DNA from: Sulfurospirillum oryzae
GTDB lineage: Bacteria > Campylobacterota > Campylobacteria > Campylobacterales > Sulfurospirillaceae
Assembly (NCBI RefSeq): GCF_025770725.1
Contig: NZ_JANZKZ010000003.1
Coordinates: forward strand, 1 to 64,000
DNA: 64,000 nucleotides
Direction: 5' to 3'
The position numbers and the translations under genes are program-made. Below, one piece after another: positions 1 to 64,000 of the stretch. Below the pieces are notes generated by a model that ran no database searches, had not been told where the DNA came from, and worked only from the letters and a program-made list of their open reading frames with translations. The first letter of the stretch is position 1, and each line of letters begins with the position of its first letter.

Positions 1-267
1 GATGCAGCAAAGGGGCAGAAGTACTATCTTAAGTATATGAAAGATGGTTCAGGTATGAATGGTGCGAAATTCGCAACACAACACACTCAAGCAGAGTGGA
101 AAGCACTTTTTGATGGCAAAGCAGAGAAATTTGTTGCTGAGTATTCTAAAAAGTATCCAGGGTTAGATGCATTCCTAAAAGGCGATAAATTTGAGAAATT
201 TATGCCAGATATTAGAGATTTCTGTATAGAGTTTGCAAGCGATAGCGGCAACGTTCCGTCTTGCTAA
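1..267 (+). CDS. Small secreted heme-less cytochrome-like protein, copy 1 (5' end outside window)
   Basis: The reading frame is open from base 1 (Asp-Ala-Ala-Lys-Gly-Gln) to a TAA at 265-267, so the first in-frame Met at 37 is not the start; the signal peptide lies before the window. The sequence is identical to the mature part of the protein at 513-851. It resembles small periplasmic c-type cytochromes in tone (AAKGQKYY, SGMNGAKFA, DSGNVPSC) but has no CxxCH heme motif, so heme binding is not supported. Function unknown; the two Cys near the C-terminus could form a disulfide. Confidence 0.8.
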   Translation, partial: DAAKGQKYYLKYMKDGSGMNGAKFATQHTQAEWKALFDGKAEKFVAEYSKKYPGLDAFLKGDKFEKFMPDIRDFCIEFASDSGNVPSC

Positions 268-287
268 TTTTCTCCTAAAGCCTCCAT

Positions 288-322
288 GCTTTTCAGGTAA
301 TATTTTTATTTATCTGAAAAGC
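288..322 (+). terminator. Hairpin after copy 1, possible weak terminator
   Basis: GCTTTTCAG (288-296) pairs with CTGAAAAGC (314-322) across an AT-rich 17-base loop. It lies 20 bases after the stop of copy 1. There is no clear T-run behind it, so termination is uncertain. Confidence 0.35.
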
Positions 323-470
323 AATTCTAAAAGTTAAATAAAATTTACTATAAATTCCCCTATTTTTCAGCTTTAACTCTTTTAAATTAAGAAAAGTAAA
401 AAAAAGTAAAAATAATTTTTACTTATTCTCTCAGGATATTTGTTTTTTAAATTAAAATTTATTTTACTTT

Positions 471-479
471 TGTTATGAT
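471..479 (+). promoter_or_regulatory. Extended -10 promoter for the small secreted protein, copy 2
   Basis: TGTTATGAT (TG at 471-472, TATGAT at 474-479) lies in a very AT-rich stretch about 34 bases before the start codon. Extended -10 elements without a recognisable -35 are typical of housekeeping promoters in Campylobacterota. It would drive copy 2 and probably the porin behind it. Confidence 0.5.
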
Positions 480-512
480 GCTTGCATATCTAAAATTTGA
501 AAAGGAGAAATG

Positions 513-851
513 ATGAAAAAAGTCATTGGTTTACTTGTTTCAGCTTTCTTAGTTGTGGGCTTAATGAGCACTTCTGCATTTGCGGATGCAGCAAAGGGGC
601 AGAAGTACTATCTTAAGTATATGAAAGATGGTTCAGGTATGAATGGTGCGAAATTCGCAACACAACACACTCAAGCAGAGTGGAAAGCACTTTTTGATGG
701 CAAAGCAGAGAAATTTGTTGCTGAGTATTCTAAAAAGTATCCAGGGTTAGATGCATTCCTAAAAGGCGATAAATTTGAGAAATTTATGCCAGATATTAGA
801 GATTTCTGTATAGAGTTTGCAAGCGATAGCGGCAACGTTCCGTCTTGCTAG
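513..851 (+). CDS. Small secreted heme-less cytochrome-like protein, copy 2
   Basis: A protein of 112 residues with a classic Sec signal peptide (MKKVIGLLVSAFLVVGLMST, cleaved near SAFA/DAAKG) and a lysine-rich mature domain of about 87 residues ending in DSGNVPSC. The start at 513 is preferred over the ATG at 510 because GGAG at 504-507 is better spaced from it. No CxxCH is present although the overall pattern recalls periplasmic cytochromes. The porin starts 40 bases downstream, so the two are probably cotranscribed. Product function unknown; periplasmic location is inferred. Confidence 0.8.
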   Translation: MKKVIGLLVSAFLVVGLMSTSAFADAAKGQKYYLKYMKDGSGMNGAKFATQHTQAEWKALFDGKAEKFVAEYSKKYPGLDAFLKGDKFEKFMPDIRDFCIEFASDSGNVPSC

Positions 852-891
852 TTGTGTCAAATAATTCTTACTAAAAAAAGGTAAAAAAAAG

Positions 892-2355
892 ATGAAGAAA
901 ATCATCGCTCCACTGCTCTTAGGAGCAGCACTATCATCAGCGTTCGCTGCAGATGATTCACTCAAGCAAGAAGTAGAGGCGCTTAAAGCGCAAATGGCAG
1001 AGCTAAAAAGTGCTCAAGCAAAACTCAATGTAGATGCATTAAGAGCTCAAGTTTCTGAGATCAAAGCGCATGATGCAGGGGATAATGTCAAGTTTAACGT
1101 TGACTTTAGAACAGCGTATGATGCTGTTAGTTATAAGCTTAATAATGCACCAGATCAAGATAATGGTATTTGGACTAATAAGTTAATTCTTGGGATGGCA
1201 GCTCAACCTGCTGACAATCTAGTCTTTCAGGGAAAGCTTGGGGTATATAAGACATTTGGTCAAAATAATATGGACCAAACTAGTATGTTTCAAGCATTTG
1301 ACTGGTATGGAACTAATAAACCAGGTGATGACAGTATTAAGCTAAGAGAAGCTTATTTTATATATTCTGACGATATGGGTGATGTACATTATGCTGTTTC
1401 ATTTGGTCGCCGTCCATCACTTGATGGTTTTATGACTGACCTAAGAGCTGATAATGATGCACCAGCTTCTCCTGTTGGTCATAATATCAGTATGGAATTT
1501 GATGGCGCAAGCTTTAAATTTGATTTTGATAAAGTTACAGGTATTTCAGGACTTTATTTTAAAATTTGTTTAGGCAGAGGCTATTCGAATACAACAGGTT
1601 CTTACTCAATGAACTCATCAGGTGGATTTAGTCCAGCGTATGTTGAAGATAGCGCTAATCCTAATATGGACTTAGCAGGACTTTTAGTGCAACTCTATGA
1701 TAATGGGCAGTACAAAGTAATGGCAAATTACTTTAAAGCTTGGAATATGATGGATATTAATGCTATGACTTCAAACTTTAGTACTGGGCAAATATTTTTT
1801 GGTGATGTAGGCGATATGACAGGTGGATCGTTATCCGTTCAAGTTAACGGTATCGGCGATGGTCTTAGTGATTTCTTAGATGATAGTATTTTCTTCCTCT
1901 CTTATGCCTTTAATAAAACAGATCCAAAGGGAACACATTTTATTCCTGATGGAATGGGTGGTGGTGCAATGGGCACAGAAATGTTAGGATCTTCAAGTAA
2001 AGAGACAGGTTCTTCTGTTTATACAGGTCTTCAATTACCAGGTATTGCAAAGGGCCAAAGACTTGGCTTAGAGTATAACCATGGTAGTAAATACTGGAGA
2101 AGTTACACCTATGGTGAAGATACACTTGCAGGTTCTAAGCTAGCTACCCGTGGTGATGCGTATGAAATCTACTATAAACTTCCAATTGTAGGTAAAAATT
2201 TAACTGCGCAGTTGAGTTATGTTTATATGAATTATGACTATACTGGTAGTAATACATTCTTTGGTTGGACCGGAACACCTATGGATCCATCAACAGTACC
2301 AGGTGCTGTTAAATCAGCTTCTGATATCCGTGCTTCTTTAAGATATAAATACTAA
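892..2355 (+). CDS. Outer-membrane porin-like beta-barrel protein (DUF3373-like)
   Basis: A 487-residue protein with a signal peptide ending SSAFA/ADDS, then a short coiled-coil segment (LKQEVEALKAQMAELKSAQ, residues about 25-55) as in trimeric porins, and a long glycine/aromatic-rich region with alternating patterns typical of beta strands, ending ...RASLRYKY with the terminal aromatic residue common in outer-membrane proteins. This fits the large Campylobacterota putative porins (DUF3373 family). It would let small solutes cross the outer membrane; substrate unknown. It follows the small secreted protein by 40 bases and precedes a strong hairpin. Confidence 0.75.
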   Translation: MKKIIAPLLLGAALSSAFAADDSLKQEVEALKAQMAELKSAQAKLNVDALRAQVSEIKAHDAGDNVKFNVDFRTAYDAVSYKLNNAPDQDNGIWTNKLILGMAAQPADNLVFQGKLGVYKTFGQNNMDQTSMFQAFDWYGTNKPGDDSIKLREAYFIYSDDMGDVHYAVSFGRRPSLDGFMTDLRADNDAPASPVGHNISMEFDGASFKFDFDKVTGISGLYFKICLGRGYSNTTGSYSMNSSGGFSPAYVEDSANPNMDLAGLLVQLYDNGQYKVMANYFKAWNMMDINAMTSNFSTGQIFFGDVGDMTGGSLSVQVNGIGDGLSDFLDDSIFFLSYAFNKTDPKGTHFIPDGMGGGAMGTEMLGSSSKETGSSVYTGLQLPGIAKGQRLGLEYNHGSKYWRSYTYGEDTLAGSKLATRGDAYEIYYKLPIVGKNLTAQLSYVYMNYDYTGSNTFFGWTGTPMDPSTVPGAVKSASDIRASLRYKY

Positions 2356-2374
2356 TTTTATATCATCTTCCTAA

Positions 2375-2405
2375 GAGAGGTCATAAGACCTCTCTCACTC
2401 TTTTT
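2375..2405 (+). terminator. Rho-independent terminator after the porin, overlapping the Mrp stop codon
   Basis: GAGAGGTC (2375-2382) and GACCTCTC (2387-2394) form a perfect 8-bp stem with an ATAA loop, followed on the plus strand by a T-rich run (CTCACTCTTTTTAC). The stop codon of the convergent minus-strand Mrp gene (2381-2383) lies inside the stem, so the element probably serves both genes. Confidence 0.75.
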
Positions 2406-3187
2406 ACAATACTCTCATACATCTCTTTTGTCGTTGCCTCGCCCAAAGCCATAGGGATTTTACCTTGATCGCTTAGGTTTAAAATATCGCTTGTGAGCGG
2501 AATTTGTCCTAGAAGGGGAATATGGTAGGTAGAGCAGAGTTTTTGAGCTCCTCCACTTCCAAAGATGTCATAACGTTTTTCTGTATCGGGGGCTATAAAA
2601 TAGCTCATATTTTCCACCAGCCCTAAAATAGGAACGTGAATATCTTGAAACATCACAATGGCGCGGCTGACATCATCGGTTGAGAGCATTTGAGGCGTGG
2701 TGACAAGTACGACACCGCACAGAGGAAGCTCTTGTGCCATGGTGAGTTGCACATCGCCTGTTCCTGGAGGCATGTCGATGACTAAAACATCCAATTCTCC
2801 CCAAGCAACGTCTTCTAAAAACTGCATTAAGGCACTCACGGCTACGGAGCTTCTCCAGACCAGTGGCGTATCGCTTTTGGGCGTTGTAAGCCCCACACTC
2901 ATCACTTTAATACCAAAATTTTCACTGGGGATCATTTTATTCTCATCATTCCATTGTAATTTTTCAGCCTCAACACCTAGAAGCCTTGGAATGCTTGGTC
3001 CGTAAATGTCTGCATCTAATAGTCCTACATGTAAACCACTTTGGGCAAGTCCTACAGCAAGGTTTGCCGCAACGGTGCTTTTACCAACACCGCCTTTGCC
3101 ACTGCTAACGGCGATGACTTTATTGGCATAAGGGGCTCTGTTATTGGGCTTTTGGGTTGAGCCATAGGGTATTTTGGTTTTAAGCAT
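2381..3187 (-). CDS. Mrp/NBP35-family P-loop ATPase, iron-sulfur cluster carrier
   Basis: A 268-residue protein with the deviant Walker A SSGKGGVGKST, a switch-type LLDADIYGPSIPRLLG segment and VIDMPPGTGDVQLT, all hallmarks of Mrp/ApbC/NBP35 ATPases that carry and insert Fe-S clusters. Usual bacterial Mrp proteins are about 350-370 residues with an N-terminal MIP18 domain; that domain is absent here. I did not see the C-terminal CPxC pair usual in NBP35 proteins. The ATG at 3187 is preferred over 3193 because AAAGG sits six bases before it. The gene overlaps the end of the upstream unknown gene, implying translational coupling. A role in maturing the nearby Fe-S-rich respiratory enzyme is possible but only inferred. 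Confidence 0.85.
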   Translation of the reverse strand: MLKTKIPYGSTQKPNNRAPYANKVIAVSSGKGGVGKSTVAANLAVGLAQSGLHVGLLDADIYGPSIPRLLGVEAEKLQWNDENKMIPSENFGIKVMSVGLTTPKSDTPLVWRSSVAVSALMQFLEDVAWGELDVLVIDMPPGTGDVQLTMAQELPLCGVVLVTTPQMLSTDDVSRAIVMFQDIHVPILGLVENMSYFIAPDTEKRYDIFGSGGAQKLCSTYHIPLLGQIPLTSDILNLSDQGKIPMALGEATTKEMYESIVKRVREVL

Positions 3188-3545
3188 TTTCATCCTTTAC
3201 ATGTAAAGTAAATTCTCGTTTTAAGAGATAGGTTGTTTTTTCTATTTTCATAAGCCACGGTTGCAGTAAGAGTGCTGTTTTGGGGTAGTGCGCAATACTT
3301 TCTTGTAAGGTTTGCGCTTTGTTCTTTAAAAGATCACATATAAGCGCAAGAAACGCCTGCTCTTGTTCGGTCTCTTTTACATGTAAAAGAAGCGTTTGCA
3401 TTAAAAAGGCACGTTTTTTAAAAGGAAGTTCAATGCCAAGTGATGAACCCATCCTGATAATCTCTTGTGTATTGATATAACATCCGCAGTGAAACAGTGA
3501 AAGCAGATGCTTTTCTACATGTAAAGGCATAGAGGGCTGGTGCAT
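3180..3545 (-). CDS. Hypothetical protein coupled to the Mrp ATPase
   Basis: A 121-residue, mostly helical, leucine-rich soluble protein that I do not recognise. It starts MHQPSMPLHVEKHL, has a CGC at residues about 21-23 and no signal peptide. AAAGGA stands eight bases before the ATG. Its 3' end overlaps the start of the Mrp gene, so the two products are probably made together. Three of the window's palindromes (exact or one mismatch) lie in this short gene, each encoding Leu-His-Val. Confidence 0.65.
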   Translation of the reverse strand: MHQPSMPLHVEKHLLSLFHCGCYINTQEIIRMGSSLGIELPFKKRAFLMQTLLLHVKETEQEQAFLALICDLLKNKAQTLQESIAHYPKTALLLQPWLMKIEKTTYLLKREFTLHVKDENA

Positions 3546-3562
3546 AATTTTCCTTTGGCTAA

Positions 3563-3578
3563 GTTACATTTTCGTAAC
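3563..3578. promoter_or_regulatory. Inverted repeat GTTAC-N6-GTAAC in a divergent promoter region
   Basis: A perfect 5-bp inverted repeat, GTTACATTTTCGTAAC, lies between the minus-strand unknown/Mrp pair and the plus-strand rhodanese-molybdoenzyme operon, 18 bases before the minus-strand start. It looks like a dimeric regulator site. A TATAAA at 3651-3656 could be the -10 of the respiratory operon. The regulator is unknown. Confidence 0.4.
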
Positions 3579-3768
3579 AAATTTATCATACTTAAAATAT
3601 TTTACATCGTGTTAAGTAAAGCCACACTAAAATCGAGTAAATAACTAGGATATAAAGTAACACTTCAGCTCTTTAGGGGCTTTATAGAGAATAAAGTAGC
3701 GAAAATTGCTTTATAGATGGGTATTTGTGTCTTTAATTTTGTGTATAAATGTTACAAAAGGAGTTTGT

Positions 3769-4797
3769 ATGGGATGGCTAAGAGGTATTCTCTTTGGCTC
3801 TATCGCTGTTTCAAGCCTCTATGCTACATCAAGTGACATCTTGATTTCAGCAGAGGATGCGATGAAGTTAATCGGGCAAGAGAAAGTGATGTTTGTCACG
3901 GGTGATGACGAAGACATTTACGCTACGGGGCATATTAAAGGCTCAGTCGAGATGTATGCGCACCATTTGCATCACTCAAATATTACAGGCAAGATGGAGT
4001 GCGCACCGCTTTTTATGTGTAAAGAGGAAGCGGAGCATTACATAGGTAGTAAAGGGATTACGAATGACACATTGGTCATTGCTTATGATGACTTTAAAGG
4101 TCCTAATGCAACGGGTGTTTATGCGTACTTTAAAAGTTACGGGCATGAGAAAGTAAAGATTCTTAATGGCGGACGTGCGGCAATGATGGCGGCTGATCCT
4201 GAGCAGAAAATTTACGATGGCATCAAAGCGCAGATCAAAGAGGCAAAAGATGATAAGGCTTTAGTTGAAAAGCTAACATCACAGCTTAAAGAGCAAGAGA
4301 AAAAGCTCATCGTGCAAAAAGGAGCTGAGGTTAAGGGGACACCAAAGTCTTATAGTATTGATCTTAGCAAAGTGAATTACAACTACATTGCGGGTAAAGA
4401 TGAACTACGCAAAGCTGTGGATGATTTGATACAAAAAGGGCAAAAATCCTCTTTTGCCATTATTGATGCACGTGGCTTTGAAGAGATCATGGGAGAGCGT
4501 AAGATGGATAATGCGGCGCGCGGTGGACATATACCTGGAGCGACATTCATTGAGTGGAAAAATATGACAGACATGGATAAAAAACTCTCTTTTAAAGCGT
4601 TGGAAAAAATGCAAGCAGTCTTTGATCAAAATGGCATCACCAAAGATAAAACGATCTACGCTTACTGTCATGTGGGAGCAGGAAGAAGCTCACATATCAT
4701 CACCGCACTTGAACTTTTAGGCTATCCCCATGTAAAAGTGTATACGGGTAGTTGGGATGAATGGGCGAATGATATGAACTTGCCGATACGAAGATAG
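3769..4797 (+). CDS. Periplasmic tandem-domain rhodanese (sulfurtransferase)
   Basis: Two rhodanese domains, 342 residues. The start at 3769 is chosen over an in-frame upstream codon because AAAGGAG (3757-3763) precedes it and the result is a clean signal peptide (MGWLRGILFGSIAVSSLYAT). The N-terminal domain has no catalytic Cys (YDDFKGPNATGVYAYF at the loop); the C-terminal domain has the active-site loop CHVGAGRSS with Cys300. A charged, probably coiled linker (KAQIKEAKDDKALVEKL...) separates them. Such enzymes pass sulfane sulfur (or selenium) between carriers. It is the first gene of the molybdoenzyme operon, 8 bases before the catalytic subunit, so its substrate is probably connected with that respiration. 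Confidence 0.88.
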   Translation: MGWLRGILFGSIAVSSLYATSSDILISAEDAMKLIGQEKVMFVTGDDEDIYATGHIKGSVEMYAHHLHHSNITGKMECAPLFMCKEEAEHYIGSKGITNDTLVIAYDDFKGPNATGVYAYFKSYGHEKVKILNGGRAAMMAADPEQKIYDGIKAQIKEAKDDKALVEKLTSQLKEQEKKLIVQKGAEVKGTPKSYSIDLSKVNYNYIAGKDELRKAVDDLIQKGQKSSFAIIDARGFEEIMGERKMDNAARGGHIPGATFIEWKNMTDMDKKLSFKALEKMQAVFDQNGITKDKTIYAYCHVGAGRSSHIITALELLGYPHVKVYTGSWDEWANDMNLPIRR

Positions 4798-4805
4798 AGG
4801 AGAAG

Positions 4806-7676
4806 ATGATGATAAAAAGAAGAGACTTTTTAAAAATATCCAGTGCAACCGCTGCAATGATCGCAGGAGAAGGGTATGCGTTTGCCAAGACGGGTGTTAC
4901 CAAAATCGAAAATGCAAAAGAGAACTACCCCAATACCAGTTATAGCGAAGAGATGTACCGTAATGAGTTTGGCTTTACGTACGGTAAAAAAGAGGAGCAT
5001 GGCTTTGCGTACCACTGTGTGAACTGTCAAGGTAACTGTTCGTGGGAAATTTGGTCAAATAACGGCGTCGTTACCCGTGAAAATCAATCTTCACGTTACC
5101 CATCTATCAATGCAAAAGTGCCAGATTTTAACCCAAGAGGGTGTAACAAGGGTGTGCAACACTCCCAGATTATGTATGAAAAAGACCGATTGCTCTATCC
5201 GATGAAACGTATGGGCAAAAGAGGCGAAGGAAAATGGAAGCGCATCAGTTGGGATGAAGCATCCACTGAAGTCGCACAAAAGATTTGGGATGTTATGGTT
5301 GATCCTAAAAAAGGCCCTGAGAAGTTAATGGTACACGCAGGAACGGGTCTTTTAACCGAAGGTAGACGTGGTGGACCCTTAAGACTTTCAACACAGTTAG
5401 GTGCTGTAAGAATTTACCCAGCGTCTTACCTTGGAGATATGTTTAGTGGTGCAGCAATTGCCTATGGTGAGGGAAATCTTGGTTGTACCTATGACTTTAT
5501 GTACACGGTGAACACCGCAGTCTTTTGGGGTGGTAACCCTTCGGTTTCACGTATTCCTGATGCGCACTTTGTGTGGGAAGGTAAATACAATGGTGCGAAG
5601 ATCATCGTCATTACCCCTGAGTTTAATGCAAGCGCACGTGCGGCAGATCTTTGGATACCGATTAAAGCAGGAAGCGACAACATTCTTGCGATGAGTGTTA
5701 TCTATGAGATTTTAAATGCAAAGATGTATAAACCCGCTTTTGCAAAAACCTATACCGATCTTCCTTTTTTAGTGAGAGTTGACAACAAGAAACTATTGCG
5801 ACGCTCAGAGATGGAAAAAGCAAAAGATGAGAAAGAGCATCACAGCTTTGATGAGCAATTTTACGCATGGAATACTAAAACCAATGCACCCGCCATTATG
5901 CCCGGAAGTGAAGGCAGTGAGCATAAAACCCTGCGCCTAAGCGACTTTGGCATTGAACCACTTTTAGAGGGTGAATTTGAAGTAACGCTTTTAAGCGGTG
6001 AAAAAGTGAAAGTGACCACGGTGTTTGAGATGTTAAAGCGAAGCACTGCACGCTTCAGCCCTGAAGCCACACAAGCACAAACAGAGGTGCATCCAGATAC
6101 CGTACGCCAACTCGCACGTGATATTGCGCTTCCTAAAGTGGTGGAGATCACCACAGGATTTAGTTTGAACAAGTACTTCAACGGCATGATGTCAATCTGG
6201 AACATCGCTTCTATCTGTGGGTTAACAGGTCGTTTAGGACCTTATGGTGGGCTCAATACGGAAAATGAGTTCCAACTTAGCGGTCTTGAAGCACTCAGCG
6301 GGTTTAGCGGTAAATACACCGCGCGCTTTGGTTCAGGTTTTGTGGGTGAGTTTATTTTGGGCGATGGCATGAAGACGTTTGAGAAGTATTTTAGCGATGC
6401 CGATGTCAGACGTGCGCAAAATGGGATGAGTAAAGAGGAGTATATGAAGGTTGTTTCATTGCTTCTTGAAAAAGGCAAAGATGGCAAAGAAAAAGGGGTC
6501 AAACCTCATTGGACGCCTGAAGTGGCACTCATCGTTGCAGATTCAAAGTTTAGGCGCAACAAAGGTAATGATTATAAAGAAGCTTTTTTGAATAAGACCA
6601 AATACTTTGCGTATGTGGATACACGCATGAGTGAAGCGGCAGTCTATGCGGACATTTTACTGCCAGCAAAAAGTCACTACGAGGTGTGGGATATACGAAG
6701 TAGCCCTGGGTATCATCGTTTTACAAACTTAGCGCAACCGGCTAAAAACCTCAAACCTGTGGGTGAAGCGATGGATGAGTGGAGTATGTTTGCACTCATT
6801 ACCAAAAAGCTTGAAGCGATTGCCAATAAGCCTGAAAACAAAGAAAAAGCCAAAGTCAAAGATGACAAACGCTATGCCAAAGAGGGCTTCCATGACCTGA
6901 GTATCGTGCATCAAGAGTTTACGAACAATGATGAAGAGAGTCGCTCTGAGATGGAGCCACTGTTGGGTACCGACAAGCAAGCGGTGGAAGCAGCACTTGC
7001 TAACTGTGTGCAGTATGAGCCGTGGACGATTGAGAAGATGTATAAAACAGGGGGCTTTTTACAGCTCAATGAAAAAGCAGCCAAAAGTTCACCATTGTAT
7101 GCCGATAGGCCGTTTAATTCCAATGAAGATCATCTTTATAAATTCGCTCGTTTTGAGACACTCAGCGGTCGACAAACATTTTACGTAGATCACGATATGT
7201 ACATCAAAATGGGAGCACAAACCAATACGGGTATGCAAGGCATTCGCCCCGATAGCAAAGCGCATCCTTTTGCGATGCTTACACCGCATGCAAGATGGAG
7301 CATTCACTCCAACTACAAAACAAGCCGTACACTGCTTCGTTTACAGCGTGGTGTTCCTGCGATTCAGGTCAATCGTGAAGTTGCCAAGATGAAAGGAATC
7401 AAAGATGGCGATTCTATTCGTATCTTTAACGCTATTGGTGAGTTTTATGCAATGGCAAAACTGAGCTCCTCGTGTCCACCTGATGGTATTGTTTTAGAAG
7501 ATGGATGGGAGCCTTACATGTACAAAAATAAACGAGGGCATAATGAAGTGGTGCCAACCTCACTCAATCTTTTGGAGATGGCTGATGGCTGGGGGCACTT
7601 GAAGTTTGGAGGACTTTGGGATGGTAATCAATACGCCTATGATGGCGCGGTCAATTTTGAAAAGGCAAGGGGGTAA
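4806..7676 (+). CDS. Type II DMSO-reductase-family molybdoenzyme, catalytic alpha subunit
   Basis: A 956-residue Mo-bis-MGD oxidoreductase. A Tat signal (KRRDFLKISSATAAMIAGEG) shows export in folded form. The N-terminal Fe-S site is His70-X3-Cys74-X3-Cys78-X34-Cys113, the NarG/SerA/EbdA/DdhA/PcrA pattern, and Asp211 in SYLGDMFSG lies where the Mo-ligating Asp of type II enzymes is expected. The beta and gamma subunits follow directly, and a TorD chaperone completes the set. Relatives reduce selenate, chlorate, perchlorate or nitrate, or oxidise dimethyl sulfide or ethylbenzene; the substrate here cannot be decided from sequence. GAGGAG before the tandem ATGs favours 4809 as the start. Confidence 0.93.
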   Translation: MMIKRRDFLKISSATAAMIAGEGYAFAKTGVTKIENAKENYPNTSYSEEMYRNEFGFTYGKKEEHGFAYHCVNCQGNCSWEIWSNNGVVTRENQSSRYPSINAKVPDFNPRGCNKGVQHSQIMYEKDRLLYPMKRMGKRGEGKWKRISWDEASTEVAQKIWDVMVDPKKGPEKLMVHAGTGLLTEGRRGGPLRLSTQLGAVRIYPASYLGDMFSGAAIAYGEGNLGCTYDFMYTVNTAVFWGGNPSVSRIPDAHFVWEGKYNGAKIIVITPEFNASARAADLWIPIKAGSDNILAMSVIYEILNAKMYKPAFAKTYTDLPFLVRVDNKKLLRRSEMEKAKDEKEHHSFDEQFYAWNTKTNAPAIMPGSEGSEHKTLRLSDFGIEPLLEGEFEVTLLSGEKVKVTTVFEMLKRSTARFSPEATQAQTEVHPDTVRQLARDIALPKVVEITTGFSLNKYFNGMMSIWNIASICGLTGRLGPYGGLNTENEFQLSGLEALSGFSGKYTARFGSGFVGEFILGDGMKTFEKYFSDADVRRAQNGMSKEEYMKVVSLLLEKGKDGKEKGVKPHWTPEVALIVADSKFRRNKGNDYKEAFLNKTKYFAYVDTRMSEAAVYADILLPAKSHYEVWDIRSSPGYHRFTNLAQPAKNLKPVGEAMDEWSMFALITKKLEAIANKPENKEKAKVKDDKRYAKEGFHDLSIVHQEFTNNDEESRSEMEPLLGTDKQAVEAALANCVQYEPWTIEKMYKTGGFLQLNEKAAKSSPLYADRPFNSNEDHLYKFARFETLSGRQTFYVDHDMYIKMGAQTNTGMQGIRPDSKAHPFAMLTPHARWSIHSNYKTSRTLLRLQRGVPAIQVNREVAKMKGIKDGDSIRIFNAIGEFYAMAKLSSSCPPDGIVLEDGWEPYMYKNKRGHNEVVPTSLNLLEMADGWGHLKFGGLWDGNQYAYDGAVNFEKARG

Positions 7677-7679
7677 GTC

Positions 7680-8783
7680 ATGTCACAACGTCAATTAGCC
7701 ATGGTAATGGATCTTAATAAGTGTATTGGCTGTCAGACCTGTACTGTCTCTTGCAAAACTCAGTGGACAAACCGCAACGGGCGCGAATACATGTACTGGA
7801 ACAATGTGGAGACCTACCCAGGTGAGGGCTACCCTAAAAAATGGCAAGAACTCGGCGGTGGGTTTGATGAAGCGGGAGACCTAAAAGCGGGCGTTGTGCC
7901 AAGCTTGCAAGGTGAGTATGGTGTGCCTTGGGATTATAACCATGAAGAGCTTGCGAATGGGGCACAGCTCAAACCTCATGTGGATCCAAAATGGGGACCA
8001 AACTGGGATGAAGATGAGGGTGCTGGGGATTTCCCGAACGATAACTACTTCTTTTATATTCCACGTATCTGTAACCACTGTACCAACCCAGGGTGTCTCA
8101 GTGCTTGTCCAAGAGATGCCATCTTTAAACGCGATCAAGACGGTGTTGTTTTGGTAGATTTGGATCGTTGCCAAGGGTATCGCTACTGCATCGCAGGGTG
8201 TCCGTACAAAAAAATCTACTTCAACCCACGTATCTCTAAAAGTGAGAAGTGTATTCTCTGTTTTCCACGCATTGAGAAAGGCTTACCGCCTGCGTGTGCG
8301 CAACAGTGTGTTGGACGTATTCGCTTTGTCGGCTTTTTGGATGATGAAGAGGGACAAGTCTATAAACTCGTGAAAAAGTTCAAAGTGGCACTGCCATTGC
8401 GTCCTGATTATGGAACCGAATCAAACGTTTACTACGTGCCGCCAACCGAAGCGCCACCGAAATTTGATGCTAACGGGAAAATTATTGAGGGAAGTGAGCG
8501 CATTCCTCCTGAAGTGTTGGAAAAACTTTTTGGCAAAGAGGTGCATGAAGCAGCTAGGACGCTTCGGGCTGAGATGAAAAAGCGTAAAGAGACAGGAGAG
8601 AGTGAACTCATGGACTTGCTCATTGCGTACAAACATGAAGATATGTTTAGACTCGATAATAACTATTACGCTGAGTATGCTAAGTCAAAAGGAATGCCAG
8701 TCATCAAGCCTGTGGATGAGCGTTATCTTAGCGGTAAATACACCTCTAAGATGAAGTTTTTCACGAAGGGGGCAAACGCATGA
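7680..8783 (+). CDS. Type II molybdoenzyme electron-transfer beta subunit (four Fe-S clusters)
   Basis: A 367-residue NarH/SerB/EbdB-type protein without its own signal, expected to ride out with the Tat-exported alpha subunit. Four Cys groups are visible: CIGCQTCTVSC (residues 15-25), CNHCTNPGCLSACP, CQGYRYCIAGCPYKK and CILCFPRIEKGLPPACAQQC. The Tyr in CQGYRYC takes the place of a Cys (Trp in NarH), predicting one [3Fe-4S] and three [4Fe-4S] clusters. It would pass electrons between the alpha-subunit FS0 cluster and the heme subunit. The start lies 3 bases after the alpha stop and the end overlaps the gamma start (ATGA). Confidence 0.93.
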   Translation: MSQRQLAMVMDLNKCIGCQTCTVSCKTQWTNRNGREYMYWNNVETYPGEGYPKKWQELGGGFDEAGDLKAGVVPSLQGEYGVPWDYNHEELANGAQLKPHVDPKWGPNWDEDEGAGDFPNDNYFFYIPRICNHCTNPGCLSACPRDAIFKRDQDGVVLVDLDRCQGYRYCIAGCPYKKIYFNPRISKSEKCILCFPRIEKGLPPACAQQCVGRIRFVGFLDDEEGQVYKLVKKFKVALPLRPDYGTESNVYYVPPTEAPPKFDANGKIIEGSERIPPEVLEKLFGKEVHEAARTLRAEMKKRKETGESELMDLLIAYKHEDMFRLDNNYYAEYAKSKGMPVIKPVDERYLSGKYTSKMKFFTKGANA

Positions 8784-9964
8784 AAACATTAAAAACGATC
8801 ATTGTGTTGATGAGCCTTTTAGGGCTAACTAGTTTAATGGCGCAGAGTTTGAATGCTTTATATGTAAAAGAGGATCTTTCTAAAGTGAGCCTAACGTCAA
8901 ATGTTTGGCAAAAAGCAAAAGAGCAAAGTGTTGAGGTCTATCCTCAAACGACCATAGAGATGAATGATGCGGAACTGATAAAAGCCAATGAAGCGAACCT
9001 TGCTAAAGTTTTACATGTAAAGACTTTGAGCGATGGAAAATCGGTCGCATTTTTACTTCAGTGGAATGATAAAACCAAAAGCCTTCAAACAGTGCAAAGC
9101 ACTACGGACTACAGCGATGGTTTTGCGGTGCAATTTTCAACCGTAAATGACAAACTCCCCTACATTGGTATGGGCAGCGTTGATCGAGCGGTGATTGTGC
9201 ATTTGCAAAAAGCAACGGGCAAGGTTTATGAGCCCAATAACGGCGGCGATGTTTACCATCAAGTGAACGCATCCAACCAAAACGCCTTTGCCAAAGAGCT
9301 TACTTCGTACAAAAATGAGGTTGCAAAGCAGGGGAATGGTGATTATCAGCGTGCATTTATTGCAGAGGGTTTTCGCTCTCTGACACAGATTCGAGATAAC
9401 TCTGAGCCCTCTTTGATGGAGATGAAGTACGACAAAGGTGTCTGGAGCGCGCTTTTGGTACGCCCTCTTAAAAGTGAACACCTCAATCTTCAAGGCAGTT
9501 TTCCTGTCGCTTTTGCGATCTGGGATGGCGAGAAGAAAAACCGTGATGGTGCGAAGTTGCTCAGTGCTTGGGTAGGGGTGAGTCTTGATGCCAATGCTAA
9601 AGCGTTAGCTCTTTTGGATGAAGCCAAAGGAGATGCGAGCAATGGCGAGAAGCTCATGATGGAGAACTGTTCGGCATGCCATCAGTATAAATCGGTGAAA
9701 AATGCCCCTAACTACATGGCACCAAACCTCTCCAATATCGGTGGATATGCCAATGCGAGTTACCTCAAAGAGTCCATTATGGAGCCAAGTGCTGTTGTGG
9801 TGCCAGGCTACAACCTTAACGCGCACAAGAACTTTTTATGGTACACGAGTGATGACAAAGGTGTGCGTACATCAACCATGCCACCGTTTGCGCATTTGGA
9901 TGAGAAAAGCGTGAATGATCTGGTTGCCTTTATGAAAACCCTCAAAGTGGAGGTCGAAAAATGA
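8780..9964 (+). CDS. Heme-b gamma subunit (EbdC/SerC/DdhC-like) fused to a C-terminal cytochrome c domain
   Basis: A 394-residue secreted protein (signal peptide MKTLKTIIVLMSLLGLTSLMAQ). Residues about 25-285 match the ethylbenzene-dehydrogenase gamma family: SDGFAVQFS and LPYIGMGSVDRAV contain the region of the axial Met ligand. Residues about 290-394 form a c-type cytochrome domain with CSACH (297-301) and a probable distal Met in STMPPFAHL. Known gamma subunits (SerC, DdhC, ClrC, EbdC) are single heme-b proteins of about 215-240 residues, so the fused cytochrome is unusual and would give the complex its own exit to periplasmic redox partners. It overlaps beta and the next gene by 4 bases each. 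Confidence 0.9.
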   Translation: MKTLKTIIVLMSLLGLTSLMAQSLNALYVKEDLSKVSLTSNVWQKAKEQSVEVYPQTTIEMNDAELIKANEANLAKVLHVKTLSDGKSVAFLLQWNDKTKSLQTVQSTTDYSDGFAVQFSTVNDKLPYIGMGSVDRAVIVHLQKATGKVYEPNNGGDVYHQVNASNQNAFAKELTSYKNEVAKQGNGDYQRAFIAEGFRSLTQIRDNSEPSLMEMKYDKGVWSALLVRPLKSEHLNLQGSFPVAFAIWDGEKKNRDGAKLLSAWVGVSLDANAKALALLDEAKGDASNGEKLMMENCSACHQYKSVKNAPNYMAPNLSNIGGYANASYLKESIMEPSAVVVPGYNLNAHKNFLWYTSDDKGVRTSTMPPFAHLDEKSVNDLVAFMKTLKVEVEK

Positions 9965-10350
9965 AAAAAATAGCACTTTTAATGGCGCTTTTAGCGGTTG
10001 GTTTATGTGCCGAGAGTATCGAGAAAAAAGGGTTTTTAACCAGTAAATGGTGCGCACAGAATGGTTACTTTTCAGACTGTCGTTTGGAAAGTCTTGTGTG
10101 TGGCAGTGGCGAGTGTTTCAAAAGCTGGGAGTTTGGCGATAAAGTAACCGATGAGCTTGTTTTATTTGTTCACAATGAGCAAAAAATCTATGCGATTGAT
10201 TACAGTGCCATTCCTCGCTATAAACTTGATGAGCCGATGAACATGAATGAGGTGACGATTAGCGGTGAGGTAAGAGGCGATACGATTGTCGCGAGTGGCT
10301 TTAAAGCACCTCCTCCGCCTCAAAAAAGCTTCTTTAAGGGATGTTTATAG
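9961..10350 (+). CDS. Cys-rich periplasmic protein of unknown function in the molybdoenzyme operon
   Basis: A 129-residue protein with a signal peptide (MKKIALLMALLAVGLCAESI). The mature part has about six Cys (KWCAQNGYFSDC, LVCGSGEC, KGCL at the end), then a beta-rich segment (ELVLFVHNEQKIYAID, EVTISGEVRGDTIVASGF) and a Pro-rich tail (APPPPQ). I do not recognise a family. Its four-base overlap with the gamma subunit and its place before torD make it an accessory or additional subunit of the respiratory complex; metal or heme delivery or disulfide structure could explain the Cys. Function not assigned. Confidence 0.75.
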   Translation: MKKIALLMALLAVGLCAESIEKKGFLTSKWCAQNGYFSDCRLESLVCGSGECFKSWEFGDKVTDELVLFVHNEQKIYAIDYSAIPRYKLDEPMNMNEVTISGEVRGDTIVASGFKAPPPPQKSFFKGCL

Positions 10351-10901
10351 TGAATGCTAAAAACAGAGCGCAGATGTACGCTTTTTTATCCAAAATGTTT
10401 GCAACGGTTTTGGATGAGAAGCTTATAGGTGAGCTTAAAAACGACAGAGCCATTTTGGAGCTGGTGCTTGATGATGAGGTGGAGTGGTTTGTCACCACGC
10501 CACTTTCTGAATTAGAAGAAGCGCTCAATGTCGATTTTAGCTCGCTTTTTTTGATGCACTCACTGCCTATTGAATCGTCTATTTTGGATGACAAAGAAGA
10601 GGTTCTCGTGGGGCTTCAAAACCCTGTCATGCAGTTTTACTTTGAACATGGGTATGAGCTTAATCTCACAAAATCAGAGCTTCAAGCTCCGGATCATCTC
10701 AGCCTTGAGTGTGCTTTTATGCAAAATTTGATTTTGAAAAATGAGGTTGAGGCACAAAGAGCCTTTTTGCAAAAGCATCTTTTAAACTGGGCGCCAATGT
10801 ATCTTTTGGGAATTGCCAATATGGCACAAACACCTTTTTACAGGGAACTTTGCGCCCTTGGAGCGGAGTATATCATCGCAGATTATGAGGGACTATGCTA
10901 G
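10350..10901 (+). CDS. TorD/DmsD-family molybdoenzyme chaperone
   Basis: An all-helical cytoplasmic protein of 183 residues with the family motif PDHLSLECAFM near residue 110, typical of TorD/NarJ/SerD-like chaperones that bind the Tat signal of the catalytic subunit and hold it until the cofactor is in. An ATG exists at 10341, but AAGGG sits directly against it; the GTG at 10350 has that ribosome site nine bases upstream and gives the natural N-terminus (NAKNRAQMYAFLSKMF). It overlaps the last base of the preceding stop codon, and its own stop overlaps the next ATG. Confidence 0.88.
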   Translation: MNAKNRAQMYAFLSKMFATVLDEKLIGELKNDRAILELVLDDEVEWFVTTPLSELEEALNVDFSSLFLMHSLPIESSILDDKEEVLVGLQNPVMQFYFEHGYELNLTKSELQAPDHLSLECAFMQNLILKNEVEAQRAFLQKHLLNWAPMYLLGIANMAQTPFYRELCALGAEYIIADYEGLC

Positions 10902-11914
10902 AGCGAACACTTTACATTGACCGTGTTGGGGCTTTTGCGCTGGATCGCTTGAGCTGTTTGCGCAATGAGTATGCGAACAATGCGTGTACGTTGTGCCAAG
11001 ATGCTTGTGCGCATGAAGCGTTTGTCTTCAAGCAAGGCAAACTGCGTCTTAGCCCTTTATGCACACAGTGTGGAGCGTGCATGGGCGCGTGTCCTACCAA
11101 AGCGCTCTCTTTGTATGGGCACTCTTTGCAAAAAGCGTTAGATTTTGTGAAAAAAGAGGACGCACCACTCTTTGCATGTAAAGGTGAAATGCCCTGTTTG
11201 GGAGCGTTGAGTGTTGATGAGTGGTGTGCGATTTTACTGGAGGGAAAAAACGTTACATGTCATCTTTTGGAGTGTGCAACGTGTGAGCATAACCGTGGGA
11301 GTGCGGTTGAGCAAAGGATTCGTGTGCGCATTGATGAAGCCAATGATTTTGTGGGCAAGTTGCACAAACGTGAGCGCATTAGCTTCGCTTCCCAAAAGCC
11401 AAAAGAGAGCACGCGTAGAGCCTTTTTTGAACGTTTCATCGCACCGTCTAAATTTGTTCCAAGTGTACCAGAAGCACCACGATTTGAGCTCAAAAAAGTG
11501 CTTAAAACAACACTTTCTGCGAGTTTGAGGGTAGAGCCTTTCTCTTTTTTACATACGAAAGAGATTGCCCAAAATTGTGATAACTGTAAAGAGTGTGTGC
11601 AGTTTTGCCCAAGCCAAGCACTGAGTTACAACCATGACCAGACGGAGCTACTTTTTCAGATGGGCAAGTGTATTGGGTGTGGTATTTGTGAAGATATTTG
11701 TAAAAAAGAGGCGATAACAAGTGTGAAAAAAGAGGTTGATTTGATAGATTTCGCGTATGATCGTGCTATTGTTTTGATGCATCATGATCTGCAAGTGTGT
11801 CTTACATGTAAATGTGCTTTCTCTTACAAAGGAGGCGAAAAGGTGTGTGAGAGGTGTGCAAGCTTTGAAAAAGAGCATGCACAGATGTTTGTTTTAGCCT
11901 CGCAAAGCCACTAA
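10895..11914 (+). CDS. Polyferredoxin-like 4Fe-4S protein with C-terminal zinc-ribbon-like tail
   Basis: A 339-residue cytoplasmic protein (no signal peptide) with two ferredoxin-type modules. The N-terminal one contains CTLCQDAC and CTQCGACMGACP; the second contains CDNCKECVQFCP and CIGCGICEDICK. Between them are further Cys (CKGEMPC, CHLLECATCEH) and at the end CLTCKC...CERC, which could bind zinc or another cluster. Last gene of the molybdoenzyme operon, overlapping torD. Because it has no export signal it probably works in cytoplasmic maturation or electron supply rather than in the periplasmic complex. Confidence 0.85.
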   Translation: MLERTLYIDRVGAFALDRLSCLRNEYANNACTLCQDACAHEAFVFKQGKLRLSPLCTQCGACMGACPTKALSLYGHSLQKALDFVKKEDAPLFACKGEMPCLGALSVDEWCAILLEGKNVTCHLLECATCEHNRGSAVEQRIRVRIDEANDFVGKLHKRERISFASQKPKESTRRAFFERFIAPSKFVPSVPEAPRFELKKVLKTTLSASLRVEPFSFLHTKEIAQNCDNCKECVQFCPSQALSYNHDQTELLFQMGKCIGCGICEDICKKEAITSVKKEVDLIDFAYDRAIVLMHHDLQVCLTCKCAFSYKGGEKVCERCASFEKEHAQMFVLASQSH

Positions 11915-11962
11915 AAAGAAAAAATATGCTAGTCTTTTGCAAGATCGAATCAAGGAGTGACC

Positions 11963-12211
11963 ATGCGATATATCATGATAGCCTTAGTATTGCTTGTTTT
12001 TACGGGGTGTACAAAACTAAGCAAAGAAAATTATGACAAAATCCAAGTGGGCATGAGCTACACACAAGTAACGGACATTTTGGGGAAAGCAACTAAATGT
12101 GACGCATTTGCAGGCATGAGTGACTGCACGTGGGGCGATGAAAAACAGTATATCAAAGTGAAATTAGTTGCTGATAAAGTGATGTTTATGCATTCACAAG
12201 GGATTGAATAA
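11963..12211 (+). CDS. Small lipoprotein, SmpA/BamE-like or DUF3862-like fold
   Basis: An 82-residue lipoprotein: MRYIMIALVLLVFTGC has a lipobox at Thr-Gly-Cys. The mature part reads KLSKENYDKIQVGMSYTQV followed by a DILGKAT segment, the pattern of the SmpA/OmlA (BamE-like) and DUF3862 small outer-membrane lipoproteins. The ATG at 11963 is chosen because AAGGAG (11952-11957) is correctly spaced; the earlier in-frame GTG at 11957 overlaps that ribosome site. It stands alone about 50 bases after the respiratory operon. Precise role unknown. Confidence 0.75.
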   Translation: MRYIMIALVLLVFTGCTKLSKENYDKIQVGMSYTQVTDILGKATKCDAFAGMSDCTWGDEKQYIKVKLVADKVMFMHSQGIE

Positions 12212-12269
12212 TTAACAAAGGGTTAACATAACGCATCTATAATTCCAAACGAAAATTAAGGAGTTATAG

Positions 12270-12782
12270 ATGAAGGTTATCCCAAGAAATATTTTAAGTG
12301 CGCTATTGTGCGTCGTATTTGTTATTGTCTCAATTACTGGAATCATGATGTTTTTTAAAATTCGCCCACTTTCCACCGAAACACTTCATATCTGGTTAGG
12401 ACTTGCGTTTGTTCTTGCTAGTTGTTTACATCTGCTCAAAAACTGGAGTGCTTTTCTCTCTTACTTTAAAAAACGTTCCACGGTACTTTCTATGCTTTTT
12501 GGCGTTCTTATCACCGCAGTGTTTATCGTTACACCGTTGTTGATGCCACAACAAGAAAAAGGGATGAATCCTAAGGGTAAAATTATTGGAACGATGATGA
12601 ATGCACCGCTTTTCAAAGTAGCAGCATTTGTGGATTTGGATGAAGAGATGATGGTCAAGGTATTGGCAGATAAGAAGATTGTAGCGTCTAGTAAGCAATC
12701 GGTTTTGGAAATTGCAAAGGCAAATGATAAAACCAATGATGATATTTTAAATCTTGTTTTTGCGGCACCAAAAGCACCGTAA
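12270..12782 (+). CDS. Membrane protein with cytochrome-b-like helices (DUF4405-type)
   Basis: A 170-residue protein with three hydrophobic segments (about 9-30, 40-58 and 70-92) carrying His residues at ETLHIWLGL and SCLHLLKNW, the arrangement of DUF4405 and related small b-type cytochrome domains. The C-terminal 70 residues are soluble (MMNAPLFKVAAFVDLDEEMMVKV...). AAGGAG precedes the ATG by six bases. TTAAC-N5-GTTAA (12211-12227 region) lies just upstream. It could take part in electron transfer at the membrane; this is inference from the His-bearing helices. Confidence 0.65.
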   Translation: MKVIPRNILSALLCVVFVIVSITGIMMFFKIRPLSTETLHIWLGLAFVLASCLHLLKNWSAFLSYFKKRSTVLSMLFGVLITAVFIVTPLLMPQQEKGMNPKGKIIGTMMNAPLFKVAAFVDLDEEMMVKVLADKKIVASSKQSVLEIAKANDKTNDDILNLVFAAPKAP

Positions 12783-12790
12783 TTTAACGT

Positions 12791-12822
12791 TTTACATGTA
12801 AGGAAAAATCCTTACATGTAAA
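12791..12822. terminator. Bidirectional terminator built from two inverted TTACATGTAA palindromes
   Basis: TTTACATGTAAGGA (12791-12804) and its exact reverse complement (12809-12822) form a long stem around a short A-rich loop between two convergent genes. Each arm is itself a near-palindrome. The same 30 bases recur at 46711-46740, also between convergent genes. Confidence 0.75.
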
Positions 12823-12835
12823 GGTAAAAAAAGGA

Positions 12836-14089
12836 TTATTTATCCTCTTTTTTCATCGCTTCTTTAGCACCTTTAACCGCGCCATCCATCATGTGTTTGG
12901 CTACTTCCCACGCACGGAAGCCTAGTTTTTTTGCTTCTTGTGCAACGTGTTTTGCGGTATCGTTTTCAAATTCAAATTGCTTGAATGACTCCACTTTTGC
13001 AGAAGCTTTTTTCTCAAATTCATTCACATCTTTTTTGAGTGATTCGAGTTTTTTCTCCGCTTTGTCTTTAAAAGTTTTTTCAAATACGGAAGCTTCAGCT
13101 TTAAGCAGTTCAATACGCTCACCAATAACCTCTTTAGCATCGTTTGCTGCGCGCATAATTTTTGCTGTTGAGCTGTTCATCTCTTTGGTCATCTCTTTGA
13201 TAAGGCTGGCAGAAATACCTTCACTTTGTGAAGCAAGGGCTTCAAGTAAGAGAATAAATTGTTCATCAATGCGTAGAAGCTCTTTGCGAAGATCGGCAAG
13301 ATCTGTTTCTAAAAGCCCTTCCATCGCTTCAGTTGGCGCGTATTTGAGATCATTCTTAAATTTATCAATCGCTTTGGTAATACCCTCTCGCACACCATTA
13401 ATAGAGCCATCTAAAATCTCTTTTGCATGTCCGAGATCTTCATCGGCAATATCAATACTTGCGGAGATAATGGTGTTTGAAATATCGATGATACGCTGTT
13501 TGGTTAAGTCGCCTTCTGAAATGGTTTGAAAACTGAGATTTTTGGTGATTTCATGAATTGTATCGGCAATATCACTGCCATTTTCAAGTGTTGTAAGTAG
13601 CGCCTCTTGCGTAGTTTCTTTCAAAATTCCCAACATCTCAATACCACGTAGCTTTGCATCATGTAACGCTGTAAGCGCACTCTCTTTTGTCTCTTCTTGC
13701 ATGTGCGAAATATGTGCTTCAAGCACACAAAATGCCTCAGAAAGGGTGGTGCGAATTTGCTGTTTTTGAGCAAAAATGCTTTTCTCAAGTTGCTCTTTTT
13801 CGTAGATCGTTTTGTATAAAAACGCCTTTTTTTCGTGGCTGGTTGCTTTTAAAAGACCATCAATCACGGCACTAATGGCACGAGGAGATTTCAGTCCTTC
13901 ATCATGCAACGCTTTGCAGTAAAGCTCGAAGAGCTCACCAATGCGGTTGTGAATGTTCGTCTCATCTTTGAGACGTTGAACTTTTTTACGTGAAAGCTCA
14001 AATGTGAGCTCACTAATCAGTTTAAAAAGTTCAGGCTCGCCTTTTTTCTCTTTGAGTGTGGCTAAAAAAATGGTGTACGTTGATTCCAT
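12836..14089 (-). CDS. Large helical, coiled-coil protein of unknown function
   Basis: A 417-residue, highly charged, almost wholly helical protein with no signal peptide or clear membrane segment. The middle has repeated amphipathic stretches (GREGITKAIDKFKNDLKYAP, STIISASIDIADEDLGHAK-like) and the C-terminal third is a Lys/Glu coiled coil (FKDKAEKKLESLKKDVNEFE). Such apolipoprotein-like patterns occur in phasin- and DUF6781-like proteins, but I cannot assign a family. It shares a bidirectional terminator with the convergent DUF4405-like gene and lies 12 bases after the DUF493 gene of the moaC pair. Confidence 0.7.
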   Translation of the reverse strand: MESTYTIFLATLKEKKGEPELFKLISELTFELSRKKVQRLKDETNIHNRIGELFELYCKALHDEGLKSPRAISAVIDGLLKATSHEKKAFLYKTIYEKEQLEKSIFAQKQQIRTTLSEAFCVLEAHISHMQEETKESALTALHDAKLRGIEMLGILKETTQEALLTTLENGSDIADTIHEITKNLSFQTISEGDLTKQRIIDISNTIISASIDIADEDLGHAKEILDGSINGVREGITKAIDKFKNDLKYAPTEAMEGLLETDLADLRKELLRIDEQFILLLEALASQSEGISASLIKEMTKEMNSSTAKIMRAANDAKEVIGERIELLKAEASVFEKTFKDKAEKKLESLKKDVNEFEKKASAKVESFKQFEFENDTAKHVAQEAKKLGFRAWEVAKHMMDGAVKGAKEAMKKEDK

Positions 14090-14101
14090 GGTTGACCTCT
14101 T

Positions 14102-14359
14102 TTACAGTACAAATTTTATGTGTTGATGTGCTTTAAGCAGATGAAAAAGCATTTTACGATCGTCGGCATTATGGACAAGAACACGAAGTGTGTAACTTGC
14201 GTAGTTACCTTTAGCGCTATTTTGGGATTTGCGAATCTCATGGATACGCTCTTCCAAAATCTCTTGTACCAGTGTAGTGACATTGTGTTCGGTACTTAGA
14301 ACAAGTTTATATTCCCAATGACACGGATAATCAAGCTGGAGTTCGGGTGTAGTTTCCAC
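14102..14359 (-). CDS. DUF493 family protein (YbeD/HP0495-like)
   Basis: An 85-residue protein with the small ferredoxin-like alpha/beta fold signature of the DUF493 family: [11 protein letters not shown], a helix, then [20 protein letters not shown] and a C-terminal HQHIKFVL strand. Family members (YbeD, HP0495) are conserved small proteins with a suspected regulatory, ACT-like role. It overlaps the end of moaC by 29 bases, so it is translationally coupled to it. Confidence 0.8.
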
Positions 14360-14810
14360 TTTTTCCTCCGCTTTTGGATTCTAAGCGAATATCACTAATG
14401 ACCATCGATTTGTCGATGGCTTTGGACATATCGTAAATGGTTAAAAGACCAATACTCACACCTGTCAGTGCTTCCATCTCTACGCCGGTTTGTCCTTTGA
14501 GTTTAGCGGTAACAGTGAGTTTAAAGCCAGGGAGCTTTGGGAGCTCTTCAACGTCACAATTGACAGAAGTGAGCATTAAAGGGTGACACATAGGAATGAG
14601 ATCGCTGGTGCGCTTTGTTCCAAGAATTGCCGCAATGACTGCTGTTTGAAGCACAGGTCCTTTTTTCGTTTGCTGTGAAATAATCATATCAAATGCGACT
14701 TGGCTCATCGTGATAGTACCGCTTGCTACGGCAACCCTAAAACTTTCACTTTTATCGCTGACGTCGACCATTTTAGGTCTATCTTTTTCGTCTAAATGGG
14801 TTAGTTTCAT
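14331..14810 (-). CDS. moaC: Cyclic pyranopterin monophosphate synthase MoaC
   Basis: A 159-residue protein matching MoaC across its length: [20 protein letters not shown], the ATIS-like region [18 protein letters not shown] (catalytic His), [14 protein letters not shown] and the final KSGGKSG. MoaC converts the MoaA product to cyclic pyranopterin monophosphate, an early step in molybdenum-cofactor synthesis, and so supports the molybdoenzyme encoded earlier in the window. GAGGGG precedes the ATG. Its leader carries a dispersed repeat element and a TATAAT about 145 bases upstream. Confidence 0.95.
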
Positions 14811-14835
14811 CCGCCCCTCTTTGTTTTTTTATTTT

Positions 14836-14920
14836 TGACACGCTTTCAAAGCAAAGCTTCTCAAGCTACGTTAACACTTGGTTTTGTTCGGCACAAAGCC
14901 CACGCACCTTCGGTGCTTTT
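14836..14920 (-). repeat. Dispersed leader repeat, copy A (before moaC)
   Basis: Read on the minus strand this 85-base stretch matches 27675-27759 without gaps at about 87% (11 mismatches by eye): AAAGCACC..GGTGCGTGGGC, AGTGTTAACGTAG, AAGCTTTGCTTTGAAAGCG, GTGTCAA. It contains a GCACC/GGTGC hairpin and a second hairpin around AAGC-TTT-GCTT. It ends 25 bases before the moaC start. Confidence 0.8.
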
Positions 14921-14956
14921 AGTTTTTACAAAATGCGTTTCGCAAGAAGCGTAATT

Positions 14957-14962
14957 ATTATA
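14957..14962 (-). promoter_or_regulatory. Probable -10 box of moaC
   Basis: Minus-strand TATAAT. If used, the moaC transcript would have a leader of about 140 bases that contains repeat copy A. Confidence 0.5.
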
Positions 14963-15061
14963 ACACCATTTCTCTTAAGTCCGTGTGTGTGATAAGAGTG
15001 TGTCATTTTTTCTCATTATCTAGAAAAACAGTTGTCTCTCTACTTAGAAATCTTGATTTTA

Positions 15062-15070
15062 TGCTACAAT
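15062..15070 (+). promoter_or_regulatory. Extended -10 promoter of the RRM gene
   Basis: TGCTACAAT: an upstream TG, one base, then TACAAT at 15065-15070. It leaves an untranslated leader of about 85 bases, as seen in cold-responsive RNA-binding protein genes. Confidence 0.55.
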
Positions 15071-15161
15071 GATTTTGCAAAGTCGTTCAATGTTATCTGA
15101 ATTTAACGTAGTTACGGGCAAAAGGTAACAATGAATGATCCAAAAATGAGGAGTACGGTAA

Positions 15162-15440
15162 ATGAATATTTACGTGGGCAATGTAAAGTATGAGATGACG
15201 GGAGATCAGCTTAAAGAGATGTTCTCAGCGTATGGTGAAGTATCAAGTGCAAGAATCATCAGTGATAGAGAGACTGGAAGATCAAAAGGTTTCGGTTTTG
15301 TTGAAATGCCAAATGATTCAGAAGCATTAGCTGCTATCGAAGCAACAAACGAAAAAGAGATCGGTGGAAGAACTTTAAAAGTTAATGAAGCTAGACCTCG
15401 TGAAGAGCGTCCAAGAAGATCTCCTAGAGATTTTAACTAA
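15162..15440 (+). CDS. Single-RRM RNA-binding protein
   Basis: A 92-residue RNA-recognition-motif protein with RNP2 (IYVGNV, residues 3-8) and RNP1 (KGFGFVEM, about 42-49), then an Arg/Pro-rich tail (EARPREERPRRSPRDFN). Bacterial proteins of this type bind single-stranded RNA and often respond to cold or stress. GAGGA is positioned upstream of the ATG, and a strong hairpin ends the transcript directly after the gene, so it is monocistronic. Confidence 0.92.
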   Translation: MNIYVGNVKYEMTGDQLKEMFSAYGEVSSARIISDRETGRSKGFGFVEMPNDSEALAAIEATNEKEIGGRTLKVNEARPREERPRRSPRDFN

Positions 15441-15449
15441 CGCTTAAAT

Positions 15450-15487
15450 GTAAAGAAACGCCACACTTTAATGTGACGCTTCTTTAC
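15450..15487. terminator. Bidirectional terminator between the RRM gene and pldA
   Basis: A 16-bp stem (15450-15465 with 15472-15487, containing two G-T wobbles) around a CTTTAA loop, followed by ACTACATTTTTAT. It lies between convergent genes. Confidence 0.8.
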
Positions 15488-15494
15488 TACATTT

Positions 15495-16541
15495 TTATCG
15501 TGAGAGTGCGAAACCTATACCAATACGATTCGTTCGTTTATCGTAATCAATAAGGCTTTCTGCATAACCGCTATAAAGTTGTATGTACCCAAATAAACTC
15601 TCTTCCCACAATGGGAATGTCCAATCAAACTGCACGGCACCTCGATTATTTTCCCTTTGAAGATTGTCTCTAAGAAGCATTTTAAATGTCTGTTTTTTCC
15701 ATGGATAAATCAGTTCAAGATCGGCAGAACCTAGATAATCATCAATGTTTGGATTGTCATCGGTGGCACTGCTTTCAGGAATACGATACCAAATACGTGG
15801 CGCGATGACGAGTCCTCCTGCTTGGAAAAAAGTCTTTGCATACAGACGATTCCATGAGCGGGATTTGTCTCCACCTTGTCCATTGGATTCATGCAAAATA
15901 CCAAATTGATAGGCTTTGATAAAACTGTCTTTATCAAAATGTGGCATGATCACAAAAAGTTCAGGTTGGTAGTTTGTTTCACGAAACGGTGCTGAATCAG
16001 ATGCGGTTTGCCACCACGATGTTTGCGTATACGCTGCAACAATGGTTTCATGCAAACCAAAAAGATTGTCAACGAGCCCTTTTTGGAAGCTTACTTGGAA
16101 CTTTGTCTCTTGATGTTCCCTGTTTTGATGCGCAACATTATCGTACGTATACGGTAGGAGATAGTTCATCTTATAAGGCGCAATATCAAAGGTTTGAGTC
16201 ACCATCTGCTGTACGGAGCTTTTGGTCTCTGCATCATCATTGTATGAATCCAAAAATGAACTATACACAGCTTCAGTACGCTCGATTTTTTGCAATTGTT
16301 GTGTGAGACTGCTTTCCAATGTTTTATTCTGCTCCACTTTCGTTTCAAAGCTCAAAATGGCAGCTTGTTTGTACCAGATTAACGAGCGGTCATTGTCATG
16401 TTGTGCCTCATATTGTTTGGCTAATTCATAGGCTGCTTTGGCATCTCCATGTTTGGCTTGATCCTCAAGAGTACTAAGATCACTCGCCAAAAGCACCCAA
16501 GGAATTTGTGCTACAATAGCACATAGAAGTAGTTTTTTCAC
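15495..16541 (-). CDS. pldA: Outer-membrane phospholipase A1 (PldA-like) with an N-terminal Sel1-like repeat
   Basis: The C-terminal beta-barrel has the OMPLA catalytic pattern: HESNG followed by SRSWNRLY, i.e. the His-Ser pair and downstream Asn of PldA, which hydrolyses outer-membrane phospholipids after membrane damage. Before the barrel, residues about 25-60 (LEDQAKHGDAKAAYELAKQY, then SLIWYKQAA) form a Sel1/TPR-like repeat not usual in E. coli PldA. The GTG at 16541, with AAAGG seven bases upstream, gives a proper signal peptide (KKLLLCAIVAQIPWVLLAS) and 348 residues; the longer frame would run into the divergent EamA gene. Confidence 0.85.
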   Translation of the reverse strand: MKKLLLCAIVAQIPWVLLASDLSTLEDQAKHGDAKAAYELAKQYEAQHDNDRSLIWYKQAAILSFETKVEQNKTLESSLTQQLQKIERTEAVYSSFLDSYNDDAETKSSVQQMVTQTFDIAPYKMNYLLPYTYDNVAHQNREHQETKFQVSFQKGLVDNLFGLHETIVAAYTQTSWWQTASDSAPFRETNYQPELFVIMPHFDKDSFIKAYQFGILHESNGQGGDKSRSWNRLYAKTFFQAGGLVIAPRIWYRIPESSATDDNPNIDDYLGSADLELIYPWKKQTFKMLLRDNLQRENNRGAVQFDWTFPLWEESLFGYIQLYSGYAESLIDYDKRTNRIGIGFALSR

Positions 16542-16580
16542 GCTTTGCCTTTCAAAAGATGAAATTATAACGCAATATTG

Positions 16581-17498
16581 ATGGATAAAAAAATGAATCG
16601 TGTACAAAAAGGAAACATTGCAGGTATTGTTGCTATTTTACTTTGGGCGACGTTAGCACTTTTTACCGTGTTTACCAACCGTATTCCTCCCTTTGAATTG
16701 ACATTTATTGCCTTTAGCATTGCTTTTACCATAGGGCTTTTTTTGTGGATCAAAGAGGGGAAAGGCATTTTAATTCATCTTAAATTGCCATGGAAAGTCT
16801 GGCTTGTGGGTATTTATGGTCTCTTTGGCTACCATTTTTTTTACTTTTTAGCGCTTAAAAGCGCACCTGCTTTGGAAGCCAATCTTATTAATTACCTTTG
16901 GCCTTTACTGATTGTGCTTTTAAGTGCATTTTTGCCCAATGAAAAATTGCGCTGGTTTCATATCGTAGGAGCACTTTTAGGTTTTTTCGGCGCATTGGTT
17001 TTAATAGGGTTTGGTAAAGAGATTAGCTTCTCTTCTCAGTACACACAAGGTTACATGTACGCATTGTTATGCGCGTTTATTTGGAGTAGTTATTCTGTTC
17101 TTTCCCGCTATTTTGGAACGGTTCCTACACTCTGTGTGGGTGCTTTTTGTGGCGCAAGCGCGCTGCTTTCGCTTGTAGCGCATTTGGTGTTTGAACAGAC
17201 GTATATTCCTGAGCCAGAAGAGTTTATTGCCGCTATTGGACTAGGGCTTGGACCTGTTGGTGTGGCATTTTTTGTGTGGGATTATGGCATGAAGCAAGGC
17301 GACATCAAATTTATCGGTTCACTCTCCTACGCAACGCCACTTCTTTCAACCTTGATGCTTGTTCTCTTTGGACGATCATCACCAAACAGTGCCATTTGGT
17401 TGGCATGTTCTCTGATCGTCCTAGGTTCCATCATCTCTTCACTTCCTTTTTTCAAAGGGTTATGGCTAAGGCTTAGTACTCGTAATCGACCACTTTAG
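16581..17498 (+). CDS. EamA/DMT-family membrane transporter
   Basis: About 305 residues with ten hydrophobic segments in two EamA repeats (first from IAGIVAILLWATLALFTVF, second from GYMYALLCAFIWSSYSVLSR). The family exports or exchanges metabolites such as amino acids; the substrate is unknown. The ATG at 16581 follows an in-frame TTG at 16578; no good ribosome site helps the choice. The 3' end overlaps the convergent Dabb gene by 26 bases. Confidence 0.85.
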   Translation: MDKKMNRVQKGNIAGIVAILLWATLALFTVFTNRIPPFELTFIAFSIAFTIGLFLWIKEGKGILIHLKLPWKVWLVGIYGLFGYHFFYFLALKSAPALEANLINYLWPLLIVLLSAFLPNEKLRWFHIVGALLGFFGALVLIGFGKEISFSSQYTQGYMYALLCAFIWSSYSVLSRYFGTVPTLCVGAFCGASALLSLVAHLVFEQTYIPEPEEFIAAIGLGLGPVGVAFFVWDYGMKQGDIKFIGSLSYATPLLSTLMLVLFGRSSPNSAIWLACSLIVLGSIISSLPFFKGLWLRLSTRNRPL

Positions 17499-17760
17499 AG
17501 ACCGCACTTAGTGATTTGATAAAGTTAACCACTTCAACATGAATTGGATGCGTAGCGTATGTTTGTAAGTCCTCTTTCGTTTCAAAATCACTCACAAGAG
17601 CAACATCAAAGGCGCGCTCTTCGGGTGAAAAATTGATACCTACTTCAAGATGTTTAACTAAATCAAGCTTACCTTGCATACTCATAATGCGATCTTTCAC
17701 CGCTTGCTTATTGGCTTCAGAATTATCAGGTAGTTTGAAAAATACAATATGTTTAACCAT
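17473..17760 (-). CDS. Dabb (stress-responsive alpha/beta barrel) domain protein
   Basis: A 95-residue protein starting MVKHIVFFKL with the family ending SLSAVSKVVDYEY and the central FDVALVSDFETKEDLQTYATHP segment. Dabb proteins are dimeric ferredoxin-like barrels; most have no proven reaction. GAAGGAG precedes the ATG at 17760, so the longer upstream frame is not used. Confidence 0.9.
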   Translation of the reverse strand: MVKHIVFFKLPDNSEANKQAVKDRIMSMQGKLDLVKHLEVGINFSPEERAFDVALVSDFETKEDLQTYATHPIHVEVVNFIKSLSAVSKVVDYEY

Positions 17761-17892
17761 TTTTTCTCCTTCATTTTTGGACATTATAACAAATAAATAT
17801 GCTAAAAAGATGATGGTGTTTCGTGTGACATTTAACACTAATTTAACACTTAGGGAATAAACTCAATAATATTTTCCAAAAAGGAGTAGGGT

Positions 17893-19023
17893 ATGCAAAA
17901 AAGCCTATGGGCGTTGTTTTTCGCAATGGTTTTCGCATTGGGATTACACGCAGAAGAGTTCAATAAAATGGCAACAGGCGAGCCTGAGTTAATTCAAAAA
18001 GGTGATGAAAAAGCGTATTGCCCAGTATGCGGCATGAGTTTGAAAATGTTCTACAAAACATCGCACAGTGTTATCTTGAAAGATGGTACGGCAAAACAGT
18101 ACTGTTCAATGCGCTGTCTTGCATCAGATTGGAAGTCTATTGAGTCTAGTGTCAAACAAATACTTGTTACCGAAGTTAAAAGTGAAAAACTGGTTGATGT
18201 CAAAAATGTCTTTTATGTGGTAGGCTCAAAAGTTCCTGGAACGATGAGTATGGTCAGTAAACTTGCTTTTGCTAATGAAGCCGATGCTAAGGCATTTGCA
18301 TCAGAAAATGGTGGCGAAGTGATGAATTTTGATGCGGCGTTTGCCAAAGCAAAAGCCTCTTTGGCAGATGATGTGGATGAGTTTATTAAGAAAAAGCAAA
18401 AAGGCGCTTATCCGATGGGTGAGAAAATTTACAATGCAAAATGTCAAAAAGAGAAAATCCATTTGCATGATTTCAACACCATTGCAGAACTCAAAGTTAG
18501 CGTGAAAAAAACACAAGTGTGTGGAGAGGTGAATGAACAAGAGCTTCAAGCGGTTTCACTTTACTTGTGGGAAGTTTTACGTCTTGAATCGCACGATCAT
18601 AAAACAACTATTCATGTTGAAAAAGATGAAAAATGCCCAGTATGCGGCATGTTTGCTTACAAATATCCTAAATGGGCAGTTCGTATGAATTATGTTGACA
18701 ATGGCAAACAAATCAGTCATGCATTTGATGGCGTCAAAGATATGTTGAAGTTCTATCACAATCCTGCAAAATGGGGTAATTACACCAAACATAACGATGC
18801 AGATCTTACCATCTTAGTGAGTGATTATTATACGGGAGAGGCGATGGATGGTAAAAAAGCATTCTACGTCGTCGGTAGCGATGTCATGGGACCAATGGGG
18901 AAAGAGTTTGTTCCTTTTAAAACATTCAAAAGCGCACAAACGTTTATGAAAGACCATAAAGGCTTACAAGTTGTCGAATTTTCTAAAATCGATGAAGCTC
19001 TAATTGACGCGCAAGAGAAATAA
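17893..19023 (+). CDS. Secreted protein with two NosL-like domains
   Basis: A 376-residue protein with a signal peptide (MQKSLWALFFAMVFALGLHA). It has two NosL-type modules: YCPVCGMSLKMFYKTSH with YCSMRC (residues about 37-80), and KCPVCGMFAYKYPKWAVRM (about 250-270), each followed by the usual KAFYVVGSDVMGPMG-type segment. A short cytochrome-like region lies between (EKIYNAKCQKEKIHLHDFN). NosL proteins bind Cu(I) and help mature nitrous-oxide reductase. No nos gene is visible here, so the client is unknown; a periplasmic metal chaperone role is the inference. Confidence 0.85.
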   Translation: MQKSLWALFFAMVFALGLHAEEFNKMATGEPELIQKGDEKAYCPVCGMSLKMFYKTSHSVILKDGTAKQYCSMRCLASDWKSIESSVKQILVTEVKSEKLVDVKNVFYVVGSKVPGTMSMVSKLAFANEADAKAFASENGGEVMNFDAAFAKAKASLADDVDEFIKKKQKGAYPMGEKIYNAKCQKEKIHLHDFNTIAELKVSVKKTQVCGEVNEQELQAVSLYLWEVLRLESHDHKTTIHVEKDEKCPVCGMFAYKYPKWAVRMNYVDNGKQISHAFDGVKDMLKFYHNPAKWGNYTKHNDADLTILVSDYYTGEAMDGKKAFYVVGSDVMGPMGKEFVPFKTFKSAQTFMKDHKGLQVVEFSKIDEALIDAQEK

Positions 19024-19027
19024 TCAT

Positions 19028-20197
19028 TTACGCTAATGTGTGAGGTTGCTCGAAGATATAGCCCTGAAAAAGGTCAAAATCAAGCTCTCGAGCCGCCTCT
19101 ACAATGGCTTTAGCGTTAAGTTGCGTTGCCACGGTTTGAATTTTTTTATGCCTGCATAACTTTAGAATCGTTTTACATGTAAGCAGTGTGGATGCGTCTA
19201 ATGCAAGATTTCGAATAATGTCTCCACGTACTTTGACCACATCAATCAGGCCATCAGGAAAATAGGTGATGAGATTGATATTATCGACATTATCAAGTGC
19301 TATTAACATACCCTCTTTTTTAAGCTCACTCATGGCAGAGCTTAGTGATTCAAGCGGTGTGCTCTCTTCGTATTGAATTTCCAAAACAATATTTTTCCCC
19401 GCGAATGAACGTTTGAGAAAATCAACGCGTGCTTGGTTAATCAAGTCTTCTGAGGAAAGATTGAGCGCAAGGCGTAGCCCTTTTTGCGTAGACAAATCAG
19501 CAACACTCTTAACAATACTCTCAAATAACGGTTCATAAAGGTTGCGCTCTTTTGCAATTTTTAAAAAGAGTTTAGGCGATTGTAGTGTTTGATGATAGGC
19601 TAAACGAAGCAGTGCTTCTGCGTAGAATGGTTGTTCATTTCGATCAACAATAGTTTGAAAATGAAGAACAATTTGCCCGCTTTCAATCGCACTTTTCATC
19701 ATTGCTTCGATGGCTTCTTCATTTTCGCTCATGAGGATATTGGCAAATTCGGAGTAGGTCACAAAAGGTTGGTTTTCCGCTTTTGCGACCAAAAGGGCTT
19801 TTTGCGCTTTCTCTAATGGTTCAAAATGGTCAAAGCTGATTCCAATGTGTACTTCCACATCAATGTTTTGATTTTGATAGGCATAACTTAGACGCTGAAG
19901 TGTGTCGCAAAGTGCACAGGTAATGCGTTCCATTTTTGAAAGTTCAAATGGGGTGTCAAGCAATAGGGCAAACTTATCGTCCTTAATGCGAAAAAGCTCC
20001 ATTTCATGCGCTTTTGCAAAGCAGGTAAGCGTCATGGAAAAGGCACATAAGACAAAATTTCCACCTTCATCACCGTGTTCAAGGTTGATGTTTTTAAATT
20101 GTTTGATGTCCACTAAAAAGAGTTTTGGACTTTTACATGTAAGCAGTTTTTCTTCAAAAGCGTTATGTGAGTGGACTTTGGTGAGCGCATCAATCAT
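19028..20197 (-). CDS. Degenerate GGDEF-EAL domain protein (probably catalytically inactive)
   Basis: A 389-residue soluble protein with an N-terminal GGDEF-like domain whose active motif is replaced (RIKDDKFALLL where GGDEF is expected) and a C-terminal EAL-like domain that keeps AEALLRL but has lost the DDFG motif (IALDNVDNINL). It is therefore unlikely to make or degrade cyclic di-GMP and may act as an effector or binding protein. It overlaps mobA by 4 bases (ATGA) at the end of the leuC-mobA transcript. Confidence 0.8.
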   Translation of the reverse strand: MIDALTKVHSHNAFEEKLLTCKSPKLFLVDIKQFKNINLEHGDEGGNFVLCAFSMTLTCFAKAHEMELFRIKDDKFALLLDTPFELSKMERITCALCDTLQRLSYAYQNQNIDVEVHIGISFDHFEPLEKAQKALLVAKAENQPFVTYSEFANILMSENEEAIEAMMKSAIESGQIVLHFQTIVDRNEQPFYAEALLRLAYHQTLQSPKLFLKIAKERNLYEPLFESIVKSVADLSTQKGLRLALNLSSEDLINQARVDFLKRSFAGKNIVLEIQYEESTPLESLSSAMSELKKEGMLIALDNVDNINLITYFPDGLIDVVKVRGDIIRNLALDASTLLTCKTILKLCRHKKIQTVATQLNAKAIVEAARELDFDLFQGYIFEQPHTLA

Positions 20198-20766
20198 AAA
20201 AGCTCCTGTGCTTTTTTATACTCTTCGGGATGATTAAGGTTTAAAAAAGGGGCATCATCTTCAAACGGAACATAGTGCGTGTTACTTTGTTGTAACATAA
20301 GACGTATTTTGTGCTCATTTCGTGAGAGTAGTTCGCGAATTTTCTCTGTAATGGAAGGTGCGTAAATCGCGCAGAGCTGATGTGAAGAGCAAGGTGAGGT
20401 TGCAACAACGGCATCGTGGTTCGCTAATTGCTGATAAAGTTTTTCAAAAATTTCGGGTGTAACAAAAGGAGTATCCACACTGAGGACGCATACAGGCGTT
20501 TGAAAGTGTTCCAAAATAGAGAGGAGGGCAACCAGAGGTGAATGCTCGACATAACTGGCATCATCTTCAATAAAAGAGGCATCAAAATCAAATTTGGTTC
20601 GGCTTTTTGTGCTTACATGTAAACTGGAAAAGTAAGGTTTGAGTCTGTGTAGTTGAAATTCAGTCAGTGTTTTAAAATCGCCAAAGGGAAGCAATGCTTT
20701 GTCGCTTCCCATGCGTGAACTTTTTCCCCCTGCGATGATAACCAAAGGCAGTGGAATGAAAAGCAT
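20194..20766 (-). CDS. mobA: Molybdenum cofactor guanylyltransferase MobA
   Basis: A 190-residue nucleotidyltransferase with the MobA signature AGGKSSRMGSDKALLPFG and the metal-binding LSVDTPFVTPEIF. MobA joins GMP to molybdopterin to make the bis-MGD cofactor required by the type II enzyme in this window. Its ATG overlaps the leuC stop (TAATG), an odd pairing of leucine synthesis and cofactor maturation. Confidence 0.92.
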   Translation of the reverse strand: MLFIPLPLVIIAGGKSSRMGSDKALLPFGDFKTLTEFQLHRLKPYFSSLHVSTKSRTKFDFDASFIEDDASYVEHSPLVALLSILEHFQTPVCVLSVDTPFVTPEIFEKLYQQLANHDAVVATSPCSSHQLCAIYAPSITEKIRELLSRNEHKIRLMLQQSNTHYVPFEDDAPFLNLNHPEEYKKAQELL

Positions 20767-22031
20767 TAGAGTGTTCTAGGATCGGTTATTTTGCCCATTA
20801 CCGCACTGGCCGCTGCCACAGCAGAGTTGGCAAGGTAGATTTCGCTCGTACGTGCTCCCATGCGTCCTACAAAGTTACGATTGGTTGTGGAAACGCAACG
20901 TTCACCTTCGCCCAAAATGCCCATATAGCCACCTAAACAAGCACCACAGGTTGGGTTACTAAAGACAGCTCCTGCTTCAACAAAGATGTCAACAAGACCC
21001 TCTTTTTGTGCTTGCAAGGAGATTTTTTGTGTTGCTGGAGTGATGATAAGGCGTGTTTTGCGTGCCACTTTGCGACCCTTTAAGATGCTTGCCGCGATGC
21101 GTAGATCTTCCAATCGGCCGTTAGTACAACTGCCGATAAAGACTTGATCGATGCTCAAATCATCTTTGACAGCTTGATTGATCGATTTGCCATTCGATGG
21201 TAAAAACGGATAGGCAATCACAGGATCAAGGTTTGCGACATCGATGTGAAGCACTTGCATATAAGTAGCATCATCGTCTGAGTAGAAGAATTTTGGCTCA
21301 CGTGCAAGATTTTTGTCTTTTAAAAATGCTTTGGTTGTTTCATCGACAGCCACAATACCGCTTTTAGCACCCGCTTCAATCGCCATATTGCAAAGAGAGA
21401 AACGATCATCCATGCTAAGATGTGCAATGGTGTCACCTGTAAATTCAAGCGTGCGGTACAATGCACCGTCCACACCTAAAATACGAATCACCTCAAGGAT
21501 AAGATCTTTTCCATAAACATGTTGTTTTGGCTTTCCACTAAAGACGACTTTGATGGATTCTGGGACTTTAAACCAGTTCTCACCCGTAATCATCGCAAAC
21601 GCAAGGTCGGTTGATCCCATACCCGTAGCAAAAGCGCCTAAAGCTCCATGCGTACAGGTGTGTGAGTCTGCGCCGATGATGACATCGCCTGGAACCACAA
21701 GTCCTTTTTCAGGTAAAAGCGCGTGCTCAATGCCCATGTCTTTTTCATCAAAATAGTGTTTGAGGTCATGTTTGTAAGCAAATTCACGGCTGATTTTTGC
21801 TTGGTTTGCACTGGCAATATCTTTGGCGGGGATGTAGTGATCCATAACGATACTAAAACCATCGGGATTGGCAAGCTTAGTCGCGCCACTCTCTTCAAAC
21901 GCTCTGATCGAGATAGGTGTGGTAATGTCGTTGCCGATAACCATATCGATTTTACTTTTAATAATCTCGCCCGCTTTTACTGCGTGACCCACGTGGTCGC
22001 TAAAAATCTTTTCAGTGATGGTTTGTCCCAT
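20766..22031 (-). CDS. leuC: 3-Isopropylmalate dehydratase large subunit (LeuC, short HacA-type)
   Basis: A 421-residue aconitase-superfamily protein with the cluster-binding Cys in GSCTNGRLEDL and NPTCGACLGG, and DSHTCTHGALGAFATG. With LeuD (not in view) it isomerises 2- to 3-isopropylmalate in leucine synthesis. The length matches the approximately 420-residue archaeal/anaerobe type, not the approximately 465-residue E. coli type; homoaconitase activity is a less likely alternative. One TTACATGTAA palindrome lies 14 bases before its start codon. Confidence 0.88.
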   Translation of the reverse strand: MGQTITEKIFSDHVGHAVKAGEIIKSKIDMVIGNDITTPISIRAFEESGATKLANPDGFSIVMDHYIPAKDIASANQAKISREFAYKHDLKHYFDEKDMGIEHALLPEKGLVVPGDVIIGADSHTCTHGALGAFATGMGSTDLAFAMITGENWFKVPESIKVVFSGKPKQHVYGKDLILEVIRILGVDGALYRTLEFTGDTIAHLSMDDRFSLCNMAIEAGAKSGIVAVDETTKAFLKDKNLAREPKFFYSDDDATYMQVLHIDVANLDPVIAYPFLPSNGKSINQAVKDDLSIDQVFIGSCTNGRLEDLRIAASILKGRKVARKTRLIITPATQKISLQAQKEGLVDIFVEAGAVFSNPTCGACLGGYMGILGEGERCVSTTNRNFVGRMGARTSEIYLANSAVAAASAVMGKITDPRTL

Positions 22032-22044
22032 GGTATGCCTTTTG

Positions 22045-22056
22045 TTTACATGTAAA
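22045..22056. repeat. TTTACATGTAAA palindrome in the leuC leader
   Basis: A full 12-bp palindrome just upstream of the leuC ribosome site, one of 26 exact copies of the TTACATGTAA core in the window. Confidence 0.85.
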
Positions 22057-22083
22057 ATATGCGTATTTTAGCAAAAAAAGGTT

Positions 22084-22128
22084 TAAGAAAAAAAAAGAGG
22101 GAAAAGAGTTGCCATTCTTGACAACTCT
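22084..22128 (-). terminator. Rho-independent terminator of the DUF2892 gene
   Basis: On the minus strand AGAGTTG and CAACTCT (22128-22122 and 22111-22105) form a 7-bp stem, followed by TTTCCCTC and a long T-run. It lies about 60 bases after the stop at 22191. Confidence 0.75.
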
Positions 22129-22139
22129 TGTGAATAAGC

Positions 22140-22159
22140 TTTTTGTAAAGTTACAAAAA
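22140..22159. repeat. Perfect 20-bp near-palindrome between the DUF2892 stop and its terminator
   Basis: TTTTTGTAA, AG, TTACAAAAA: 9-bp perfect arms around two bases. It resembles a Crp/Fnr-type site or a small hairpin, but its position after a stop codon gives no clear promoter to control. Confidence 0.5.
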
Positions 22160-22190
22160 TTTCTACTCTCTAGATGGCGTTATAAAACAG

Positions 22191-22418
22191 TTATCGACCG
22201 CAGCCACAACCACCACTGCCGCATGAATCACTGTTATCATTTTTAGAGGTGTCGATGGAGAATGGAAGATACGCTGGGCAAAAGCGAATAAGCGCTGTTC
22301 CTAATAAAACGATACCGATTAAGCCAAACCAACTGTTAAAAATGACTCCTAAAATAATGACGGCAATACCTGCAATCGCGCGAATCATTCTGTCTGTTTT
22401 TCCTACATTGCACTTCAT
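22191..22418 (-). CDS. DUF2892 membrane protein with a Cys/Gly tail
   Basis: A 75-residue protein: MKCNVGKTDRMIRAIAGIA is the standard DUF2892 (YgaP-like) opening, followed by two hydrophobic segments, RFCPAYLPF, and an unusual terminal SCGSGGCGCGR. YgaP relatives are linked to rhodaneses and sulfur handling; here the tail could bind metal or sulfur. The ATG at 22418 is chosen because AAGGAG lies before it; the longer frame to 22481 would cross the promoter. A Crp/Fnr-type operator and TATAAT lie directly upstream. Confidence 0.85.
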   Translation of the reverse strand: MKCNVGKTDRMIRAIAGIAVIILGVIFNSWFGLIGIVLLGTALIRFCPAYLPFSIDTSKNDNSDSCGSGGCGCGR

Positions 22419-22445
22419 TGTAAACTCCTTATTTTGATTTTGGTT

Positions 22446-22451
22446 ATTATA
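22446..22451 (-). promoter_or_regulatory. -10 box of the DUF2892 gene
   Basis: Minus-strand TATAAT, 28 bases before the ATG. The predicted start of transcription near 22439 puts the operator at 22475-22488 about 42 bases upstream. Confidence 0.6.
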
Positions 22452-22474
22452 AAACAAAAAAGCTTTATTTGTCA

Positions 22475-22488
22475 GTAACATACGTTAC
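22475..22488. promoter_or_regulatory. Crp/Fnr-type operator GTAAC-N4-GTTAC
   Basis: GTAACATACGTTAC, with perfect 5-bp arms. The core TAAC-N4-GTTA matches half-sites of Campylobacterota Crp/Fnr regulators such as NssR (TTAAC-N4-GTTAA). Its centre is about -42 relative to the predicted start, the class II activator position, and the gene just upstream encodes a Crp/Fnr protein. Confidence 0.6.
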
Positions 22489-22495
22489 AAAAGTG

Positions 22496-23110
22496 TTACA
22501 AAATTTCAATCTCTTTACGATGTAGGCGAATGAGGTTTTGTTTTTCAAGGTCTTTAAGTACACGACTAATCACAACACGCGATGTTCCGAGCGCCTCTGC
22601 TATCTCCTCATGCGTTACTTGCACAATGTTGGAATGGTGTGAACCTAACCACTCCAAGATACGACTATCGAGTTTTTTAAATTTTATGTCTTGAATCAGT
22701 GTGGCAAGTGCATCGAGTTTAATTGTAAAAAGTGAAAAAACATAGTTGAGGTATGTGGGAGAACGGTGCATGAGGTGTTTGACAACCTCTTCATTAATGA
22801 GCCAGCCCTCTACATCGCTAAGACTTTGTGCTGTGCCAATGGCAGGTGTTTGCGAGATGGTGCTTGACGTGTTGATGACGCATTGCTCGCCCTCTTTGAG
22901 CGCATACAAAGGGATTTTTTTATCGTTTTCACCATACATATAAAGCTCTATCTCGCCTTTGCCTAAAAGCAAGATATCTTTACAAATGTCTTCTTGGTAA
23001 AAAAGGATGGTATTTTTGGGGATTGAAACGCGTTTCGCGTGTTGCGAAAGGTATTCAAACTCTTCATTACTTAAGGCTTTGGCAAATTCAAAATTGTTTA
23101 AACTCAGCAT
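22496..23110 (-). CDS. Crp/Fnr-family transcription regulator
   Basis: A 204-residue protein with an N-terminal cyclic-nucleotide-binding-like beta roll (LSQHAKRVSIPKNTILFYQ...) and a C-terminal winged helix whose recognition region reads THEEIAEALGTSRVVISRVL. No N-terminal Cys cluster is present, so it is not a canonical [4Fe-4S] FNR; the signal may be nitric oxide, redox or sulfur species. The palindrome at 23120-23129 supplies part of the AAAGG ribosome site before the ATG. Its stop lies 8 bases from a matching operator in front of the DUF2892 gene. Confidence 0.9.
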   Translation of the reverse strand: MLSLNNFEFAKALSNEEFEYLSQHAKRVSIPKNTILFYQEDICKDILLLGKGEIELYMYGENDKKIPLYALKEGEQCVINTSSTISQTPAIGTAQSLSDVEGWLINEEVVKHLMHRSPTYLNYVFSLFTIKLDALATLIQDIKFKKLDSRILEWLGSHHSNIVQVTHEEIAEALGTSRVVISRVLKDLEKQNLIRLHRKEIEIL

Positions 23111-23119
23111 TATTTACCT

Positions 23120-23129
23120 TTACATGTAA
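23120..23129. repeat. TTACATGTAA palindrome in the Crp/Fnr gene leader
   Basis: Exact copy; read on the minus strand its end merges with TAAAGG, the ribosome site of the regulator gene. Confidence 0.85.
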
Positions 23130-23200
23130 GAATGCTTTATTGTACAAAATATTTACCAAAAACTCTTTACGAAAGCGTTGTTAATGCTACATATTCAGGT

Positions 23201-23602
23201 TTAAGCAAAGCCTTTATAGTTTGCCAAAAAGCGTTTGATGCCTTCCGTTGAAAAAAGGGCTTCACTCCAAGGTTTTGGATCTATAATGTCAAAGTGTTTT
23301 TCTTTTAAAACGTACACACATGCCATAATCGGTTCATTTTTAACCAGAAGCTCCACCTCTTTACGCTCGTAATACTCGCCTTCAAAAGTATCAAGAATGA
23401 CCATATCTTCTTCGTTTATATCATAATAAACGACTCCTTCAACAAGCTCATCGGCTTGGAAGATGACAGGGTAAACATCTTCTTTGACAGAACGTCTCGC
23501 ATAGCCAGACAAGGTTGCTTTTTGCGAAAGATAATTTCCTTTGACCAGTCTATTCCAGACGTCTTCAAACATTAGTGATCCATACGTAAAGAGGTGTGTC
23601 AT
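23201..23602 (-). CDS. Gamma-glutamylcyclotransferase-like (GGCT/AIG2) protein
   Basis: A 133-residue protein opening MTHLFTYGSLM, the YGSL motif of the GGCT/AIG2 fold, with FEGEYYERKEVELLV carrying the conserved acidic residue. Family members cyclise gamma-glutamyl amines or peptides; the substrate here is open. The ATG at 23602 is selected by CAAGGAG eight bases upstream, over the longer frame to 23632. Confidence 0.85.
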   Translation of the reverse strand: MTHLFTYGSLMFEDVWNRLVKGNYLSQKATLSGYARRSVKEDVYPVIFQADELVEGVVYYDINEEDMVILDTFEGEYYERKEVELLVKNEPIMACVYVLKEKHFDIIDPKPWSEALFSTEGIKRFLANYKGFA

Positions 23603-23783
23603 GTGCCTGCTCCTTGATGAAAATAATACCATGCTTTTTAATCATTTTAGTGGTCAAAAACTGTGCAAATTGAGTGTGAAAAACAAAACAAAAAACTGCA
23701 TGATTTATATAAAAAAAGCGTAAAGTCATGTCAAAGTCACATTAAAATATAAAAAAGTGACTATTTTATGTCTTTCGTTTTAA

Positions 23784-23789
23784 TATAAT
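23784..23789 (+). promoter_or_regulatory. -10 box of the chemoreceptor gene
   Basis: A perfect TATAAT in an AT-rich region, about 60 bases before the start at 23851. The rest of the gap between 23603 and 23850 is AT-rich and I see no other feature in it. Confidence 0.5.
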
Positions 23790-23850
23790 TAACATTTAGT
23801 TATATAAATTAACTGGTGATTTTAATAAATATTATTAAGCGAGGGAATAT

Positions 23851-25482
23851 ATGACAATTAAATCGAAACTTATGCTTCTTGGGGTTTGTGTTTTTTTAGC
23901 GTTGATGACGGTATCGGTTGTTTCGTATGTGAGTATAGAAGCCACAAAGATAAAAGGGGAAAAATATAATGATATTATCCTTTCCAAAGATTTGATAGCT
24001 GATATTCTTCCTCCTCCTGAGTATATCATTGAAAGCAGACTTGTAGCGTACATGATGCTTGAGGCTAAGGATGAAAAAGTTTTAAATGAACTTATCACCA
24101 AAATGGATTCTCTTAAAAAAGACTATATGGAGCGACAAACATATTGGGATGAAAATCTCAAAGATGCTGGGATGCGAAAATCTATTTTGGAAGAGACCAA
24201 AAAACCAGCACTTGAATTTTTCGACATCATAGATAAAGAGTATATTCCAGCCCTAAAGGCACACAATCGCGAAAAAGCACAAGAGCTTTCCAGCGGCATA
24301 TTAAGCAATAAATATGAAGCACATAGGGACATGGTTGATAAACTTGTAGAAATGGCAAATAAGAAAGCTTCGCAAGATGAAGAAGATGCGACTACAATAT
24401 TGCAAAAAAGCAGTACCACAATGATTTTTACGGTTCTTTTTGCGCTTGCAGTTATTTTAGTGATACTCTTTCTGACCATCAAAGCGATTACGTCAAAGCT
24501 TACAATGATTAATGAAGCCGTTGTTGAACTTGTAAAAGGTGATGGCGATTTGACCAAAAAACTTGAACTTAAAGGGCGCGATGAAATCGTAGATGTCGCA
24601 ACCTTGCTCAATACCTTTGTTGAAAAAATAAGAGTCACGGTAGCTGAGGCTAAAAGCCTTACCATTGAAAATGCAACCGCATCAGAAGAACTTATTGCAA
24701 CGGCTAAAGCCATTGAAACAAGGGTATATGGCGAATCAACAATGCTTCAAGAAGCGGTTCAAAAAGTTGAACCTATCAGACAATCTACTGTCAATAGTTC
24801 CAATACGCTGAATGAAAGTAAAGCAGAAATTATCAAAGCGTCACAAAAGCTTAGTGAAACAAGAGTATCGACGATGGATATTATGGAAAGAATTAGAGAG
24901 AATTCTCAAAGTGAACTTGAGCTATCTGACAAACTTCTTCACCTTGTCGAAGATACACAACAAGTCAAAAATGTGCTTGGCGTTATATCTGATATTGCCG
25001 ATCAAACCAATCTCTTAGCCCTTAATGCTGCGATAGAAGCGGCACGCGCAGGAGAACATGGAAGAGGGTTTGCAGTCGTTGCTGATGAAGTGAGAAAATT
25101 AGCAGAGAGAACCCAAAAATCGTTAGTTGAAACCAATGCAACGATCAATGTTATTACACAATCCATCAGTGATTTGAGTGAAACCATGCAACGAGATATC
25201 GAAAAAGTTAAAAGCGTTATGGAAACTTCATCCGACATTGAAACAGCACTTACTGATGTTGCAAATTCCATTCATAAAATTACCGAAGTGGCAGAGGAGA
25301 GTGCTCAACAAGCCGATGATACCTCTTTGCAAATCAAAGAGATTGCCTCTAATCTTGAAAATGTCGGTGCCTCTTCTTTAAATAATTCACAAAGTACCAA
25401 AGAGATGATGCTAGCCATTGATCATCTTAATATCATGACCGAGCAACTCTCTTATAAAATGGATGGGTTTAAAGTCTCCTAA
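23851..25482 (+). CDS. Methyl-accepting chemotaxis protein
   Basis: A 543-residue transmembrane receptor: TM1 (residues about 7-27, [20 protein letters not shown]), a helical periplasmic sensor of about 160 residues, TM2 (about 189-210, [18 protein letters not shown]), a HAMP segment, and the cytoplasmic coiled coil with the highly conserved hairpin tip ([20 protein letters not shown], then [18 protein letters not shown]). The ligand is unknown. It is transcribed alone from a TATAAT promoter. Confidence 0.95.
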
Positions 25483-25615
25483 GTTTTTACAGTTTGCCAA
25501 AATGAAATCGATACGTTTTGGCAAACATCTTCATGCTCTAAAATGGCTCATTGACTGTGTTGAAATTGCATCAAAAAGAGTATAATTAATAAAATCATTG
25601 CAAGAGATCCCCCAA

Positions 25616-26068
25616 ATGTTTACATGTAAAACAACGAACAGCCATAAAGATTTTTGTGCCTTAACCCGTGCTTTGGATGCAGAACTCAATACTCGCTATG
25701 GAAAAGAGCAAGCGTTGTATGACAAGCACAATGTGATTGATCCCATTGAAACGGTTTTGGTTGGTTATGAAGAAGATGTTCCTATGGCGTGTGGATGCTT
25801 TAAAAAAATCGATGACAAAACGGTTGAGATCAAACGGATGTTTGTGGCATCAAACTATCGTAGACGTGGTTTTTCATCACAGTTGCTTATGGCGTTAGAA
25901 TCATGGGCGGTGGAGTGCGGTTTTTCACAAGCTCGATTAGAAACGGGTAAAGGTCAACCCGAAGCGATTGCCCTTTATCAAAAAATGGGTTATGAAGTCA
26001 TTTCTAATTACCCGCCTTACGTGGGAATGGAAAACAGCGTTTGCATGTCTAAAACACTAAGGAGTTAA
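25616..26068 (+). CDS. GNAT-family N-acetyltransferase
   Basis: A 150-residue GNAT protein with the acetyl-CoA loop RRRGFSSQLL and the C-terminal ARLETGKGQPEAIALYQKMG pattern. The acceptor is unknown. A longer frame starts at a TTG (25598), but TATAAT at 25581-25586 would then leave almost no leader, so the ATG at 25616 is preferred. Codons 2-5 of this gene consist of the TTACATGTAA palindrome. It is followed after two bases by ogt. Confidence 0.85.
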   Translation: MFTCKTTNSHKDFCALTRALDAELNTRYGKEQALYDKHNVIDPIETVLVGYEEDVPMACGCFKKIDDKTVEIKRMFVASNYRRRGFSSQLLMALESWAVECGFSQARLETGKGQPEAIALYQKMGYEVISNYPPYVGMENSVCMSKTLRS

Positions 26069-26070
26069 CA

Positions 26071-26526
26071 ATGGTACAATGCACTTTTTCTTCTCCTGTG
26101 GGAATGTTGTTGATAAGTGCTGATGAGCGCGGGATTTGTGCTTTGGATTTTGACGATAATGGCGAAATTCTTAAAGGCACAAACTCGCATATCGAGCTTC
26201 TTAAAAAAGAGCTGGAAGCCTATTTTTCGGGTAAACTCAAAACGTTTAGTGTGCCGTTACATCCTAAAGGCACCTTTTTTCAGCAGAGTGTGTGGAATGT
26301 GCTTCAAAGTATTCCTTATGGGGAAACCATCTCCTACAGTCGCGAGGCAGAATGGCTTAAACACCCCAAAGCCACGCGTGCTGTTGCCAATGCCAATGGT
26401 AAAAATAAGATCGCTATTATCATCCCATGCCATCGCGTGATTGCGAAAGATGGTGGGATCGGTGGTTATAGTGGAGGACTGTGGCGCAAAGAGTATCTCC
26501 TCGCACTTGAGGCAAAATACCGATGA
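26071..26526 (+). CDS. ogt: Methylated-DNA--protein-cysteine methyltransferase (Ogt)
   Basis: A 151-residue suicide DNA-repair enzyme with the acceptor motif IPCHRVI and the following GGYSGGLWRKEYLL. It removes O6-alkyl groups from guanine to its own Cys. AAGGAG precedes the ATG. The stop overlaps the glycerate kinase start by 4 bases. Confidence 0.95.
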   Translation: MVQCTFSSPVGMLLISADERGICALDFDDNGEILKGTNSHIELLKKELEAYFSGKLKTFSVPLHPKGTFFQQSVWNVLQSIPYGETISYSREAEWLKHPKATRAVANANGKNKIAIIIPCHRVIAKDGGIGGYSGGLWRKEYLLALEAKYR

Positions 26527-27668
26527 AAATCGTTCTCGCCATCGACTCCTTTAAAGGGTGTGCGAGCTCGCAAGAACTCTCATCGTGGATCGGTGGCGCG
26601 ATTGGCGACGTGTACCCAACAGCAGAAATCGTAGCGTGTTACATCGCCGATGGCGGCGAGGGAATGCTTGATGCCATTATGCAAAATGTCAAAGGGAACA
26701 TTGTTACATGTAACGTGCATGACCCTTTAATGAATCCACTGAGTGCACAGTATGGCATATTAGAAGATGGCACAACGGCTGTTATTGAGATGGCGCAAGC
26801 TTCTGGGCTTCCGCTTGTTCCCAAAGAGAAACGCAATCCGCTTTTAACGACAACGTTTGGTGTGGGCGAGATGGTTAAGGATGCGATTTTAAAAGGGTGT
26901 CGTAAGTTTGTTGTCGGCATTGGTGGCAGTGCGACCAATGATGCAGGGCTTGGCATGATGCAAGCTTTGGGGTATCGTTTTTTGGATAGCAATGGCGAAG
27001 TGTTAGGGCACGGTGGCGAAATTTTAGAGAAAATTCATACGATTGATGAAAGTCGTGTGTTACCAGAGCTGAAAGCATGCGAGTTTGTGGTGGCGTGCGA
27101 TGTTGACAATGTCATGTTCGGAGCGCACGGTTCAGCGCAGATTTACGCAGGGCAAAAGGGTGCGGATGAGGTGATGATAAAACGCCTTGATGCAGGCATG
27201 GAACACTTCACCAAAGTGCTTAAAAACCGCCTTGGCAAAGATGTTGCCATGAATGCAGGTTCTGGTGCAGCGGGTGGCATGGGTGGCGGTATGCAAGCCT
27301 TTTTGGATGCCAAACTTCGTTCAGGCATTGAAATTATTTTAGATCAGATCGGATTTGATACACACCTCAAAGATGCAACGCTCGTGATTACGGGAGAAGG
27401 GCGCATTGATAAGCAGTCGTTGATGGGTAAAGTACTCAGCGGTGTCTCAAAACGAGCTCAAAATGCGGGTGTTCCACTCATTGCTTTAGGCGGTGGTATT
27501 GCCGATGAATTGGAAGAGCATGAAGGCGTGGATGCACTTTTTTCCATTATGCGTTATCCCATGAGTTTGGAAGAGGCGATGGAAAAAAACAGAGCTGAAA
27601 AACTGGTCAGACAGAGTACGAAAGAGATATTTAGACTTATAAAATTAATAAAAAATTCTGCCTCGTAA
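26523..27668 (+). CDS. glxK: Glycerate kinase (GlxK type)
   Basis: A 381-residue protein opening MKIVLAIDSFKGCASSQE, with GGSATNDAGLGMMQALG, GSGAAGGMGGG and TGEGRIDKQSLMGK, the full signature of the class-II bacterial glycerate kinases that phosphorylate D-glycerate to 2- or 3-phosphoglycerate. Coupled to ogt through an ATGA overlap. Confidence 0.95.
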   Translation: MKIVLAIDSFKGCASSQELSSWIGGAIGDVYPTAEIVACYIADGGEGMLDAIMQNVKGNIVTCNVHDPLMNPLSAQYGILEDGTTAVIEMAQASGLPLVPKEKRNPLLTTTFGVGEMVKDAILKGCRKFVVGIGGSATNDAGLGMMQALGYRFLDSNGEVLGHGGEILEKIHTIDESRVLPELKACEFVVACDVDNVMFGAHGSAQIYAGQKGADEVMIKRLDAGMEHFTKVLKNRLGKDVAMNAGSGAAGGMGGGMQAFLDAKLRSGIEIILDQIGFDTHLKDATLVITGEGRIDKQSLMGKVLSGVSKRAQNAGVPLIALGGGIADELEEHEGVDALFSIMRYPMSLEEAMEKNRAEKLVRQSTKEIFRLIKLIKNSAS

Positions 27669-27776
27669 GAGGCGAAAGCACCATAGGTGCGTGGGCATTC
27701 TGCCGAAGAAAACCTAGTGTTAACGTAGTTTTTAAAGCTTTGCTTTAAAAGCGTGTCAAGAGTTCTGTAAAGAACT
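27655..27776 (+). repeat. Dispersed leader repeat, copy B (before the NFACT gene)
   Basis: The core 27675-27759 aligns gap-free with copy A. It is flanked by two small hairpins with GTAA loops (GCCTC/GAGGC just before and GAGTTCT/AGAACTC just after). The core hairpin is TTTAAAGC-TTT-GCTTTAAA. It lies 40-45 bases before the likely start of the next gene, in the same orientation relative to it as copy A is to moaC. Confidence 0.8.
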
Positions 27777-27801
27777 CCAACTAATAATGAAAAAGAGATA
27801 T

Positions 27802-29136
27802 ATGAAACACAGTGAACTTGTTTGTATTAATGACTATTTAAAGCAATACCGTAAAATTTCCTCGATTTACCGTGTGGATGACAGTGTTTTGCGCATTATT
27901 TTTGAAGCGGGAGAGCCGCTGTTTGTTGACCTTGGGCGTGGGGATTCGTATATGTTTTTTAAAGAGGATTTCAAACAAGCCAAGCGTTACACCGCACCTT
28001 TTGATGTTCTGCTTGCCAAGCGTTTTGCCAATGCGAAGATTGAGTCGATGGAAGTGGAAGAGGGGAATCGTATTTGGCGCATAGGTGTGCTGGCGAGTTC
28101 AAGTTACAAAGCGATGCGCACGACCTTGCAGTTGGAGTTTACGGGGCGCAATACCAATGCGATCATTTTAGATGAAAACGAGGTTGTTTTAGAGGCGATG
28201 CGGCATATTGACTCCAGTGTCTCTTTTCGCAGTGTCAAGGTCAATGAAGTCTTGGAAAAATTACCACCCAAAGAGCTTAAAGAGAAGCCTTTTGTGCTGG
28301 GGGGAAGTATTGAAGAGTACCTAAAAGCGTCGTATGAAAAACGTTTACATGTAAAGCTTGAAGAGATCAAAAAACAGAAAATTGCGCAAGTAGAAAAAAA
28401 GATCACGAAGCTTACCCAAGCGATTGATGCACTCGAAAATGAAGAAGAGTTGATGGTGAAAAGTGACGAGGCTCAAAAAGAGGCAACCTTAGTTTTGGCA
28501 CATTTGCACACCAATGTGATGAAAGGGTATCAAGAGAGCGTGACGCTTCTTGATTTTGAAGGCAACGAAGTGACGATTCATCTGCCACAAGCCCAAAGTC
28601 CTCAAATGGCAGCGAATATGCTCTTTAAAAAGTCGAAGAAACTACGCCAAAAAGCACTCTCTGTGCATCGTCAAAAAGAAAACTTGGAAGAAAAACGACT
28701 CTTTTTGGAGCGGATGGTCGGTGTCATTAACGCGGCACACGATCCTGAAGAGATACACATTTTAGTGCCAAAGCAGCGCAAATCAAAGCAAAAAGGCGAT
28801 GAAAGCAATCTTTATGAGACCTTTTTATTAGAGGGTTATCGTATTTTGCTGGGTAAAAATGAAAAAGGCAACATTGCCCTCTTGCAAGAGGCGAAAAAGA
28901 ACGATATATGGTTACATGTAAAAGATATGCCCTCTTCGCATGTGATTATTTGCACTGAAAAACAGAACGTTCCTGAAGCGGTACTTATATTTGCCGCAAA
29001 ATTGTGTGTGGAATTTAGCATGTCTCAAAAAGGCGGCTATTTGGTCGATTATACCAAACGCAAAAACGTGAAGCCCTTTGATGGAGCGAATGTTGCTTAT
29101 GAAGAGTATCAAACGCTTAAAATTTATAAAGAGTAA
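27802..29136 (+). CDS. NFACT-family protein (RqcH/Rqc2 homolog)
   Basis: A 444-residue protein with the N-terminal NFACT-N domain (RRTLQLEFTGRNTNAIIL-type segment), a long coiled coil (IKKQKIAQVEKKITKLTQAI) and the C-terminal NFACT-R/DUF814 domain (NDIWLHVKDMPSSHVII). Relatives bind obstructed large ribosomal subunits and add Ala tails in ribosome-associated quality control. AAGAGA before the ATG at 27802 favours it over 27787. Two palindrome copies lie in the gene, both encoding Leu-His-Val-Lys. Confidence 0.88.
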   Translation: MKHSELVCINDYLKQYRKISSIYRVDDSVLRIIFEAGEPLFVDLGRGDSYMFFKEDFKQAKRYTAPFDVLLAKRFANAKIESMEVEEGNRIWRIGVLASSSYKAMRTTLQLEFTGRNTNAIILDENEVVLEAMRHIDSSVSFRSVKVNEVLEKLPPKELKEKPFVLGGSIEEYLKASYEKRLHVKLEEIKKQKIAQVEKKITKLTQAIDALENEEELMVKSDEAQKEATLVLAHLHTNVMKGYQESVTLLDFEGNEVTIHLPQAQSPQMAANMLFKKSKKLRQKALSVHRQKENLEEKRLFLERMVGVINAAHDPEEIHILVPKQRKSKQKGDESNLYETFLLEGYRILLGKNEKGNIALLQEAKKNDIWLHVKDMPSSHVIICTEKQNVPEAVLIFAAKLCVEFSMSQKGGYLVDYTKRKNVKPFDGANVAYEEYQTLKIYKE

Positions 29137-29190
29137 AATTCTGGCTTATCGAGTCAAGCTTTTCAGAGAAACATCGAACTTTCAGTTCTT

Positions 29191-29246
29191 GTTTTGCGCC
29201 TAGTGCAACGTAGCTTCTTAGGCAAAGCCTAAAAAGCGTATAAAAA
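29191..29246 (+). repeat. Dispersed leader repeat, copy C
   Basis: Core CCTAGTGCAACGTAGCTTCT then TAGGC-AAA-GCCTA and AAGCGTATAAAAA. It shares the TAGTG..ACGTAG..hairpin..AAGCGT order with copies A, B and D, but the hairpin arms differ while staying paired. It precedes the small acidic-protein gene at 29308. Confidence 0.7.
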
Positions 29247-29307
29247 TGAGGAGTAGAGAGTTTGCTGCTTTTTGCAGCCGTCCCAATAGTTCAAAAAGGA
29301 GGTAAAA

Positions 29308-29643
29308 ATGCCTGTAGGACCGATTGGAAATGTGATTTATGCCAACCAGATGATACCCGTGCAAGCGGCAAAACAGATGGACTACCTCAATAGTGTTCAG
29401 ATGCAAAGCGCCATAGCTGAAGCGATGCAAAATGAAAAAGAAGAAGTTGTTGAAGATGTCAGACCCGCAGAAGAGAGCTATAAAATAGACCCTGAACACG
29501 AGCACGAACGCAAAAAACACGATGAAGAGAGTGGTGCTACCGAAGAGCAGATGAGACAAAAAGAAGAGCATGCGGAGCATTCTACGTCTAAAGATGAGGA
29601 AGAGTCTGTGATACATGAAGGGCATTTGGACGTTAAAGCTTAG
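29308..29643 (+). CDS. Small highly charged hypothetical protein
   Basis: A 111-residue protein: a hydrophobic-polar N-terminus (MPVGPIGNVIYANQMIPVQA) and a long Glu/Lys/His-rich tail (DPEHEHERKKHDEESG...) that is probably disordered. No signal peptide or known domain. It has a very strong ribosome site (AAAAAGGAGG) and its own leader with repeat copy C, and precedes cdsA-dxr by 60 bases. I do not recognise it. Confidence 0.7.
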   Translation: MPVGPIGNVIYANQMIPVQAAKQMDYLNSVQMQSAIAEAMQNEKEEVVEDVRPAEESYKIDPEHEHERKKHDEESGATEEQMRQKEEHAEHSTSKDEEESVIHEGHLDVKA

Positions 29644-29702
29644 CCTCACCTTGACTTTGCTATGATTACTTCTTACAAGATAACATCATAAAAGAGTTTT
29701 CC

Positions 29703-30467
29703 ATGAACTTTAAAGCACTTTACGAATCAAACAAACAACGCGTTTTTACAGGGCTGGTCATGATGGCATTTGCCGCCATTGTCGCATTTTTGAACAACAA
29801 TTTGATTACATGGCTCATAATGGGCGCTATGTATCTGTTTGCTTTTTATGAGGCAATGAACCTCTTTGAAGTCAAAGATAACAAACTGTATGTTTTTGCT
29901 GTTTTGTTGTGGCTTGCTGCATTTATTTATCCAAATCCTGACGATCTTATTTACCTTGCACTCATTGTCTCTTTGTCCGTGATGGCGTATACGAAACAGG
30001 TCGATTATAAGCTTCTAGCACCATTCTTTTATCCTTCCATTTCGATGTTGTTCATTTATGCGCTGTACCATGATTTTGGTATGTCTGTTCTCATTTGGCT
30101 TGTTATCATAGTGGCGTTCACCGATACAGGCGCATATTTTGTTGGTAAAAGTATTGGTAAAACACCTTTTTCTCCAACCTCGCCCAATAAAACACTTGAA
30201 GGTGTTGTCGGTGGTGTGCTCATCGCTACCGTAGCGGGCGCTCTTTATGGAACATTTTTTATCTCATTATGGCTTTCAGCATTGATCGCACTTTTGACAT
30301 CAGTTGCCTCTGTCTTTGGTGATCTTTTTGAGAGTTATCTCAAACGCGAAGCCGGTGTGAAAGACAGTGGTAACCTTTTTCCAGGGCATGGAGGCATGTT
30401 AGACAGACTCGATGGCTACCTTTTTGGCGTTGTGGTCATGGTCATTTTGCTTCGGGGACTTGCGTAA
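29703..30467 (+). CDS. cdsA: Phosphatidate cytidylyltransferase CdsA
   Basis: A 254-residue membrane protein with about seven hydrophobic segments and the CDP-alcohol signature near the C-terminus (SVFGDLFESYLKREAGVKDS, then PGHGGMLDRLDG). It makes CDP-diacylglycerol for phospholipid synthesis. The dxr start follows the stop directly, a common arrangement in this phylum. Confidence 0.93.
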   Translation: MNFKALYESNKQRVFTGLVMMAFAAIVAFLNNNLITWLIMGAMYLFAFYEAMNLFEVKDNKLYVFAVLLWLAAFIYPNPDDLIYLALIVSLSVMAYTKQVDYKLLAPFFYPSISMLFIYALYHDFGMSVLIWLVIIVAFTDTGAYFVGKSIGKTPFSPTSPNKTLEGVVGGVLIATVAGALYGTFFISLWLSALIALLTSVASVFGDLFESYLKREAGVKDSGNLFPGHGGMLDRLDGYLFGVVVMVILLRGLA

Positions 30468-31538
30468 GTGGTACTTCTTGGCTCAACAGGTTCCATCGGC
30501 GTTAATGCGCTTATCATCGCCAAGCGCTTTGGTATTATGGTTGAGGCTTTGGTTGCGGGTAAAAATATTGATCTTTTAAATGAACAAATCAAAGAGCATC
30601 AGCCAAAATACGTTGCGATCAGCGATGCCAAAGATCGCGCTTTAGTCAATCATAAAAATGTCTTTGTCGGACGAGAGGGCATTTTAGAACTACTCCAAAA
30701 AACACAAAGTTTTTTAGTGGTCAATGCTTTGGTTGGTTTTGTAGGACTTGCTCCTAGCATTGAAGCATTGAGACTTGGAAAACGCCTTGCTCTTGCCAAT
30801 AAAGAATCCCTTGTCGTTGCGGGGCATCTGCTTGACACTGAACGTATTACGCCTATTGACAGTGAACACTTTGGGCTTTGGTATCTTATGGGCAATCGTC
30901 CTATTCGAAGTATGACGATTACGGCAAGCGGTGGAGCTTTTCGCGATACGCCACTGGAGCAACTCTCAACAATGTCATTTCAAGATGCACTCAAACATCC
31001 GAATTGGAGCATGGGTGCCAAAATTACCATCGATAGTGCGACGATGACCAATAAACTTTTTGAGCTTTTAGAAGCCAAATGGCTTTTTGGAGTTGATAAA
31101 CTGGATGCCATTATTGAGCCAAAGTCGATTATTCACGCCTTTGTTGATTTCCAAGATGGCAGTACCACCGCGCATTTGGCGGTTGCTGATATGAAACTTC
31201 CTATTGCTTTTGCACTTCTGGGTGAAGTTGAAGAGCCCATACTCCCCTCTATTGATTTAGCTTCCATTGGTTCTTTCTCGTTCCAAAAGATTGATGCTGC
31301 ACGTTATCCGATTTGGGAGATTAAAGAGGATGTGCTCTCTCATCCAACACGTGGTGTGGTCATCAATGCTGCGAATGAAGTGGGCATTGCTAAATTTTTC
31401 AATCAAGAGATCAATATATTAGAGTTAGCAGCGTTGACCAAAAGAGCGTATCGTCATTTTGAAGATGCAACACCTAAAAGTTTAGATGAGGTCTTTGAAA
31501 TTGACAAAGAAGTGAGACACTATTGTTTATCTTCTTAG
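30468..31538 (+). CDS. dxr: 1-Deoxy-D-xylulose 5-phosphate reductoisomerase
   Basis: A 356-residue enzyme with the NADPH loop GSTGSIG near the N-terminus, ANKESLV, and the catalytic-loop segment HPNWSMGAKITIDSAT. It commits carbon to the MEP isoprenoid pathway. It starts with GTG immediately after the cdsA stop codon. Confidence 0.95.
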   Translation: MVLLGSTGSIGVNALIIAKRFGIMVEALVAGKNIDLLNEQIKEHQPKYVAISDAKDRALVNHKNVFVGREGILELLQKTQSFLVVNALVGFVGLAPSIEALRLGKRLALANKESLVVAGHLLDTERITPIDSEHFGLWYLMGNRPIRSMTITASGGAFRDTPLEQLSTMSFQDALKHPNWSMGAKITIDSATMTNKLFELLEAKWLFGVDKLDAIIEPKSIIHAFVDFQDGSTTAHLAVADMKLPIAFALLGEVEEPILPSIDLASIGSFSFQKIDAARYPIWEIKEDVLSHPTRGVVINAANEVGIAKFFNQEINILELAALTKRAYRHFEDATPKSLDEVFEIDKEVRHYCLSS

Positions 31539-31540
31539 AT

Positions 31541-31550
31541 TTACATGTAA
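31541..31550. repeat. TTACATGTAA palindrome just after dxr
   Basis: Exact copy two bases after the dxr stop and 18 bases before leader repeat copy D. Confidence 0.85.
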
Positions 31551-31567
31551 AGTGTTTCGAAAAAGTT

Positions 31568-31638
31568 TCTGCCTCGAATGAGGCAAGCTTTAGTGTATAG
31601 CGTAGCTTCTTGAGCTTTGCCTAAGAAGCGTATAAAAA
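31568..31638 (+). repeat. Dispersed leader repeat, copy D (before the uracil permease gene)
   Basis: TCTGCCTCGAATGAGGCA (a GCCTC/GAGGC hairpin as beside copy B), then TTTAGTG, AGCGTAGCTTCTT, GCTTTGCC, TAAGAAGCGTATAAAAA. It ends about 18 bases before the permease start, in the same relative orientation as the other copies. Confidence 0.75.
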
Positions 31639-31655
31639 TAAAAAGTGAGGTATAA

Positions 31656-32903
31656 ATGTTACATAAAACAGACTACAACTTTAGGCTGAAGGACAGCATT
31701 ATTGGGTTGCAGTTCTTATTTGTTGCTTTTGGAGCATTGGTTTTAGTACCAATTCTTACAGGGCTTGACCCCAATGTTGCGCTTTTCACAGCGGGACTTG
31801 GCACACTTCTGTTTCAGCTTACCACGCGTGAGCAGATTCCTCCGATTTTCTTGGCGTCTTCGTTTTCATTTATTGCGCCGATTATTTACGGGCTTAAAAC
31901 ATGGGGCTTGGCGGGCACACTTTGCGGTCTTGCCGCAGCGGGATTATTCTACTTTTTTCTCAGCGTTGTTGTGCGCCTTAAAGGTTCGGACTTTTTACAC
32001 AAACTCTTTCCTGCGGTGGTTGTAGGTCCTGTTATTATGACAATTGGTCTTATTCTTTCTCCCGTTGCTGTCAATATGGCGATGGGTAAAACAGGCGATG
32101 GAGCGATTGTTTTAGTACCACTTCATCAAGCGATGATGGTCTCTATGTCGGCACTTATCGTCACGCTTTTGGTAGCACTTTTGGGTAAAGGTGTGCTTCG
32201 ATTATTGCCGATTTTATGTGGCATTATCGCTGGGTACACTGTCTCTTTAGTGTTAGGGATCGTTAGTTTTGACTCGGTAGCAAAAGCAGCATGGTTTGCA
32301 ATGCCAAATTTTGTTTTCCCTGAGTGGAATTTGGAAGCGATTATCTACATTTTGCCGATAGCGATAGCCCCTGCGGTTGAGCATGTGGGTGGTATTTTAA
32401 CCATCAGCAATGTGACAAAGACGGATTATTTGAAAAAGCCAGGTTTAAAAACCACACTTTTAGGCGATGCGATTGCAACAACGGCAGCATCGATGCTTGG
32501 CGGGCCTCCAAATACAACGTATTCAGAAGTGACAGGTGCTGTGACGATTACCAAAGCGTACAATCCTGCCATTATGACATGGGCGGCAATTTTTGCGATT
32601 GTCTTAGCGTTTGTTGGTAAACTTGGCGGTCTGCTTGCAACCATTCCTGTTCCTGTTATGGGCGGTATTTTACTGCTTCTTTTTGGCATTATCGCTTCGA
32701 TTGGTTTAGGAACGATGGTAAGAGAGCGAGTCGATATGAACGATCCTCGCAATATGATCATCGTCTCCATGATTTTGGTTTTAGCCATTGGCGGTATGGT
32801 GGTTGATATGGGTGGCGTTGCGTTTAGTGGTATTGGTTTAGGTGCCATTGTGGGTATTGTGCTCAATCTTGTCTTGCCAAAAGGGCATCATATTAGTGAG
32901 TAG
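31656..32903 (+). CDS. Uracil/xanthine permease, NCS2 family (UraA-like)
   Basis: A 415-residue membrane protein with about 14 hydrophobic segments and NCS2 motifs: IAIAPAVEHVGGIL (substrate-binding Glu region) and GGPPNTTYSEVTGAVTITK (the NxxTxxxEN-type helix). It imports uracil or another nucleobase by proton symport. GTGAGG-type ribosome site upstream; preceded by leader repeat copy D. Confidence 0.93.
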   Translation: MLHKTDYNFRLKDSIIGLQFLFVAFGALVLVPILTGLDPNVALFTAGLGTLLFQLTTREQIPPIFLASSFSFIAPIIYGLKTWGLAGTLCGLAAAGLFYFFLSVVVRLKGSDFLHKLFPAVVVGPVIMTIGLILSPVAVNMAMGKTGDGAIVLVPLHQAMMVSMSALIVTLLVALLGKGVLRLLPILCGIIAGYTVSLVLGIVSFDSVAKAAWFAMPNFVFPEWNLEAIIYILPIAIAPAVEHVGGILTISNVTKTDYLKKPGLKTTLLGDAIATTAASMLGGPPNTTYSEVTGAVTITKAYNPAIMTWAAIFAIVLAFVGKLGGLLATIPVPVMGGILLLLFGIIASIGLGTMVRERVDMNDPRNMIIVSMILVLAIGGMVVDMGGVAFSGIGLGAIVGIVLNLVLPKGHHISE

Positions 32904-32926
32904 TCAAGTAAGGAAAAAAATAGAGT

Positions 32927-34054
32927 ATGTTTCGCCTCTCCTTTGCATTTGCCGCGATAGCGGTATTATCGCTTATTAATTTTTACAGCTATAAGCGTTT
33001 TTTAAAGCGCTTAGATCTGCTCTTCAAGATTCAAGTCGTAGTGAAATGGGTGATGATTGCCATCACCCTTTGTGAGATTTTATACTTTTTTGTTCTTCGT
33101 TTAGACAATCTTGATCCGCTTCTTTATGCCCTTTTTTCCGCAATGATTGGCGTTTCCTTTATGCTTTTCTGTGTCGCGATCATTTATGATTTAATGCATA
33201 TCCCTTATGCGAAAATCCCGCACGACTACTCAAGACGTCTGTTTGTGAAAATGGTTTTTGATGTAACCATGCTTATTTTAGCGCTCTCTTACATCACCAA
33301 AGGCTTTTTAAATGGCATGAAAGCGCCGATAATTAAAGAGCTAGATGTGTATATCGCAGGGTTACACGAAGAGCTAACCATCGTGCAGATTACGGACTTG
33401 CACATTGGAAAAACACTTGGAAAATCGTTTGTGGATGATGTCGTAAAGCAAATCAATGCCCTTGATGCGGACATCGTTGTGATTACCGGCGACTTGGTCG
33501 ATATGCCCGTAGAGCAAATCGGCGATAAACTGGATGCTTTGCGCGATATACAGAGCCGTTTAGGTGTCTACTTTGTACCTGGCAACCATGAGTATTTTTA
33601 CGGAGTACATAAGATCATGGAGTTTGTTGAATTCCTTGGCGTGAATGTTCTCTCAAACCGCTCTATAGTCATTAACAATACGCTTAATCTTGCGGGTGTC
33701 TCTGATATGATGGGTAAGCGTTTTGATTTTCTGCCGCCTGATTTGAAAAATGCGCTTAACCATGTAAACCCAAAACTGCCGACCATTTTACTCTCGCATC
33801 AGCCTAAAATCGTTACGGAAATGAAAGATGAAAAAATCGATCTCATATTAAGCGGTCACACGCATGGTGGACAGATTTTTCCTTTTGGGCTTTTAGTGTT
33901 ACTTGATCAGCCCTATCTTAGCGGGCTGTACCAGCACTCAGCACAAACTCAAGTCTTTGTCAGCAATGGGGCAGGCTATTGGGGACCGTCCGTGCGCATT
34001 ATGGCACCAAGCGAAATCGTGAAAATCAATCTTAAAACGAAAGTCAACGTATGA
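32927..34054 (+). CDS. Membrane-anchored metallophosphoesterase
   Basis: A 375-residue protein with four hydrophobic segments in the first 130 residues and a calcineurin-like phosphoesterase domain with all metal motifs: QITDLHIG, VVITGDLVD, PGNHEYF, LLSHQP and SGHTHGGQ. It resembles YaeI/LpxH-like membrane phosphoesterases (YaeI acts on UDP-diacylglucosamine), but the substrate is not established. The next gene overlaps it by 4 bases. Confidence 0.9.
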   Translation: MFRLSFAFAAIAVLSLINFYSYKRFLKRLDLLFKIQVVVKWVMIAITLCEILYFFVLRLDNLDPLLYALFSAMIGVSFMLFCVAIIYDLMHIPYAKIPHDYSRRLFVKMVFDVTMLILALSYITKGFLNGMKAPIIKELDVYIAGLHEELTIVQITDLHIGKTLGKSFVDDVVKQINALDADIVVITGDLVDMPVEQIGDKLDALRDIQSRLGVYFVPGNHEYFYGVHKIMEFVEFLGVNVLSNRSIVINNTLNLAGVSDMMGKRFDFLPPDLKNALNHVNPKLPTILLSHQPKIVTEMKDEKIDLILSGHTHGGQIFPFGLLVLLDQPYLSGLYQHSAQTQVFVSNGAGYWGPSVRIMAPSEIVKINLKTKVNV

Positions 34055-34593
34055 AACGGTTTTTAGCACTTCTTTGTTTTACTCTTCTTGTGAGCGGTTG
34101 TAGCGTGAAGCAAGAAGCTTTACATGTAACCCCTGATAAAGTTCAACAACTGACATCTGAGTTAACTCATTTAGGGCACGACATAGACTACCAAGAAGCG
34201 CGCATGTTGGCGTATGAAGCACTCTTATACCCACAAATTTTAGTGGAGCGTTATGGATTGGTCTATCCACCAACGTTTCATAATTTTTTGATTAATACGG
34301 GAATTAAGGAGCGAGGGCTTTGTTATCAGTGGAGTGAAGATATGATCACGCATCTTAAAAGCCTCAAATACCAAAGCTTTGATCTGCGTTGGGGTGTGGC
34401 GAATAAGGGCGAGTTTGATGAACACAATTCTGTTGTCGTTGTTGCCAAAGGAGCACCTTTTTGGACGGGTGTATTAATTGATCCGTGGCGTCATTCTGGG
34501 GAGCTGTACTGGGCAAAATTGGGAGATGATCCTGACTACAAATGGGTGGAAAATCTTGAACGAAGCCGCTACTATGGGACGATTGGCGAGTGA
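34051..34593 (+). CDS. Lipoprotein with a possible Cys-His-Asp active site
   Basis: A 180-residue lipoprotein (lipobox LLVSGC, acylated Cys17). The mature domain has GLCYQWSEDM (Cys91), EFDEHNSVVVV (His125) and VLIDPWRHSG (Asp144), in the order and spacing of papain/transglutaminase-like triads. I do not know a characterised relative, so activity is inference. Overlaps the phosphoesterase gene, suggesting a joint envelope role, and its 3' end overlaps the convergent methyltransferase gene. Confidence 0.75.
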   Translation: MKRFLALLCFTLLVSGCSVKQEALHVTPDKVQQLTSELTHLGHDIDYQEARMLAYEALLYPQILVERYGLVYPPTFHNFLINTGIKERGLCYQWSEDMITHLKSLKYQSFDLRWGVANKGEFDEHNSVVVVAKGAPFWTGVLIDPWRHSGELYWAKLGDDPDYKWVENLERSRYYGTIGE

Positions 34594-35201
34594 TCTTGCG
34601 CTAATTTTTGTAAGATGATGCGAATCACACTTGCGCGTCCAACGTGTTTATCGCCTTCACTTAGAACAACGACCTCTTGTGCCAGTTTATGAATTTTACA
34701 AGGAAGCGATTTGACGATGTCTAAAATGTCGTTAAGATCATACAGTAAGGCAATATTTTTAGGTCCACCACTCTCAAAGTGTACTTGACTCTCACTAAAA
34801 AGCTCGGCAATAAAATAGCCATTAGGATTGAGCGCTTCAATCGATTTTTCAAAAAGCATTTTTTGATTTTGTTTCGGTAGATGAAGATAGGTGCAAATCA
34901 CCGCATCATAAAGTTGCTCAGGCTTCCAGTACTCCAAGAGCGTATGGCGTGTTTTAATAAAAACATAACTCTCTTTCGCGCGTCTTCGAAGCTTTAAAAG
35001 TGCCACATCGGAAGCATCAAGTGCTTCGACAACAAGCCCTTTGTCGGCTAAATAGATCGCATTGCGACCTTCACCCTCGCCTAAACACATCACATTTTTT
35101 GCTTGCAGTAAAAGCTCTATATTTTCTTTGATGAAATTATTAGGCGCTTCCCCGTAGATGAGATTTTTTGTTTGAAATTTTTCATTCCAAAATTCTTGCA
35201 T
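34572..35201 (-). CDS. Class I SAM-dependent methyltransferase (TehB-like)
   Basis: A 209-residue protein with the SAM loop MCLGEGEGRNAIYLADKG and the acidic ribose contact VEALDAS, a layout shared with TehB/thiopurine-type small-molecule methyltransferases. AAAAGG lies about six bases before the ATG at 35201; the upstream ATG at 35216 has none. The substrate is unknown; tellurite/selenite or other xenobiotic detoxification is a family precedent only. Confidence 0.85.
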   Translation of the reverse strand: MQEFWNEKFQTKNLIYGEAPNNFIKENIELLLQAKNVMCLGEGEGRNAIYLADKGLVVEALDASDVALLKLRRRAKESYVFIKTRHTLLEYWKPEQLYDAVICTYLHLPKQNQKMLFEKSIEALNPNGYFIAELFSESQVHFESGGPKNIALLYDLNDILDIVKSLPCKIHKLAQEVVVLSEGDKHVGRASVIRIILQKLAQDHSPIVP

Positions 35202-35305
35202 CACGCACCTTTTCATTTTTCATTTTTTAATTGTAACACAATTTAAATCAATGACATGCTTTTTAAATTGCGTTAAAATCATTGCATAAATATGAAGGAG
35301 TAAAA

Positions 35306-35899
35306 ATGAAATATCCTACTTTTTTTGATACGACAGAGACCATCACGCTTTATGATCCACTTTCAAACGTTTTGGGTGCTTTTGAAAATGGAGAAATTAC
35401 TTTTAGTTATCTAGATGTGGTTAAAAGTGCAGGGCACAGTTGTCCTACCATGGCAGGTGCGTATTTGATGATACGTGAAGGGTTGAAGGCACTTTATCCT
35501 CATTCTTTACCAGAGCGCGGTGCCATTAAAGTTTTTTTTAAAGAGACGCAAACAGAGGGAACAACCGGCGTTATTGCCAACGCTTTCTCTCTCATTACAG
35601 GTGCTACCGATACATGGGGATTTAAAGGTTTAAGCGGGAAATATGTGCGCAAAAATTTGATGGATTTTAGTGCAGATATACCTTTACATGTAAGAATACA
35701 ACGCGTAGATACGGGGGTATTTGTTGATGTTGCTTACAACCCAAATAGCATCGAAATTGACCCAAAAATGCAACCTTTGATGCAAAAGCTGTTTACCGAA
35801 ATGCTCAGTGAAGAAGAAAAAGAGATATTTAGGGCATTATGGCAAGCAAGGGTAGGCAAAATTTTAGAAAATTTTGATAAAGTTATAACCATAAAATAA
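35306..35899 (+). CDS. FmdE-domain protein
   Basis: A 197-residue protein whose N-terminal half carries the FmdE pattern KSAGHSCPTMAGAYLMIREG, the conserved His/Cys site of formylmethanofuran dehydrogenase subunit E homologs. These occur in many non-methanogens without the Fmd complex, with unknown roles. The C-terminal zinc ribbon of some members is absent. AAGGAG precedes the ATG at 35306; the longer frame from 35282 is rejected. Confidence 0.8.
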   Translation: MKYPTFFDTTETITLYDPLSNVLGAFENGEITFSYLDVVKSAGHSCPTMAGAYLMIREGLKALYPHSLPERGAIKVFFKETQTEGTTGVIANAFSLITGATDTWGFKGLSGKYVRKNLMDFSADIPLHVRIQRVDTGVFVDVAYNPNSIEIDPKMQPLMQKLFTEMLSEEEKEIFRALWQARVGKILENFDKVITIK

Positions 35900-35922
35900 A
35901 CTCAATTTAGCTGGAGTGTGTA

Positions 35923-38808
35923 TTGCTGAGCTTAAAAAAACAAAATATTACTAAGTGGATTGTTTTTTTGCCAGCATTTGCCATTTTGCTTACCTTTATC
36001 ATCACCTTAGGTATTGTGATTACCGCAGAGCGCGCTGAGTATCAAAAATCGCTTGATAATACGCGCGCTGCCTACGTAAAACGCTCTAAAATTCAAGCGC
36101 AAGAGCGCATTGAGAAGCTTGTTGATTATATCAATGAAAATGAAAAATTTTTGATGAATGAAGCAAAAGATGAAATTAAAAATATCGTCAATCTTGCTTA
36201 CCAAATTATCAATGATATTTATATTGAAAACCCAAACCTTCCCCGCGAACAGATACTCGCAAAGATAAAGAATAAACTACGCGATACCCGTTTTTTCAAT
36301 GATTTAAGCGGGTACTATTTTATCTTTGATTTGCAAGGTACGTGCGTGATGCATGGCGTCAATAAAGAGATGGAAGGTCAAAATTTCATCAACTTTCAAG
36401 ATGGCGTGGAAAAATCATTTATTCAAAATGCAATTGAACGTTTTAAAAATGAAGATGCGTTTGCATTGACATGGAGTTGGAAAAATCCAAAAGATGAGAC
36501 TTTTCGCACAAAGATAGGCTATAACAGACGATATGAGCCTTTAAATATTTTTGTAGGCAGTGGTCGCTATGAAGATGAGATAAGGGCGCGTGTTAAAAAA
36601 GAGAGCCAAAAGCTTTTACTGAACACCAAGTATGGCGAGTATGGTTATATCTTTGCGTATGATTATGCAGGCAACACTATCTCTCATGGCGATACTTCCT
36701 TGATTGGGAAGAATAGACTTGACGTGGTTATAAATGGCCAGTATGTTATTCGGGACATTGTAGAAGGCGGCAAACGAAATCCCGAAGGCTTTTTTATGAG
36801 CTATGTCGCCTCATACCATCCAACAGCGCAAGACCGTTCTAAAATCTCCTTTATTCATGCCATTCCACAGTTTGAGTGGGTCATTGGTACGGGAGCTTAT
36901 CTTTTTGAAGAGAACAATGCCCTTTTAGAGCAAGAGCAAATCCTTAAAGATAAGATGCAATCAACGATTATTAATATGCTCGCGGTATCTTTGATTATTA
37001 TGCTCTTGGTGATGGGTATTATGTTTTTTATCTCAACAAAACTTCGCTCTGTTCTGTCGCGTTATGAGAACCATTTATTACTGAGCAACAAACAAATTCG
37101 TGAGCAAAAATTGGTCTTTGAGACGCTTTACCAAAAATCGGCAGATGGTATATGGTTGCTTAAAGATGGTGTTTTTGTTGATTGTAATGAAGCGATTGTC
37201 AAGATGTTTAAAGCGCAGGATAAACAAGCGCTGATTAATGTAACTTTGTCGGACCTTTCTCCTGAATTTCAACCTGATGATCAAAGCTCGTATGAAAAAG
37301 CTCTTTGGATGAATGCCCTAGCTTCGCAACAAGGCGTGCATAAATTTGAATGGCAAGCACGCGCATGTGATGGCACACTTTTTTGGATCAGTATTATGAT
37401 GACCATGATCCGCATGGATAAAGGAATTATCCAACACTGTTCTGTTCGAGATATTACCATTCGTAAAGAGCTTGAGGAAGAGAATAAAAAACAGAAAAAG
37501 CTTTTGATTCATCAAATTGAACACGATACCCTCACAGGACTCCCCAATCGTAATCTTTTGCAAGACAGACTTACCCAATCGATTAAAAAAGCAAGCCGTG
37601 ATCATAATGTCCTTGGTGTTATGTTTGTCGATGTCGATAAGTTTAAAAGTGTGAACGACTCTTTGGGACATGATGCAGGCGATATGCTTTTAAAAACCAT
37701 TGCAACGCGTATGCGAAGCAGTGTGCGTGAAACAGATACGGTAGCGCGCTTAAGCGGAGATGAGTTTATTGTGCTTTTGGATGGTTGTAAAGATGTCAGT
37801 GATATTTTTATTGCGATTAAAAAATTGGTTGCAGCTTTTCAAGAGCCGTTCCATCTGGGTAATGAGAGTTTTAAAATTACGATGAGTATTGGTGTGAGCG
37901 TTTATCCTAATGATGGCGAAGTGGCGAGTAAATTGCTTAAAAATGCTGATATCGCAATGTATAAGGCCAAATCAAAAGGGCGCAATCGTTATGTCTTTTT
38001 TGACCAAGAGATGAACCAAGAGACGAATGAGCACCTTGAAGTTGAAAAGAGTCTGCATAAAGCGCTTGAAAATAATGAATTTGTCATTTTTTATCAACCA
38101 CAAATCAATCTTCAAAGTGAACAAATTGTAGGCTTTGAAGCATTAATAAGGTGGAATCACCCTACACGTGGACTGACAGCACCTGGGTATTTTATCCACA
38201 TCGCCGAAGAGAGCGAACTCATTGTTGAGATTGGTAGCTGGGTCATTAAAGAGGTAATGCGACAGATTAAAACATGGTATGACATGGGACTGAATCCTGG
38301 TAAAACCGCGATTAATATCGCAGGAAAACAGCTAGAGTCAGCCAATTTGGTTGCATTTATGATTCAAAATTTGCGAGAAAGTGGGTGCAAACCTGAATGG
38401 ATTGAGATGGAGATAGTGGAGCGGTTTATCATGAAAGATACAACCAAATCCATTGCACTTCTCAAACGATTTAGAGAATTGGGCGTTGATATTTCGATTG
38501 ACGATTTTGGTACCGGTCACTCTTCGCTCGCCTATCTCAAACAACTTCCGATTACCAAGCTTAAAATCGATCAAAGCTTTGTTCAGAATTTAGAAGAGAG
38601 TGGGGAAGATCGTGCGATTGCCCGTACCATCATTGAATTGGGTCGTGGTCTTGGGCTCAAAGTATTGGCAGAGGGTGTTGAAACCAAAGGACAAAAAGAG
38701 TTTATTTATACCAGCGGTTGTGAATTGATGCAAGGTTATCTCTTTAGTAAGCCTGTGCCGGCAGAAGATGCGGAACTCTTATTGAAAAATCAAGCACACA
38801 TGCTATAA
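35923..38808 (+). CDS. Membrane sensor GGDEF-EAL protein with double Cache-like input and PAS domain
   Basis: A 961-residue protein: TM1 (about 13-35), a periplasmic region with two Cache-type repeats (SGYYFIFDLQGTCVMHGVN, then EYGYIFAYDYAGNTISHGD), TM2 (about 346-370), PAS (about 395-515), GGDEF with RLSGDEFIVLL (Ser for the first Gly, usually still active) and an EAL domain with FEALIRW, the DDFGTGHSSL loop and KLKIDQSFV. Both cyclic di-GMP synthesis and breakdown are therefore possible. The start is a TTG with CTGGAG upstream. Confidence 0.93.
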   Translation: MLSLKKQNITKWIVFLPAFAILLTFIITLGIVITAERAEYQKSLDNTRAAYVKRSKIQAQERIEKLVDYINENEKFLMNEAKDEIKNIVNLAYQIINDIYIENPNLPREQILAKIKNKLRDTRFFNDLSGYYFIFDLQGTCVMHGVNKEMEGQNFINFQDGVEKSFIQNAIERFKNEDAFALTWSWKNPKDETFRTKIGYNRRYEPLNIFVGSGRYEDEIRARVKKESQKLLLNTKYGEYGYIFAYDYAGNTISHGDTSLIGKNRLDVVINGQYVIRDIVEGGKRNPEGFFMSYVASYHPTAQDRSKISFIHAIPQFEWVIGTGAYLFEENNALLEQEQILKDKMQSTIINMLAVSLIIMLLVMGIMFFISTKLRSVLSRYENHLLLSNKQIREQKLVFETLYQKSADGIWLLKDGVFVDCNEAIVKMFKAQDKQALINVTLSDLSPEFQPDDQSSYEKALWMNALASQQGVHKFEWQARACDGTLFWISIMMTMIRMDKGIIQHCSVRDITIRKELEEENKKQKKLLIHQIEHDTLTGLPNRNLLQDRLTQSIKKASRDHNVLGVMFVDVDKFKSVNDSLGHDAGDMLLKTIATRMRSSVRETDTVARLSGDEFIVLLDGCKDVSDIFIAIKKLVAAFQEPFHLGNESFKITMSIGVSVYPNDGEVASKLLKNADIAMYKAKSKGRNRYVFFDQEMNQETNEHLEVEKSLHKALENNEFVIFYQPQINLQSEQIVGFEALIRWNHPTRGLTAPGYFIHIAEESELIVEIGSWVIKEVMRQIKTWYDMGLNPGKTAINIAGKQLESANLVAFMIQNLRESGCKPEWIEMEIVERFIMKDTTKSIALLKRFRELGVDISIDDFGTGHSSLAYLKQLPITKLKIDQSFVQNLEESGEDRAIARTIIELGRGLGLKVLAEGVETKGQKEFIYTSGCELMQGYLFSKPVPAEDAELLLKNQAHML

Positions 38809-38840
38809 TCATAACAGTAAAATGAGCAAATAGGGTAAAC

Positions 38841-39587
38841 ATGATACGAAGAGAATTTTTAGGATTGATGGGTGCTACGCTTTTAGGTAGCATTGCGCAA
38901 GCAGATGAGCTAAAACATCCCGATATTTGGCTTAAAGATGAGCAAAAAGTGGTGTTTGACGCTGTCATGAAAAAGCTTGGGATGGTTGAACGCATGGTTG
39001 GCTATGCTAAGTTTAATCTTATCTCTTTTGATGATACCCTTAAAATTGCTAGAAATTACTCTAAAATTGGTGCATTTACCCCTACTGAGATCGCTTATAT
39101 CGAGGAAGTTTTTTACACAGATCCAGTTATTTATGGTTTTTATGGCAAACGTACCGTTGAACAATTGAGCTATGTTGTCAATGAAAAAGATGTTGTCAAA
39201 GTTGATGGCTCTGGGCACTATGTTTACAAAGAAACTTCGCAAGAACTTTTAAACCGTTTAATCAAAGATATTGGACCTACACTTATTTTAACCTCAGGTG
39301 TTCGCAGTGTTGTTAAACAACTCAGCCTTCACATGGAAAAAATTAAAAGCGAAAAAGGCAATATTACCATTGCTTCACGCTCTCTTGTTCCTCCTGCGTA
39401 TTCTTACCACACTGTGGGTGATTTTGATGTGGGTAAAAAAGGCTGGGGTGCCCAAAACTTTACATCCAATTTTGCACGCACAGAAGAGTTTTGGAACCTA
39501 CAAAAGCTCTCCTATATCTCTATGCGCTACACGATTGGTAATGGCGATGGTGTAAGATTTGAGCCATGGCACGTGAAGATCGTTTAG
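38841..39587 (+). CDS. VanY-like D,D-carboxypeptidase (peptidase M15) with twin-arginine signal
   Basis: A 248-residue secreted protein. [19 protein letters not shown] is a probable Tat signal, unusual for an M15 peptidase. The zinc site is visible as [11 protein letters not shown] (H-x6-D) and the final FEPWHVKIV (Glu-x-x-His). Family members trim the terminal D-Ala of peptidoglycan. tsaD follows after a few bases. Confidence 0.85.
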
Positions 39588-39591
39588 ATTG

Positions 39592-40593
39592 ATGATTTTA
39601 AGCATTGAAAGCAGTTGCGATGATAGCTCTATTGCTATTACGCGCATAAGCGATAAAAAACTTCTCTTCCATAAAAAAATTTCCCAAGATGCTGAACATG
39701 CGAAGTATGGTGGTGTCGTCCCCGAACTTGCTGCGCGCCTTCATGCGGTGACGCTTCCAAAAATACTTGAAGAGACAAAGCCCTATTTTACGCAACTTAA
39801 AGCGATTGCAGTGACAAATGAACCGGGGCTTTCCGTGACTCTTGTTGAGGGCGTGAGTATGGCAAAAGCGCTGAGTGTTGCGCTAAGTCTTCCTCTTCTT
39901 GGCATCAATCACCTCAAAGGTCACATTTGCTCTTTGTTTATTGAGGATGAGACACGCTTTCCGATGGATGTTTTACTCGTTTCTGGTGGGCATACCCAAC
40001 TTTTACATGTAAAGAGTTTGAGTGAAATAAAGCTCCTTGCTACAACGATGGATGACAGCTTTGGTGAGAGTTTTGACAAAGTGGGCAAAATGCTAGGACT
40101 TCCTTATCCTGCGGGTGCTATCATCGAAAGCTATGCTAAAAGAGGCAATGCCAAACGGTTTGATTTTACGATTCCATTGCAAGGTACCTCTTCATCACTA
40201 CTGGCATTTAGTTATTCGGGTCTTAAAAATCAAGTCAGACTCTGCATTGAAGCACAAGAAAATTTGGACGAGCAAACCCTTTGCGACATCTGTGCCTCGT
40301 TTCAGCGTGTAGCGGTTGCCCATCTGATGCAGAAGATCAAAAAAGCGTACAAAGAGAGAAAAGTAGAGCACTTTGGTGTTGTTGGAGGCGCAAGTGCAAA
40401 TCTTTATTTACGAGGTGAACTTGAAGCCTTTTGCGCGTCTAAAAAAGCGAAACTTCACACCGCTAAAATGGAATTTTGCTCTGATAATGCCGCAATGATA
40501 GGTCGTTGTGCCGTTGAAGCATACGCCCAAAATGCCTTTATCAGTTTGGCTGATCTTAAAGTGCGTAGTTCTTCGAAAGATATTTTCTTCTAA
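39592..40593 (+). CDS. tsaD: tRNA N6-adenosine threonylcarbamoyltransferase TsaD
   Basis: A 333-residue ASKHA-fold protein opening [16 protein letters not shown], with the metal-binding HLKGH motif (residue about 108), [10 protein letters not shown] and [10 protein letters not shown]. It attaches threonylcarbamoyl to A37 of ANN-decoding tRNAs with TsaB/TsaE, essential in most bacteria. The ATG at 39592 is preferred to the TTG at 39589. Confidence 0.96.
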
Positions 40594-40597
40594 AAAC

Positions 40598-41293
40598 TTA
40601 ACGTGGAAACGATCCGTTGTTGATGTCAATAACGGTACCATTTATGTACTCAGGTGACTCTGTAGAAAGCCAAACAATGGTTTTAGCAATCTCTTCAGGC
40701 TGTGCGAATCGTTTTGAAATGACGGATTTTAAAAAGGCTTCCTGACGCGCTTGGGGGATGGTGTTAAGCATATCCGTTGTAACGGGACTCGGCGCTACGG
40801 CATTGATGATGATTTTGCCTTCAAATATTTTTGAAAAGCTCTTCGTGGCATTGATCAGTCCTGCTTTAGTGATACCATACCAAATATCAGGATGCCCAAT
40901 TTGCCCAGCAATAGAGGTATTGTTGACAATACGACCACCTTTCTCAAGCATGGTTTTTGCCACCTCTTCAATGAGCTTCACGGGCGCTTCAAGATTGATT
41001 TTAAGCATGGTATTAATTTGATCATTTTTGTAGTTTTGGTAAGGAATTGCATACATAATGCCGGCATTGTTGATGAGAATATCAATCGCTGGAAGTGAGG
41101 CAATGAGTGCAGCAATCGCATCGACGTGTGCTAAATCAAATACAATGGTTTTAATTTTTGGGTGTGTTGATAGCTCAAAATTTTTAAAGTCTCGTGCAAG
41201 GATAATGACATCATAGTCTAATGCCAAAAAAGCTTTTGTGACTTCAAGACCTATACCTTTGTTTCCACCCGTGACTAAAGCTGTTTTTTGCAT
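40598..41293 (-). CDS. Short-chain dehydrogenase/reductase
   Basis: A 231-residue classical SDR: TGGNKGIG nucleotide loop, NNAG, a catalytic Ser in NNTSIAG and the YGITK Tyr-Lys pair. The overall pattern is FabG-like, but the substrate is unknown. It sits just upstream of murB on the minus strand and converges with tsaD. Confidence 0.88.
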   Translation of the reverse strand: MQKTALVTGGNKGIGLEVTKAFLALDYDVIILARDFKNFELSTHPKIKTIVFDLAHVDAIAALIASLPAIDILINNAGIMYAIPYQNYKNDQINTMLKINLEAPVKLIEEVAKTMLEKGGRIVNNTSIAGQIGHPDIWYGITKAGLINATKSFSKIFEGKIIINAVAPSPVTTDMLNTIPQARQEAFLKSVISKRFAQPEEIAKTIVWLSTESPEYINGTVIDINNGSFPR

Positions 41294-41312
41294 CTATTTT
41301 CCTTTTCGACCG

Positions 41313-42086
41313 TTACAAAATAATAATCTCTTCTTCAAGCTTTATGCCAAAGCGCTTTAATACTTCTTCTTTGACGGCCGTTATAAGTGTGATGGCTTCC
41401 TCGTACGTGCCACCTCCAAGATTGACTAAGAAGTTGGCATGGACATTGCTAAACATCATATTGCCAACACGTTTACCTTTAAATCCTGCCTCTTCGATAA
41501 GCTTTCCAGCATAGTGTCCCTCAGGGTTTTTAAAACAGCTTCCCGCACTTGGCTCTTTGGGTTGATTGTCACGCATTTTTTTAAACATGGCAAGCAGATT
41601 TTCATCAAAACCTTTTTTACATGTAAAGGTTGCTTCGTAAACGACACCTTCAATTTTAGCGAAGCGGTAGCCATGTTCTATGTGCGATTTTTCGCTCCAT
41701 CCATGTTCTGTTCGAATAGCGATGAGGTCATTGAAAATTTCCCACTCTTTCAGTCCTGCATTCATAGCCACCATGCCACCCAGCTTTCCGGGGAGTTTTT
41801 GCATCAGCTCAAAGCCAGCAAGATCATGTTTTTTAGCAAAAGTGAGGATTTTTCCACTCGGCGTTGCGCCTCCTACATGTAAAACATTTTCTGCAAGATG
41901 AATAAAATCAAACGACTTATCAAGCATCGCAAGTGGAGGAGGGGTTGGACTGATCAAAAGGTTGTTTGCTCCGCCAATGAGCTTATAGCCTTTAGGAAGT
42001 GGCGTAGTGGAATCAAGCAATAAAACATCCAGCGTTGGGCCAATTTTGATACTGGAAAAGGTCGAAAAATTAATCGATTTTGTCAT
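41313..42086 (-). CDS. murB: UDP-N-acetylenolpyruvoylglucosamine reductase MurB
   Basis: A 257-residue FAD enzyme of peptidoglycan synthesis: GGANNLLIS and LPGKLGGMVAMNAG bind FAD, EPSAGSCFKNP contains the catalytic Ser region and the closing NFLVNLGGGTYEEA segment is conserved. The compact length fits the short Campylobacterota type. It follows fliQ directly. Confidence 0.94.
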   Translation of the reverse strand: MTKSINFSTFSSIKIGPTLDVLLLDSTTPLPKGYKLIGGANNLLISPTPPPLAMLDKSFDFIHLAENVLHVGGATPSGKILTFAKKHDLAGFELMQKLPGKLGGMVAMNAGLKEWEIFNDLIAIRTEHGWSEKSHIEHGYRFAKIEGVVYEATFTCKKGFDENLLAMFKKMRDNQPKEPSAGSCFKNPEGHYAGKLIEEAGFKGKRVGNMMFSNVHANFLVNLGGGTYEEAITLITAVKEEVLKRFGIKLEEEIIIL

Positions 42087-42353
42087 TTAAAAAACAAATG
42101 AAGGAATCAGCTCAATCATGCGGGTGGTAAACTCGATCATCATGTTCATCATCCAAGGCATTGTAAAGATAGCAACAACGATGGTAATAAGAATTTTTGG
42201 AACAAAGCTGAGGGTTGATTCATTGATCTGGGTAACGGCTTGGAAAACACTAATCGCCAGACCCGCGATGAGTCCTGCCATAAGCATCGGCATGGAGAGC
42301 AAGAGTGCTATTTTAAAGGTTTCAACGCCTAACCCAATCAGTTTGGCTTCCAT
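42087..42353 (-). CDS. fliQ: Flagellar export apparatus protein FliQ
   Basis: An 88-residue protein with two membrane helices (ALLLSMPMLMAGLIAGLAIS and ITIVVAIFTMPWMMNMM) joined by the hallmark FQAVTQINESTLSFVPK loop. It is part of the type III export gate of the flagellar basal body. It overlaps the mqnD stop and is followed by murB without a gap. Confidence 0.95.
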   Translation of the reverse strand: MEAKLIGLGVETFKIALLLSMPMLMAGLIAGLAISVFQAVTQINESTLSFVPKILITIVVAIFTMPWMMNMMIEFTTRMIELIPSFVF

Positions 42354-43216
42354 TAACTGTTCCTCAATGCTGCATACTCTTTGGGAATGAGAAAGTCACA
42401 GGCTTTGATTTGCTGATCGTAAAAACCGTGTTTATAGCCGATTTCAAAGAGCTTATCAATCGCTTGGTACTGCACGTCATTCATCTCGATAGAGTGTTCA
42501 TTGGCGTAAAGTCCAAGATACTTTTTGAGGGTTGCTTGATCGACTCGAACGAGATTGCGCTCCAAAAGCATTTTGGAAAGAAGCCCTTGGTGGGTATGGG
42601 CGACATCAACCGCTTGAATGAGGGCATCTTCACAAGCAATGGCACGCAAAATCGGCATAGAACGACGAAGTGCCATACCGCCAAGGGGTAAAGGAAGTTC
42701 TTCTTTGCAAAGCTCTCTCCAAATATCCCATATTTCTCGCTCAACCACAAGTTCATCACTAAAATTTAGAATACTTTCATGAATCAAAACACCCGCGTCC
42801 ACTTCGCCATCCAACACGGCTTGTTCAATCTCTAAAAAGTTTTTATAGATAATGCGAGCCTCTGGGTAAGCGATTTTAAAAAGCAGCGCATTAGTTGTGT
42901 GGGTGCCACTAAGAGCGACTTTAAAATTTTTTTTGAGTTTGGTCTCTTTTTTCTTCACAAGTTTGGGGCCATAACCCTCGCCAAAACTTACGGCTGTGCG
43001 TAAAAGAGCATATTCACTGCGAATTTTAGGGTAGAGGGCAAAGCTAATGGCAGTAATATCATAACTGTTTTTAAGTGCTTCAAGGTTTAGTGTTTCGATG
43101 TCTAGAGCAAGGTTCTCAAAACTAAGACCGTGTGTACTAACCCAGCCAAATTTGATGGCATAATACATAAAAATATCATCGGCATCAGGTGAATGCGCTA
43201 CAGTAATGGTCTTCAA
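42353..43216 (-). CDS. mqnD: 1,4-Dihydroxy-6-naphthoate synthase MqnD (futalosine menaquinone pathway)
   Basis: A 287-residue protein opening with a TTG and reading KTITVAHSPDADDIFMYYAI, the MqnD signature, plus SGTHTTNALLFKIAYP and the solute-binding-like fold that closes over the substrate. MqnD cleaves the cyclic futalosine product to dihydroxynaphthoate. Use of this pathway is typical of Campylobacterota and supplies menaquinone for anaerobic respiration. AAGGA lies five bases before the TTG. Confidence 0.92.
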   Translation of the reverse strand: MKTITVAHSPDADDIFMYYAIKFGWVSTHGLSFENLALDIETLNLEALKNSYDITAISFALYPKIRSEYALLRTAVSFGEGYGPKLVKKKETKLKKNFKVALSGTHTTNALLFKIAYPEARIIYKNFLEIEQAVLDGEVDAGVLIHESILNFSDELVVEREIWDIWRELCKEELPLPLGGMALRRSMPILRAIACEDALIQAVDVAHTHQGLLSKMLLERNLVRVDQATLKKYLGLYANEHSIEMNDVQYQAIDKLFEIGYKHGFYDQQIKACDFLIPKEYAALRNS

Positions 43217-43330
43217 AAGTGTCCTTGAAAAAGTTTTAAATCATTTTAACATATTACATATTGAAATATTTTGAACTGCTTCCAAAGAAATCGTATAGAA
43301 TTGCTTCAAAGGGCTTTTTCAAGCTCAAAA

Positions 43331-43339
43331 TGGTAAAAT
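43331..43339 (+). promoter_or_regulatory. Extended -10 promoter of recA
   Basis: TGGTAAAAT: TG at 43331-43332, then TAAAAT at 43334-43339, 28 bases before the recA start. No SOS-type box is evident. Confidence 0.45.
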
Positions 43340-43366
43340 AATAACACTATGAAATGAGGTAGTACA

Positions 43367-44410
43367 ATGCAAATCGACGAAAATAAGAAAAAAGCACTTG
43401 AACTTGCGATCAAACAGATCGACAAAGCGTTTGGAAAAGGTGCACTGGTACGACTTGGCGATAAAGTGGTTGAACCCATTGCTTCGATCAGCACAGGCTC
43501 TATTGGGCTGGATCTTGCACTTGGAATCGGCGGTATCCCACAAGGGCGTATTATTGAAATTTATGGACCTGAGAGTTCAGGAAAGACGACATTGTCACTT
43601 CAAATCATTGCAGAAGCACAAGCGAAGGGAAGCATCTGTGCGTTTGTCGATGCAGAACACGCGCTTGATGTGAAATACGCGGGCAATCTCGGTGTTGACA
43701 TCGAAAATCTTTTGGTTTCTCAGCCTGATTTTGGTGAACAAGCACTCGACATTGTTGAAACACTTGCACGCAGTGGTGCGGTTGATGTTATCGTTATTGA
43801 CTCCGTAGCAGCACTTACTCCAAAAAGTGAAATTGAAGGCGATATGGGCGATTCGCACATGGGTGTTCAAGCAAGACTAATGAGTCAAGCACTTCGCAAG
43901 TTAACTGCAGTTGTACACAAAATGAATACGACGGTTATTTTTATCAACCAAATTCGTATGAAAATCGGTACAATGGGTTATGGCTCTCCTGAAACCACTA
44001 CGGGTGGAAATGCACTGAAGTTTTACGCTTCCGTTCGTATTGATGTGCGAAAAATCGCGACACTTAAACAAGGTGAAGAGCAGATTGGTAACAGGGTTAA
44101 AGCAAAAGTCATTAAAAATAAAGTAGCACCTCCGTTTCGTCAAGCAGAGTTTGATATTATGTTCGGCGAAGGTATTTCTAAAGAGGGCGAAATGGTCGAT
44201 TATGGTGTCAAGCTGGACATCATTGATAAAAGTGGCGCTTGGTTTAGCTATAACGAGACAAAACTGGGTCAAGGTCGAGAGAATGTGAAAGCATTTTTGA
44301 AAGAGAACAAAGAATTAGCGTTAGAAATTGAAGAAAAAATAAAACAAGCAATCAGCGGCAATGCAATGGTTATGACGTGTGGTGCCGATGAGATAAAGGA
44401 AGATGAATGA
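43367..44410 (+). CDS. recA: Recombinase RecA
   Basis: A 347-residue RecA with Walker [27 protein letters not shown] and the L2 loop [20 protein letters not shown]. It promotes strand exchange in homologous recombination and would be needed for natural transformation. It overlaps eno by 4 bases, the recA-eno order seen across Campylobacterota. Confidence 0.98.
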
Positions 44411-45678
44411 TCTATATTGAAGATATTGCAGCAGACGAAGTACTCGATAGCCGGGGTAACCCAACCGTTCGCGCAAAAGTAACTTTAAGTGATGGCACAA
44501 GTGCTAGTGCTATCGTACCAAGTGGCGCAAGTACAGGCAAACGTGAAGCATTAGAGTTAAGAGATGCAGATAATCGTTATATGGGCAAAGGTGTACTCAA
44601 AGCATGTGAGAATGTTAATACTGAGATTTCAGATGAACTTATCGGGCTTAACCCCTTTAATCAAGCAGCCATTGATGAAGCAATGCGTAAACTGGATGGA
44701 ACTGAAAACTATGGTCGTTTAGGTGCCAATGCAGTGCTTGGCGTTTCTATGGCCGTTGCACGCGCCTCTGCTCTTAGTCTTGGAATTCCTCTTTACCGCT
44801 ACCTCGGTGGTGCCAATGCTATGACACTTCCAACACCAATGTTTAACATTATCAACGGTGGAAGTCATGCGAATAACAGTGTTGATTTTCAAGAATATAT
44901 GATTATGCCACTTAACTTCGAGAATTTCTCTGAAGCATTACGATCATGCGTTGAAGTCTACCATCAGTTGAAAAAAATCATTGCAGCCATGGGTGAAAGT
45001 ACAGCGCTTGGTGATGAGGGTGGCTTTGCTCCAAATCTCAAAGACAATGAAGAACCAATCAAAGTGATTATGCAAGCAATCGAAAAAGCGGGTTATAAAC
45101 CAGGTGTTGACATTGCCATTGCTCTTGATGTTGCGAGTAGTGAGCTTGTCTGTGAGGGTGGTTATAAACTTGAATCAGAAAATCGAACACTGAACAGTGC
45201 AGAACTTGTTGCTTATTATGAGAACCTCTGCGCAAAATACCCTATTGTTTCTATTGAAGATGGCTTAAGTGAAGATGACTGGGCTGGCTGGAAACTTTTA
45301 ACCGAGAAATTGGGCGGTAAAGTTCAGTTGGTAGGTGACGATCTTTTCGTAACGAATGAAAAAATTTTGGCTGAGGGTATTGCTAAAGGAATTGGCAACG
45401 CAATTTTAATTAAACCAAATCAAATTGGTACCGTTACAGAAACCATGAGAACGGTTCGTTTGGCGCAACGCAATAACTATAAATGCGTTATGAGTCATAG
45501 AAGTGGTGAAAGTGAAGATGCCTTTATTGCTGATTTTGCCGTAGCACTTAATACAGGCGAAATCAAAACAGGTGCAACTGCCAGAGGCGAGCGAACGGCT
45601 AAATACAATCGCTTACTAGAGATCGAAAAAGAGCTCGAATTTGGTGAGTACATAGGAAAACAACTCTTTACTAAATGA
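44407..45678 (+). CDS. eno: Enolase
   Basis: A 423-residue enolase: [49 protein letters not shown] and [17 protein letters not shown] are all present. It interconverts 2-phosphoglycerate and phosphoenolpyruvate. Overlaps recA before it and the FtsB-like gene after it. Confidence 0.98.
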
Positions 45679-45947
45679 GTGAAGTTTTAGACGAATTTGA
45701 AGATGAAAGTGAAGAGAGTGGGCAATCTGCTCTCTTTTATCTCAAAATTTTATCGTTAATTGTACTGGTAGTTGGATTTGGCTTATATATAGGCGATGTT
45801 TTATTTGGAAAAAGTTCACTCGATGTACTTTTAAACCTCCAAGCAGATAAAGACACATTAACTGCAAAAATCAAAAGTCTCAAAGACGAGAATGCTGTGT
45901 TACAAAAAGAGTATTTTGAGTTACGACAATTGGATCCCGATAGATAA
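45675..45947 (+). CDS. FtsB/DivIC-like septum protein
   Basis: A 90-residue bitopic protein: acidic N-terminus, one membrane helix ([20 protein letters not shown]) and a periplasmic coiled coil ([20 protein letters not shown]). This matches FtsB-type division proteins in size and order of parts. Overlaps eno by 4 bases. Confidence 0.8.
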
Positions 45948-45963
45948 ATTAAGAGGAGAACAG

Positions 45964-46695
45964 ATGCAGAAAATTCTTGGGCTTTTTCTATCTCTTGCCG
46001 TAATGAGCGTAGCGAGAGAAAATCCTTTTGAGACGAGCATGTCTCCTCAGAGTGTTGGTCAAACAACACAAATCAAAGATGAGAGAGCAGATTTTACCAG
46101 CACAACACTCTCCCTTCCTAGCAGTGCACGAATTTTAAAAAGTGCTTCGGTTACTTTTCAGAATTTAGATGGTTCTATCAGCGAAGAGATTGTAGCGATT
46201 GATAAAAATGTTGATTGGCATTTGCCACTTATTCTTAGTAGTCAGAAATTAGAAGCAAATGCTTCTACTCCTATTGCCCTTCCAGTGGCTATTCCTGAAG
46301 CAAAAAAAGTAGTTGAGAAAAAGCCTGCCGTTGTTGCTACCGCTCCTCTTAAAGAAGAAAAAGTTGTGAGTCAAACTCCCAATGCCAACGTTGAGGATAG
46401 TACCTTTAAATTAGCCGATGACCTCTCATTTTTTATTAACCAAAATGAGATCACTATTTTTACTAAAGAGAGTAAAATTCGTGATTTCTTAATAGTAGAT
46501 CCTTATAAAGTTGTGGTTGATTTCAAAAAAGAGAGTACATATACAACTAAAACATTAGAATTTAAAAAAGCTCCTTTTGTCTCTGCCACATTAGGCACAC
46601 ATGATGGATTTTACCGTATAGCTATTTTGCTTGATGGTCATTATCGTTACGATATACAGCCATTTAATGGTGGATATATCGTTAAATTGAAGTAA
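45964..46695 (+). CDS. AMIN-domain periplasmic protein
   Basis: A 243-residue secreted protein with a signal peptide (MQKILGLFLSLAVMSVARE), a low-complexity Pro/Ala/Lys linker and a C-terminal AMIN domain (residues about 155-243: FFINQNEITIFTKESKIRDF ... GFYRIAILLDGHYRYDI). AMIN domains bind peptidoglycan or target division-site proteins, which suits its place after the FtsB-like gene. AGAGGAG fixes the ATG at 45964, not the longer frame from 45892. Confidence 0.8.
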   Translation: MQKILGLFLSLAVMSVARENPFETSMSPQSVGQTTQIKDERADFTSTTLSLPSSARILKSASVTFQNLDGSISEEIVAIDKNVDWHLPLILSSQKLEANASTPIALPVAIPEAKKVVEKKPAVVATAPLKEEKVVSQTPNANVEDSTFKLADDLSFFINQNEITIFTKESKIRDFLIVDPYKVVVDFKKESTYTTKTLEFKKAPFVSATLGTHDGFYRIAILLDGHYRYDIQPFNGGYIVKLK

Positions 46696-46710
46696 AAAGA
46701 GAAGAGATGA

Positions 46711-46741
46711 TTTACATGTAAGGAAAAATCCTTACATGTAA
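46711..46741. terminator. Bidirectional terminator built from two inverted TTACATGTAA palindromes
   Basis: The 30 bases at 46711-46740 are identical to 12791-12820. The TTACATGTAAGGA arms pair around a short A-rich loop. It lies between the convergent AMIN-protein and gltA genes. Confidence 0.75.
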
Positions 46742-46749
46742 TTGTCTCT

Positions 46750-48033
46750 TTAGTTGTATTTTGGTGTACGCTCTAACGGTCCAAGATAGTGTTGGCGAGG
46801 GCGTGCAATCTTCATATCAGGCTGTTCTTTTAGCTCAATCCATTGTGCGATCCAACCAGGTGTTCTTCCTATAACAAAAATAACAGCAAACATCTCTTTT
46901 GGAATTCTGAGTGCTTGAAGAATAAGACCTGAATAGAAGTCGATGTTTGGATAAAGTTTACGCTTAATAAAGTACTCATCATTAAGTGCAATTTCTTCAA
47001 TACGATGTGCTACTGCCATCAATTCGGTATCGATAGCAAGCTCACTCACAAGTTGTTTTTGAAGATTTTTCAAAATCGTTGCGCGTGGGTCAAAGTTTTT
47101 ATACACTCTGTGACCAAATCCCATCAGTCTAAATGGATCATTAGGATCTTTTGCTTTCGCGATAAATTTATCAACATTATCGACACTTCCAATGAGTTCA
47201 AGCTGACGAATGACTGACTCATTTGCGCCACCATGCGCGCGTCCCCAAAGGGCACCAATACCTGCACTGATAGCAGCATAAGGGTGTGCATGGGTTGAAG
47301 CAACGACACGAACGGCTGTAGTAGAGGCATTTTGTTCATGGTCTGCATGAAGAGTGAAAATAGTATCAAGAGCTTTGACTTCAATTGGTTTGAGGTCAAT
47401 GTGATGATGAGGATAGCCTCTAATCATATATAAGAAGTTCTCCGTAAAACCTTTGTCCAAATCAGGATAAATAATTGGAAGACCTTGAGAATAACGGTAT
47501 GAGAAGGCTGCAATGGTTGGAATTTTAGCAATAATGCGGTGCGCCATTTCCTTCGCTTGCTCAGGTGAATCCATATCAAGGTGATCAAAATAAAACGCTG
47601 AAAGTGCTGAAACTGCAGCTGATAAAATAGCCATTGGGTGCGCATTGTCAGGGAAAGCATCAAAAAGTTTACGCATACTCTCATGAATGAAAGAGCGTTT
47701 TTTAAGTTCTGTTAAGAAATTTTTATATTCATCTTTATTCGGAAGCTCTTTATGTAAAAGTAAAAAAGCAGTATCTAAAAATGATTTTTTGGTTGCTAAA
47801 TAAGCAATATCATAACCACGGTACATCAATTTGCCGATGTCACCATCGATGTAAGTAATACGTGACCGACAGCTTGCAGTAGAAGTAAATCCACGATCTA
47901 ACGTAAACATTCCAGTATTACCATAAAATGTCGAAATATCTACAACATCAGGTCCTAATGTTGATTTGAGAATCGGAAACTCATATTCTTTGCCCGTACG
48001 ATTGTCGATAAGGGTAACTGACTCTTTACTCAT
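46750..48033 (-). CDS. gltA: Citrate synthase (type II, GltA)
   Basis: A 427-residue citrate synthase with DIGKLMYRGYDI, LHADHEQNASTTAVR (catalytic His), LWGRAHGGANESV and GFGHRVYKNFDPR. It starts the TCA cycle, oxidative or reductive, with oxaloacetate and acetyl-CoA. The ATG at 48033 is favoured over 48039 because AAAGG is better spaced. It has an extended -10 promoter upstream. Confidence 0.97.
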   Translation of the reverse strand: MSKESVTLIDNRTGKEYEFPILKSTLGPDVVDISTFYGNTGMFTLDRGFTSTASCRSRITYIDGDIGKLMYRGYDIAYLATKKSFLDTAFLLLHKELPNKDEYKNFLTELKKRSFIHESMRKLFDAFPDNAHPMAILSAAVSALSAFYFDHLDMDSPEQAKEMAHRIIAKIPTIAAFSYRYSQGLPIIYPDLDKGFTENFLYMIRGYPHHHIDLKPIEVKALDTIFTLHADHEQNASTTAVRVVASTHAHPYAAISAGIGALWGRAHGGANESVIRQLELIGSVDNVDKFIAKAKDPNDPFRLMGFGHRVYKNFDPRATILKNLQKQLVSELAIDTELMAVAHRIEEIALNDEYFIKRKLYPNIDFYSGLILQALRIPKEMFAVIFVIGRTPGWIAQWIELKEQPDMKIARPRQHYLGPLERTPKYN

Positions 48034-48058
48034 ACGCATCCTTTTTCAATAATAATTT

Positions 48059-48068
48059 ATTATACCAA
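48059..48068 (-). promoter_or_regulatory. Extended -10 promoter of gltA
   Basis: Minus-strand TTTGGTATAAT: TATAAT at 48064-48059 with an upstream TG, about 25 bases before the gltA start. Confidence 0.6.
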
Positions 48069-48156
48069 ATTTTGTTTTGCACACATGATAAATTGTAAGC
48101 ATTATTATATTAGAGAGAAGAATAGTATAAAAGTTAGTTTGAAAGTTTTAGGTAGG

Positions 48157-48179
48157 GCGTAGCAGCAAATCTGCTACGC
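48157..48179 (-). terminator. Hairpin over the bioB stop codon
   Basis: GCGTAGCAG (48157-48165) pairs perfectly with CTGCTACGC (48171-48179) around CAAAT. The bioB stop (48174-48176) lies inside the stem. The following minus-strand bases are only moderately T-rich. Confidence 0.55.
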
Positions 48180-49019
48180 GTGACAGCTTGTAGCGATTTC
48201 GTAGCCTAAGCGTTCGAGCATTTCGCGGTCTTTTTTAGGTAATTGACCTTTAGTTGTAAGATAATCACCAATAACGATAGCATCAGCACCTGCTTTGAAA
48301 ATATCGCAGTTAGGGCTTGTAAAAGTCGTTTCACGTCCACCAGCTACCATCAGTCTAGTCTGTGGAAGGGCTGCTCTTACTTCCGTAATAATAGCAAGAG
48401 CTTCTTCTTCACTTAAGGGTGCAGCTTTGAGTGGAAGTGCGGGATTTTGAATGTAAAAATTAAGAGGCATTGTGTCTGGAGTTAGAGATTTTACACTTTC
48501 TATAAAAGATGTTCGCTCTTCTTTGCTCTCTCCAAGCCCAAAAATACCACCACTGCATAAAGAAAGTCCCGCTTCTTTCACATTAAGACAGGTTTGGTAG
48601 CGTGCTTCCCATGAATGAGTGGTACAGATTTTGTTATAAAAGCTTTGGGCACTCTCTAAATTGTGATTGTAAGAGTTGATGCCTGCCGCTTTAAGCGTTT
48701 TGAGTTGGTCAACACTCGCAATGCCATTACACGCAATCAAGTTAAACTCAGGAAGCTCTGAGCGTACTGCGCGTGCAGCTTCGCAAACAAAAGCTAGCTT
48801 TTTATCGTCCAGTCCTAAGCCTGAGGTTACAAGACAAAAACCAATAGCACCATTGTTGGCAGCATTTTTAGCTTCAAAAACGATTTGTTCAACAGGCTTA
48901 TAACGATAGCGCTCAATATCAGCATGATGACGGGCACTTTGGGTACAGAATCCACAATCTTCGGCACAGCTTCCGCTAGAGATATTTGATATGGCACATA
49001 AAAAAATTGATTTTTTCAT
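48174..49019 (-). CDS. bioB: Biotin synthase BioB
   Basis: A 281-residue radical-SAM enzyme with the cluster motif CAEDCGFCTQS and the downstream YNHNLESAQSFY and CSGGIFGLGESKEERTSF segments. It inserts sulfur into dethiobiotin. The short length without the N-terminal extension fits Campylobacterota homologs. It follows topA by about 58 bases on the same strand. Confidence 0.95.
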   Translation of the reverse strand: MKKSIFLCAISNISSGSCAEDCGFCTQSARHHADIERYRYKPVEQIVFEAKNAANNGAIGFCLVTSGLGLDDKKLAFVCEAARAVRSELPEFNLIACNGIASVDQLKTLKAAGINSYNHNLESAQSFYNKICTTHSWEARYQTCLNVKEAGLSLCSGGIFGLGESKEERTSFIESVKSLTPDTMPLNFYIQNPALPLKAAPLSEEEALAIITEVRAALPQTRLMVAGGRETTFTSPNCDIFKAGADAIVIGDYLTTKGQLPKKDREMLERLGYEIATSCHA

Positions 49020-49077
49020 TAGATGAGTATTCCTTATGATCGGTATAATTTAGAAGAGAGAAATCAAGAGGAGCGTT

Positions 49078-51150
49078 TTAGGCTTCCTCTTTGTGTTTGC
49101 ACTTGATGCATTCGTAGATCTCTTTTTTACGAAGTTCACGTTTTGCCATGATATAACCACATTCTGAACATTTTTTATCGGTTGGTTCGTGATTAGAGAT
49201 AAATTTACATTTTGGATAGTTTCCACAACCAAAGAATTTTCCTCTGCGCGAGCTACGCTCTAAGATTGAACCGCCGCATTCTGGGCACGGAACAGCTAAG
49301 GTAATTTTCTCTTTGGGTGCGCTTTCGGTTACTTTTTTGAGATTTTGAGTGTATTTACATGTAGGGTAAGTACTGCATGCAATAAATTCACCAAAACGAC
49401 CTTTGCGTCTAACAAGCTCTTTCCCACAGTCTGGGCACATTTCACCAGTAAAAACGACGACTTTTTGACTTTCAATATTCGTTTTGCCAGCACTAACTTG
49501 TTGCTCGAATGGCTCGTAAAAATTCCATAAGGTTGTTTGCCAATCTTCTTTATCTTCCGCAATTAAGTCCAGAGTTTCTTCCATCGTGGAGGTAAAAGAG
49601 GAGTCAACAATTTGAGGAAAGTGTTTTTCTAAAAGTTCGGTGACACTAAACGCTATTTCACTTGGGATAAGTTGCTTTTTTTCAATCGTGATGTAATCGC
49701 GTGCAGTTAATACCGAAATAGTTGGTGCATACGTTGATGGACGACCAATACCTAAACTTTCCAATTTTTTAATGAGACTAGCTTCTGAATAGCGTGATGG
49801 CGGTTCTGTAAAGTGTTGGTTTGCGTCAATTTTGGTTAGTTTTACCTCTTGACCAAGTGCTAGATCTGGTAAGAGTTTATCTTTGTCATTGTCGCCATAG
49901 ACTTTATAAAAACCATCAAAAAGGAGTTTGCGACCGCTTGCTTTAAACTTACCGCTATTGCTTTCAAACATAAGCGTTTGGGATTCAAAACGCGCATTGT
50001 TCATTTGAGACGCTAAAAAGCGATTATAAATCAATGTATAGAGTTTAAGTTCATCCGGTTTGAGGAACTCTTTAGCAATATGGGGTGTAAACTCTAGTAT
50101 GGTAGGGCGAATCGCTTCGTGCGCTTCTTGGGCACTTTTACTTTTATTGGCATAAAAACGTGGTTTTTCAGGCAGATAAGCATCGCCATAATGTTTTTTA
50201 ATTTGATCACGTGCTGCTTCAATGGCCTCTTTTGAGATATTTAAAGAGTCTGTTCTCATATAGGTAATGACACCCATGACACCTTGATGTGTTTTCACAC
50301 CTTCGTAAAGGGTTTGCGCGATCATCATTGTTTTTTTAGGAGAATAACCCAATGCACTTGAAGCACTTTGCTGAAGTGTTGACGTCATAAAAGCGGGGCT
50401 TGGAGAACTTTCTCTCTCTTTTTTCTCCAAAAGCGCTACTTTAAAAGCTTCCTTCAAAAGTTTATCTTTGATCGTATGCGCTCGCTCACTATTTGAGATC
50501 GTCATTTTTTCAATTTTTTCGCCTTCAAATTCTACCAAAGAGGCTTCAATGGTTTTATTAAAAAGTGCGTCGATACTCCAGAACTCCTCTTCTTTAAAGG
50601 CTCTTATCTCTTTTTCGCGATCAACGACAATTTTGAGCGTGGATGACTGAACGCGTCCTGCACTAAGCCCTTTTTGGATTTTTGACGAGAGCAGAGGTGA
50701 GAGTTTATAGCCTACAATACGGTCAAGCAAACGACGTGCTTGTTGGGCATTGATGCTGCTTACATCCAGAACTCGAGGGTTCTCAAGGGCATGCGTGATC
50801 GCATTTTTGGTAATTTCATGAAAAACGATACGCGGAAGCGATTGGGGATCTTTCCCAATGGCTGTAGCAATATGAAAACCAATAGCCTCACCTTCACGAT
50901 CCTCATCGGTCGCGATATAGACTTGATCAGCATTTTTTGCTAAATCTTTGATTTCTTTGACTACGCTGGCATGATCTTTTGGGATGCGATACTCTGGTAT
51001 AAAAGTTTGGTTATCTATTTTGATGCCAAAACTACTTTTTGGAAGATCACGTATATGTCCTTTTGAAGCGACAACAGTATAGTTTTTACCTAAAAAATTC
51101 TTAATCGTTTTTGCTTTAGTCGGGGATTCGACAATAATGAGATTTTTCAA
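49078..51150 (-). CDS. topA: DNA topoisomerase I
   Basis: A type IA topoisomerase, 690 residues from a TTG start. That start gives the standard N-terminus MKNLIIVESPTKAKTIKNF; the ATG at 51177 would add nine residues and has no ribosome site. The TOPRIM acidic motif (TDEDREGE), active-site Tyr in VITYMRTDSL and three C-terminal zinc-finger modules (CPDC..CSTYPTC, CPEC..CGNYPKC, CSEC..CIKC) are visible. It relaxes negative supercoils. A palindrome copy lies in the short leader. Confidence 0.95.
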   Translation of the reverse strand: MKNLIIVESPTKAKTIKNFLGKNYTVVASKGHIRDLPKSSFGIKIDNQTFIPEYRIPKDHASVVKEIKDLAKNADQVYIATDEDREGEAIGFHIATAIGKDPQSLPRIVFHEITKNAITHALENPRVLDVSSINAQQARRLLDRIVGYKLSPLLSSKIQKGLSAGRVQSSTLKIVVDREKEIRAFKEEEFWSIDALFNKTIEASLVEFEGEKIEKMTISNSERAHTIKDKLLKEAFKVALLEKKERESSPSPAFMTSTLQQSASSALGYSPKKTMMIAQTLYEGVKTHQGVMGVITYMRTDSLNISKEAIEAARDQIKKHYGDAYLPEKPRFYANKSKSAQEAHEAIRPTILEFTPHIAKEFLKPDELKLYTLIYNRFLASQMNNARFESQTLMFESNSGKFKASGRKLLFDGFYKVYGDNDKDKLLPDLALGQEVKLTKIDANQHFTEPPSRYSEASLIKKLESLGIGRPSTYAPTISVLTARDYITIEKKQLIPSEIAFSVTELLEKHFPQIVDSSFTSTMEETLDLIAEDKEDWQTTLWNFYEPFEQQVSAGKTNIESQKVVVFTGEMCPDCGKELVRRKGRFGEFIACSTYPTCKYTQNLKKVTESAPKEKITLAVPCPECGGSILERSSRRGKFFGCGNYPKCKFISNHEPTDKKCSECGYIMAKRELRKKEIYECIKCKHKEEA

Positions 51151-51228
51151 TTCTTTTCCATCTTTACATGTAAACATTTTTGAGTATTCTATCTAAAAAA
51201 AAATCTTTTTAAAAATAGTCTCTTGTGT

Positions 51229-51255
51229 TAAAGTTTTTTTAGAAGACTCCGATCT
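51229..51255 (+). promoter_or_regulatory. Sigma-28 (FliA) promoter of the flagellin gene
   Basis: TAAA (51229-51232), 15 bases, then TCCGATCT (51248-51255), matching the FliA consensus TAAA-N15-GCCGATAA at most positions. It lies about 55 bases before the flagellin start. Confidence 0.65.
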
Positions 51256-51310
51256 TGTTTTCATCAAAGGCAAGGATGCCTGCGAAATACAAAAGATAAA
51301 AGGATTTATC

Positions 51311-53737
51311 ATGGGTTTCCGTATTAACACAAACGTTGCGTCACTTACTGCACAAACAAGTGCTGCAATCAACAACAGAAACTTGGACAATTCACTCTCT
51401 AAATTGTCCTCAGGTCTTCGTATCAACAAAGCAGCAGATGATGCTTCAGGTCTTGCAATTGCAAACTCTCTTCGTGCGCAAGCAAGTTCACTTGGTCAAG
51501 CTATCTCTAATGGTAACGATGCGATCGGTTTGATCCAGACTGCCGATGGTGCGCTTAGCGAGTACTCAAACATTCTTGATACTATCAAGACTAAATCTGT
51601 ACAAGCAGCATCTGATGGTCAAAATGCTACTTCTCGTTTGGCAATTCAAAAAGACATCAACCGTCTACTTGAGAACTTGAACAATATTGCTAAAACAACA
51701 TCGTTCAACGGTCAAAAACTACTTTCTGGTACATTTACCAATAAAGAGTTCCAAGTTGGTGCAAATGCAAATGAGACAATTAAAACTTCTATCGCTTCTG
51801 CTGAGACAAGCCAAATTGGTCAAACAAGCCGTACTACATTAAGTGTTGCACAGCTTGGAGAAAACAAATTAACACTAAAAAGTGCTCTTAGCGGTACTGA
51901 AATCGCTCTAGAGTCTGTTAATTTGCAAATGAACAATGATCCTGCTAATGGTATGGGTGCGCTTGCAGATATTATTAACAAACACAGTGCTGAAACAGGT
52001 ATTACTGCAAAAGCAGTTGTTTCAACAACGACTAAATCTGCAATTGCTGCTGGAACAACAGGAACTGACTTTGCTATCAATGGTGTCAATATTGGTGCTA
52101 TCAATGTTACAGCAAATGACAGCCAATCAACATTGTTAACTGCAATTAACAACAAAGCAACTGAGACAGGTGTTACTGCAACCAAAACAGCTGATGGTAA
52201 AATTACATTAGCAACAAGTGATGGTCGTGCTATCAGTGTTACAGGTGATGTTGCTGGCGTTATGGGCAGTTCTGCAGATGAGATGACTACAATTGGTCAC
52301 CTTGAAGTTGTTCAAGCTGGTTCTTCAACATTCCAAATCACTGGTTCACCTATGGGTACAGCGGTTGGTGAAGATATGACTATAACTGGTACTATGACAG
52401 CAGTTCAAGATTCAACAATTGCTGTAGGAAGTACTATTATTTCTGACAGTGTACTTGCTGCTGGTAGCAAACTTGGTATGGCTATTACTGCAACTGTTGC
52501 AATGGAATCTGCATCATCAACTAAAGATGGTACATTAACCGTTGGTTCTGTTATTGGTTCAGGTGCTAAATTAGAGCACGGTACAACTCTTGGAACAACT
52601 ATTACAACAAGAGCAACTACAACTCTTACTGCTGATATGCTTGTTAAAGCAGGTTCAACGCTTGGTGTTGGTACTGTATTTGATGCAGGTACTGTACTCC
52701 AACAAGACCTCTCTGTTTCTGGTGTTTCTTATAAAGCAGGAACAACATTAACTGTTGACGTAACATTGGCTACAGCAACTACCTTGTCAAAAGATATGAT
52801 TATTACCATTGATAAACAAAACCAAAATGCTGCAATCGGTGCTTCTAGTACACTTGTAGCAGGTACTGTTCTTGGTGAAGATCTTGTAACAACTGGCTCT
52901 GCAACCGTTGCAACAGAGATGGTTGTTAAAGCAGGTACATCACTTGTATCAGGATCAACTATCGCTGCTGGTAGTATCATGGGTGATAACATTACTGTAA
53001 GTGGTGATAGAACTACAACAGAACAGACTGACCTAAAAGTGGGCTCAACTCTTGGTAGTGGATCAATTCTTAAAGAGAATTCAACTATTGGTGGTCAAAT
53101 CCAACTTCGTGCAGCTGTTACACTTAACCAAGATACCGTTATCAAAGCAGGTTCCGTTCTTAATACTGGTACTGTTCTTAAAGCAGGTACTGTTATTAAC
53201 CAAGATATGACAGATGCTCAAGTCGGTGGTGGTGCAGGTTCAGGATTAAAAGCAGGTACAGTTCTTGGAACTGATGTAACATTAACAGATCAAGTGTATG
53301 TAAGCAAAGATTTCAATATGATCAAAGGTACTTCTGGTACTAATGCATCTCTTGCAATTGGATCTAAACTTGCTGCAAATGGTGGCGGTCAAAATAGCGT
53401 CGAATTGGGAACAACAGAATTCTCAAATCTATCTAAAATTGATGTTACAACACTTGATGGCGCTATGAAAGCAATTGATACTGTAAGTGCTGCGATGACA
53501 AACCTTGATACTATTCGTTCAGATTTAGGTTCTGTTCAAAATCAAATCACTTCAACAATCAATAACATCTCTGTAACTCAAGTAAACGTTAAGAGTGCTG
53601 AGTCTGGTATTCGTGATGTTGACTTTGCTGCAGAATCAGCTAACTTTTCTAAATTTAACATTCTTGCTCAGTCAGGAAGTTATGCAATGAGTCAAGCTAA
53701 CTCTGTTCAACAAAACGTACTTAAACTACTTCAGTAG
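51311..53737 (+). CDS. Flagellin with large repetitive central insert
   Basis: An 808-residue flagellin. The D0/D1 ends are canonical: MGFRINTNVASLTAQ to about residue 175, and NLDTIRSDLGSVQNQ to VLKLLQ at the end. Residues about 185-315 are flagellin hook-IN-like. Residues about 355-690 form an extra region of imperfect repeats rich in xxG(S/T)(V/T)L hexads. Campylobacter flagellins are about 570-580 residues, so roughly 230 are extra. It is secreted by the flagellar type III system and forms the filament; Ser/Thr richness fits heavy glycosylation by the adjacent Maf and sugar genes. AAAAGGA precedes the ATG. Confidence 0.95.
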   Translation: MGFRINTNVASLTAQTSAAINNRNLDNSLSKLSSGLRINKAADDASGLAIANSLRAQASSLGQAISNGNDAIGLIQTADGALSEYSNILDTIKTKSVQAASDGQNATSRLAIQKDINRLLENLNNIAKTTSFNGQKLLSGTFTNKEFQVGANANETIKTSIASAETSQIGQTSRTTLSVAQLGENKLTLKSALSGTEIALESVNLQMNNDPANGMGALADIINKHSAETGITAKAVVSTTTKSAIAAGTTGTDFAINGVNIGAINVTANDSQSTLLTAINNKATETGVTATKTADGKITLATSDGRAISVTGDVAGVMGSSADEMTTIGHLEVVQAGSSTFQITGSPMGTAVGEDMTITGTMTAVQDSTIAVGSTIISDSVLAAGSKLGMAITATVAMESASSTKDGTLTVGSVIGSGAKLEHGTTLGTTITTRATTTLTADMLVKAGSTLGVGTVFDAGTVLQQDLSVSGVSYKAGTTLTVDVTLATATTLSKDMIITIDKQNQNAAIGASSTLVAGTVLGEDLVTTGSATVATEMVVKAGTSLVSGSTIAAGSIMGDNITVSGDRTTTEQTDLKVGSTLGSGSILKENSTIGGQIQLRAAVTLNQDTVIKAGSVLNTGTVLKAGTVINQDMTDAQVGGGAGSGLKAGTVLGTDVTLTDQVYVSKDFNMIKGTSGTNASLAIGSKLAANGGGQNSVELGTTEFSNLSKIDVTTLDGAMKAIDTVSAAMTNLDTIRSDLGSVQNQITSTINNISVTQVNVKSAESGIRDVDFAAESANFSKFNILAQSGSYAMSQANSVQQNVLKLLQ
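52373..53380 (+). repeat. Coding repeats in the flagellin insert (about 31-residue units)
   Basis: Imperfect units such as DMLVKAGSTLGVGTVF (442-457), EMVVKAGTSLVSGSTI (536-551), TDLKVGSTLGSGSIL (573-587) and DTVIKAGSVLNTGTVL (608-623) recur, each continued by an AGT(V/I)(L/I)xxD(M/L/N) stretch. Within a unit the period is six: large aliphatic at one position, Ser/Thr four later. This resembles beta-solenoid hexapeptide patterns. Confidence 0.75.
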
Positions 53738-53789
53738 TTTAAGTACAGTAGCGTAAGCTAAGGCTGCTTAACAGCCTTAGCTACGTAAA

Positions 53790-53826
53790 AGCCCACGTCA
53801 TATTTTTATGATGTGGGCTTTTTTTA
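53790..53826 (+). terminator. Strong rho-independent terminator of the flagellin gene
   Basis: AGCCCACGTCAT (53790-53801) pairs with ATGATGTGGGCT (53808-53819, one wobble), followed by seven T. A further hairpin (AAGGCTG-CTTAA-CAGCCTT, about 53760-53778) stands just before it. Confidence 0.9.
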
Positions 53827-55821
53827 TTACTTCAAATAACTTTCAAGCTTTGAAATATACACCTGCGACATTTTTAAAAGTTGTCTTACTAGCAGAGCAT
53901 CAATATTTGTGACATGCTTATTGAGGTTAGGAAGATCTTTTGTATTGAAAAGATCGAAGATATAACTCATAACAATAGAAAAATATTCATAGTAAACTTG
54001 TGCCAGGTCTGAGCGAGTTTTATACTCCATATCACTTAAATCCCATGAGAGCTTTGCAAGCGTTTGTAGATAAGCATCTGCATGAGCAAATTTTTTCTTT
54101 TGGTGCTGTTTAATAATTTTTTCAAGCTTTTTTGCTTCTTTGATTTGGTAAGCGATTTGACCTTTGTCGCCTTCATTAAAATCGTCAGAGCCTATACTTT
54201 TGAAAAACTTCTCTATACCTTCTCGTAGATAGTCTCTATCAAGCACAGGGAGTGCTTTCCAATCATAATCACCAAAACGAAGTGGATCACATCCTTCCAA
54301 ATAAGCACCATTACTGAGATTATGGACATGATGATATTCACGCTTAAGCATTTCCGTAAAAATAGCAACTTGCTCAATCGATATCTTATAAGCAGAGAGA
54401 GTAGGAATGGTTTCGCATAGGTTACCTTTCACATACGTGATAGAGGCATTTGGGTCAAGTGATGCGCTGTGCTCGTTATGTTCACCAGTGACTTGGAATG
54501 GGTGAAAGTCACCGTGTGATTGCATCGTATCAGGATTAAGGGCTAAATCTACCCCTAGCATAAAGATCTCGGTTGCTCCCATAATGAGGAATAGACCATA
54601 CGTATATTCGCCTACACTAGGTGCTGAGAATCTTCCAAACCCTTTTTTATAAAATGTTCCTTGTTCTATAAAATGAACGTGATTGCGATCAAATCTTTGA
54701 AGTGTTGCTTCATCAACATTGGAGGCTAGAAGGATTGTTGAGTTTTTGAAATAATCAGAGTCTAAATCTTCAAAAAGTAAGGAGGTGTTTTCGCCTGGAT
54801 CAATATGGATAATAATATCTGGCGTGATACCAAAGCGTTTCAGCAATCGGCACGTTGAAAGTGCAGAGACGATGATGAAACGATCACGATTTTCCACAAC
54901 CCAATCAATATTTTTAGACGTTGATGGACCTGAAAAAAGAAGCAGTACAGGTTTGTTAGTAAAGATATTGTCGGTATAGACTTTATTCACATTTAAAAAA
55001 GAGTAGCCACGCGCTAAATAGCGAGGTGAGCTGACAAAACGAAACAACATAGCACTGTATCCATAGTTTATGTAACTTTGAGAAAGAACATGTGATTGGA
55101 GACGCTGAAGTTCTAGTTGATAATCTGTTGTAAATGGTATGTGTTTCAAATGGAGATTATAGTTATTGCCTCTATTTAAAAATTCTAAAAAGTTTTCTCT
55201 CTCTTCATTGTCATCATCGGTGAGCGAAAAGTGGAGAAAACGACCTTGTGCAAGCTCTGCATAATCCGTCACAAATAAAGAGAGGCGAAAAGTTTCAAGA
55301 TTTTTTTCTTTGATGAAAATAACTTGAGGGTTGAGCTTTTCGGCTATTTTTAAAAGATGCAATCCTAAGCCTATGCCTAAAAAGATAATTTTATGAACAC
55401 GATTCATAAAAGTTTCAGGGGTGGCATATTTGCTGACATAATTAATGATTTTAATCGTTCCCCAAAGTGAATTGTGGAAAGCGAGCTCGCTTTTATCAAT
55501 GCGATCGGCTTGCTCCTCGGATGCAAAAACATATTTTTGTGCTTTAAAAACAGCTCCTGTACGCTTGAAATCAATAGCATCAACCATACGCTTGGCTGCT
55601 TCAAGGCTGTTGCTTTTATACAAAAATTCATTGCTAGAAAGTTCTAAAATATCAAAATAGCCTTCTTCTTTGTACTCTAGGGCATAATGCTCACTATAGT
55701 GTCCCTCATCAATGAGTTGGTTGAGCAGTGAGATTTTTTCAAAAATAGGTTTATGATTTTCTTCGAGAAATTTCAAGTTTTTATTAAATGTATTGAGTGC
55801 ATTCGTTGTAATATCATTCAT
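53827..55821 (-). CDS. Motility-associated factor Maf, flagellin glycosyltransferase (DUF115)
   Basis: A 664-residue cytoplasmic protein of the Maf family: the central MAF_flag10/DUF115 domain holds LLFSGPSTSKNIDWV and GITPDIIIHIDPGENTS, and helical regions lie on both sides. Maf proteins transfer CMP-activated nonulosonic acids to flagellin Ser/Thr. Placement back-to-back with the flagellin and at the head of sugar genes supports this. The sugar is not known from sequence. Confidence 0.9.
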   Translation of the reverse strand: MNDITTNALNTFNKNLKFLEENHKPIFEKISLLNQLIDEGHYSEHYALEYKEEGYFDILELSSNEFLYKSNSLEAAKRMVDAIDFKRTGAVFKAQKYVFASEEQADRIDKSELAFHNSLWGTIKIINYVSKYATPETFMNRVHKIIFLGIGLGLHLLKIAEKLNPQVIFIKEKNLETFRLSLFVTDYAELAQGRFLHFSLTDDDNEERENFLEFLNRGNNYNLHLKHIPFTTDYQLELQRLQSHVLSQSYINYGYSAMLFRFVSSPRYLARGYSFLNVNKVYTDNIFTNKPVLLLFSGPSTSKNIDWVVENRDRFIIVSALSTCRLLKRFGITPDIIIHIDPGENTSLLFEDLDSDYFKNSTILLASNVDEATLQRFDRNHVHFIEQGTFYKKGFGRFSAPSVGEYTYGLFLIMGATEIFMLGVDLALNPDTMQSHGDFHPFQVTGEHNEHSASLDPNASITYVKGNLCETIPTLSAYKISIEQVAIFTEMLKREYHHVHNLSNGAYLEGCDPLRFGDYDWKALPVLDRDYLREGIEKFFKSIGSDDFNEGDKGQIAYQIKEAKKLEKIIKQHQKKKFAHADAYLQTLAKLSWDLSDMEYKTRSDLAQVYYEYFSIVMSYIFDLFNTKDLPNLNKHVTNIDALLVRQLLKMSQVYISKLESYLK

Positions 55822-55830
55822 GAGTGCTCC

Positions 55831-56583
55831 TTATAGTAGTCTAACAGGGTAGTGATGGTGAGAAAGTTCTTCTTTGATCATTTGGGGTGTGTATTGTGTA
55901 AAGTGGAAAATAAAGGCTGCTGCGAGTGCATCTGCCCCATTTTGTAAAGCTTCGACACCATGTTCAGGCTTGCCCATACCGCCATTGATGATAATAGGAA
56001 TATGCAGTGTATTGGCAAAGAGTTTTAAAAGCTCAGTATCATAGCCCAGTGTTGTTCCTTCTTGGTCAATGGAAGTGAGCAAAATCTCTCCAGCACCCTG
56101 CGCTTCGTACTCTTTGGCAAGTTCAATCGGGTCGATGTCAAGTAACCCCTCTTTTTTAGTGAAGACTCTGTACTTTCCATCCACTTTTTTAATGTCGATA
56201 GAGCAAACAACACATTGCGAGCCAAAAATGGTGGCGATCTCTTTGATGAATGAAGGTCGTTTAATCGCTTCAGAGTTGATAGAAACTTTGTCAGCTCCAG
56301 CTCCTAATACGGTATAGACATCTTCTATCGTTTTGATACCGCCACCGATGGTAAGGGGCATAAAGCACTCATTGGCCATATCGGTGATGATCTCGGTATT
56401 GATAGGTTCATTGTTTAAACTCGCATCAATATCTAAAACAATGAGTTCATCAACATTACGAGCATTGTAAACGCGCACAGTTGCGGTAGGATGACCGATG
56501 GTCCGAAAAGAACCAAACTGGATACTTTTAACGAGTTGCCAGTCTTTGAGTAGTACACAAGGAATAAGGCGATGTTTTAGCAT
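55831..56583 (-). CDS. HisF-like cyclase paralog for sugar acetamidino synthesis
   Basis: A 250-residue HisF-type barrel ([36 protein letters not shown]). Together with HisH and PseA it lies in the same order as Cj1314-Cj1315-Cj1316 of Campylobacter jejuni and wbpG-hisH2-hisF2 of Pseudomonas. There these deliver glutamine-derived ammonia to make acetamidino sugars. Hence a glycan role is preferred over histidine synthesis. Overlaps hisH. Confidence 0.82.
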
Positions 56584-57209
56584 AGCGATTCCTTGGTTAA
56601 GTTTGCAAAGTTTTTGATAATTTGAAGTCCGTGCGTTTGACTTTTTTCAGGATGAAATTGGGTTGCAAAGATATTCTCTTTTTGGATGGCACAGACAAAA
56701 GAGTGACCATAGTCACAATAGCCTATGGCATACGTTGAAGGTGCTTCAAAATAGTAAGAGTGTACAAAGTAAAAGTTGCTATGGTCGGGAATATTTTTAA
56801 ATAAAACGCTCGGATTGTGAAAGTTCATCTCATTCCAGCCTACATGAGGAATTTTTAAAGAGCTTTCTTCAAAGCGTACAACTTTCGCATCTTCTATCCA
56901 GCCTAGTCCTTGGTGCTCGCCAAATTCATAGCTTTCTTCAGCAATGAGTTGCATGCCAAGACAGATACCTAAAAAGAGTTTTTTATGCTCAAGTATCTCT
57001 ACATGTAAAAGGTCACTCAAGCCCAAACTATTGAGGTTTTTCATCGCATCCCCAAAAGCTCCGACACCGGGTAAAACGATGTGAGTAGCTTCTTTAATGA
57101 GGGCATGGTCACGAGTAATGGTAGCGGTGAAGCCTACTTTTTCAAAGGCTTTTTGCACCGAACGAAGATTTCCCATACCATAATCAATAATGACGATGTT
57201 AGCGGACAA
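56577..57209 (-). CDS. HisH-like glutamine amidotransferase subunit for sugar acetamidino synthesis
   Basis: A 210-residue class I glutamine amidotransferase with [10 protein letters not shown] (nucleophile Cys) and TQFHPEKSQ (His-Glu). It frees ammonia from glutamine for its HisF-like partner, overlapping at the next gene, and for PseA upstream, which it also overlaps. Genomic position points to nonulosonic-acid amidination, not histidine. Confidence 0.85.
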
Positions 57210-58335
57210 TGTATTCCTCTTTTCGTACCAATGAACCGTCTATATCTTTGATAAATTTGCCATTGGCATCTCTTTGGAAGATTTTTTTATTGGTAAACGA
57301 GTCTACGATAGCGTCAAATTCCTCGCGTGTAAAGCCTGTGTATTTTAAAAATTCATTGATCGCTTTCATTGGAGGAATGCCATCGTATTTAGTCACCAAA
57401 CGCACGGCTTGTTCACGGCTAATATAGCCTAAACGAACGTCTAAACAAGCATTGTCACTGGCTCTACCAAAACCGTATTTGACGTATTTGAGGTAGTCAT
57501 GGACATGGTTACTGTAGCAATCTAGGTTTTCAAAATTTTCATAGGTGGTTTCAACACGTCTGTCTGAAACGCTAAAACCGCTTTTTTGAGCACTGCTTAA
57601 AATCTTTCGTAAATCCCACTTGATGTAATAGCCCAAGAAAAGCCCTGTAACGCCCACTCTTTGAACATCTTCATCTTCTGGGTAGAAGTAGAGTGCCAAA
57701 TCTTTCTCGCTAATGCCGTCCACGCCAAGCATGTCAGTCGCACGGTTCCCCAAAAGTCCACCAAACTCTTCAAGCCATTTACGATCTAAGCAGGCATTGT
57801 CTTTACTCGCCGCGGGTCCACCGTATTCGAGTTCAGAGTTTTCACCCCAAATGAGAAGAGGAATGTTAAAGTTGACCGCAATGTGCGCAGGGGTGGTAAA
57901 AATGCCCAAATGGTTTGGCCACTCACAATCTCCCACACGTTTGATCGCCTCTTTGATCATCGATTTATAGATTTTAGGATTGCGTTTAATGTGAATCAAA
58001 TCGACACCCAATTGGTTGAGGTTTGCAAGATTTTGACGACCCACTTCGGTAGGAATGGTCGGCTCAAAACAGACACACAGTGGGTTAAGTCCCATCTCAA
58101 GGACACTCAGCACTTGGAAAGTAGAGTCTTTTCCTCCGCTGACACCGATGATGCAGTCGTAGTATTTGTTTTTTTTATGCTTTTTGACGACCTCTAAAAA
58201 CTCTTGTTTGCGAGCTTCCCAGTCAATATCAAAATCTTTAGCCTTTTGTGACCTGCACGCATCACAGACACCATGCTCATCAAAATGCAAATCAGGTTTC
58301 GTGTCAGGCATCACACATTTGGTACAAAATCTCAT
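57199..58335 (-). CDS. pseA: N-acetyl sugar amidotransferase (PseA/WbpG family)
   Basis: A 378-residue protein with the PP-loop GVSGGKDSTF, an N-terminal zinc-like site (CTKCVMPDTKP, CDAC) and SELEYGGPAASKDN. The family activates an N-acetyl sugar with ATP and replaces oxygen by an amide from HisH/HisF, giving acetamidino-pseudaminic or -legionaminic acid. It overlaps its neighbours at both ends, forming one translation unit. Confidence 0.88.
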   Translation of the reverse strand: MRFCTKCVMPDTKPDLHFDEHGVCDACRSQKAKDFDIDWEARKQEFLEVVKKHKKNKYYDCIIGVSGGKDSTFQVLSVLEMGLNPLCVCFEPTIPTEVGRQNLANLNQLGVDLIHIKRNPKIYKSMIKEAIKRVGDCEWPNHLGIFTTPAHIAVNFNIPLLIWGENSELEYGGPAASKDNACLDRKWLEEFGGLLGNRATDMLGVDGISEKDLALYFYPEDEDVQRVGVTGLFLGYYIKWDLRKILSSAQKSGFSVSDRRVETTYENFENLDCYSNHVHDYLKYVKYGFGRASDNACLDVRLGYISREQAVRLVTKYDGIPPMKAINEFLKYTGFTREEFDAIVDSFTNKKIFQRDANGKFIKDIDGSLVRKEEYIVR

Positions 58336-59291
58336 CCTTTTTTCCTTAGAACCAGTTGCATTTTATAGCCCATTTTTTGGTCATGCAACCATTTTTCATC
58401 CAGACCTCCAAGGAAAGTTTTGGTGTTGGTGCTGTTGCCAAAATACGGGTCATCGTAATTCAGATAGTTATTCATAACGCCAATTTCGCCGATGACGGTC
58501 TCGCAACTTTCGATTTCAAAACCACATTTTAAAGCTAGTTTTTCAATTGATTTGTAAGAGTACAAGTTGACATGTTCTATACCGTCGTACATGTTGCATT
58601 TTTCTCGAAGCATTTTAGCCGCAAGTGAGTCGGAGCTTGGAATTTGTAAAAAGACGACACCTTTTTCACTTAACAGTGCTTTCATGTCTTTGAGATAGAC
58701 TTCGCCGTCTTTTAGGTGTTCAAAAACATCCCATAAGCAAATGGCTTCTAAAGGTGCTTCAAAAGTGACTTCATTAAGGAATTTATTGTAAATGGTATGA
58801 CCTTTGGCAGTGGCATACGATGCTTCTCGCTCGTTGAGTTCCACGCCAAATGTTTTCCAACCAGCTTCTTTGGCAAGGTCTAAAAAGATACCCGCGGAAC
58901 AGCCAATATCAAGGATATTTCCCTTCGGTGCAACACGCTCTATGGCGCGCAGCCCTTTGCTGTAAATGTTAGTGTAAAAATCCCCATCATTGGCAACAAT
59001 TTCACTTTGCAAGTCATGGTTGGTGCGGTAGTACTTCTCTAAATTTTCATCTTTAAACACAGGATTGAGATAGACAATATCACACTCGGTACATTTCACA
59101 TAGCGCCCACCGTCTTTGAAAAATAAAAATTGTTCATGGTTGGTTTTACATGTAGGGCATGGTCGATCTTCCAAAAGGTTTTCATAAAAAGAGCCCGTTT
59201 TTGGGTCAAAGTATTGCACACGGTTTGCGACATTGGCATTGTGCATTTTGAGGCGTTCTTCGTGTATTTCTTTAGGTGCTCTTGAACTCAT
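58332..59291 (-). CDS. SAM-dependent methyltransferase with N-terminal zinc ribbon
   Basis: A 319-residue protein: CPTC and CTEC form a zinc ribbon at residues about 43-72, then a class I methyltransferase domain with NILDIGCSAGIFLDLAKE and AICLWDVFEHLKDG. Related proteins methylate sugars in surface-glycan loci. Its overlap with pseA makes a modified nonulosonic acid likely; the exact position methylated is unknown. Confidence 0.85.
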   Translation of the reverse strand: MSSRAPKEIHEERLKMHNANVANRVQYFDPKTGSFYENLLEDRPCPTCKTNHEQFLFFKDGGRYVKCTECDIVYLNPVFKDENLEKYYRTNHDLQSEIVANDGDFYTNIYSKGLRAIERVAPKGNILDIGCSAGIFLDLAKEAGWKTFGVELNEREASYATAKGHTIYNKFLNEVTFEAPLEAICLWDVFEHLKDGEVYLKDMKALLSEKGVVFLQIPSSDSLAAKMLREKCNMYDGIEHVNLYSYKSIEKLALKCGFEIESCETVIGEIGVMNNYLNYDDPYFGNSTNTKTFLGGLDEKWLHDQKMGYKMQLVLRKKG

Positions 59292-59857
59292 GAGTGTTTC
59301 TCCGATTGGTGTTTTTTTGCGTTAAATTCATCTTTGAGGATACTAAAACGAACGGTGTTATGGTAGGTTCCCTCTTTGTAAACTTCATCTCTAAAAATGC
59401 CTTCTTGTAGCATTCCCACAGAAAGGGCTAGACGTTGCATGGCTGTGTTGGAAACCATTGTTCCGCAACAGATGCGGTGCAAGTTCATTGTATTGAAACC
59501 ATGGTCGAGAAGTAGCATGGATGCTTCTTTGGAAATGCCTTTGCCGTGGAAATTTTTATTGCCGATAAGAATGGAAAATTCTGCACTGCGGTGCAACGAT
59601 GAGATGGCAAGCAGGGTAATGTTACCGATATGTGTGTTGCTTTGTTTGTCCACAATCGCAAGCATAATACGGTCATTTTGAGAAGAGAGTTGTTCAATGT
59701 ACTGAATGGCTTGGGCTTTAGTGTAGGGAAAAACATGATGTTCACTGTACTGGCACACTTCTTCATCGTTTAACCAACTCGGATAATCACCTTGTGCATC
59801 TTCAACATTTAACCCACGAAGATAGATGTTTTTACCAATTAAAAAAGGATTAGTCAC
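59288..59857 (-). CDS. GNAT acetyltransferase (RimJ-like) of the glycan locus
   Basis: A 189-residue RimJ/RimL-type GNAT with SILIGNKNFHGKGISKEASM (acetyl-CoA loop) and LHRICCGTMVSNTAMQRLAL. In this locus it may N-acetylate an amino-sugar precursor, the role PseH or LegH plays, although it is more RimJ-like than PseH. It overlaps the methyltransferase gene by 4 bases. Confidence 0.8.
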   Translation of the reverse strand: MTNPFLIGKNIYLRGLNVEDAQGDYPSWLNDEEVCQYSEHHVFPYTKAQAIQYIEQLSSQNDRIMLAIVDKQSNTHIGNITLLAISSLHRSAEFSILIGNKNFHGKGISKEASMLLLDHGFNTMNLHRICCGTMVSNTAMQRLALSVGMLQEGIFRDEVYKEGTYHNTVRFSILKDEFNAKKHQSEKHS

Positions 59858-59890
59858 ACGGAACCTCCGCCAAAGTTTAGTTTTTTCATT

Positions 59891-61192
59891 TTACTTTAAT
59901 TCCTCTTTGTTTTCCCATACTTTCGCAAACGCTCTTACTACATCGTCCATATCTTCTCTGCTCATTCCTGGGCGCATAAGTTCATGGGTAAAAAGACGTT
60001 CAAAATGCAGACTCTCACACACGGGGCAGTCGCCTTTTTGGTACGTTACATTGGAGAGGTTAAATGGATAGCCTTTGCTGCCAAACGCAATTTTGTGCGC
60101 AAAAAGTGGTTGCAGATAAATCGGTTTCACATACCCGCATCCCATCAAAACATCAGAGTCATCGCGCATGATGGTTCGAGGTAGTTCGGCTTTGACCGCT
60201 TTGATGAAAACATCACGGTGGATACCAGCAAGGCTTGCGTCAAACTCTAAAGGATGCACGTAAAAAGCATGTTTGACATGTTTGCGTGTTGTGGTTGTTT
60301 TAAGGCAAGGAATGCTTTTAAGCGCCTCGTTGATGTAGGCGACATTTTCTTGACGTGTTTGAAGTAAAGAGGGGAGTTTTTTGAGCTGTTCACGCGCCAC
60401 CGCACACTCCATCTCTGTCATACGAAAGTTAAAGCCGACCATGTTGACAAGCTCGCTTGGTGCGCTAAAGCCTTTATTGGCGATGACCGATTCGGCGTGG
60501 TTGCGGATGAGTTGGAGTTTATTCGCCAGTGCGTCATCATTGGTGACGATAACACCGCCTTCACCTGAGTGGATATGCTTGTGGTAATTGAGTGAAAAAA
60601 CACCCATATCGCCCAATGTTCCGGCAAATTCGTTTTTATACATCGCACCTGGTGCTTGAGCGGCATCTTCGATAACGATGAGGTTATGTTTTTTAGCAAG
60701 TGCGTTGATGGCTTCTACGTCATAAGGTTGTCCAAAAATATCCACTACGATGATGGCTTTGGTTTTTGGAGTGATTTTTTGCTCGACACTTTTTGGGTCT
60801 AAACAATAGGTGTCTTTTTCAACATCGGCAAATACGGGAATACCGCCGTAAAAAAGCGGAGCAACGGCTGAGGCGGACATGGTGTAGGGGCTCACGATGA
60901 CTTCATCACCCGCTTCGATCCCAGCGGCTCCTACAGCGCAAATAAGTCCCGAAGTAGCGGAGTTGACACTGATGGCATGTTTGACACCAAAAAACTCAGC
61001 CCACTCTTTCTCAAAAGCACGTACTTCACTTCCACCGTAAAAATCCTCATGCCAAGCGCCAAGGTAGGTGGAGAGTTTCCCACTGCGAAGTACGCGTAAT
61101 ACGGCTTCTTCTTCCTCTGCCCCTATGGTGTTGTAAGCGGGGAAAGGTTTGGATCTTACCTTTTCTGCGCCGTTGATGGCTAATTTTTTCAT
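59891..61192 (-). CDS. DegT/DnrJ/EryC1-family sugar aminotransferase
   Basis: A 433-residue PLP enzyme: Lys205 in SLNYHKHIHSGEGG should bind PLP, with Asp176 in IEDAAQA. The family transaminates keto-sugars in nonulosonic-acid and other glycan pathways (PseC and LegC are relatives). The C-terminal part is longer than usual and contains DCPVCESLHFE. It overlaps the Gfo/Idh/MocA gene by 4 bases, so the two probably act in sequence: oxidation, then amination. Confidence 0.88.
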   Translation of the reverse strand: MKKLAINGAEKVRSKPFPAYNTIGAEEEEAVLRVLRSGKLSTYLGAWHEDFYGGSEVRAFEKEWAEFFGVKHAISVNSATSGLICAVGAAGIEAGDEVIVSPYTMSASAVAPLFYGGIPVFADVEKDTYCLDPKSVEQKITPKTKAIIVVDIFGQPYDVEAINALAKKHNLIVIEDAAQAPGAMYKNEFAGTLGDMGVFSLNYHKHIHSGEGGVIVTNDDALANKLQLIRNHAESVIANKGFSAPSELVNMVGFNFRMTEMECAVAREQLKKLPSLLQTRQENVAYINEALKSIPCLKTTTTRKHVKHAFYVHPLEFDASLAGIHRDVFIKAVKAELPRTIMRDDSDVLMGCGYVKPIYLQPLFAHKIAFGSKGYPFNLSNVTYQKGDCPVCESLHFERLFTHELMRPGMSREDMDDVVRAFAKVWENKEELK

Positions 61193-62151
61193 TTTTGTTT
61201 CTCTTTTGCAATGGTTTCAAAAATTTTCGCATGAACATTGATCTGTTCTTGCAAGATCTGTTTGCAGGTTATATCGTCGTTTTGGAGTAAAAATTCAAGG
61301 GAATGCAGGGCATAGTCTTTTAATGTATTGGGGAGGGTTTCTTCGTGTTCCAAACTAAAATAGCCTTCGTACAAAGGTGAGGGTACTTTGATAAACGACT
61401 CAATGTGAGAGCCTCCCTCTTTGATCTCTAGCTTGCCATTTTCAAACCAGATGGTAAGTTCAAATGCCGAATAAGGAAGATCTTCCATGCAACTTAGCAC
61501 GCCCCTAGCATCTTTACATGTCACCTCAAAATCGCCACCGATGTCTTCGTGTAAACGTTTTACATGTAACGATTTAAGACTCTGTATTTCACCAAAAAAG
61601 TGACTCAAAACGGCTAGCATGTGTACGCCATTGTGCAGTAATCCTTTGGTGAAAATGCCTTGAAAGCGCATGGCTTTGCCCCATTTTTGTGCGGCAATGT
61701 CATTGGCAAGTTTGATAAAAGAGGGGTCATACCGTCTCATCAGATGAATCAGGATTTTTTTCTCGCTCGAAAGAAGTAAAGGCGCTAGGTGGGCTAATTC
61801 TTGAGCGGTTGCAACCAACGGTTTTTCGCAGATAATGGCTTGCAAACTTTTTACATGTAAAGCCTCTTCCAATGCATTTGCATGAAATTGTGTGGGCGAG
61901 GCAATAGCGAGCAGGTCGATGGTTTCATACTGCAAAAGAGCATCCAGTGAGTGGTAAACTCCCATTTTCCCCCAACGCCCGATAAACGCACTTTGATTTG
62001 CACTGTTAGGTTCGCAAATAGCGACAAGTTTGCAATTTGGATGCTTCAAAAAGGCATGGGCATGTGAGGCAATGTTCGCACTATGAGGCGAGTCGATCAA
62101 ACCGCCGATGCTTCCTGCTCCAACAATGGCACATGAAAGAGATTTTTGCAT
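61189..62151 (-). CDS. Gfo/Idh/MocA-family sugar oxidoreductase
   Basis: A 320-residue NAD(P)-dependent protein with Rossmann loop VGAGSIGGLID and the signature CEKPLVA. It would oxidise or reduce a sugar nucleotide, plausibly feeding the aminotransferase that overlaps it. Its start overlaps the preceding stop (TAATG). Two exact palindromes lie inside, both encoding Leu-His-Val-Lys. Confidence 0.85.
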   Translation of the reverse strand: MQKSLSCAIVGAGSIGGLIDSPHSANIASHAHAFLKHPNCKLVAICEPNSANQSAFIGRWGKMGVYHSLDALLQYETIDLLAIASPTQFHANALEEALHVKSLQAIICEKPLVATAQELAHLAPLLLSSEKKILIHLMRRYDPSFIKLANDIAAQKWGKAMRFQGIFTKGLLHNGVHMLAVLSHFFGEIQSLKSLHVKRLHEDIGGDFEVTCKDARGVLSCMEDLPYSAFELTIWFENGKLEIKEGGSHIESFIKVPSPLYEGYFSLEHEETLPNTLKDYALHSLEFLLQNDDITCKQILQEQINVHAKIFETIAKEKQK

Positions 62152-63146
62152 TAATGTCCTAGCTGTTTTTCTAAGAATAAAGCAAAATCCATACCGAAAT
62201 CTTCGGGATTTTGAGAAATTTTCTCCAGCTGATTAAGATGAAAATGCTCAAAAGTGGTGAGTTGGTTTGCTTTAGGCAAAGGAACACAGCATTCTCTTTT
62301 GGTTGAGGGGATGTAAGAGAGGACGTATTTTCCGAGCAGATAAGCAGTATAAAGTGCTACGGTATCGATACCAATGACCACTTTGGCACGGGCGATGTCC
62401 TCTAAAAGCGTGGTGTGGCTAAACGTAGCGCTTGGATCAATCGCTTGGTAGCATTCGGGTGTATCGGAGGGGTGAAGGCGAATTAAAATGTTTTTACAAC
62501 CAAATTTCTTTTTACATGTAAGAATATCTTCAAAGACCTCTTTCTCGGTAAACCCCCAACCATAGGCATTTCCAAAGGAGCGTTTTGCCACTTTGGCGGT
62601 GGGTTCACTTAGAAAGAGTAGAGTGTCACTCTCTTGCGTACTGGCTAAAATATTTTGAGCCTCTTTAAGTTGAGCCATCAAGGCATAATTTTTGATAGCG
62701 ATAACGTTAGGAAGCCCTAAGGCTTTGGCTTTATCGAAACTTGTTGGATCGTGCGCTGCGATGAAAGAGGGGAGATTGTTCTCCCAATTTTTTTCGGGAT
62801 ATCCGAAGCGTTCGCGGTAGTTTGTCCAGTGGTCTAAAAAAGCGATGCTCGGAATGGTGTGCGCTTTGGCATAGTGTAAAAAGTGGTACTCAAGGTGGTT
62901 TTGCCAGCCTGTACCATAGAGGATGATGGAGGGGGCAAAAAAAGCAAGTTTGGCTTCTATATCGCTTCTTTCAGGCGTTATTTCACACCAAAAGTGCTCC
63001 AATTTTTTGGTTTTGATGAGGGTGTAACACGGCGACTCGATTAAAGAGAAGATGCAAAATTCACCTACATGTAAAGAGGCGTTGAGAAGCTCTAAAAGTA
63101 TTTCAGCCCCTCCCGCGTCGTGGGCAAAAAGAGCGATTTTTCTCAC
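62151..63146 (-). CDS. Unknown protein of the nonulosonic-acid locus, GT-B-like
   Basis: About 331 residues from a GTG that overlaps the neuB-like stop (GTGA), with AAGGAAG seven bases upstream; a TTG at 63164 is an alternative. The N-terminus RKIALFAHDAGGAEILLELL, the IRLHPSDTPE segment and the late VVIGIDTVALYTAYLLGK recall UDP-sugar epimerase/PseG/glycosyltransferase GT-B folds, but no specific family is clear to me. Its position implies a role in making or moving the flagellar sugar. Confidence 0.7.
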   Translation of the reverse strand: MRKIALFAHDAGGAEILLELLNASLHVGEFCIFSLIESPCYTLIKTKKLEHFWCEITPERSDIEAKLAFFAPSIILYGTGWQNHLEYHFLHYAKAHTIPSIAFLDHWTNYRERFGYPEKNWENNLPSFIAAHDPTSFDKAKALGLPNVIAIKNYALMAQLKEAQNILASTQESDTLLFLSEPTAKVAKRSFGNAYGWGFTEKEVFEDILTCKKKFGCKNILIRLHPSDTPECYQAIDPSATFSHTTLLEDIARAKVVIGIDTVALYTAYLLGKYVLSYIPSTKRECCVPLPKANQLTTFEHFHLNQLEKISQNPEDFGMDFALFLEKQLGH

Positions 63147-64000
63147 TCGAAATCTTCCTTGCAAAGTCTCTCTCCAAAGCTCAAATTTTCTTTGGCACGT
63201 TTGCCTAAAACATCTTTGAGGAATCGTGGATGGAGTCCATACCCTGGGCGAATAGAGCGGATATTTTCTTCGCTCAAAACTTCCCCTTTGGCAATATCTT
63301 TGGCGATATAAAGGCTGCGTGCAAATTGTCTGCCTTTAATCGTTTTTACATCGGTGTTGTAGGTGGGTTTTCCTAGCAATTTTTCGGCCTCACGTACGGC
63401 TTGAACCATTGCGGTAAAGGCCTCAACATCGAGTGAAAAACTTGCATCCGCGCCACCGATGGCTTTGTCTAAAATGAAATGCTTTTCGATGACTTTAGCG
63501 CCCAGTGCCACGGCGGTAATCGGTGCGGTGATGCCTAACGTGTGGTCTGAAAAACCAGCAATAACGCCAAAACGTTTGGCAAGATCGGGTATGGTAAGGA
63601 GGTTTGCGCCCTCAAGTGGGGCAGGGTAAGATGAGGTGCATTGCAATAAAATAATATCAGAGTTATCTTCCCTTTGGCAAATGCGCACAACATCTTCAAT
63701 TTCATTAAGTGTAGCAATGCCCGTGGAGATAATCATAGGTCTTTGTTTGGACGCCATATAGCGAACGAGTTCGTAGTCCGTGATTTCAAAACTGGCTACT
63801 TTATAAGCTGGCGGGTCAAATTGCTCTAAAAAATCCACAGCGCTTTTGTCAAACGGTGTCGAAAAACAGAGGAGTCCTTCTTCTTTAGCGCATGCAAAAA
63901 GCTCTGCGTGCCACTCCCACGGTGTGTAGGCTTCTTTGTAGAGTTCATAGAGTGTTTTATTATCCCAAAGCGTGCCGCCTTTGACGACGAAATCCTCTTT
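63143..64000 (-). CDS. NeuB-family nonulosonic acid synthase (5' end outside window)
   Basis: The frame is open from the window edge to a TGA at 63143-63145; 285 residues are visible, covering most of the TIM-barrel domain (FSTPFDKSAVDFLEQF, YKVASFEITDYELVRY, QCTSSYPAPLEG, GFSDHTLGI, KVIEKHFILDK) and the C-terminal SAF domain (RSLYIAKDIAKGEVLSEENI). It condenses phosphoenolpyruvate with a 6-carbon N-acetyl sugar. PseI (pseudaminic) or LegI (legionaminic) cannot be told apart here. Confidence 0.9.
   Translation of the reverse strand, partial: KEDFVVKGGTLWDNKTLYELYKEAYTPWEWHAELFACAKEEGLLCFSTPFDKSAVDFLEQFDPPAYKVASFEITDYELVRYMASKQRPMIISTGIATLNEIEDVVRICQREDNSDIILLQCTSSYPAPLEGANLLTIPDLAKRFGVIAGFSDHTLGITAPITAVALGAKVIEKHFILDKAIGGADASFSLDVEAFTAMVQAVREAEKLLGKPTYNTDVKTIKGRQFARSLYIAKDIAKGEVLSEENIRSIRPGYGLHPRFLKDVLGKRAKENLSFGERLCKEDFE

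Follow-up and report, generated by a model that had tools for sequence, protein, structure and literature searches.

Flagellins are already known to vary in their outer domains, and E. coli O157:H7, EPEC H6, Achromobacter and Sinorhizobium have wholly different outer domains on a shared core (PMC8931119). The flagellin of H. pylori bears Pse on D2/D3 (PMC12880188), and genomic islands for flagellin glycosylation, carrying Maf and Pse genes, are described in two further reports (PMC5109656, PMC13317340). Here, we analysed a flagellin gene of Sulfurospirillum oryzae in a window of 64,000 nucleotides (the whole stretch of DNA under study), whose product carries an outer domain made of hexapeptide repeats. 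We found no full-text description, within a partial coverage of the literature, of a flagellin with a left-handed beta-helix (LbH), a beta-helix, a beta-solenoid or a hexapeptide repeat.

The original prediction that the gene encodes a flagellin was borne out by matches to Flagellin_N and Flagellin_C, one at each end of the protein and both above the Pfam cut-offs. In a search of its own genome, this protein was the lone strong match and the single full-length flagellin found; the search also returned a 249-aa flagellin-N-like ORF. Residues 1 to ~345 and 709–808 could be aligned with C. jejuni FlaA (6X80) and the H. pylori flagellins, with the repeats lying between these two segments; the sequence comparison with the PDB revealed that the D1/D2 region (residues 145–345) is homologous to the Campylobacter and Helicobacter flagellins. 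The repeat domain is located within the variable outer part of the protein, as had been proposed. The features of the locus are listed in Table 1.

Table 1. Features of the flagellin locus, with positions in the window and the evidence for each.
Feature	Position	Strand	Evidence
Putative sigma-28-like promoter (TTAAAGTTTTTT...CCGATCTT) and conserved 5' leader with GGCAAGGATGCC	51235-51310	+	16 genus loci aligned
Flagellin gene, 808 aa	51311-53737	+	Pfam Flagellin_N 5-143, E 4e-45; Flagellin_C 722-807, E 7e-30
N-terminal D0/D1 helical core, residues 1-144	51311-51742	+	Pfam Flagellin_N; full-length-model helices 2-101, 106-129
D1/D2 region, residues 145-345	51743-52345	+	Flagellin_IN 253-303; alignment to C. 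jejuni FlaA 6X80
Hexad-repeat outer domain, residues 350-695, 52 hexads	52358-53395	+	Hexad score; Hexapep PF00132; PDB profile matches; domain model
Half 1, residues 355-527	52373-52891	+	Half-HMM match; hhalign against half 2
Half 2, residues 524-698	52880-53404	+	Half-HMM match 524-698
C-terminal D1/D0 core, residues 711-808	53441-53734	+	Flagellin_C; full-length-model helices 715-807
Maf-type flagellin glycosyltransferase, convergent	53827-55821	-	Pfam Maf_flag10_N E 3e-16, MptE-like E 2e-25
HisF/WbuZ-like, HisH-like and WbuX (N-acetyl sugar amidotransferase), nonulosonate amidination	55831-58335	-	NCBIfam
Pseudaminate synthase PseI, continuing beyond the window	63143-64000	-	NCBIfam

Hexad repeats had been predicted at 52373–53380, which corresponds to residues 355–690 of the flagellin ORF (51311–53737, forward strand). 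Their presence was confirmed, with a true extent of residues 350–695: a hexad-chain score evaluated against 200 shuffles detected 52 hexads in residues ~345–695 (z = 11.7), arranged as tandem copies of the LbH motif [LIV]-[GAED]-X2-[STAV]-X, and one gap-free run (residues 509–634) comprised 21 of the 52. The hexad consensus, L-[GTAK]-A-[GD]-[ST]-[TV], is compatible with the LbH hexapeptide motif, and the Hexapep profile (PF00132) matched the protein with 28.2 bits, the cut-off being 27. The same score showed no repeat signal in the D1/D2 region (z = −0.6), nor in four short flagellins from sister species (z from −1.5 to 0.1). Peaks of the identity autocorrelation were observed at lags 6 (z = 5.0), 12 (z = 4.4) and 36 (z = 4.2), and the last of these places the higher-order period at ~36 residues instead of the ~31 that had been proposed. 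The anticipated spacing, an aliphatic residue every six positions with Ser/Thr four later, was recovered, since 19 of the 37 aliphatic residues in 509–634 fall in one of the six phases (binomial p ~1e-6, for the best phase chosen) and hexad position 5, four after the aliphatic residue, is Ser or Thr in 29 of 52. The description of the region as Ser/Thr-rich holds only in part; the content does exceed that of the rest of the protein (27% vs. 20–25%), but the enrichment is mild. The outer domain has no Cys and no Pro, and ~1% of its residues are aromatic.

Above the hexad level, the domain is composed of two tandem homologous halves of ~172 residues, each with 26 hexads. The comparison of residues 355–527 with residues 528–700 using hhalign gave a probability of 99.94 (E 3.9e-37, 161 columns, 39% identity), and an HMM of the half-domain produced exactly two significant matches in each complete member of 804–813 aa tested, including one from Desulfobulbus. 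Judging from these alignments, the outer domain evidently arose by the tandem duplication of a ~172-residue unit.

A check for relatives showed that the hexad domain is present in 13 of the 24 genus genomes, which have a long flagellin (804–813 aa), and also beyond the genus; most of the other genus genomes have a short flagellin, of 483–493 aa where the start was found. Among the Campylobacterota, the domain occurs in 14 of 397 sampled genomes, belonging to four genera and two families. It had been suggested that the repeat number varies between strains; however, all the complete relatives in this phylum, at one genome per species, have 802–813 residues and keep the two halves. The search for near-identical tandem repeats in the DNA detected only one weak 18-bp array. 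The carriers include S. cavolei, S. diekertiae, Sulfurimonas, a Desulfobulbus MAG and Desulfobacter latus, and the spread beyond Campylobacterota is known from three loci. The D. latus flagellin (L046:2820-6560) is 1247 aa long with ~774 residues of hexads (~122 hexads), and an MptE-like (Maf-type) ORF also adjoins it. Its repeat units belong to two classes, DST[IL]K.GS early and DMTLK.GS late. In two Sulfurimonas-type genomes (L032:1335-6380 and L033:1325-6371), there are two tandem near-identical copies of the 808-aa flagellin. A phage or plasmid origin was discarded, as no relative was found in viral contigs or in plasmids.

When the outer domain was compared with the PDB, 26 of 26 chains recovered at E up to 10 were LbH-type hexapeptide proteins; the reversed domain sequence gave zero matches, and a shuffled sequence matched a single unrelated chain. 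Because all the PDB matches are LbH and the reversed sequence finds none, the similarity to LbH proteins is, at the sequence level, specific and directional. A family-profile search of the PDB retrieved 12 sequences, all of them LbH, and in the S. oryzae genome the family profile matched, besides the flagellin, an LpxD-like ORF of 316 aa and a hexapeptide acetyltransferase-like ORF of 178 aa (both named by their sequence). The LbH_EIF2B profile matched 14 of 16 members and Hexapep matched 10 of 16, with the D. latus relative reaching 63.9 bits for Hexapep and 54.4 for LbH_EIF2B (cut-off 54). Covarying pairs separated by 16–21 residues, a range picked after looking, numbered 22 vs. 10 expected in an alignment of 23 sequences, which weakly favours ~18 residues per coil, the length of one turn in the three-sided, left-handed parallel coil of LbH proteins; the scan for antiparallel (antidiagonal) covariation gave no signal above noise. 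That the domain could be a hexapeptide acyl- or acetyltransferase, with its trimer, active-site His and CoA/acyl-ACP site, is unlikely because it is part of an exported flagellin.

The domain modelled alone with AlphaFold2 had a pLDDT of 85.8 and a pTM of 0.78, with 213 of 367 residues at or above 90 and strands of two to three residues at nearly every hexad; two of the five models were confident. Structure prediction had been proposed as a check, and it yielded a confident all-beta repeat, neither disordered nor an ordinary D2/D3 fold. For the whole protein, the pLDDT was 61, and residues 345–425 and 522–595 were below 50. A genuine LbH model normally retrieves LbH structures. With the domain model, Foldseek searches of the PDB and BFVD retrieved neither an LbH nor any other solenoid (best E 0.046, TM ~0.1), and VIA-align gave a best Z of 3.5, the jelly-roll and cupin rows being treated as noise. 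Other flagellin cryo-EM structures were rejected as matches to the fold, with Geovibrio 9au6 appearing at noise level only. The LbH-like hexads and the confident strand-per-hexad model make a beta-solenoid-like fold of the outer domain likely, although that model recovered no LbH structure that would indicate the type of solenoid.

LbH proper is the leading form of this fold, although unproven. A single straight helix is disfavoured, since its 17 coils would put the ends ~80 Å apart (at 4.8 Å per coil) and both ends of the domain must return to the common D1/D2 base. Both ends could be brought back to this base if the domain were built as two half-solenoids or in a two-stranded arrangement. 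The first could be a canonical LbH with halves of ~8.7 coils lying side by side and both ends at the filament. We regard this form of the preferred explanation as a reasonable but tentative possibility: the directional LbH sequence signal, the 18-residue covariation, the two equal halves and the strand at each hexad of the model agree with it, but the confident model found no LbH structure with either Foldseek or VIA-align. Hexad strands that are confident and yet have no match in the PDB, together with the duplication into halves and the requirement for nearby ends (in the full-length model, a linker of only ~15–20 residues separates the CD1 helix at 715 from the last hexad), would rather point to a new solenoid, in which halves of opposite direction are wound together or pack as a hexad helix of two strands that starts and finishes at the base. 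This seems rather unlikely to us, and the antidiagonal covariation expected from it was no better than noise. A bolder proposal, which we consider unlikely, is a solenoid class unseen in solved structures, with one of the duplicated 26-hexad halves ascending and the other descending in a two-stranded hexad beta-helix anchored by both ends on the filament; it would be extensible, as in the ~122 hexads of D. latus, would form a field of beta-helical spikes on the rotating filament, and would have moved between families with its own glycosyltransferase.

The domain could also be a largely extended low-complexity Ser/Thr/Gly spacer that acts only as a glycan scaffold, with the hexads reflecting compositional drift. 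Its Ser/Thr content, the absence of Cys and Pro, the few aromatic residues and the stretches of low pLDDT when the whole protein is modelled would fit such a spacer. However, the hexad register is kept at 40–90% identity in the 13 genus members, with small indels and invariant Gly/Asp/Leu positions, the length of the domain is constant, the pLDDT of the isolated domain is 86 and the LbH similarity is directional, so we judge a spacer to be very improbable.

As previously pointed out, glycosylation genes adjoin the flagellin gene, and these comprise Maf, WbuX/HisH/HisF and the Pse genes, linking a Maf and a nonulosonate pathway to the flagellin. PseH, PseG, PseF, PseC and PseB follow PseI outside the window, and all six exceeded the NCBIfam cut-offs (contig bases 63147–68332). 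It is likely that the outer domain serves as the acceptor surface for a pseudaminate-type sugar transferred by the adjacent Maf. Between WbuX and PseI (58332–63164), we observed genes for a methyltransferase, an acetyltransferase, a PseC-like aminotransferase, an oxidoreductase and an unassigned 337-aa ORF, which suggest a further modified nonulosonate. Past the pse genes, outside the window (L088:5354-6100, contig ~68.4 kb), there is the flagellin-N-like protein of 249 aa; Flagellin_N is its only match, and it is conserved at this position in the genus.

Within the genus, long and short flagellin genes occupy one shared slot beside topA, and the promoter and 5' leader are common to both (16 loci compared). 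The promoter role of TTAAAGTTTTTT...CCGATCTT is read from its consensus; together with the sole full-length copy, this sigma-28-like element suggests that the filament is built from the 808-aa flagellin. Between long and short species, the leader is near-identical over 51260–51312 of the window; GGCAAGGATGCC in this leader could fold into a hairpin whose loop is AAGGA, and AAAGGATTT is at the ribosome-binding site. Both elements look like the CsrA sites of Campylobacter flaA.

In the TopA tree, the ten species of one crown clade divide equally between the long and the short form. One Maf family lies after the long genes and another after the short genes; the match to PseD was 446 bits for the short-type Maf and 38 bits for that of the window. 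The Sulfurimonas flagellins nest within Sulfurospirillum, beside that of the window (support 100/99), and the identities between Sulfurimonas and the window are 79% for the flagellin, 75% for Maf, 86% for HisF and 88% for WbuX, but only 65% for TopA. Since these flagellins nest in Sulfurospirillum and the identities of the cassette exceed that of TopA, the simplest reading is that a flagellin–Maf–pseudaminate cassette was horizontally exchanged between Sulfurospirillum and Sulfurimonas, that is, across families. Next to topA, the flagellin, Maf and sugar genes appear to be exchanged together as a single surface cassette.

Taken as a whole, we think it probable that this locus encodes a filament flagellin with a fixed-size, tandem-duplicated, hexapeptide-repeat domain of beta-solenoid-like fold, likely glycosylated by Maf and carried in an exchangeable cassette beside topA. 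The identity of the flagellin, its hexads, their duplication, the spread of the family, the synteny and the transfer across families are directly shown by the data, and the type of fold, the glycosylation of this domain and its effect on the filament surface are inferred from them. The outer domain would be inserted between conserved D1/D2 strands; the flagellin would be exported unfolded and the domain would fold outside, most likely as a compact beta coil that stands out from the filament, to which the adjacent Maf would add a pseudaminate derivative. The domain may alter the surface properties of the filament. It probably serves either to vary this surface, for example as a defence against phages that bind the flagellum, or in the mechanics of the filament, two roles that the present data do not separate. 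If confirmed, this would be a beta-helix scaffold recruited as a surface module of the filament. It would also offer a natural test of how the shape of the outer domain and its cognate glycosylation change together, since sister species that hardly differ in TopA have exchanged one flagellin architecture for the other at a single locus, along with the corresponding Maf family.

Compared with known systems, the domain resembles the LbH hexapeptide proteins (LpxD, LpxA, QdtC, WxcM and eIF2B epsilon) in its hexad consensus and in its matches to the Hexapep and LbH profiles. In contrast, those proteins are cytoplasmic enzymes or factors, whereas this domain is exported, is part of a filament and has no transferase context; in addition, the structure searches did not match its predicted model to the LbH fold. 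The flagellins of C. jejuni (FlaA, 6X80) and H. pylori (FlaA/FlaB, 9YGU and 9YH1) share with it the D0/D1 core, the Flagellin_IN-bearing D2 and a nonulosonate (pseudaminate) glycosylation setting, but they have ~508–576 residues and lack the two-half hexad domain, with homology fading at ~345. A variable outer domain on a shared core is also found in the flagellins of E. coli O157:H7, EPEC H6, Achromobacter and Sinorhizobium; these have other folds, which dimerise into sheaths or screws, and hexads are not described there (PMC8931119). The locus is also similar to glycosylation islands in having the flagellin beside Maf and nonulosonate genes (PMC5109656, PMC13317340), and it differs in that the flagellin architecture is swapped together with the Maf subfamily.
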